Shown: positions 1-28,001 of the stretch, one piece after another
Layout of the letters: every line of letters begins with the position of its first letter
Numbering within the stretch: position 1 is the stretch's first letter
Origin: a virus
Virus record (IMG/VR): IMGVR_UViG_3300046512_000283
Coordinates: 1 to 28,001 of that record
Length of the DNA: 28,001 nt
Reading direction: 5' to 3' (one strand)
The notes under the pieces: generated by a model
What the model was told of the DNA's origin: nothing
What the model saw: only the letters and a program-made list of their open reading frames with translations
Database searches by the model: none
Program-made: the position numbers and the translations under genes

Positions 1-1986
1 ACCCAGAAGATCCTCATCACCTGCACCGCAGGCAGTATTGATGCGACGGTGGGGGATGCGGTGGTGGGTGCAGCTCAACTAGAACGTGATGCCGCAACTA
101 ATGAAATCGGACTAGCTGGTCCAGCGACCGATAATGCAATCGAAGAAGCTTTCCGCTTGGCCTTCAGCCAGATTGTGCCCAAGACCACGCCGACTGTGGT
201 GGAGACTGTACCGACGCTGGCGATGACGGGCACTCGCTACTACATTGATCCTATCGCTGGCAATAACTCGCTGGCGGGTACGTCCAAGGCAACTGCGTGG
301 GCCAGCATCACCAAGCTGATCAGCCTCAATCCCGGCGCCGGGGCAGTGATCCACCTTGCCGACGACAGCATTTCCGATTTTGCCGATACCTTTGCCGTCT
401 ACAAGGCGCGTACAACCTTCCCGTATAACGGCATCGACAACTTCCGTGGCACTGCGGCGCAGCCGATCATCATCAAGCCCTACACGGCACGTCCCGGCTC
501 GACGCAGAAGCGCCCCATCATTCGCTATTACGGCGTGCTGGCCACCAGCGACTGGACGCAGGAAACCGGCATCGGCCCGAACGTCTGGTCTGCGCCATTC
601 ACCGGCACCTTCGCCAACGATGTTTCGTCGCGGATGCTGTTCGGCCCCAACAAGGTTCTTGGCGTGGCTCCACGCCAGCAGGTCGTTGGCCAGGCCTACG
701 GCAACACGCCGCAGCAGCTCGCCAAAGATCGTGATTTCGCCTTCGATGGCACTAAGCTGTACGTCTATTCGTCGGGCGGCAATCCCACCACCTACTACAA
801 CGGCGTGTATCTTGCCGGCCAGCCGGTATTTTCATCGTCATGGGAAGGCGGCCACCACACCAAGTGGGTCGGCCTGCGCTTTGAATACTGCAACGGCTTC
901 ATCCTTGAATACTCGTCCACCAACGCCAATTCGGTGCAGGGCTTCGAGATTTCCGACTGTGTTTTCTATCGCTGCAACCCCGGCTATTTTGCCAACAAGG
1001 CCACGGCTGGTTCGGCGTCCGAAATGGTGGTGACGTTCAAGAATTTGCGCCTCATTGAAACGCCGTCGTCGGGCATCCGACTGGGCAGCACCACCGGCAC
1101 GGCAGGCAACACTATGAGCTGGGAAGTGCTCAAGGTGCGCGTCTATGGCGGCAATTACTGCTCGTCCGTGGGCGGCGCGCTGCTATACAACCAAGCGAAA
1201 GGCGGCACCAAGCATATCGTGTGGGGCTGCTACGGCTACGACTGCCGCAATGGCACTGGCGGCAACAACATCGATGGCGCGTTTGTCTACCACGACGTTT
1301 CCTCGCGTGACAATATTACGGCATTCAACATCGCCGAGCGCTGCGGCGTCCCGTTCCAGTTGAACAATTCGGTGAACTCCACGATGGTTGCAAATGCCAC
1401 CATCGATTGCATCGGCCTTGCGCAGATCACCGGCGCGCCGGACGTGAACACGCCAAACCAGTCGTACATTTGCGCGCACAACACATGGCTCTGGACCGGG
1501 CGCGTCAACAGCGCGGATATCCCAATCGGCCCTTCGGCACCGAAGTTTGCTACCGGCGCAGTCATCACCGAGTTCAACGACCAGGTTGGCGCGTTTGGTT
1601 CTGGCAACAAGTTCACCAATCTGGTAATCGCTAACAACTTGGCGGTGTCGGCCGATCCCGCATCTGCCAACAAGCCGATGCTGTCGTACATCCTGAGCCA
1701 AGTTACCACGGCCCTGATCGCAGGCAATGCAGCCGCTGGCCTCGGTGCGGTGTTGGCGAAGGACAACGGCGTGGACAGCACCGCAACTGGCAATGTGATT
1801 GCGCTGGCGGCGTCGCTGGCTGATATCGAAACTTGGCTGCCGAATGCACGTACTGGCAATGCTCGCCCGGCGAAAGATACCCCGCTTGCTGGTATCGGCG
1901 CCGCGCTCTCGATCCAGTACCAGGACATCGCCGGGAAGAACTTTGCCGCACGGCCCACGCCAGGTTGCTATGAGACTCTGGTTTAA
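1..1986 (+). CDS. Right-handed beta-helix (pectate-lyase-fold-like) virion protein, 5'-truncated
   Basis: The frame is open from the first base of the window, so the gene starts upstream; the GTG at 49 is probably internal. After about 75 residues comes a 'YYIDPIAGNNSLAGTS..AWASI' stretch. This is the usual entry into right-handed parallel beta-helix proteins, followed by many short hydrophobic/Gly/Asn turns and a terminal 'P.PGCYE' segment common in such proteins. I infer a phage surface or tailspike-like protein that may bind or cleave polysaccharide; no catalytic residues can be assigned by eye. It lies just before the neck genes, an unusual place for a spike. The stop is 4 bases before the next start, which suggests co-transcription. 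It could also be a capsid-decorating protein. Confidence 0.7.
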   Translation, partial: TQKILITCTAGSIDATVGDAVVGAAQLERDAATNEIGLAGPATDNAIEEAFRLAFSQIVPKTTPTVVETVPTLAMTGTRYYIDPIAGNNSLAGTSKATAWASITKLISLNPGAGAVIHLADDSISDFADTFAVYKARTTFPYNGIDNFRGTAAQPIIIKPYTARPGSTQKRPIIRYYGVLATSDWTQETGIGPNVWSAPFTGTFANDVSSRMLFGPNKVLGVAPRQQVVGQAYGNTPQQLAKDRDFAFDGTKLYVYSSGGNPTTYYNGVYLAGQPVFSSSWEGGHHTKWVGLRFEYCNGFILEYSSTNANSVQGFEISDCVFYRCNPGYFANKATAGSASEMVVTFKNLRLIETPSSGIRLGSTTGTAGNTMSWEVLKVRVYGGNYCSSVGGALLYNQAKGGTKHIVWGCYGYDCRNGTGGNNIDGAFVYHDVSSRDNITAFNIAERCGVPFQLNNSVNSTMVANATIDCIGLAQITGAPDVNTPNQSYICAHNTWLWTGRVNSADIPIGPSAPKFATGAVITEFNDQVGAFGSGNKFTNLVIANNLAVSADPASANKPMLSYILSQVTTALIAGNAAAGLGAVLAKDNGVDSTATGNVIALAASLADIETWLPNARTGNARPAKDTPLAGIGAALSIQYQDIAGKNFAARPTPGCYETLV

Positions 1987-1990
1987 CGCC

Positions 1991-2509
1991 ATGACACTGA
2001 CCGTTGAAACCGGCACCGGCCTGCCGAATGCCGAGAGCTACGCAAGCGTGGAGCAAGCTGACGCGTACCACGCAAAGCGACTGAATGCGATCTGGGCGTC
2101 GCTCGATGCCCCGACCAAAGAGGGCCTGCTGATCAAGGCCACCGAGTACATTGTTGGCCAGTATCGCGAGCGGTGGAAGGGCGTGCGCACCAACACGACG
2201 CAGGCGCTGGACTGGCCGCGTTACAACGTGCAGCTGCCGGACGTAGGCTTCGGTCAAGTCGCAGCCTACGTGCCCTCGAACGTGGTGCCGGCCGAGGTGG
2301 TGAGCGCCTGCTGCTGGCTGGCGCTGCAGGCGAGCAGCGGCGACTTGGCGCCGAACCTCGACCGCACGATCAAGCAGGACACCGTCGGCCCCATCACCAC
2401 GATTTACTCGGACGGCGCGCCGGAGCGCCCGCGCTACACGGCGGTCGACAGCATGCTGGCCGCGTACCTGTGCGGCTCGCGCAACTCGGGAAGGTTGGTG
2501 CGCGGATGA
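1991..2509 (+). CDS. DnaT-like phage head-tail connector (adaptor) protein
   Basis: This 172-residue protein opens with 'LTVETGTGLPNAESYAS', the signature N-terminus of phage proteins annotated as DnaT-like ssDNA-binding. In siphophages these sit at the head-tail adaptor position. A helical body follows, with 'AEVVSACCWLALQ' typical of adaptor helices. The ATG at 1991 is chosen over upstream in-frame starts because it lies directly after the preceding stop and gives the family N-terminus. The stop overlaps the next ATG (ATGA at 2506). The DNA-binding name is historical; a structural neck role is inferred from gene order. Confidence 0.75.
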   Translation: MTLTVETGTGLPNAESYASVEQADAYHAKRLNAIWASLDAPTKEGLLIKATEYIVGQYRERWKGVRTNTTQALDWPRYNVQLPDVGFGQVAAYVPSNVVPAEVVSACCWLALQASSGDLAPNLDRTIKQDTVGPITTIYSDGAPERPRYTAVDSMLAAYLCGSRNSGRLVRG

Positions 2510-2883
2510 ACTGGCTGGGCCGAGACACGGTGCGCGCGCCGCACCTCTTGCTCTGCTTGTCCGAAAAGGAGTACCTGCGCGCAGCGAAGCATTGCGGGTT
2601 GGAGCAGCCGTCATCATGGCTCGGCGCCGCAGCAGCAGGCACGTGCCACACATGGGAGAAGGGCGGGAAGTTGATTTGCATCGTTTGCATACGCCCACCC
2701 GGCGAAGGTGCCGACCCGATTCAAGTGGCGTGCTCGCTTGTTCACGAAGCTGTGCACGTTTTTCAGGAGCTGTGCCAAAGCATCGGCGAAGCCAGTCCCT
2801 CGTCCGAATTTGAGGCGTATTCGATTGAACGTATAAGCGAGCAGCTGATGCGCGAGTTCCTGCGTCGAATGGAGGCTTCGTGA
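2506..2883 (+). CDS. Small HExxH zinc-metallopeptidase-like protein in neck module
   Basis: This 125-residue protein contains HEAVH at residues 80-84, on a predicted helix preceded by 'VACSL'. A Glu-rich 'EFEAYSIE' stretch follows at 101-108, placed to give a third zinc ligand (E103 is the best candidate) as in gluzincin-type minimal metallopeptidases. It has no signal peptide or membrane segment. It overlaps its neighbours at both ends (ATGA at 2506, GTGA at 2880), so it is translated with the connector genes. A protease role in head or neck maturation is possible but unproven. It might instead be a structural protein that keeps the motif. I do not recognise a named family. Confidence 0.7.
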   Translation: MNWLGRDTVRAPHLLLCLSEKEYLRAAKHCGLEQPSSWLGAAAAGTCHTWEKGGKLICIVCIRPPGEGADPIQVACSLVHEAVHVFQELCQSIGEASPSSEFEAYSIERISEQLMREFLRRMEAS

Positions 2884-3263
2884 CCGACTACCTCGCCAAA
2901 GCAAAAAATGCTGACAAGACCTTTCGCCGCTATGGCCAGCTGCTGACTCTGACGTTCAAGCAGCCCGGCACCTACGTCGGCGGCGCGGTCGTACCGGGCA
3001 CGTCCGTCATCAAGCGCGCATGGGGCATCGAGACCGGTGTCACCGCGCACGACCTGGGCGTCGGGACGATCAACGGCACGCTGATCGAGTCTGGCGACCG
3101 CAAGATCCTCATGTCTGCATTCGACGATAGCGGCGCGGCGCTGCCGGAGATGAAAGAGGACGACCTGGTGCTGGCCGGTGGCGTGACCTACAAGGTCAAG
3201 AACGTCGACAAGGTAGCGCCGGCCGGCGTGGTCGTCATGTGGCAGTTGGTAGGCCGGATCTGA
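2880..3263 (+). CDS. Head-tail stopper-like neck protein
   Basis: This 127-residue beta-rich protein starts at a GTG that overlaps the previous stop (GTGA). Strand patterns such as 'GDRKILMSA', 'KEDDLVLAGGVTYKVKNVDKVAPAG' and a terminal 'VVMWQLVGRI' resemble small head-closure/stopper proteins. These cap the portal-adaptor ring and contact the tail. The assignment rests mostly on position: after the connector and before the gp10-like and tail-terminator genes. No catalytic motif is visible. The stop overlaps the next start (TGATG at 3261-3265). Confidence 0.6.
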   Translation: MTDYLAKAKNADKTFRRYGQLLTLTFKQPGTYVGGAVVPGTSVIKRAWGIETGVTAHDLGVGTINGTLIESGDRKILMSAFDDSGAALPEMKEDDLVLAGGVTYKVKNVDKVAPAGVVVMWQLVGRI

Positions 3264-3853
3264 TGGCTTCGTTTTCGTTGTTTATCGCCGAATGGTGCAA
3301 GAAGGTCGGTGGTGACCTTGATACCGTCGTGCGCTACTGCGGCATGGCCGTCGACGGCAAGCTGATGTACCGCTCGCCAGTCGGTGATCCAACAACGTGG
3401 AAGGTCAATCCGAACAAACCAAAGGTGTTCGGCAAATTCGGCGCGGCCGGGCCGAAGGCAAACTGGCAACTGGGCTTCATGAGCAAGGGCGCGTCGACGT
3501 ATCGAATGTCCGGCGCCGGCTACGTGGGCGGCCGCTTCCGTGGTGCTTGGATGGTCTCCATCGGAGCTCCGGACAATTCGCTCGGCACGGTGCTGGACCC
3601 GAGCGGAAATATCACGTTGGTGGCGCACAGGGCGATTCTCGCAGCGGCGAAGGCCGGCGACGTGATCCACTTCCGCAACAACATGCCCTATGCGGAACGG
3701 CTGGAAAAGGGCTGGTCGAAGCAGGCGCCGCTGGGCATCGTCGCCCTGACCGTGGTCGAGTGGCGCACCATCGTTGACAACGTCGTGAACGGAATCCGCA
3801 GCGGTACCAGCGCCGAGGACTTCGCGCAGGGCTTCAAGACTTATTCGCTATGA
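3263..3853 (+). CDS. HK97 gp10-like / tail completion protein
   Basis: The protein is 196 residues from the ATG at 3263, chosen because it forms a TGATG junction with the preceding stop. An upstream in-frame GTG would overlap the earlier gene by 25 bases. The characteristic segment is 'SPVGDPTTW' near residue 42, followed by 'GGRFRGAWMVSIGAP' and 'FRNNMPYAERLEKGWS'. This is the pattern of phage minor tail/neck proteins of the gp10 type, which join head and tail. It ends in an ATGA overlap with the next gene. The role is inferred from the family and gene order. Confidence 0.7.
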   Translation: MASFSLFIAEWCKKVGGDLDTVVRYCGMAVDGKLMYRSPVGDPTTWKVNPNKPKVFGKFGAAGPKANWQLGFMSKGASTYRMSGAGYVGGRFRGAWMVSIGAPDNSLGTVLDPSGNITLVAHRAILAAAKAGDVIHFRNNMPYAERLEKGWSKQAPLGIVALTVVEWRTIVDNVVNGIRSGTSAEDFAQGFKTYSL

Positions 3854-4263
3854 GCATCCCAAACATCCGAAACGCGCTGGAATATGCGCTGGCCAGCATC
3901 ATGCCGACCATCGATATCGTGCACGAGAACGGCGAACGGTACGAGCCGCAAGATGGCGTGCCGTACTGCGAGGCCTACTTGCTCGTGGCCGACCCAAGCA
4001 ATCCGGTGGTGGGCCAAGCCTTCCACCGAGAGCTGGGAATCTTCCAGATCAACCTTCAATACCCGCTCTTGGCCGGCACACTCGAATGCGCCATGCGCGC
4101 TGAACAGCTGCGTGCGGTGTTCAATCGCGGCGCAACCTTCATCGATGGCGGCGTGACAGTCCAGATCGACAAAACGCCAGAGATCGCCGCCGGCGCGCCG
4201 GAAGAGGGGCGCTGGCGCCAGACCGTGCGCATCCGCTGGCACGCCGACATTTTCACCGCATAA
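3850..4263 (+). CDS. Tail terminator protein (DUF4128-like)
   Basis: This 137-residue protein has an N-terminal helix (IRNALEYALASIMP), a beta sheet with 'AYLLVADPSNPVVGQAFHRELGIFQINLQYPL', and a C-terminal strand 'RIRWHADIF'. This arrangement matches phage tail terminators annotated as DUF4128, which form the ring that stops tail-tube growth. The start overlaps the previous stop (ATGA). It is the last gene before two intrinsic terminators, so it closes a transcription unit. That break in an otherwise dense operon separates the neck genes from the high-copy tube gene. Confidence 0.7.
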   Translation: MSIPNIRNALEYALASIMPTIDIVHENGERYEPQDGVPYCEAYLLVADPSNPVVGQAFHRELGIFQINLQYPLLAGTLECAMRAEQLRAVFNRGATFIDGGVTVQIDKTPEIAAGAPEEGRWRQTVRIRWHADIFTA

Positions 4264-4269
4264 CCACCG

Positions 4270-4290
4270 ACCGTCGAAAGGCGGTTTTTT
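4270..4290 (+). terminator. Intrinsic terminator 1 (tandem pair)
   Basis: A 6-bp stem (ACCGTC / GGCGGT, one G-U pair) is closed by a GAAA tetraloop and followed directly by a T-run (4285-4290). It lies 6 bases after the tail terminator gene's stop. Confidence 0.7.
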
Positions 4291-4296
4291 CATTCC

Positions 4297-4321
4297 GGCT
4301 CGCCATGTGCGGGCCTTTTTT
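4297..4321 (+). terminator. Intrinsic terminator 2 (tandem pair)
   Basis: A 7-bp stem (GGCTCGC / GCGGGCC, one G-U pair) has a 5-base loop and six T residues (4316-4321). It stands only 18 bases before the tail tube start codon, so any read-through transcript must pass both hairpins. Confidence 0.8.
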
Positions 4322-4339
4322 ATTTCCGAAAGGCTTCAC

Positions 4340-5545
4340 ATGTCCGCTACTGCAAATGGTATTAACACCCTGCTGGTGCTGGCCAAGCAATCTGCCGAAG
4401 GCACCAAGGCGCTGGCCGCCGGCGGCCAGATCTATCCGAACGTCACCTCGACTTTCGACACCGACGCTGACAAGTACTCGAGCAACGAGAAAGACCCGAG
4501 CCAGCAGCAGGGTGACACCCGCCTGGGCAACTTCCGCACCAGTGGCGACCTGAAAGGCGAGGCTTCGTGCGGCACCTATGCCATCCTGATGGCCGCGTTG
4601 ATGCGACGTGACTTCACGTTGGGCGGCAGTACGGCGGCGGCCACGACCATCGCGGCGGTTGCCGATGGCTTTACCCGCACCGCCGGTTCGTTCCTGGCGG
4701 ACGGGCACCGGGCCGGAACGGTCGTCCGCGTCACTGGCTTCGTTGCACCAGCGCTGGCGAACAACGCGAAGAACTTCTTCATCACCAGCGCGACGGCGCT
4801 GAAACTGACAGGCCAGTATCTGGATGGCAGCACCATCGTCACCAAGGCCGCCGGTGATAACGTCGCCATCGCAGCCCCGGGCAAGCGCACCTATACCCCG
4901 CTGACCGGCCACACCACCGATTTCTTCACCGCTGAGATCCAGCAGCCAGATATTTTGGTCCACCGCACCTTCGTCGATCAGCTGGTCAGCAAGATGGACA
5001 TGGCCGTGCAGCCAAACGGCATGACCAGTTGCGACTTTACCTTCATGGGTAAGCGCGAGGATCCAACCACGCCGGCGGCCTACTTCACCGGGCCCACCGC
5101 AGCACCCAATACCGGCAAGTTCTCGGGTGCCACTGCGATGTTGTCGGTAGCAGGCATCCCCTCGCAAATCTGCACCGGTATGTCTGTATCGCTGGATGGC
5201 CAGGTCAAGATTGACCCGGTCATCGGATCCAAGTACGCAACGGCCGCCTCGCGAGGCAAGGTGCTGGGCACTGGCCAATTCACCGTGCTGATGCAGGATA
5301 GCGCATACATCGACTACTTCAAGTCGGAAACCGAGGTGTCGCTTGCCTACGCGATGGCAGCCAGTAACCTGCCGCTCGCCGACGTTCTGGCGCTCCAGAT
5401 GGGGCGCATCAAAATCACTTCCGCCAAGGTAGATGACGGCGAGAAGAACAAGATCGTCACCTGCCAGTTCGACATCCTGCGTTACAAGGGCACTGACCTG
5501 CAGCACGAGTTGACCACGCTGGCCATCCAGGACACCACTCTGTAA
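4340..5545 (+). CDS. Major tail (tube) protein
   Basis: The protein is 401 residues from the ATG at 4340, preceded by a GAAAGG ribosome-binding site; an in-frame ATG at 4307 lies inside terminator 2 and is rejected. The sequence 'NGINTLLVLAKQSAEGT' followed by 'GDLKGEASCGTY..LMAALMRRDF' and 'ISVT-like' beta repeats matches large phage tail tube proteins of the Phage_tube_2 kind. These form stacked hexameric rings through which DNA passes. It is much longer than lambda's tube protein; the extra length may be surface domains (residues about 95-190). It follows tandem terminators and precedes the chaperone pair, the standard position for the tube gene. Confidence 0.82.
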   Translation: MSATANGINTLLVLAKQSAEGTKALAAGGQIYPNVTSTFDTDADKYSSNEKDPSQQQGDTRLGNFRTSGDLKGEASCGTYAILMAALMRRDFTLGGSTAAATTIAAVADGFTRTAGSFLADGHRAGTVVRVTGFVAPALANNAKNFFITSATALKLTGQYLDGSTIVTKAAGDNVAIAAPGKRTYTPLTGHTTDFFTAEIQQPDILVHRTFVDQLVSKMDMAVQPNGMTSCDFTFMGKREDPTTPAAYFTGPTAAPNTGKFSGATAMLSVAGIPSQICTGMSVSLDGQVKIDPVIGSKYATAASRGKVLGTGQFTVLMQDSAYIDYFKSETEVSLAYAMAASNLPLADVLALQMGRIKITSAKVDDGEKNKIVTCQFDILRYKGTDLQHELTTLAIQDTTL

Positions 5546-5596
5546 TTCACCACCGGCTAGGCCGGCAAATCTCTTTGGCGCAAGCCATCACCAGCA

Positions 5597-5635
5597 CCGG
5601 CCGGTCGCTGTCGCCTTCGCGGGCGCGGCGGCCGG
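5597..5635 (+). other. GC-rich hairpin between tube and chaperone genes
   Basis: The arms CCGGCCG (5597-5603) and CGGCCGG (5629-5635) can pair perfectly, with further GC pairing possible inside the 25-base loop. There is no T-run, so it is not an intrinsic terminator. It may act as an mRNA stabiliser or processing site that sets the expression ratio of tube protein to chaperone. A smaller CCGGC-tag-GCCGG hairpin lies just upstream near 5553-5565. Confidence 0.5.
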
Positions 5636-5672
5636 CACGGGCACCTATTCACCCGCGAAGAAAGGAAACACC

Positions 5673-6167
5673 ATGAACACTGCTCAAACCATCGCCGCCG
5701 CTGGCTTCGATATTGCCAACCTGACCGCCACCGACACGGCACCGGTGACCCACAACGTCGACGTACTGTTCGATGATGATGGCAATGCCACTGCCGGCTT
5801 CACCATCGTTGGCAAGAATAGCCCGGAATACCAGGCTGAAAGCCACGCTGTGCGCGCCGATGCGCATAAGCGGTCCGCCATCCGCAAGTCCGCAATCGAC
5901 GTTAAAACCGATGAGGGCGCGAGCAAGCTGGTCGATGTAATCGACAGCAACGCAACTCGCCTGGCGCTGTCTGTCGTCACCGGCTGGTACGGCTTCACCA
6001 GCGCCGGCGTGCCGGTGCCGTTCGATAAGAAGCTGGTGCTGTCGGCGTTCAAGAAGTACCCGACCTGGGAGGACAAGGTCAACGCCGCGCTGGAGGTTGA
6101 CTCCAATTTTTTGAAGGTCTCGTCGCCAGCCTCCTCGACTTCGCCAACCACCAGTTCGAACGGCTAA
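5673..6167 (+). CDS. Tail assembly chaperone, short form (gpG-like)
   Basis: This 164-residue protein has an AAAGGAAA ribosome-binding site before the ATG. It lies between the tube and tape measure genes, the position of lambda gpG. Its C-terminal 17 residues are Ser/Thr/Pro-rich, which fits a tail that is skipped when ribosomes shift frame. The family coats the tape measure and recruits tube subunits; it is absent from mature virions. A slippery site at 6107-6113 lets some ribosomes continue in the -1 frame to make the long form. The sequence itself is poorly conserved in this family, so the call rests on context plus the frameshift signal. Confidence 0.8.
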   Translation: MNTAQTIAAAGFDIANLTATDTAPVTHNVDVLFDDDGNATAGFTIVGKNSPEYQAESHAVRADAHKRSAIRKSAIDVKTDEGASKLVDVIDSNATRLALSVVTGWYGFTSAGVPVPFDKKLVLSAFKKYPTWEDKVNAALEVDSNFLKVSSPASSTSPTTSSNG

Positions 6168-6469
6168 GCAAGGCCGCCGACGGTAGCTCGGTCGGCGAGC
6201 ACGTCGACGCCGCGAAGCGCCACCCGCTCTACAAAGCTCCCGAGGAGCCGGTGGCGCCGGATCTGCCGCACGAAATCGCCTACATCTGGGAGTGGTTCAA
6301 AAAGCTCAGCCGAAAACGGCAGAGTGGAATGGGGCCGCTCCCAATCTCCAGTGAAGAAGTACTCGCGTGGTGCGCGCGTCAACGCGTCTCCTTCGAGCCG
6401 CACGAGCACGACATTCTCGACAGGCTCGACGACCTGTACCTGTCGCACCAATACAAGAAGGATAAGTGA
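5673..6469 (+). CDS. Tail assembly chaperone, long form made by -1 frameshift (gpGT-like)
   Basis: Slippage by one base at T-TTT-TTG (6107-6113) would join the first 147 codons to a -1 frame open to the TGA at 6467-6469. The predicted fusion is about 265 residues, close to lambda gpGT (279). The -1 frame has a TGA at about 6098-6100, just before the slip site, and no convincing start codon for over 100 bases, so independent translation is unlikely. The T part contains 'LPHEIAYIWEWFKKLSRKR' and 'SSEEVLAWCARQ', typical of the Trp-rich downstream domain that binds the tube protein. Its stop overlaps the tape measure start (TGATG). Confidence 0.8.
6092..6113 (+). promoter_or_regulatory. Programmed -1 frameshift signal (internal SD plus slippery heptamer)
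   Basis: The heptamer T TTT TTG occupies 6107-6113 in the correct phase for tandem -1 slippage. A GGAGGT sequence at 6092-6097 ends 9 bases before it, about the spacing at which an internal Shine-Dalgarno stimulates dnaX-type frameshifting. I found no strong hairpin just downstream. Confidence 0.8.
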
Positions 6470-9400
6470 TGCCTGATATCGCCAGCCTTGGTCTACAAAT
6501 CGACACCACTCAAGTGGTCGATGGCAAGAAGGCGCTCGACCAGTTCGCAGACTCGAGCGTCAAAGCGGACCAAGGCGCGCGCTCGCTCAACGGGCAGATG
6601 AACGACACGGCGAAGATCATGCGTGCGCAAGCGGCCGAGGCGCGCGCGACTGCAGCCGCAAACACCGCGCTGGGCACTTCGAGTGGCACAGCCAGCGTTG
6701 GTGCCCAGATCTTCATCGAGAAGTTGCAGGACCAGGTCGCGGTGCTGGGCATGAGTCGTTCGCAGCTCGCTGCATACCAAGCCGCGCAACTGGGTGTTTC
6801 GAAGGAGGCTGAGGCCTCCGTGGCAAAGCTGAAAGCGTACGAGGATGCCATCAAGGCCGCTGCCGACGCGAAGGCTGAGGCCGCAAAGCAGGCCAACATC
6901 CTGACGGACTCCATCAAGCTGCTCGTCGCCGGCTATGGCGCGCTCAAGTTGGGTGAGTATGTCAAGGATGCCGCGCTGCTGGCCGCCCGGTACGAGACGC
7001 TAGGCGTGGTCACCGAAGTGGTGGGCCGCAACGCCGGCTACACCAAGGCCCAGATGGACACTGCGACCGAGGCTATCGCAGCTCAGGGCATTACGATGCT
7101 GGAATCCCGCCAGTCGGCTATCAAGTTGGTGCAGGCGCACGTGGACCTAAAAAATGCGACAGGCCTGGCCAGGATCGCACAGGACGCCGCCGTCATCGGC
7201 AACATCAACTCCTCGGAAGCGTTTGATCGTCTGGTCAACGGTATTTCGCGTGGGAACGTGCTGATCTTACGAAATATCGGCATCAACGTGAACTTGCAGT
7301 CAGCCTACCAGCAAATGGCAGACTCAATCGGCAAAACCACCAAGGAACTCACCGAGAACGAGCGAGTGCAAGCGCGCACCAATGCGGTCTTCGAACATGG
7401 GACTGATATCGCCGGCACTTACACGGCAGCGATGGATACTGCTGGCAAGCAGCTGAAATCGATGCAGCGCTATACGGAAGACCTGAAGACTGTCATCGGA
7501 GAGACTTTCAACGAGACGCTGACCATCGCCGTGATGGCGTTGACCGACGGCCTGAAGGATGCCAACAAAGAAGTATCCGAACTGTCGAAGAATCAGCAGC
7601 TGCATGAGTGGGGGCGTTCGCTTGCCGACGTGTTTATCTGGGTCGCCAACAAGGTCGGAAATGCTACGACCCTTCTGCAACAGGCGTGGTCTTGGGCAGA
7701 TCACAAATCCGCTCGCGACGACATCAATGCAAAGTACGACGGGCAGGTCGAGGAAGCACTCAGCCAAGGCGGAATGTTTGACGTGTCGAAGCGGAATGAG
7801 GCGCAGCGACGCATTAACGCCGAGCGTGCTGCGGCGCTTGCCGAGGAGGAGGTGGCATACGTCACGCATCAGGCCAAGCTATCGACACAGTATGATGCCT
7901 TCGCCAAAGCAGGTGCAGAGCGAGAAGCAACGATCGCCGCCAAGCACAAGGCAGAGACCGAAGCGCGCCTCAAGATCGACCAGGACTATTCGAAAGCCGC
8001 GTCCGACATTCTGTTGAAGTCCGCCGCTCAAGGTGCTGCTGCGCAAGAGGCGGCACGTCAGAAAGTGATCGCGTTGTATAGCGCCACGTATGTGGGCACG
8101 CCTACTTTTCGCGACACCGAGGGCCGGGAGCCGAAACCGAAGGTTGACAAGGTCGCCAGCACCGAGCTGGATGATCGCCTGGCGCGCATTCAGGATGAGG
8201 TGAACGCCGATAAGGAAATGTACGAGACCATGCAGCGCATGGAGGATATGTTCCATGCTGCTGGCAAGATGGGTGATGAGGAGTACTATCAACTCAAGCG
8301 CGATCACATCGACGCCGCACTCAAGGATCAGGTCTACGGCTACAACAAACAGATCGCCGAGCTGAAGGCCTACCAAAATGGCACGGAGGCCGAAGCGGCG
8401 AAGCACGCTAAGCAGATCAGCGATATCGAGGCGAAGCGCGCAGCTGCTGGTGTCAAGGCTCAAGACGAGCTCAGCCTGTTGGATGCGAAGGAATTCTTGC
8501 GCAAGGACGCCGTTGCCGCTGCTTCGGGCGCTGCGGCCAACAAGTACCTCGCCGGTCTCGATCAAGAAGCCAAGAAACTCGAGGATGCGAACGCCGCGCA
8601 TGAGACCTCTCGCGGCGCTGTCGAACGGGAGACTATCGCACGACTGGACTTGGCTATCGCCTACCAGAAGCAGTTCATCGCCGAGCAGGATCCCGCCAAG
8701 GCTACAGCCGAGGAGATCGCGCAGGGCCCGGCTGTTCTCAAGTACCTGGAAGACGTGCGCGCCGCGCGTGCGCGCATTGCCGCCGGCCTCGACGTACAGC
8801 AGTCCATCCAGTACAAGGACAAGGCGGCCGACCTGGCTATCAAGGACTGGCAGCGCGCCGGTCAGACAATTTCGGAGGGCTTGACCGACGCCTTCGGCAA
8901 GGCCGGCAAGGCGGCTGGCGATATGTTTAAGGCCTACGCCCAAGGCATGGAAGGCCAACTCCGCGCCCAGAAGGAACTGATTGCAGCCAAGAAGCTGGCT
9001 AACGATGACCCTCAGAAAATCAACGAGATCAACCGCGCCCAGGTCAGCGGTGCACAAGCCCAGATCAAGTCGTACGCCGACATGACTACTGCTGCGCAGG
9101 GCTTCTTTGCCGAAGGCTCGCGCGGCTACCAAGCGATGCACGCGGCGTCGGTCTTGCTGCACAGCGCCGAGGTCGCCCTCAGCCTTATCAAGGGCGTCAA
9201 TGCCGTGCTGACGCAGGGCGAAGGCGATCCATACTCGGCGTTCGCCCGCATGGCCGCGATGGCCGCGATCGTGACCGGCCTCGGGGTGGCGCTGAGCGGT
9301 GGTGGCGGGGGTGGTGGTGGGCAGTCGGCCGCCGACGTCCAGAAGGCGCAAGGCACTGGGACGGTCTTCGGCGACACCTCGGCCAAGTCGGATTCGATTC

Positions 9401-11637
9401 GCCGCTCGATCGAGCAGCTGACCACGAACTCCAACGATATGCTGCCGATTAATCAGGGCATGCTGAATGCGCTTCAGGCTATCGAGTCGGCTATGACTGG
9501 GTTGACGAATCTGATCGTTCGCACTCCAGGCCTGACCGACGGTTCGAACTTTGGCGTGCAAGAAGGCGTCACCGGCATTGGCAACGGTTTGACCAGCGCT
9601 GTGACGAAACTGACTTCGCTCGGAGTGGGGGGCTGGACTGAATCACTGTCGAACGGACTTGCCAAGTTATGGGGCAAGACGACGCAAACGGTGATTGACT
9701 CCGGCTTGCAGTACGGCGGGAGCGTTCGCGGCCTGCAGCAGGGCCAGGGCTTTGAGCAGTATGCGAGCATCGACACCACTAAGTCGAGCTTCTTCGGTCT
9801 GTCAAAAAAGACCAGCAACCGCGTCGAAGTTCAGGGCCTGAACGGCGAGCTGTCGAACCAGTTCGGTCTGATCTTTACCAACTTGGACAAAGCGTTGCAA
9901 TCTGCTGCCACCGCGATGGGCGGATCGGCTGCCGACGTCACCAAGGTGCTGGACAGCCTGACGCTGGAAAGCACGAAGGTGTCGCTCAAGGGACTGACCG
10001 GCACTGCGCTGACCGACGCCTTGAACTCCGTCATCTCGAAGTCGATGGACGAGATCGCGCAGGCGGCATTCCCTCAGTTGGACCAGTTCCGTCAGGTTGG
10101 CGAAGGGTACGCTGAGACTGTGATGCGCATCGCCAGCGACTACTCGAAGCTCGATGCGATCTTGACCGCCTCTGGCACGACCTTCGGCTCCACCGGCATG
10201 GCAAGCATCGCCGCGCGGGAACGATTGATCGAACTCGCGGGCGGCATCGACCAACTGGCCAGCCAGGCCAATGCCTTCAACACGAATTTCCTCACGAAGG
10301 CGGAGCAACTGGCGCCGGTGCAGAAGTACGTCACCGACCAGCTGGCCGCGATGGGTCTGCAAAGCCTCGACACCCGTGACAAGTTCAAGGAGTACGTGCT
10401 GGGCCTGGCCAACTCTGGCGCACTCGCAACCGAGGCCGGCGCGCAGCAATACACCGCGCTGCTCGCGCTTGCCGAGGCATTCGCGAAGACGCATGCTGCG
10501 ACCGAGGACTTGACCAAGTCGGAGCAGGAGATTGCCGACGAGCGCAAGGACTTGCAGCAGCAGTACGATGAGTTGACGCTCAATTCGGTCGACCTGTACA
10601 ACAAGCAACGTCTGGCCATCGATGCGTCCAATCGCGCCATCGCCGACCAGGTGCAAGCGCTGACGAGGTTCAACAGCGCCCAAGATGCTGCCCAAGGCGC
10701 GTATGAGAAGGAGCGCTCCTCGTTGCAATCGATCATCGATAAGCGGCTGCAAGAAGCGGACGCGACGCAGAAAGTGATTGATGGCCTGAAGCTGGGCGAT
10801 CTGTCCACGCTGTCGCCGGAGCAGAAGTACCTCGAGGCGCAGCGCCAGTTTGACGCCGCAAGCACCGCCGAAGCGAAGAATGCCGCAGCACAAACCCTTC
10901 TGACTGCATCGCGAACCTACAACGGCTCGACCGACGCGTACTCGAAAGACTACGCCAAGGTGCAGGGTATCCTGGCCACGCAGCTGGCCTCGCAGAAGTC
11001 CGCTGCCACCATCGCGCAGCAGCAGCTCGCGGCGCTGGACAAGCTGGCGGGTGATGTTCTCGGTCTGGATACCAGTGCCGACGACATGGCGAAGGCTGTG
11101 CGTGATTTCCAGAAAACCGTGCTGGAACTTGGTGCTGCGATGATTGCACTAGCTAGCGCGAACGCGGTTGCTGGCAAGCCGGATACCGGGAACCTCGGCA
11201 CCAAAGGAACCAAGGCAATCGACGATGCGCTCAGTGGTATTTACAAGGCGGAGTTCGGCCGTGATGCGGATGCCGCCGGCCTGGCATTCTGGGAGCAGCA
11301 GGTGAAAAATGGCGCCACCTACGACCAGGTGGTGACGGCTTTCCGGGCTTCCGATGAGTACAAGGCTATCCACGGCTCGCACGCGAACGGTTTGGAGTAC
11401 GTGCCCTTCGACGGCTACCGGGCGGAGTTGCACCGTGGTGAGCGAGTCCAGACGGCGTCTCAAGTCGTCCAGGGGGACAAGAACGGCGCCGAAACCGTAG
11501 CGTTGCTGCGCGAGGTGATCACGGAATTGCGAGCCGACAAGACCCAGCGTGGCGCTGTGGGCGTTGAGACTTTGAAGAAGCTCGATTTGCTGGCTGCGGA
11601 AAACGCGAAGCTGAAGCGCGAACTGCAAAGGGCGTAA
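6469..11637 (+). CDS. Tail length tape measure protein
   Basis: This 1722-residue protein is the longest gene in the window and sits right after the chaperone pair. The start ATG overlaps the previous stop (TGATG). The N-terminal third is Ala/Lys/Glu-rich coiled coil. The core 'ARYETLGVVTEVVGRNAGYTKAQ' and 'FDRLVNGISRGNVLILRNIGINV' is typical of tape measures. A hydrophobic stretch near residues 885-945 ends in a poly-Gly run (about 943-951). A DUF4214-like segment lies near 1587-1632 ('YKAEFGRDADAAGLAFWEQQV'), followed by the common tape-measure ending 'GLEYVPFDGYRAELHRGERV' and a final coiled coil. At about 0.15 nm per residue the tail would be roughly 250-260 nm. It guides tail assembly and is ejected ahead of the DNA. 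Confidence 0.93.
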   Translation: MPDIASLGLQIDTTQVVDGKKALDQFADSSVKADQGARSLNGQMNDTAKIMRAQAAEARATAAANTALGTSSGTASVGAQIFIEKLQDQVAVLGMSRSQLAAYQAAQLGVSKEAEASVAKLKAYEDAIKAAADAKAEAAKQANILTDSIKLLVAGYGALKLGEYVKDAALLAARYETLGVVTEVVGRNAGYTKAQMDTATEAIAAQGITMLESRQSAIKLVQAHVDLKNATGLARIAQDAAVIGNINSSEAFDRLVNGISRGNVLILRNIGINVNLQSAYQQMADSIGKTTKELTENERVQARTNAVFEHGTDIAGTYTAAMDTAGKQLKSMQRYTEDLKTVIGETFNETLTIAVMALTDGLKDANKEVSELSKNQQLHEWGRSLADVFIWVANKVGNATTLLQQAWSWADHKSARDDINAKYDGQVEEALSQGGMFDVSKRNEAQRRINAERAAALAEEEVAYVTHQAKLSTQYDAFAKAGAEREATIAAKHKAETEARLKIDQDYSKAASDILLKSAAQGAAAQEAARQKVIALYSATYVGTPTFRDTEGREPKPKVDKVASTELDDRLARIQDEVNADKEMYETMQRMEDMFHAAGKMGDEEYYQLKRDHIDAALKDQVYGYNKQIAELKAYQNGTEAEAAKHAKQISDIEAKRAAAGVKAQDELSLLDAKEFLRKDAVAAASGAAANKYLAGLDQEAKKLEDANAAHETSRGAVERETIARLDLAIAYQKQFIAEQDPAKATAEEIAQGPAVLKYLEDVRAARARIAAGLDVQQSIQYKDKAADLAIKDWQRAGQTISEGLTDAFGKAGKAAGDMFKAYAQGMEGQLRAQKELIAAKKLANDDPQKINEINRAQVSGAQAQIKSYADMTTAAQGFFAEGSRGYQAMHAASVLLHSAEVALSLIKGVNAVLTQGEGDPYSAFARMAAMAAIVTGLGVALSGGGGGGGGQSAADVQKAQGTGTVFGDTSAKSDSIRRSIEQLTTNSNDMLPINQGMLNALQAIESAMTGLTNLIVRTPGLTDGSNFGVQEGVTGIGNGLTSAVTKLTSLGVGGWTESLSNGLAKLWGKTTQTVIDSGLQYGGSVRGLQQGQGFEQYASIDTTKSSFFGLSKKTSNRVEVQGLNGELSNQFGLIFTNLDKALQSAATAMGGSAADVTKVLDSLTLESTKVSLKGLTGTALTDALNSVISKSMDEIAQAAFPQLDQFRQVGEGYAETVMRIASDYSKLDAILTASGTTFGSTGMASIAARERLIELAGGIDQLASQANAFNTNFLTKAEQLAPVQKYVTDQLAAMGLQSLDTRDKFKEYVLGLANSGALATEAGAQQYTALLALAEAFAKTHAATEDLTKSEQEIADERKDLQQQYDELTLNSVDLYNKQRLAIDASNRAIADQVQALTRFNSAQDAAQGAYEKERSSLQSIIDKRLQEADATQKVIDGLKLGDLSTLSPEQKYLEAQRQFDAASTAEAKNAAAQTLLTASRTYNGSTDAYSKDYAKVQGILATQLASQKSAATIAQQQLAALDKLAGDVLGLDTSADDMAKAVRDFQKTVLELGAAMIALASANAVAGKPDTGNLGTKGTKAIDDALSGIYKAEFGRDADAAGLAFWEQQVKNGATYDQVVTAFRASDEYKAIHGSHANGLEYVPFDGYRAELHRGERVQTASQVVQGDKNGAETVALLREVITELRADKTQRGAVGVETLKKLDLLAAENAKLKRELQRA

Positions 11638-11640
11638 GCG

Positions 11641-13173
11641 ATGATCCTGATCGAAATCACGGCCGCCGTCGATGCTGCCGGTACGCTTGCGACCCTCTAC
11701 CTATCCGATAGCCACTTCATCACCTCGCCGGCCGACACGCCGGCCAACGTGTCGTTCCTCCAGTACTTGAAGGATCCGGGAAGTATTGGCGTGCACGCCT
11801 ATTCGGATGGCAAGACAACTGGCGGCTCGACGAAGCTGGAGACAGGCGAGATCGTCGTCATCAACAACGGCCGCCGCTTTGATGAGTGGCTCGATTACGG
11901 CTTCGACGGCCGCGCCGTGACCATTCGGTCCGGCGCCGGCGGCCGGTACCCGGAGGACTTCCAGGTGCTGTTCACCGGCACGCTGGAAGGGCAGCCCGAG
12001 GCGAGCTGGGGACAGATCGTCTTTCGACTGCGGGACAAGCAATACCTCTTCTCCCAGCCGGCGCTGACGACGCGTTACACCGGTGGCAACGTGCTTCCAC
12101 AGGGATTCGAAGGCACGGCGGCGGACATTATGGGCAAGGTGAAACCGCGCGTTCACGGCACGGTCTTTAACGTGCCAGCAGTGCTGGTCAACACGTCCAA
12201 GCTGACCTATCAGGTCAACGATAGCGCGGTGTCATCCATCGGAATGGTGTATGACAGCGGCGCGCCACTTTCGGCCGGAACAACCGATTACCCGACGAAG
12301 GAACTGTTGCAGGCATCGACACCAGTAGCCGGCGGCTACAACACCTGCTTAGCCGAGGGATTCTTCCAATTGGCGGCGACGCCGGCCGGGCTGGTGACTG
12401 CGGACGTGGTGCAAGGGGCGAGCGCAGCCGATCGTACGGTTGCGCAGGTTCTTCGCCGGCTGGCCGGGGTGTCGTTGGTCGCCAGCGAGATCTCTGCGCC
12501 GGATGTCGCTGCTCTCGATGCTACCAGTAGCGCTCCTGTCGGTATTTGGCTAGCTGACGAGAGCACTACCATTCAGTCGGCGATGGACATGGTCGCTGCG
12601 AGCATCGGCGCTTGGTTCGGATTTGACGAGCTGGGCGTTCTGCGCATGGGTGTGTTGGCTGAGCCCACCGGCGAGCCGGTGCTTGATCTTCGGGACTTCC
12701 ATGCATTGGAAGCGATCGAGCGTAGACCTGCGCGCGACAACAGCGTTCCGGTTTGGCGCATCACTATGAAGTACGCCCGCATCTGGTCGGTGCAAACCTC
12801 TGGGTTGCTTGGATCGGTCGGCGCCGACCGGCGTGCATACCTGGCGCTGGCCTCGCGCACTGTCGTGTCGCCAGATAGCGACGTCAAAAAAAAGCACCTG
12901 CTGGCGACGGATATGGTGGTCGAGGGACTACTCGTCAGCGCCATTGATGCGCAGGCGGAAGCTGATCGTCAATTGCAACTTCAGAAAAAGACTCGCGGGA
13001 TTTTCGACGTCCCGCTTTCGGTCAGTGCGCTGGCCGACAAGTCGGTGTCGTTGATGAGCGTGGTGCGCCTGACGCTGCCGCGCTTCGACCTCGACTCGGG
13101 CAAGTTGTTTCGCGTAATCGGCCGCCGCCTGGAACTGGCAACGAACCAAATTATTCTCACTGTATGGGGTTGA
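11641..13173 (+). CDS. Tail-tip / baseplate hub-like protein
   Basis: This 510-residue protein follows the tape measure by three bases, with AGGG before the ATG. It is beta-rich at the N-terminus ('VTIRSGAGGRYPEDFQVLFTG', 'FRLRDKQYLFSQP'). A central region resembles hub domains ('DRTVAQVLRRLAGV', 'STTIQSAMDMVAASIGAWFGF', then 'LGVLRMGVL'). The ending 'GKLFRVIGRRLELATNQIIL' followed by 'TVWG' is common at the end of phage hub/tail-tip proteins. I infer that it closes the tail tube at its distal end and anchors the next two proteins. No exact family can be named from the sequence alone. Confidence 0.65.
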   Translation: MILIEITAAVDAAGTLATLYLSDSHFITSPADTPANVSFLQYLKDPGSIGVHAYSDGKTTGGSTKLETGEIVVINNGRRFDEWLDYGFDGRAVTIRSGAGGRYPEDFQVLFTGTLEGQPEASWGQIVFRLRDKQYLFSQPALTTRYTGGNVLPQGFEGTAADIMGKVKPRVHGTVFNVPAVLVNTSKLTYQVNDSAVSSIGMVYDSGAPLSAGTTDYPTKELLQASTPVAGGYNTCLAEGFFQLAATPAGLVTADVVQGASAADRTVAQVLRRLAGVSLVASEISAPDVAALDATSSAPVGIWLADESTTIQSAMDMVAASIGAWFGFDELGVLRMGVLAEPTGEPVLDLRDFHALEAIERRPARDNSVPVWRITMKYARIWSVQTSGLLGSVGADRRAYLALASRTVVSPDSDVKKKHLLATDMVVEGLLVSAIDAQAEADRQLQLQKKTRGIFDVPLSVSALADKSVSLMSVVRLTLPRFDLDSGKLFRVIGRRLELATNQIILTVWG

Positions 13174-13176
13174 TCG

Positions 13177-14037
13177 ATGGCTAATTGTATGATCGGGTTC
13201 CCCAATCGCGTCGATGCCGGCATTCTCGCCGGAGGCAGTTGGGCGCCGAAGCTGCCGTTGAAGAATTTGCAGACACGCCTACTGGGCGAGGTGGCACGGT
13301 CTACCGATGTCGCGCTGGCCAGCACTCAATTCAACCTCGACCTGGGCAGAAGCCGAAAGGTCCGCATACTCAGCTGGCGGTATCACAACTTTTCTATCAA
13401 CGCGAAGTTCCGCGCTCGAGCGTACAGCGATGCTGCGCATACACTGCTCATCGATGACTCAGGCTGGCTGCCAGTATGGAAAGTGATCTTTGGCCTGAAC
13501 AAGTTGGAATGGAAGCATGAGAGCTGGTGGGGGCGGAAGTACACCAGCGAACAGCGCAAGCTCTACGTGCCTGAGCTGATTCACATCCTGCCGGTTGGGA
13601 AATACGCACGGTACTGGCTCATTGAATTCGATGACGGCGCCAATCCAGCCGGCTTCGTCCAGATCGGTCGCATGTTTATCGGCGACGCATGGCAGCCCAC
13701 CATCAACATGAGCTACGATGGTTCTTCGCTTGCATGGGAGTCTACGACCGGAGTGGAGACTGCGATCAGTGGCGCCGAGTTCTTTGATCGAAAGTTCCCC
13801 GCCCGTGTTCAACGGGTTGCACTCAACATGCTCGACGAGGATGAGGTCTTCTCCAGCGCCTTCGAGATCCAAGGGCAGGGCGGCATTGATCAGGAAATTC
13901 TCTGGATTCATGACCCGGATGACACAACGCAGGCGATCAAACGCCAGTTCACAGCGCGCATGCGCACGCTCTCACCTGTCGAATACCCCACCTTCTCCCG
14001 CAACAACGTCGGCTTCGAGCTGAAGGAACTCCTCTAA
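13177..14037 (+). CDS. Tail protein with discoidin/galactose-binding-like domain
   Basis: In this 286-residue protein, the segment 'FNLDLGRSRKVRILSWRYHNFSINAKFRARAY' followed by 'DDSGWLPVW' is the hallmark of phage tail proteins with a galactose-binding-like beta-sandwich. A second such half seems present in 'ARYWLIEFDDGANPAGFVQ' and 'IGRMFIGDAW'. The C-terminus has helices plus 'MRTLSPVEYPTFSRNNVGFELKEL'. It starts 3 bases after the hub-like gene and ends in a TAATG overlap with the fibre. I infer a tail-tip adaptor or host-surface-binding protein; sugar binding is not shown. Confidence 0.6.
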   Translation: MANCMIGFPNRVDAGILAGGSWAPKLPLKNLQTRLLGEVARSTDVALASTQFNLDLGRSRKVRILSWRYHNFSINAKFRARAYSDAAHTLLIDDSGWLPVWKVIFGLNKLEWKHESWWGRKYTSEQRKLYVPELIHILPVGKYARYWLIEFDDGANPAGFVQIGRMFIGDAWQPTINMSYDGSSLAWESTTGVETAISGAEFFDRKFPARVQRVALNMLDEDEVFSSAFEIQGQGGIDQEILWIHDPDDTTQAIKRQFTARMRTLSPVEYPTFSRNNVGFELKELL

Positions 14038-16187
14038 TGACCCAAGTAACCGCAAACGGCAATACCTATTCCGACGACGGCTCGACGCCCAAGGATATGA
14101 ATGATGGGGGCTATGAACAGTGGTTCTTCCCCATGCTGCAGGACTCGCTGACCGAGGTTCTCGCGCGCCTGACTGCGGCGGCTGGCTCTGAGACTGCGGC
14201 GGCGCTCAGCGCGGCAGCGGCTATCGCGGCACCGAACACGAGCGCGACATCTACAAGCTCGGTTATCAATTCCGCCGGCACCAAGACTTTTATTATTCAA
14301 ACCGGCAAGTCGATCGTGCCAGGGATGTGGGTGACGATCGCGCGGACGACCACGCCCAGCACCACCTGGATGAATGGCGCCGTCACATCCTACAACTCAG
14401 CAACTGGTGTCCTGGTCGTTGCTGTAACTCGTGTGGGCGGTAGTGGGACCTACAACAATTGGACCATTACGCTCTCAGCGCCCGGGACTCGCGATACTGG
14501 CAACTCACTACAGTCGACCAGCTCGAATTACATCAACACGCCTGTCGCGCAGCGCTATCAAAGCATGGCAGCAGCTGGGGCTGGTGCAGTTTATTCTGTA
14601 GACGAGAACGTGACGAGCATCCCCGGTCCGGATGCGCTCGTGCTGCACAACGGCACCGGTGGCTACGGGCATGATGTGCGAGTTGACAGCGCTGTGAGCG
14701 GCGGTTCGTTTGGATACATGGGGCCGCGCAAAGAAATCCGGTTGCATGCTGTTAATGGCATTCTCGAAAGCGCTGGCGGACGGCCGTACGGTACCGACGT
14801 GATGGCGAAGGTTGCATTCAGCTCTGTCGTTGCAGGCACCAGCGGAATCTATATCAAATCGTTCAAGCTCGATAGCGGCAACACGCTACTGCTTGTGCAC
14901 GGTGCATCGCTGCATGCAGTGGTGGTCGATTCCAGCGGTAACTTCGGCACGTCTACGCTGATCCGTGCGACGATGAGTGCCGCCGGTGAGGATGCGACCG
15001 TAGCGGTGGCAGCGTTGCACAATGGTGCTGATGACGTGCTAATCGCATCCTGCCCGGCAGGCACTACCGCGCTGCAGTCGATGGTACTGCAAATTTCCGG
15101 GACCGGGCTAACGCCGAATTCGCCGACGCCGACGACACTCGGCTCTGCGGCGGCGCGGATTGTAGACCTGCTCCCTGTCGGCGTGTTGGGCACTGGCTTC
15201 GTGCTCGCCACAATGATTTCGACCACCTCGCTCGCTGTATTTGGCATGCTCATCACGGGTGGCACTTCCGTGTCGGTCTCGTCGTCGCCGAACACGACAA
15301 CGACGACGGGATCGTGGGGGGCACTGCTGCCGGTGCCGGGAACCGACAATGTCATCGCGCTGGCTACGACCAGTAGTACCGTGCTGACGGCCAAGCCGCT
15401 GACTCTCACTCCGAGCAACACCACGCTCACACCTGGTACCTCAGCTACGACCGCGATCACCAGCAATGCTGGCCTCGCAGTGCGATACGACAGCACCAAC
15501 GCGCTGTGGATGGTGTCACTGACGAATACCAAGGCATCCGTGGTGCGCCTGAGCCTGAGTGGTACTGTGGCCGCCTTCTCGAGTCAGCTGATCGTGCAAA
15601 CGCTGATCACCACGATCAATACCTTCGCCGCCGGCAGCACGGCATTCGATCTGGCCGGCGCGAACCTGCAGGTGGCCGTGTCCGGCACCGACGCCAGCGG
15701 CAGGTTCCTCACCGAGATGACGTCTGTCTCGGTCCCGAGCGGCACGCCGACCGTAGCGGCTACCGCCACTGGCTACATGGCCGCTGCGCACGTGCCGGTC
15801 TACCTGATGGGCCGCCAGTGGCAGCTGGCCAGCGCGACGGACGTGGTCTACCTCAACTCGGACAACGCCATCGACGAATGGCGCATGCCTGGTATGGCGA
15901 CGTTCGGCCAGGCCCTTGCCGCCAATGATCCGCTGTATCCGAAGTCGACCAAAGCGCGCTCGAGCATGCGCAGTTCCAGCCGCGCGATGGCGGTGCTGGA
16001 CGGCACCAAGGCCAGCTTGCAGTACGACTGCGTCGGCGGATTCGCTGAGGCGACCGCCGGGCCAGTGCGATTCATCAACACGCCGCTCAACTACACAAGC
16101 CTCTCGGAGGAAAACGATGTTCTCTGGGCGGCCAGCGGTTCGGCACCATCCCTCAACCTCCACATTCAGAAACTGAGGCTCGCATGA
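14037..16187 (+). CDS. Tail fibre / receptor-binding protein with probable beta-propeller
   Basis: This 716-residue protein is rich in Ser, Thr, Ala and Gly. The N-terminus (about 1-80) has an aromatic/acidic start and an Ala-rich helix, likely the tail attachment. From residue 284, similar strands recur about every 52 residues (284, 334, 389, 439, 490, 544, then 588). Each is a hydrophobic run followed by a second strand and a 'S..G' or Thr/Pro turn. This suggests a six- or seven-bladed beta-propeller. The C-terminus (about 610-716) is non-repetitive and ends in a short beta segment. It lies last among the large tail genes, where host-range proteins usually sit. A stop-start overlap (ATGA) links it to the next small gene. 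Confidence 0.65.
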   Translation: MTQVTANGNTYSDDGSTPKDMNDGGYEQWFFPMLQDSLTEVLARLTAAAGSETAAALSAAAAIAAPNTSATSTSSVINSAGTKTFIIQTGKSIVPGMWVTIARTTTPSTTWMNGAVTSYNSATGVLVVAVTRVGGSGTYNNWTITLSAPGTRDTGNSLQSTSSNYINTPVAQRYQSMAAAGAGAVYSVDENVTSIPGPDALVLHNGTGGYGHDVRVDSAVSGGSFGYMGPRKEIRLHAVNGILESAGGRPYGTDVMAKVAFSSVVAGTSGIYIKSFKLDSGNTLLLVHGASLHAVVVDSSGNFGTSTLIRATMSAAGEDATVAVAALHNGADDVLIASCPAGTTALQSMVLQISGTGLTPNSPTPTTLGSAAARIVDLLPVGVLGTGFVLATMISTTSLAVFGMLITGGTSVSVSSSPNTTTTTGSWGALLPVPGTDNVIALATTSSTVLTAKPLTLTPSNTTLTPGTSATTAITSNAGLAVRYDSTNALWMVSLTNTKASVVRLSLSGTVAAFSSQLIVQTLITTINTFAAGSTAFDLAGANLQVAVSGTDASGRFLTEMTSVSVPSGTPTVAATATGYMAAAHVPVYLMGRQWQLASATDVVYLNSDNAIDEWRMPGMATFGQALAANDPLYPKSTKARSSMRSSSRAMAVLDGTKASLQYDCVGGFAEATAGPVRFINTPLNYTSLSEENDVLWAASGSAPSLNLHIQKLRLA

Positions 16188-16441
16188 CGATTATCTCCTC
16201 CGATGCAGGATTGTTCGGCCCGTTCGGCCGCGTAGAAGAGCTGGGCGACCGGCTTCGAGCCTGGGTGACAAGCACACCCGAAGACGCGCCCGGTGCCGAC
16301 CTGCCTGTTTGTGTCATAGGGCCCTATGAGCTGCTCAACATCGACGTGCCGCCTGGTTTCATCGCGTCGGATTACACCTGGAATGGCGCCAGCCTGCTGC
16401 CGAAGGCGCCGCCGGCAATCGAAGCGGAGGCTAATCCATGA
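16184..16441 (+). CDS. Small fibre-linked phage protein, function unknown
   Basis: This 85-residue acidic/Pro-rich protein is joined by ATGA overlaps to the fibre gene upstream and the membrane protein downstream. It has no signal peptide, membrane segment or metal motif. 'ICVIGPYELLNID'-like beta strands and a terminal 'DYTWNGASLLP' region suggest a small folded domain. Position between fibre and lysis genes fits a fibre-assembly or tail accessory role, but I do not recognise a family. Confidence 0.6.
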   Translation: MTIISSDAGLFGPFGRVEELGDRLRAWVTSTPEDAPGADLPVCVIGPYELLNIDVPPGFIASDYTWNGASLLPKAPPAIEAEANP

Positions 16442-16740
16442 GCCCACGCGCAACCGCAACTGAAGAAAAGGAACGCCAATTTGTGGATATGAGAGTCCCG
16501 CTTTCGTGGCTGCTGAGCTCGGCCGCCACCATCATCTTCACGCTGGGGGCGACGCTCTGGAACATCGCCGGCCAGTCGAACAAGCTGGACCAGTTGATCA
16601 TCACCAACCAGAAGCTGGAGAAGCGGCTGGATGACCGCGACACGCGCATCGATAGCCTGCGCGACAAAATCTTTGCGCTGGAGCGCGCCAGCGACAATCT
16701 CACCCTGCGCATCGATACCCTCGAACGCGCAAAGAAATGA
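16438..16740 (+). CDS. Single-TM coiled-coil membrane protein in lysis cassette
   Basis: This 100-residue protein has an Arg/Lys/Glu-rich N-terminus (1-20), one membrane helix at about residues 22-44 ('LSWLLSSAATIIFTLGATLW') and a long charged coiled coil (about 48-98) with heptads such as 'LEKRLDDRDTRIDSLRDKIF'. This topology resembles inner-membrane spanins or holin partners, although no outer-membrane lipoprotein partner gene is visible. It precedes the holin-like gene, whose ribosome-binding site follows its stop codon directly. Lysis function is inferred from position. Confidence 0.65.
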   Translation: MSPRATATEEKERQFVDMRVPLSWLLSSAATIIFTLGATLWNIAGQSNKLDQLIITNQKLEKRLDDRDTRIDSLRDKIFALERASDNLTLRIDTLERAKK

Positions 16741-16753
16741 AAGGAGCCACCTG

Positions 16754-17218
16754 ATGCTTTCCGCACTTATTTCCTTCCTCGGCGGCTCGGTCTTTCGCAT
16801 GATCTGGGGCGAGCTGTCGTCCTGGCTGACGGCCGGGCAAAACCACAAGCAAGAGATTGAGCGCATGCGGCTACAAGGCGAGCTGGACGCAGCCGCGCAC
16901 GCGCGCAACCAGGACGCCATCCGCTTGCAGGCAGAGCTGGGCGTCCAGACGATTCGCGTGCAGGGCGAGGCCGATATCGGGCGGGTTGAGGCCGACGGTT
17001 GGCTGGCCGCCGTGCGCGGCACCACCACGGCCACCGGTGTATGGTTTGTCGACCTGTGGAATGGAATTATCCGGCCGGCCGTGGCTACCTGGTCCGTCGG
17101 AATGATTAGCGGCCACTACCTGAAATGGTGGGTGCTGGACGAGAATGGCTGGTCGGTATGCGGCGCCGCGCTGGGTATCTATCTGGCCGACCGCGCGCTG
17201 TTCAAACGGGGCAAGTAA
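16754..17218 (+). CDS. Holin-like membrane protein
   Basis: The protein is 154 residues from the ATG at 16754, with AAGGAG nine bases upstream. A short hydrophobic N-terminus (LSALISFLGGSVF) is followed by an amphipathic charged helix (about 30-80, 'QEIERMRLQGELDAAAHARN'). Two hydrophobic segments follow at about 92-115 and 128-148, the latter ending in 'RALFKRGK'. This resembles phage holins of the three-TM type encoded beside soluble endolysins. It would form membrane lesions that let the downstream lysozyme reach the peptidoglycan. Its stop overlaps the endolysin start (TAATG). The family assignment is tentative. Confidence 0.6.
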   Translation: MLSALISFLGGSVFRMIWGELSSWLTAGQNHKQEIERMRLQGELDAAAHARNQDAIRLQAELGVQTIRVQGEADIGRVEADGWLAAVRGTTTATGVWFVDLWNGIIRPAVATWSVGMISGHYLKWWVLDENGWSVCGAALGIYLADRALFKRGK

Positions 17219-17772
17219 TGGCTTCCGCCGACTTACTTGCACGGGCGAGGGCATGGATGCAGGGAGGCGCGGCCACGCCGGTACCGGCCAGCGTGCCGGT
17301 GGCGCCGGCTGAGCAGCTGAAGGACAACGAGCAGCTCGCGATCGAGATCGCTGCGGCGCTCTGTCGGCGCTTCGAGGGTTTGTTTATGCACCCGTACCTG
17401 TGCCCGGCCGGCGTGCCGTCGATTGGTTATGGCACCACGTACTACGCTGACGGCCGCGCCGTCACGCTGAACGATGCGCCGATCACGAAGGTGCAGGCTG
17501 AGCGCCTGCTGGTGCTCCAGATCCGCGACGTCTACCTTCCGGCCGTCCGCCGACTTTGCCCGGGGATCAACACGCCTGAGCGATTGGCCGCTCTGGTCGA
17601 CTGGTGCTACAACCTCGGCGCCGGCAATCTGAAGACGTCGACACTGCGCCGCCGGATCAACGCTGGGCGATGGCTGGAGGTGCCGGGCGAAATCCGGAAA
17701 TGGAAGTTCGCCGCCGGGAGGGTACTGCGCGGTTTGGTTCTGCGCCGTGATGCTGAGGCGGGCCTTATCTAA
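17218..17772 (+). CDS. Endolysin, GH24 (T4-lysozyme-type) muramidase
   Basis: The protein is 184 residues from the ATG at 17218, chosen for its TAATG junction with the holin-like gene. An Ala/Pro-rich leader (1-35) precedes the lysozyme domain. The catalytic block is 'FEGLFMHPYLCPAGVPSIGYGTT', with E53 as general acid. The positions equal to T4 lysozyme D20 and T26 are C62 and S68, giving an E-x8-C-x5-S triad. The later 'LAALVDWCYNLGAGNLKTSTL' is the conserved GH24 helix region. It has no signal peptide, so export depends on the holin. It hydrolyses the MurNAc-GlcNAc bond. The 3' end overlaps the convergent HTH gene by 8 bases. Confidence 0.85.
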   Translation: MASADLLARARAWMQGGAATPVPASVPVAPAEQLKDNEQLAIEIAAALCRRFEGLFMHPYLCPAGVPSIGYGTTYYADGRAVTLNDAPITKVQAERLLVLQIRDVYLPAVRRLCPGINTPERLAALVDWCYNLGAGNLKTSTLRRRINAGRWLEVPGEIRKWKFAAGRVLRGLVLRRDAEAGLI

Positions 17773-18058
17773 TACGGCCTGAGCTCGCAACTCTGGTCTT
17801 CAACTTTCCGTCGGCATCAGAGATTCGATATTTTCGGCGCCTGTCTCCGAGCAGATACTGTAGTTCGCGAATGCTGAGACCAGTCTCCTCGTGAATTCTT
17901 AGGAGTAATGCTGCTCCGACGGGCATGCGGCGGTGTCGCATTTTGCTGATAAGTGGCGGCTGCACCGAAAGCGTGCGGGCGAGAGCGGCATCATTCTTTG
18001 CTTTCAAACGGCTTTGAATCTCGTCAAGAAGGCGATTCGGGTCGTATGGGAGCGTCAT
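17765..18058 (-). CDS. Phage HTH regulator (Cro/repressor-like)
   Basis: This 97-residue protein starts at the ATG at 18058; a longer TTG start is rejected because it would begin inside the predicted -10 box. The helix-turn-helix is 'NDAALARTLSVQPPLISKMRHRRMPV' (about residues 22-47), followed by 'ALLLRIHEETGLSIRELQYLLG' and a basic tail. Similar single-HTH proteins recur near the ends of betaproteobacterial prophages. It is antisense and convergent to the endolysin, so it could be expressed in the lysogen. A promoter is visible upstream. Confidence 0.8.
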   Translation of the reverse strand: MTLPYDPNRLLDEIQSRLKAKNDAALARTLSVQPPLISKMRHRRMPVGAALLLRIHEETGLSIRELQYLLGDRRRKYRISDADGKLKTRVASSGRIR

Positions 18059-18091
18059 TTGGTTCGCGGGAATAATAGTTGGTAAAAAATA

Positions 18092-18121
18092 ATAATACAA
18101 TAGTTATTTGTCATTTTTCAA
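18092..18121 (-). promoter_or_regulatory. Sigma70-type promoter for the HTH gene
   Basis: Reading leftward, TTGAAA (18116-18121) and TATTAT (18092-18097) are separated by 18 bases in an AT-rich tract. This would place the transcript start about 25 bases before the HTH start codon. Confidence 0.6.
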
Positions 18122-18176
18122 TCGTGCGGGGATGCTCTATCCTATTGAAATCACGAGCCACCTTATGGAGGGGGTT

Positions 18177-18440
18177 ATGATTTCCTTTGAGCCGGGCGAC
18201 TTAGTTTGTAGGGCAGGATCGAACTTTCAGATGCTAGTGATTTCCGAGGTGAGCGGGGATTCAGGCGCAGAGAAAGCGACCTACTTTGATTGTGTTTGGG
18301 AATTCGATGGAGAGCTCCACTGCGAGACGTTTGAGTCGAAAGATTTGCGTTTATTGCGGAGAGAACGTCGGAAGTTGCCTCGACGGGGGATGTTGCAGTT
18401 TCCCCGCAACGATCGGCTACAACTGTCAACACGTGCGTAA
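18177..18440 (+). CDS. YodC-like (DUF2158-type) small protein
   Basis: The protein is 87 residues from the ATG at 18177, preceded by a strong GGAGG; upstream in-frame ATGs lack such a site. The pattern 'F.PGDLV...GS...LVISEV' followed by 'CVWEFDGELHCETFESKDLRLL' matches the YodC/DUF2158 beta-barrel-like fold: GDxV at the N-terminus, C-W in the middle, F..xDL at the end. The C-terminus is Arg-rich. Function is unknown in the family. It is divergent from the HTH gene and resembles the protein encoded leftward at 18737-18982. Confidence 0.7.
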   Translation: MISFEPGDLVCRAGSNFQMLVISEVSGDSGAEKATYFDCVWEFDGELHCETFESKDLRLLRRERRKLPRRGMLQFPRNDRLQLSTRA

Positions 18441-18560
18441 AAAGTTGGCTCTAGGACGTCGGAAAATGTTGGAGTTGATATGGCAATGGTGTGCGATAGA
18501 TAACGAATACCGCGCAAGAGGTATGGCATCTTATAGGCACGATTAATGAAGGAGAGTTAG

Positions 18561-18740
18561 ATGAGCGACGACTTGAAAAACCGTGGTGCGCAGGACCGCG
18601 CCCGCATCAACGTGAACGAACCTCACGAGGTTGCCTATTGGACCAAGGAGTTGGGCGTCACGCGTGAGCGCTTGCAGCAACTGGTGAAAGAGGCTGGCAC
18701 CAGCGCGCAAGCGGTTCGAGAAAAGCTGGCCAGCGACTAA
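18561..18740 (+). CDS. DUF3606 small protein
   Basis: This 59-residue protein has AAGGAG at 18549-18554 upstream. The core 'INVNEPHEVAYWTKELGVT' followed by 'RERLQQLVKEAG' and '..AVREKL' is the DUF3606 signature: an acidic start and two helices, the second HTH-like. The family is widespread in proteobacteria and its role is not established. It is monocistronic as far as visible and overlaps the convergent YodC-like gene by four bases at its stop. Confidence 0.85.
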   Translation: MSDDLKNRGAQDRARINVNEPHEVAYWTKELGVTRERLQQLVKEAGTSAQAVREKLASD

Positions 18741-18982
18741 CCGGCAGGATCTGACGTGTCGCCGGCGGCTTCAACTATGACGAGGTCGCCAGGGCGAAAC
18801 ACTTCAAAGCGCGGCTCGCCGTCGACCGTCCATTCGCAGTAGATTCCGTTCCGCACGCCTTCCCAGTCGTGCTCTTCACCGAGCGCGGAGGACTTCACCC
18901 ACATCACCTGGCCATCCGGATCGCCGCGCTGGCGGACGAGACTACCCTCTGGCGGGCGTTCATGTTTTGCTTCGCTGGTCAT
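18737..18982 (-). CDS. YodC-like small protein, second copy, coupled to SRAP
   Basis: This 81-residue protein starts at the ATG at 18982, which overlaps the SRAP stop (ATGA), so the two are translationally coupled. It contains 'GSLVRQRGDPDGQVMWV' and, later, 'YCEWTVDGEPRFEVFRPGDLVIV'. The order of conserved residues (G.LV, C.W..DGE, F...DL) parallels the rightward gene at 18177, so the two are probably distant paralogues. Function is unknown. Being in an SOS-box operon, it may act in DNA damage conditions. Confidence 0.7.
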   Translation of the reverse strand: MTSEAKHERPPEGSLVRQRGDPDGQVMWVKSSALGEEHDWEGVRNGIYCEWTVDGEPRFEVFRPGDLVIVEAAGDTSDPAG

Positions 18983-19680
18983 AATAATCCCATCTGCGTA
19001 TTTGGCGCTGAGGTGCCCGGCTCGGACTTCTTCGCGCGCGGCGGCACCGGGAATTCCCACGCCCGCATCATCTCGGCTGGGTAGTGGCGTAGGAAGCTGC
19101 GTGCGTACTCGGGGTCGGTGCAACTGAGCCAGTCATCCCATTCCGACTGCGGCACGATCACCAGCGCACGCTTTTCATCGTCCGGTTTGTGGAAGCGGCG
19201 CATCAGCGGGTGCTCGTCGGCGTTGATCGTCAGCTGCGTGAAGCTATGCTCGGGGCCGGCTTCGCCATCCCACTCGCGCCACAGGCCGGCCACGGCGAAC
19301 ATCGACTGGTCGGACATGCCGATGCCCCAACGCACCGGCTTGCCGCTCTCGTAGTTCGGTTCATAGAATGCAGTCATCGGTACCAGGCACAGCTGTGACT
19401 TCTTCCACTGGCCGGAGAACGAGCGCAGCTGTCCGACCGTCTCGGCCCGGGCGTTCATCGTGTCAAACGGGCGCGCGCCGGGCGGGATGCGCTTGCGCGG
19501 CACCAGCCCATAGCTCGCCATCAGGCCCTCGCGATTGCCGCCGGCGCCGCGCCGCACGATCGGCGCGCCGTAATCCTTCCACGTCTCAGTTTTCCAGAAA
19601 CCCGTATCGTGCAGGTCGAGGATCACGCCCATGACGGCGTCCAGCATTTCGGGATCGGGCGGGCGAAAATTCACGCACAT
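18979..19680 (-). CDS. SOS response-associated peptidase (SRAP, YedK/HMCES family)
   Basis: This 233-residue protein starts at the ATG at 19680 with AGGAGG just upstream. The catalytic Cys2 follows Met1 ('MCVNF', where the family usually has MCGRF). Asn76 in 'TMNARAE', Glu107 in 'AFYEPN' and His164 in 'RRFHKP' match the C2/N/E/H set of YedK. Such proteins form a thiazolidine crosslink to abasic sites in single-stranded DNA and protect them. After Met removal Cys2 is the active N-terminus. It is the first gene of a leftward operon, and its promoter overlaps a LexA box. Confidence 0.92.
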   Translation of the reverse strand: MCVNFRPPDPEMLDAVMGVILDLHDTGFWKTETWKDYGAPIVRRGAGGNREGLMASYGLVPRKRIPPGARPFDTMNARAETVGQLRSFSGQWKKSQLCLVPMTAFYEPNYESGKPVRWGIGMSDQSMFAVAGLWREWDGEAGPEHSFTQLTINADEHPLMRRFHKPDDEKRALVIVPQSEWDDWLSCTDPEYARSFLRHYPAEMMRAWEFPVPPRAKKSEPGTSAPNTQMGLL

Positions 19681-19729
19681 GGCGCCTCCTGCGTTGAAAC
19701 TTAAATAATAGCGCTAATTTCTTTTGGTG

Positions 19730-19735
19730 ATTATA
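19730..19735 (-). promoter_or_regulatory. -10 element of the SRAP promoter
   Basis: Reading leftward, a perfect TATAAT lies here, about 50 bases before the SRAP start codon. It overlaps the LexA box by two bases. No good -35 box was found at 16-18 bases. Confidence 0.55.
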
Positions 19736-19753
19736 CTGTATGTGCGTACAGTA
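19734..19753. promoter_or_regulatory. LexA (SOS) box in divergent promoter region
   Basis: CTGT (19736-19739), eight bases, then ACAG (19748-19751), flanked by TA on the left and TA on the right. This is a near-perfect palindrome matching the CTGT-N8-ACAG consensus of gamma/betaproteobacterial LexA. It lies between the SRAP gene (leftward, 54 bases away) and the unknown gene (rightward, 17 bases away) and could repress both. Confidence 0.85.
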
Positions 19754-19769
19754 TTTATTCGAGGAAATA

Positions 19770-20444
19770 ATGAAGGTGTGGGCATCAAGACGACGAGATG
19801 ATGGTGTGGCGCTGACCAGCGCGCTGCCAGTGGTAGATGGCGCATCGCTTCTTGAGCTGGTGGTGGTAGAGGTGACGCTCGACGGCAACCGGCGGCCATC
19901 GAAAGTAGCGCGCCTGAAACCGATAGGCGAGCCGCGCATCTTGGCGCAGCTGCTACTGCCCAAGTTGGTGAAGCTGCAGGGCTGGAATCTGGTGCTGAGC
20001 GGTATCGAGGAATTGAGGGAAGGGCCGGGCCGAGCGCGCGGCATGGCCCAGACATGGGTTTGTACGCTTCGAGTTCCCGGAAATGCCGTTGGATTTAGGG
20101 TCAAGGATACCTGCCAAAACGGCGCGCCCCTCCCAAAAAGTGGCATCCGCGATGCAAGCGGTACGCGCGGCAATCTGGTGGTGAGCACCGATTTCGTCAC
20201 GCCGCTCCATCGGCACACGCTCTGCGCCGAGGTTCACCACCACCAGATATCCACGTTCCCAGCCGGCCGCCTCGTGGACTGCCATATCGAGTGGATGTCG
20301 GACGAGACCTTCGAACTGGGCGGCCTGCGTATCTGGGAAGCGCATGGTGATCGCCCACAGCGCCTGGAGCGTGCCGGCTGGCTATGCGAGGTCGACGTCA
20401 AGGAGCGAGAGCTGACGAAACGCGGGGCGCGGACGCTGCGGTAG
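19770..20444 (+). CDS. SOS-box-controlled hypothetical protein
   Basis: The protein is 224 residues from the ATG at 19770, with GAGG nine bases upstream; an ATG at 19740 falls inside the LexA box and is rejected. Residues 1-105 ('MKVWASRRRDDG', 'SLLELVVVEVTLDGNRRP..', 'GWNLVLSGIEE', 'AQTWVCT') form a beta-rich unit like small proteins found beside phage SRAP genes. Residues about 106-150 look poorly structured. The remainder ('LVDCHIEWMSDETFELGGLRIWEAH') may be a second unit. It might be a fusion, or a gene whose natural stop was lost. Function is unknown; SOS induction is inferred from the box. Confidence 0.55.
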   Translation: MKVWASRRRDDGVALTSALPVVDGASLLELVVVEVTLDGNRRPSKVARLKPIGEPRILAQLLLPKLVKLQGWNLVLSGIEELREGPGRARGMAQTWVCTLRVPGNAVGFRVKDTCQNGAPLPKSGIRDASGTRGNLVVSTDFVTPLHRHTLCAEVHHHQISTFPAGRLVDCHIEWMSDETFELGGLRIWEAHGDRPQRLERAGWLCEVDVKERELTKRGARTLR

Positions 20445-20535
20445 GTCAGACAGGTCGCCGCAATTAGTTGCTGCGTGATATCATCTTGCTTTCTTGGTGT
20501 TGATCGCCTCTCGGTTCCGTTAGCGCTTAAAATTT

Positions 20536-20555
20536 ATTGGCACGAATTTGCCAAT
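20536..20555. repeat. Perfect inverted repeat beside the attachment site
   Basis: ATTGGCA (20536-20542) and TGCCAAT (20549-20555) form perfect 7-bp arms with a 6-base spacer, ending 9 bases before the att-associated motif. It could be a recombinase accessory-protein or repressor site. No T-run follows. Confidence 0.5.
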
Positions 20556-20564
20556 TGCGATTTC

Positions 20565-20609
20565 AAGTCGTTGAATTTAAACGATTTTCGTTTCCGGCTC
20601 GAGGCACCA
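20565..20609 (+). repeat. Attachment-site copy 1 (tRNA 3'-end-like), prophage right end
   Basis: The motif AAGTCGTTGAAT (20565-20576), 15 variable bases, then TTCCGGCTCGAGGCACCA (20592-20609). The last part reads as the T-stem, acceptor strand, discriminator and CCA of a tRNA gene, but no tRNA body precedes it. The same layout and spacing recurs at 23028-23072. The intact tRNA should lie left of the window; its isotype cannot be told from this fragment. Confidence 0.8.
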
Positions 20610-21134
20610 AACCCACTTTTCAGATTTGCAGGTAAAAGCCGCTTTCCCAGTGTTTTACGGGGCTAAAGCGGCTTTTTTGCCTCTGGAACCTTCGATACGA
20701 AAGCGGCGGCTTTAGCTTGGGAGGCGGAGCAGCGTACGGCCGCAACTCGGTGATGATTCGAGAGAATGGCCAAATGAGTTCGACCGCTTCAAGAGGGCTT
20801 CTGTCGAAGAACTTTTTTGCATGGCGCCGCCTTGTGTCAACGATGACAGGACATTCGATTAAATGTCTGTCGATCTCTATGACGGTTCCCGCAGAATTGG
20901 ACGCCGCTCGTTGCATTGATCTGGAGAAGGTCGAGGACATGGTTAGTGAGCTCGAAGGTGCGCTCCAGTCGCATAATGCGCGCGCCGTTGGCATACTGCG
21001 ATGACATCAAAAGGTCTGCCAGCGCAAGACGTTTCTTAATCCGACTGCTATTGTGGTCGCGCCGGAGAGGGGCGGACCAGACCGCTAGCGGGCGCGTAAC
21101 GACCGCGCGCGCAGACTACAGATCGAATACATGC
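20610..21134. other. Mostly non-coding stretch after att copy 1
   Basis: Besides one strong terminator (20634-20678) I see no convincing gene. A + frame at 20717-21004 (95 codons) and an opposite frame overlapping the terminator lack ribosome-binding sites and recognisable domains. The final 130 bases hold only GC-rich sequence before the stop of the leftward metallopeptidase-like gene. Confidence 0.5.
20634..20678 (+). terminator. Strong intrinsic terminator after att copy 1
   Basis: A perfect 12-bp stem (AAAAGCCGCTTT, 20634-20645, with AAAGCGGCTTTT, 20665-20676) encloses a 19-base loop that itself has CCC/GGG pairing. T residues run to 20678. It would stop rightward transcription leaving the prophage, 25 bases past the att core. 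Confidence 0.85.
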
Positions 21135-21875
21135 CTAGTCGCTTGGATTCGACGGAACCGGCTCCCAGTATCCCCCTGGAATTTTGGTTGTGCCCGCGCC
21201 GCCGCCACCACCGCCCCCACCCCCACTACTACCCGGTGGGGGAGGTGGAGGGTAATATGCAGGGGGAAGACCGCCACCTGCGGCCCAAGCTTCGCAATAT
21301 GCCCGATATCTCGCCGAGCCTTTAAACTTCGCTTTGGCAGCGGCAATTACTGCATTTTCATACGCTAATGAACCTGGTGTTTTACCTGTGACTGACGACA
21401 GCAATAGACCGTATAGATCAGCCGGCGCACCAGGGCCTGGTACCACTATAGTTCCCTCGCCTCCGAGCCCCATTTCGTTAATATAGTTGAATACGAAAAG
21501 TGAGGCGAGTGCTTCACGTTCATAGCACCATTCTACTCGTTTTGCGGGATCGCCCGAATAAGCAGTATTGGAGCGTGTGGCGTAAAATGCGTGCCCGAGC
21601 TCGTGCAAAATAATCGACTGGTATGCGCTCATCCAAGGATTGGCGTTGGGTAGAGCGTTTGATAGGTCGGTAGCATCTCGCGGGTTTATTGACATCGTTC
21701 CTGGCCCGGCGATATTGTTATTAAGAGGACCGGGTTCATAAGTGCTATGGTTCGATGTGAATACTATAGTTGAGGTCGCGAGAAAATTATTTATAAACGA
21801 GGCTGTGTTAGGAGATTTTAAGTTATTAATTACTTGCTTTGGATCTGGGGGATTGGTTGGCGTAGTGACTGGCAT
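21135..21875 (-). CDS. HELGH zinc-metallopeptidase-like protein with Pro/Gly tail
   Basis: This 246-residue protein starts at the ATG at 21875 with GGGAG upstream. HELGH at residues 91-95 follows a hydrophobic helix ('YQSIIL'). Twenty-six residues after it, 'CYEREALASLF' supplies a likely third ligand (E121), the gluzincin arrangement. The C-terminus has six prolines, then nine glycines (about 208-226) and 'KIPGGYWEPVP'. There is no signal peptide. It is the second gene of a leftward operon, 12 bases after the secreted protein. The low GC and Asn/Ser/Thr-rich N-terminus suggest foreign cargo. It might be a toxin or effector protease; this is inference only. Confidence 0.8.
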   Translation of the reverse strand: MPVTTPTNPPDPKQVINNLKSPNTASFINNFLATSTIVFTSNHSTYEPGPLNNNIAGPGTMSINPRDATDLSNALPNANPWMSAYQSIILHELGHAFYATRSNTAYSGDPAKRVEWCYEREALASLFVFNYINEMGLGGEGTIVVPGPGAPADLYGLLLSSVTGKTPGSLAYENAVIAAAKAKFKGSARYRAYCEAWAAGGGLPPAYYPPPPPPGSSGGGGGGGGGAGTTKIPGGYWEPVPSNPSD

Positions 21876-21887
21876 ATGACTCCCAAA

Positions 21888-22511
21888 TTAAATAGGTTGA
21901 CGTATGGTGGAAAGTGTTACATCGACGACGCACCCAGCTATCGATTTCGTCTCGACATACACATGTGGAGCACTTGGATTGATACCTTTGTAAAACGTGG
22001 TTTTGATCAATCCGGTGGGCGCATCGCTATTGCCGAAGGAGTCGGGAACTAGAGCTGGCCCTTGAATCGGCTTCACGTGCCAGAACTTATCTACCGCTTT
22101 CGTAGGAACACAGACATATTTTTGCGCAATCTGCATTCGAACTTGGGCGCCCATGTCAGACTCCTTATCTTTGCTTATCGTGCGTAATCCAGAGACGGTA
22201 AATGTTCTAACGTCCCAATTGACATTGTCATAGCTGCACGATTTTGCACCTGTCTTTTGAGGAAAGCAGACTGGTTCTTTGAATTGCGCCCGAGTGGTCG
22301 CGACAACCTTCGCCAACGTTATCTCATCCGGGTCCTGCGCCAAGTTGGCCAAATCATTGAATAACCTCCCCAATTGTTTTTTCTCATCCCAAGTGGCTTT
22401 GCCTCGGAAGTCTTTTGCGATAGGATATTCTTGAATTCTTTGCGAATTGGCGTTGCCAGCAGACAATATTCCGGACGTTAGTAAAACTAAGAAAAATTTT
22501 CCTTTATGCAC
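21888..22511 (-). CDS. Secreted cysteine-containing protein of unknown function
   Basis: The protein is 207 residues from the GTG at 22511, with GGAGA six bases upstream. A clear signal peptide (Lys-rich start, 'FFLVLLTSGILSAGNA', cleavage near residue 22-24) targets it to the periplasm or beyond. The mature part has four Cys (in 'EPVCFP', 'KSCSY', 'KYVCVP', 'AGCVVD') that could form two disulfides. It is the first gene of the operon with the HELGH protein. One model is periplasmic immunity or a secreted partner for that protein. I do not recognise a family, and base composition is AT-richer than the prophage. Confidence 0.75.
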   Translation of the reverse strand: MHKGKFFLVLLTSGILSAGNANSQRIQEYPIAKDFRGKATWDEKKQLGRLFNDLANLAQDPDEITLAKVVATTRAQFKEPVCFPQKTGAKSCSYDNVNWDVRTFTVSGLRTISKDKESDMGAQVRMQIAQKYVCVPTKAVDKFWHVKPIQGPALVPDSFGNSDAPTGLIKTTFYKGINPSAPHVYVETKSIAGCVVDVTLSTIRQPI

Positions 22512-22672
22512 GTTATCTCCAATATGTAAATGATTAACGGCCGTGGAGTTGCGTATATTTTAATATTCCGCGAGCCTCACCGCTAGCAGTGATTCGAGGA
22601 TAGCACTCAGATCGTTTGATGCTTTCGCTCGCATGTACCGCTCACTTCGCAGATAGCATTGGAGCACCAACG
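22512..22672. other. Leader region of the cargo operon
   Basis: This is intergenic sequence upstream of the leftward operon. A very AT-rich tract near 22550-22567 could hold a -10 element, but I could not find a convincing -35 partner. No gene is supported here. Confidence 0.35.
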
Positions 22673-22695
22673 AAGCCACCTTGCGGTGGCTTTTT
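22673..22695 (+). terminator. Intrinsic terminator
   Basis: The stem AAGCCACC / GGTGGCTT with a TTGC loop (22681-22684) is followed by T residues. It directs rightward termination 30 bases before a small ORF. No rightward gene is visible just upstream, so it may be a relic of a deleted phage gene. Confidence 0.75.
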
Positions 22696-22724
22696 CTATT
22701 CCCGCGCCCGATCGCGAGGCCACC

Positions 22725-22913
22725 ATGCAAACTGATCTCACCGTCGCCGAGGTTCACGCCCGGATCCGCTGGGTTCGCATGTGCATGGCGCTGATCGCGA
22801 TTCAGGAAGACATGGCCGCCGCGCGCGAAATCGCTGCTGCAGCGCCTCGCAAGCCGGCGCGCTGGTATGGCAGACTCCGCACCATTTTAATCTCAGCAAA
22901 ATCAGAGCCTTAG
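22725..22913 (+). CDS. Small helical ORF near att copy 2, uncertain
   Basis: This is a possible 62-residue protein ('TVAEVHARIRWVRMCMALIAIQ'..'AAREIAAAAPRKPARWYGRL'), Ala/Arg-rich and probably one amphipathic helix. Local GC is back to prophage level, unlike the AT-rich cargo beside it, which favours coding. The ribosome-binding site is weak (GAGG). It lies between a terminator and the att site and could be a phage gene remnant. Confidence 0.4.
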   Translation: MQTDLTVAEVHARIRWVRMCMALIAIQEDMAAAREIAAAAPRKPARWYGRLRTILISAKSEP

Positions 22914-22998
22914 CCGCTCCGCGAATAATCGAGTGGGAATGATTGCTTGGCGCTGCGAGCAGAGGTAAAATAGTGGCCCGAGCGAAACTAGTTGAATG

Positions 22999-23017
22999 TT
23001 TACGCAAAATTTACGCA
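22999..23017. repeat. Direct repeats TTTACGCA, 11-bp period
   Basis: TTTACGCA occurs at 22999-23006 and 23010-23017, one helical turn apart, 11 bases before the att-associated motif. The layout is like arm-type integrase sites. It is absent near att copy 1. Confidence 0.55.
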
Positions 23018-23027
23018 TTCTTCTGCT

Positions 23028-23072
23028 AAGTCGTTGAATCCATTTAAGATGCGATTCCGGCTCGAGGCACCA
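23028..23072 (+). repeat. Attachment-site copy 2 (tRNA 3'-end-like)
   Basis: The outer parts AAGTCGTTGAAT (23028-23039) and TTCCGGCTCGAGGCACCA (23055-23072) are identical to copy 1, with the same 15-base spacing but a mostly different spacer. It again ends in CCA with no tRNA body upstream. This is taken as the junction with the host chromosome. Confidence 0.8.
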
Positions 23073-23092
23073 CTCTTCAACTTTCTTCAATC

Positions 23093-23284
23093 ATGGCTTC
23101 CGAAAAAACCGTCAAGTTTATTCTGGCCGCCGGCATGGTAGCCGTGGTGTTGGGCGTGGCCGGTTATGTGCTGGTGTTCTGGCACAACTACAACGGTTGC
23201 CAGCAACTGGAAGCGGAAGCGGCCAGAACCGGCAAACCGATGTCTTGCGCCGACATCAAGGCTGCCGCCAAGGCCCGGCGATAA
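23093..23284 (+). CDS. Small single-TM host protein
   Basis: This 63-residue protein has a membrane helix at about residues 9-30 ('FILAAGMVAVVLGVAGYVLVFW') and then a short soluble tail with two Cys ('GCQQ', 'SCAD') and basic end. Codon use fits the host. It begins 21 bases after the att core with no clear ribosome-binding site, so its native promoter may have been separated by integration. It overlaps the convergent PEP-CTERM gene by 29 bases. Confidence 0.6.
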   Translation: MASEKTVKFILAAGMVAVVLGVAGYVLVFWHNYNGCQQLEAEAARTGKPMSCADIKAAAKARR

Positions 23285-23948
23285 AGCTGTCTGCGTGCTT
23301 GCGGCGGCGCGCCGCAAGGCCCAATATGCCCAGTCCGCCCAACAGCATGCCGTAAGTGGCCGGCTCCGGCACGGCGGCAACCTCGTGATACAGACCAATG
23401 GCGATGCTGGGGATGTATCCGGCATACATGGCTGACCAGTTGCCGTCCTTGTAATCATACGCGCCCGAACTCACCCCACCCATGGCCAGGTAATTGAAGC
23501 GGTTGGTCGCTTCGACCTGCAAGGCGAAATAATATGATCCGCTGCTCAGGGCAATGTCGCCAAAGTTGAAAAACTGCCGATAGGCGAGATCACCATGATT
23601 GGCACCGACGTAGGTGAGGGTAGGCGATATGCTGCTGTGGCCGGAGGCCAGCAGGGTGCCCGGGGAGCCGGCGACGCCGTCGGCCGCCAGGAACATCCAG
23701 TTGGCTGTTGTCGGTCCTACCCCGTCCCAATTGAACAAGACATAACTGGCCGCATTAATGACGCTGTCGTTGGCGAGCGTGAATAACTGTGCGGCATATT
23801 GATTGCCGCAGGCGGTGTTAAACAGGCAACTGCCACGAGTGACGTCCACGCCGGAGTCGAATACAGTAGTCGCCTGGACCGGGGCGGAAGTCAGGCTGAA
23901 CACAAATGCTGTTGCAGTTGCCGCGACGAATTTCTGGACCATTTTCAT
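23256..23948 (-). CDS. PEP-CTERM sorting domain protein
   Basis: The protein is 230 residues from the ATG at 23948 with AAGGAGA upstream. A signal peptide (about 1-26, ending 'APVQA') precedes a beta-rich mature domain. The C-terminal signal is 'VPEPATYGMLLGGLGILGLAARRRK': PEP motif, membrane helix and Arg cluster. It would be processed by an exosortase and linked to the surface or exopolysaccharide. Unusually, 13 residues ('HADSFIAGPWRQP') follow the Arg cluster, where most members end within a few residues. The mature domain has two Cys ('SCLFNTACG') that may pair. Confidence 0.88.
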   Translation of the reverse strand: MKMVQKFVAATATAFVFSLTSAPVQATTVFDSGVDVTRGSCLFNTACGNQYAAQLFTLANDSVINAASYVLFNWDGVGPTTANWMFLAADGVAGSPGTLLASGHSSISPTLTYVGANHGDLAYRQFFNFGDIALSSGSYYFALQVEATNRFNYLAMGGVSSGAYDYKDGNWSAMYAGYIPSIAIGLYHEVAAVPEPATYGMLLGGLGILGLAARRRKHADSFIAGPWRQP

Positions 23949-24024
23949 TGCTGTCTCCTTTTAGTAGGTGAGAGGAGAAATTACAATAAAAATATGAAAT
24001 TTACAATGGAATGCGCAAGCGTGC

Positions 24025-24315
24025 TTAAATACCTTCCACCAGCTTGAAGCCGGCCCACGACAAGGTGGTCACTTCCACCACCAGCACTTGCGGCTCGGCC
24101 TGGATGGTGCTGGCCAGACGGAACACGGCGTCGCGCACTTCGTTGATGGTTTCGTTCCCGCTGTAGCAGTACTCGCCTTGCGGCAGGTAGTAGCCTTTGC
24201 CGTCGTCCGCCTTGATGGCGCCGGCAACGTTGAACTTGGCCAGTTCGACGTTGATGCGGTCGTAGGTGTCGGCATTGGCGGCAGGGTAGGAAACGCGAAT
24301 GATGTAGTTAACCAT
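24025..24315 (-). CDS. Small GhoS-like hypothetical protein
   Basis: This 96-residue protein has an alternating strand/helix pattern: 'VNYIIRVSYP', a helix 'TYDRINVELAKFNV', 'GKGYYLPQGEYCYSG', a helix 'EVRDAVFRLASTI' and 'QVLVVEVTTLSW'. This is a ferredoxin-like layout similar to small betaproteobacterial proteins annotated with the GhoS (type V antitoxin, mRNA-cleaving) family. No GhoT-like toxin is next to it, so a toxin-antitoxin role is doubtful. It lies between two PEP-CTERM genes on the same strand. Confidence 0.65.
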   Translation of the reverse strand: MVNYIIRVSYPAANADTYDRINVELAKFNVAGAIKADDGKGYYLPQGEYCYSGNETINEVRDAVFRLASTIQAEPQVLVVEVTTLSWAGFKLVEGI

Positions 24316-24352
24316 GTTAAATCCTTATTGTTGACACCGGCATCATGGCATA

Positions 24353-24378
24353 AAAAAACGCGCCGTAGCGCGTTTTTT
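24353..24378 (-). terminator. Intrinsic terminator of the second PEP-CTERM gene
   Basis: An 11-bp A-run/CGCGC stem has a 4-base loop (24364-24367). Reading leftward it ends in seven T residues and lies 18 bases after the stop of the 24396-25088 gene. A/T flanks make it potentially bidirectional. Confidence 0.85.
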
Positions 24379-24395
24379 GTTGAAGCAGAGAACAA

Positions 24396-25088
24396 TCAAC
24401 CCTGGCGGCGACGGCGTGCAGCGAAGCCCACCAGGCCCAGGCCGGCCAGCAGCATGGCGTAGGTTTCTGGCTCCGGCACGGCGGCAATCGCCGACACTGC
24501 GGTGGTGCTGAAAGTGGTGTAGTTGCCGTACTGGTTGGTTACGTAGGTCTGGAGGCCTGGCACGCCGTAGCCACCGTAGTAGCTCGAAATGCCGACGGTA
24601 TTTTCACCCACCGCGACGTTGCCCAGCGTGATGGAGAAGGTCGCGCTCGAGCCGATCTGGTAGACCGATTCCGTGTACTGGCCCCAGAAGGTGAAGGTCT
24701 TGTAACCAACGACGGCGTCCATATTTTGCGAGGTGTTGGCGCCGCCCAGTGCCAGGTCCAGGCCAGTGGTCGAGAAGCCGGTGCTCCAGTAGCCAGGCGC
24801 GTGGTTGGCGCCGACGTAGGCGTCCGGCACGGTGGCGTCGATGAAGCTGGCGCCGGTAGGCACGTAGATGGTCAGGCCGTCGAGGCCGGTCTGGGTGCCG
24901 GCATAGCCCTGGCCGACGTTTTTCACGGTGTAGGTGAACACGTATTGATTGGTCTCGCCGACCACGGCGGCGGCGGACGAAGTGATTTCATATTGGCCGG
25001 TCAGGTTGGTCTCAACTGCGCCAGCCAGGCTGCTGATGGCAGCGGCAACAGCGAATGCGGCCAACTTGAGAGTGGTTTTTGCCATCAT
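24396..25088 (-). CDS. PEP-CTERM sorting domain protein
   Basis: The protein is 230 residues from the ATG at 25088 (or 25085), after a GGAG ribosome-binding site. A signal peptide (about 1-25, 'FAVAAAISSLAGA') is followed by a DUF11-like beta-sandwich ('NQYVFTYTVKNVGQGYAG', 'GLTIYVPTGASF'). The standard exosortase signal follows: 'VPEPETYAMLLAGLGLVGFAARRRRQG'. It is likely a surface or biofilm-matrix protein. It has its own terminator and a long AT-rich upstream region, so it is probably monocistronic. Confidence 0.9.
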   Translation of the reverse strand: MMAKTTLKLAAFAVAAAISSLAGAVETNLTGQYEITSSAAAVVGETNQYVFTYTVKNVGQGYAGTQTGLDGLTIYVPTGASFIDATVPDAYVGANHAPGYWSTGFSTTGLDLALGGANTSQNMDAVVGYKTFTFWGQYTESVYQIGSSATFSITLGNVAVGENTVGISSYYGGYGVPGLQTYVTNQYGNYTTFSTTAVSAIAAVPEPETYAMLLAGLGLVGFAARRRRQG

Positions 25089-25187
25089 GATATTTCTCCG
25101 TGGAATTAATATTTACTTGAATGCATCCACGATAGCATGAACTTAGGATAATGTCGTTATCAGAGTGGAATGAATGTTGTAAATTCG

Positions 25188-25233
25188 AAAAAAAACAAAG
25201 CCCCGAGCAGGTAGGGGGCCTGTCGGGGCTTTG
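25188..25233 (-). terminator. Orphan strong leftward terminator
   Basis: A perfect 11-bp stem (CAAAGCCCCGA, 25196-25206, with TCGGGGCTTTG, 25223-25233) has an inner CAGG/CCTG pairing. Read leftward it is followed by T8. No leftward gene ends just upstream, so what it terminates is unclear. Confidence 0.85.
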
Positions 25234-25279
25234 CGTCAATTGGCGGAGAAAGCTCGTTTGACTGAATGGAAGTGTAATT

Positions 25280-25308
25280 TTGCTTTCTTAAAATCGCCTT
25301 AGTAGAAT
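25280..25308 (+). promoter_or_regulatory. Possible promoter of the ParB-like gene
   Basis: TTGCTT (25280-25285), 17 bases, then TAGAAT (25303-25308), 24 bases before the start codon. The -35 match is weak. Confidence 0.4.
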
Positions 25309-25332
25309 GCTGGACGGATTCGAAGGATACCT

Positions 25333-26172
25333 ATGCAGATCAAAATTAATGAAACACTGCGCGCTTACATTGAGCCGCTGACTGAAAATGAATACCAGGC
25401 GCTGGAGCGCAGCATCCTGACCGAAGGCTGCCGCGACGCGCTGGTGCTGTGGGAAGACGTGCTGGTGGACGGTCACAACCGCTACCAGATTTGCCAGGAA
25501 CATGGCATCCCGTTTAAAGCCATCGAGAACACGAGCTTCCGCAGCCTGGAAGACGTGAAGCTGTGGATGATCGATAACAATCTGGGTCGCCGCAGCATTT
25601 CCGACTACCAGCGCGGGGTGCTGGCGCTGCGCAAGAAGGAAATCATGACCGCGCGCGCGCTGGAAATGGCGGCCGAAGCGGCAGCGGAAGACGCCCGCAT
25701 CGCGCCGGAGGAAGGCGAGGGCGCGCCGAAGAAGCCGGCCGCCATGCCGCTGGCATCGCGCGAGGATATCGCCCGCGCCGCCCGTTTGAGCAGCGCGACC
25801 ATCGGCCAGATCGAAAAGATCCAGAAGACCGCGACGCCGGAACTGGTGGAAGCGGTACGCGCCGGCACCATCTCGATCAACGCCGCCGCCACCGTGGCGT
25901 CGTTGCCGGAAGAGGTGCAGCTGGCGGCGGTCGCCGGCGGCAAGAAGGAGTTGCAGAAGGCCGCCAAGGAAGTACGCGACCTGCGCGCCGCTGCGCGTCC
26001 GGCCAAGGAGCCGAAGGAAGGTAAGGCTGCACCGGCCATCGATTACAGCGATATCCCGACCGACGTGCAGGAACTGCGCACGGAGAACGCCATGCTGCGC
26101 CAGAAGAACGCCGCGCTGCTGGAAGAGATCACCGTCCTGCAGCGCCGTATCTCCGAACTGGCGAACGCCTGA
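25333..26172 (+). CDS. ParB/RepB-like nuclease-domain DNA-binding protein
   Basis: This 279-residue protein has AAGGA before the ATG. The N-terminal ParB domain has 'EYQALERSILTEGCRDALVLW' and 'DVLVDGHNRYQIC' (about residues 20-54), the DGHxR nucleotide-binding motif. The central helix-turn-helix is 'REDIARAARLSSATIGQIEKI' (about 143-163). The C-terminus is Lys/Ala-rich, then a leucine-type coiled coil (about 248-277) likely for dimerisation. No ParA partner is adjacent, and the gene precedes a penicillin acylase homologue by one base. It resembles chromosomal 'plasmid partition related' proteins of Betaproteobacteria rather than the main ParB. Confidence 0.8.
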   Translation: MQIKINETLRAYIEPLTENEYQALERSILTEGCRDALVLWEDVLVDGHNRYQICQEHGIPFKAIENTSFRSLEDVKLWMIDNNLGRRSISDYQRGVLALRKKEIMTARALEMAAEAAAEDARIAPEEGEGAPKKPAAMPLASREDIARAARLSSATIGQIEKIQKTATPELVEAVRAGTISINAAATVASLPEEVQLAAVAGGKKELQKAAKEVRDLRAAARPAKEPKEGKAAPAIDYSDIPTDVQELRTENAMLRQKNAALLEEITVLQRRISELANA

Positions 26173-26173
26173 T

Positions 26174-28001
26174 ATGCGCACACCGCTCGCTCTCGCATGT
26201 TTAATTTCCGTGGGCGCAGCGGCTGCAGCAGCTGCAGCGCCCGTGGCTACGGTGAGCGAAGCGGTGCGCCTGAAGGCCGCCGCCAAACGCGTCACCATCT
26301 TGCGTGATAAATGGGGCATCCCCCACATCTACGGCAAGACTGACGCCGACGCGGTGTTTGGCATGGTCTACGCGCAGGCGGAAGATGACTTCCACCGCGT
26401 GGAGCTCAACTTTATCAATGCGATGGGGCGGCTGGCGGAAGTGGAGGGCGAGGCAGAGCTGTATAAAGACCTGCGCATGAAGCTCTTCATCAATCCCGAT
26501 GAATTGAAGCGCCAGTACGCGCAAGCGCCGGCATGGCTGAAGAAGCTGATGAATGCCTGGGCCGATGGCCTCAACTACTACCTGCAAACGCATCCCGATG
26601 TGAAGCCGGCGCTGCTCACTCGCTTTGAGCCTTGGATGGCGCTCAGCTTCAGCGAGGGCAGCATCGGCGGCGATATCGAAACGGTGGACATCAAACAGCT
26701 GCAAGCTCTGTATGCGGACGGCGCCAAGCTGCCGCTGATGCCGCCGGTGCTGATGTCATCGCGTGATGGCATCGACATGGACAAGGAGCCGGGCGGTTCC
26801 AACGGCTTCGCCATCGCGCCGTCGAATACCAAAAACGGCCGCGCGCTGTTGATGATTAATCCGCACACCTCGTTCTACTTCCGTCCCGAGATCCAGGTGC
26901 ACAGTGATGAAGGCCTGAACGCCTATGGCGCCGTGACCTGGGGCCAGTTCTTCGTCTATCAAGGCTTCAACGACCGCGTGGGCTGGATGCACACTTCCGG
27001 CGGCGGCGATGTGATCGACGAGTACCTCGAAACCATCAGCGAAAAAGACGGCCAGTTCTTCTACCAGTACGGCAGCGAACAGCGTCCGCTGAAAGCCGTG
27101 GACATCGCGCTGCCCTACAAGACCAAGGAGGGCATGGCCAGCAAGACGGTGCGCGTCTATTACAGCCACCACGGCCCGATCGTGCGGGCCAAGGACGGCA
27201 AGTGGGTCGCCGTGCGCCTGATGAACGAGCCGTTGAAGGCGCTGACGCAATCCTTCATTCGTACCAAGTCCCGCAACTACAAGGACTTCTCCAAGTCGAT
27301 GGAGCTGCGCACCAACTCGTCCAACAATACCGTGTATGCGGATGCCGACGGCAATATCGCTTACTTCCACGGGAACTTCATTCCGCGCCGTGATCCGCAG
27401 TTCGACTGGAAGCATCCGGTGGACGGCAGCAATCCGGCCACGGAATGGAAAGGCCTGCACGAGGTGAAAGAGACCATCACGCTGTTCAATCCGAAGAACG
27501 GCTGGATCCAGAACACCAACAACTGGCCGTACACCGCTGCCGGCGCCTACAGCCCGAAGGTAAAGGACTATCCGGCCTACATGTCGATGAATCCCGAGAA
27601 CCCGCGCGGCATCCATGCCGTCCGCGTTTTGGAGAACAAAAAGGACTTCACTATCGACAGCCTGATCGCCGCATCCTACGACAACCAGCTGCCGGCGTTT
27701 GAGCCGTTGCTGCCGCAACTTTTCGCCGCCTACGACGAACTGCCGGCCAACGATGCACGCAAGGCCGCACTGGCGTCGCAGATCGCTGCGCTGCGCGGCT
27801 GGGACATGCGCTACACGCTGGAATCGACCGCCACCTCGCTGGCGATCTACTGGGCGCAGGATTTGTGGACTACCTACCAGCCAGCCGCCAAGGCGAAAGA
27901 AGTGCAGGTGCTGGACTACATCCAGGCCGCCATCACGCCGCAGCAGCGCATCGAAGCGCTGGAGCGCGCGGTGGCCAAGCTGACCAAGGACTTCGGCAAC
28001 T
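26174..28001 (+). CDS. Penicillin acylase family N-terminal-nucleophile hydrolase, 3'-truncated
   Basis: 609 codons are visible from the ATG at 26174, one base after the ParB-like stop. A signal peptide (1-23, 'PLALACLISVG' then an Ala run) indicates export. The alpha-chain part has 'VTILRDKWGIPHIYG' and 'FGMVYAQAEDDFHRVE'. The autocleavage and catalytic site is 'PGGSNGFAIAPS', with Ser209 as the new N-terminal nucleophile of the beta chain. Later motifs 'LLMINPHTSFYF', 'GWMHTSGGGDVIDEY', 'RTNSSNNTVYADADGNIAYFHGNF' and 'GWIQNTNNWP' are family-typical. Such enzymes cleave amides of penicillins, aculeacin or acyl-homoserine lactones; the substrate cannot be told. The C-terminus lies beyond the window. 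Confidence 0.92.
   Translation, partial: MRTPLALACLISVGAAAAAAAAPVATVSEAVRLKAAAKRVTILRDKWGIPHIYGKTDADAVFGMVYAQAEDDFHRVELNFINAMGRLAEVEGEAELYKDLRMKLFINPDELKRQYAQAPAWLKKLMNAWADGLNYYLQTHPDVKPALLTRFEPWMALSFSEGSIGGDIETVDIKQLQALYADGAKLPLMPPVLMSSRDGIDMDKEPGGSNGFAIAPSNTKNGRALLMINPHTSFYFRPEIQVHSDEGLNAYGAVTWGQFFVYQGFNDRVGWMHTSGGGDVIDEYLETISEKDGQFFYQYGSEQRPLKAVDIALPYKTKEGMASKTVRVYYSHHGPIVRAKDGKWVAVRLMNEPLKALTQSFIRTKSRNYKDFSKSMELRTNSSNNTVYADADGNIAYFHGNFIPRRDPQFDWKHPVDGSNPATEWKGLHEVKETITLFNPKNGWIQNTNNWPYTAAGAYSPKVKDYPAYMSMNPENPRGIHAVRVLENKKDFTIDSLIAASYDNQLPAFEPLLPQLFAAYDELPANDARKAALASQIAALRGWDMRYTLESTATSLAIYWAQDLWTTYQPAAKAKEVQVLDYIQAAITPQQRIEALERAVAKLTKDFGN

What the first reader, a model, noticed from the sequence alone, without database searches (positions are those of the whole stretch)
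19680..19770. LexA box controlling a divergent prophage SRAP module
A 20-base near-perfect SOS operator lies between the SRAP gene (with its -10 overlapping the operator) and an unknown gene. It links abasic-site protection, a YodC-like protein and an unknown protein to prophage induction conditions. The phage may protect its own or host single-stranded DNA during SOS.
Basis: partly seen in the sequence, partly recalled or inferred. Interest (0 to 1): 0.62.

Follow-up and report, generated by a model that had tools for sequence, protein, structure and literature searches.

The report
LexA-controlled prophage SRAP gene cassette
A prophage of Duganella-type soil bacteria carries, as its last genes before its attachment site, a DNA-damage switch (a host LexA operator) between a gene for an abasic-site-shielding protein and a gene of unknown function, and the same switch sits in front of this shielding gene in at least 96 viral sequences while the gene on the other side is exchanged.

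Summary
TACTGTATGTGCGTACAGTA (19734-19753) lies between a SRAP gene (18979-19680, -) and an unknown 224-aa gene, P3 (19770-20444, +). In 23 of 23 P3 homologues (19 clusters at 90% identity) both operator arms are invariant while the 8-base core drifts. The lexA genes of 12 Duganella-group genomes carry tandem operators of the same type. The box tracks each gene separately: P3 keeps it where SRAP is truncated or missing, and SRAP keeps it with unrelated partners. An IMG/VR scan for box + SRAP start gave 96 real SRAP genes (capped); a scrambled box gave none. Opposite SRAP stand a KS9-gp27/Magia-like family (64), an AP3-like family (11), P3 (8) and others (13). The prophage ends at a 22-bp direct repeat just beyond P3, so this is an attachment-site cargo cassette. 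A near-identical phage has its own CI-type S24 repressor, which argues against an antirepressor role. SRAP active-site residues are conserved, and most of these SRAPs end in a beta-clamp-binding-like peptide (QMGLL here). LexA control is very likely; replication-fork AP-site protection is probable; P3's function is unknown. No binding or induction was measured.

The parts
19734..19753 (.). LexA operator TACTGTATGTGCGTACAGTA
   Evidence: arms invariant in 23/23 P3 homologues; same type as the tandem operators of 12 host lexA genes
18979..19680 (-). SRAP gene (P0001, 233 aa): MCVNF start, Cys2/Asn76/Glu107/His164, C-terminal QMGLL clamp-binding-like peptide
   Evidence: PF02586 E 2.7e-25; invariant residues in 14 relatives; C-termini
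18737..18982 (-). P2 (P0002, 81 aa), overlaps the SRAP stop by 4 nt (ATGA), probably co-transcribed; weakly DUF2158/YodC-like
   Evidence: present downstream of SRAP in most relatives
19770..20444 (+). P3 (P0003, 224 aa), unknown mainly beta-strand protein; residues 116-187 weakly match phrog_5560
   Evidence: last gene before the attachment repeat
19730..19735 (-). TATAAT, candidate -10 of the SRAP promoter, overlapping the 20-base operator by 2 nt
   Evidence: conserved as TATAAT in most relatives; no -35 found
19732..19737 (+). TATACT, candidate -10 of the P3 promoter, overlapping the operator
   Evidence: TATACT in 21 of 23 homologues; inference
19704..19713 (-). second conserved element, read as CGCTATTATT towards SRAP, 16 nt after TATAAT; alternative -10 or unknown regulator site
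   Evidence: same spacing in 10 of the 12 listed relatives or more, one with 15; absent elsewhere in the window
20713..20734 (.). prophage attachment repeat TAGCTTGGGAGGCGGAGCAGCG; its direct copy is at position 98 of the near-identical 70-kb record
   Evidence: integrase at 493-954 of that record

Best explanation
The site is a working LexA operator of the host SOS regulon, placed in a prophage cargo cassette next to the attachment site. In the undamaged lysogen host LexA covers both divergent promoters. When DNA damage activates RecA, LexA is cleaved and SRAP with P2 on one side and P3 on the other are switched on, independently of the phage CI repressor. SRAP then covalently caps abasic sites in single-stranded DNA, probably at replication forks through its C-terminal clamp-binding-like peptide, sparing host or newly replicating phage DNA from strand breaks and mutagenic bypass. 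P3 is a second SOS-induced product that recurs opposite SRAP; its biochemical role is not known. Shown by sequence: operator, its conservation, cassette recurrence, partner exchange, catalytic residues, terminal position. Inferred: LexA binding and induction, AP-site capping by this SRAP, clamp binding, whom it benefits.
For: Operator arms invariant and core variable in 23 P3 homologues. Host lexA operators of the same type in 12 genomes; CTGT-N8-ACAG is the published LexA motif of most beta- and gamma-proteobacteria (PMC3323433). Box with SRAP: 96 true SRAP genes, scrambled box 0. Box with each gene apart from the other: P3 plus box with truncated or no SRAP (L003-L005, L030, L035); SRAP plus box with other partners. 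SRAP opposite P3 replaced by a MCGR-type SRAP in L027, L037, L042 while P3 and box stay. Catalytic residues invariant, as in YedK (PMC9436759). C-terminal clamp-like motif 31/43 SRAPs against 7/367 other ORFs.
Against: No binding or expression data. No recognisable -35. The Burkholderia phage SRAPs mostly lack the clamp-like end (7 of 96), so that step is lineage-restricted. Several SRAP subfamilies in Duganella genomes have no box. E. coli yedK deletion had no effect on Brig1 immunity to T4 (PMC11078745), so a phage-related benefit of SRAP is not established.
Confidence: 0.75

Rival explanations
1. P3 is a LexA-controlled antirepressor of the Tum (phage 186) or Gifsy type: SOS induction works by LexA release of P3, which inactivates the phage repressor.
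For: LexA-controlled antirepressors are established (PMC3121763). P3 has an operator directly over its start region. 6 of 16 related records show no S24 repressor, though they may be fragments.
Against: 10 of 16 related records, including the near-identical one, encode an S24 CI-type repressor; that one shows the Ser/Lys residues (GESMQP, GQAVIKRL) and an AG site by eye, so it can be SOS-cleaved itself. P3 lies at the prophage end, far from the repressor (about 49 kb in G013), is exchanged for unrelated proteins in other SRAP phages, and is larger and beta-rich.
Confidence: 0.1
2. The cassette is a lysogenic-conversion gene set: it helps the lysogen survive DNA damage rather than helping the phage replicate.
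For: Terminal position beside the attachment repeat, own LexA promoter outside the CI circuit, boxes also in front of MCGR-type SRAP genes in Duganella genomes (L252, L253).
Against: Same expression pattern serves an induced phage; the sequence cannot separate the two. L253 is the same locus as L027, so only L252 is independent.
Confidence: 0.35
3. SRAP and partner are counter-defence genes that protect phage DNA from host base-excising defences such as Brig1-like glycosylases.
For: Glycosylase defence that makes abasic sites exists (PMC11078745); SRAP caps abasic sites (PMC9436759); exchangeable partners fit an arms-race slot.
Against: LexA control fits DNA damage in a lysogen better than early infection; no such defence was looked for in these hosts; no effect of yedK on Brig1 immunity.
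Confidence: 0.08
4. The palindrome is a chance match, or only one of the two genes uses it.
For: Exact CTGTN8ACAG occurs twice in the window, 0.37 expected.
Against: Fixed position and invariant arms in 23 P3 and 12 P1-type SRAP relatives, each gene keeping the box without the other; scrambled control zero.
Confidence: 0.03

Closest known systems
SRAP family (PF02586; YedK, HMCES, YoqW of SPbeta)
   Same: SRAP domain with N-terminal Cys2 and the Asn/Glu/His residues; presence in temperate phages already noted with Burkholderia and SPBc2 examples (PMC3765255)
   Different: Here under a host LexA operator in a divergent cassette with P2 and P3; C-terminal clamp-binding-like peptide; best solved relative is 1zn6, a phage-related protein
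Burkholderia phage SRAP loci (KS9 gp28, Magia gp37, AP3 gp4, BgManors32)
   Same: SRAP preceded by an exact CTGT-N8-ACAG box and a divergent small gene
   Different: Divergent gene belongs to unrelated families; no P3, SRAP only 35-41% identical
LexA-controlled prophage genes: Tum of 186, Gifsy antirepressors, CTX rstR control
   Same: Host LexA directly represses a phage gene, released by SOS (PMC3121763; PMC3323433)
   Different: Those act on the lysogeny switch; this cassette is terminal cargo in a phage with its own S24 repressor
phrog_5560
   Same: Weak match to P3 residues 116-187 (E 5e-6); another member is the gene directly downstream of SRAP in Bordetella phage PHB09
   Different: 90-position single domain; direct P3-PHB09 profile comparison not significant

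Membership tests
LexA/SOS regulon operator | CTGT-N8-ACAG palindrome matching the host LexA motif, overlapping the promoter | tested here: met
   overlap with the candidate -10 is by sequence, -35 not found
LexA/SOS regulon operator | Conserved at orthologous genes | tested here: met
   23/23 P3 homologues, 12 P1-type SRAP relatives
LexA/SOS regulon operator | LexA binding and DNA-damage induction | not testable with these tools
   Needs gel shift and RNA measurement
SRAP (PF02586) | Profile match above the curated cut-off | tested here: met
   89.6 bits, cut-off 27.1
SRAP (PF02586) | Cys2 after Met removal, Asn/Glu/His active-site residues | tested here: met
   C2, N76, E107, H164 invariant in 14 relatives; His equivalence assigned by motif, roles from PMC9436759
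SRAP (PF02586) | Covalent AP-site crosslinking | not testable with these tools
   Needs purified protein
beta-clamp-binding protein | C-terminal QL(S/D)LF-like peptide | tested here: inconclusive
   QMGLL fits the loose consensus QLxLF with two changes; enriched 31/43 against 7/367, but the broad pattern was drawn up after seeing the sequences
YodC / DUF2158 (P2) | Profile match | tested here: inconclusive
   P0002 itself none; 1 of 11 relatives at E 0.0047
LexA-controlled antirepressor (Tum type) | Gene product inactivates the phage repressor; repressor not itself SOS-cleaved | tested here: inconclusive
   Near-identical phage has an S24 repressor that appears cleavable, against this type; activity of P3 not testable here

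The most novel reading that the evidence does not exclude
Across Burkholderiales prophages a LexA-controlled bidirectional cassette forms an SOS-inducible cargo slot: a SRAP gene, itself exchangeable between deep subfamilies, is kept on one side, while the divergent side accepts different unknown small proteins (P3, gp27, AP3 and other families) that act together with SRAP in handling abasic sites or DNA-protein crosslinks, with SRAP brought to the fork by a clamp-binding tail in the Oxalobacteraceae.
Probability: 0.3. Interest if true: 0.7.

Novelty: new variant of a known kind. Interest (0 to 1): 0.52.

Why it matters
SRAP genes in temperate phages have been noted since 2013, with the guess that they sense damage for lysis. 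A direct host-LexA operator in front of at least 96 of them says instead that they are SOS-regulon cargo, switched by the host repressor rather than by CI. The cassette also points to several families of unknown small proteins that are SOS-induced partners of an abasic-site shield, each testable with simple knock-outs. The clamp-binding-like tail would parallel the fork association of eukaryotic HMCES.

Tried and rejected
Strict 3-element pattern in 146 family genomes: no match, too strict, since even the known G001 copy has TATAAA. First AlphaFold model of P3 with 13 sequences was poor (pLDDT 45); 21 sequences gave pLDDT 77, pTM 0.72, but Foldseek found nothing at E <= 0.001 in PDB or BFVD. 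Pfam, NCBIfam and PDB sequence searches of P3: nothing convincing. P3 as a tandem duplication: halves match weakly (36 columns, E 0.02, probability 2%), not claimed. P3 in annotated phages by tblastn: none. The second exact CTGTN8ACAG at 21386 lies beyond the attachment repeat and ranks low with the host matrix: treated as chance. Chance reading of the box rejected. Literature: no paper found that describes LexA operators of phage SRAP genes, in a library lacking most subscription journals. PADLOC not searched.

Full report
Observation. The intergenic stretch 19681-19769 holds TACTGTATGTGCGTACAGTA at 19734-19753. The bare pattern CTGTN8ACAG is expected 0.37 times in such a window and occurs twice; the extended form with TA and TA at the ends is expected 0.0006 times. 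Left of it a SRAP gene runs away (18979-19680, -; PF02586, 89.6 bits), overlapping by 4 nt with an 81-aa gene P2 (18737-18982, -). Right of it a 224-aa gene, P3, runs away (19770-20444, +) with no Pfam or NCBIfam family.

Is it more than chance? Relatives were fetched from viral contigs and from GTDB genomes; named hosts are Duganella, Janthinobacterium and Rugamonas. In 23 of 23 P3 homologues examined (19 clusters at 90% protein identity) an exact CTGT-N8-ACAG lies with its end 17-22 nt before the P3 ATG; arms and the preceding TAxA are invariant while every core column varies. All 12 P1-type SRAP relatives with upstream DNA carry it starting 73-80 nt before the SRAP ATG, most with TATAAT at its edge; L022, at 56% identity, lacks it. 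This is the pattern of a selected operator.

Is it LexA's? The lexA genes of 12 genomes that hold P3 carry two tandem CTGT-N8-ACAG operators, one with TACTGTACAAAAATACAG-type sequence. The same motif is published for beta- and gamma-proteobacteria (PMC3323433). A matrix from the host lexA operators ranks the site first in the window, though it is too narrow a matrix for an absolute test.

Which gene does it serve? Both. P3 keeps the box in the Janthinobacterium-type loci where SRAP is truncated or not detected (L003-L005, L030) and in L035 where the opposite gene is not SRAP. SRAP keeps the box in Burkholderia phages KS9, Magia, AP3 and BgManors32, where the divergent gene is unrelated to P3. 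In L027, L037 and L042 the SRAP opposite P3 is a different, MCGR-type SRAP, while P3 and the box remain, and P2 remains in L027 and L037.

How general? Opposite these 96 SRAP genes stand the gp27/Magia family (64), an AP3-like family (11), P3 (8) and 13 others. The count is a lower bound. The pattern only sees MC-x-N-Y/F starts, so other SRAP subfamilies are not counted, and in Duganella genomes several SRAP subfamilies lack the box.

Prophage anatomy. The window from 17500 to 21875 is the end of a 70,375-base IMG/VR record (G013, 100% at the sampled points). A 22-bp direct repeat, TAGCTTGGGAGGCGGAGCAGCG, is shared by position 98 of that record and window 20713-20734; the integrase is at 493-954. 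So P3 is the last phage gene and host DNA follows, including PEP-CTERM proteins. The same record encodes a CI-type repressor with an S24 peptidase; by eye it has the Ser and Lys residues and an Ala-Gly site, so it should answer to RecA by itself.

What the proteins do. SRAP: C2, N76, E107 and H164 are invariant in 14 relatives; in YedK the corresponding residues carry the AP-site crosslink (PMC9436759; correspondence of His by motif). Solved relatives are 1zn6 (phage-related), 2f20 and human HMCES. C-terminus: most Oxalobacteraceae SRAPs examined end, after a Pro/Ala-rich tail, in QMGLL, QIGLL, QLDLL, QLELI, QADLF, QGSLF, TLDLGF or similar, close to the beta-clamp consensus QL(S/D)LF (PMC9690074; PMC4549789). 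A broad pattern fits 31 of 43 against 7 of 367 other ORFs, a strict one 14 of 43 against 2 of 367. The rows are related and the broad pattern was written after seeing them, so the p-values are not to be taken literally. True MCGRF-type genes and most Burkholderia phage SRAPs lack it. That human HMCES binds PCNA is from my own knowledge, not read here. P3: AlphaFold with 21 sequences gives a mostly beta protein (pLDDT 77, pTM 0.72) with no structural neighbour. Its residues 116-187 weakly match phrog_5560, and the only other hit to that family in the 16 records searched that is not P3 itself is the gene directly downstream of SRAP in Bordetella phage PHB09. This is a second, independent hint that P3 goes with SRAP, but direct profile comparison of the two is not significant.

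Mechanism. Most likely host LexA represses both promoters in the lysogen; SOS opens them without the CI circuit; SRAP caps abasic sites in single-stranded DNA, probably at forks; P3 is an accessory of unknown action. Shown: operator, conservation, exchange, residues, position. Inferred: binding, induction, chemistry, clamp contact, beneficiary. An antirepressor role for P3 is possible but disfavoured.

Known or new. LexA control of phage genes and SRAP in temperate phages are both known (PMC3121763, PMC3765255). The widespread LexA-SRAP bidirectional cassette with exchangeable partners, P3 as a family, and the clamp-like tail were not found in the papers searched. I rate it a new variant of a known kind.

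Noticed in passing
window 18979-18996 (-), C-terminus of SRAP; L024, L027, L037, L042, L258-L272: SRAP proteins of this host group end in beta-clamp-binding-like peptides, in several sequence versions across subfamilies (31/43 against 7/367 control ORFs).
   Followed up: partly
window 19704-19713: A second element, AATAATAGCG (CGCTATTATT towards SRAP), conserved at nearly constant spacing from the LexA box in relatives; role unknown.
   Followed up: partly
L027 (=L253), L037, L042: The SRAP opposite P3 has been replaced by a MCGR-type SRAP with the box and P3 kept.
   Followed up: yes
L074 879-1193 (Bordetella phage PHB09): A phrog_5560-type gene directly downstream of SRAP; same family weakly matches the C-terminal half of P3.
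   Followed up: partly
window 17765-18100 (-): 111-aa helix-turn-helix protein without peptidase domain near the cassette; weak CI-repressor-type hits.
   Followed up: no
window 18108-18440 (+) and 18561-18740 (+): A 110-aa protein (phrog_3261, looks YodC-like by eye) and a DUF3606 protein between lysozyme and the cassette.
   Followed up: no
window 21386-21401: Second exact CTGTN8ACAG, beyond the attachment repeat in host DNA and inside an ORF; probably chance.
   Followed up: partly
window 23256-23948 and 24396-25088 (-): Two PEP-CTERM-like exported proteins in the host flank (sorting tail PEPxTY/PEPETY, seen by eye).
   Followed up: no
L252: A MCGR-type SRAP of a Duganella-group genome also has a LexA box 51 nt upstream, so SRAP may be in the SOS regulon of these hosts more widely.
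   Followed up: partly
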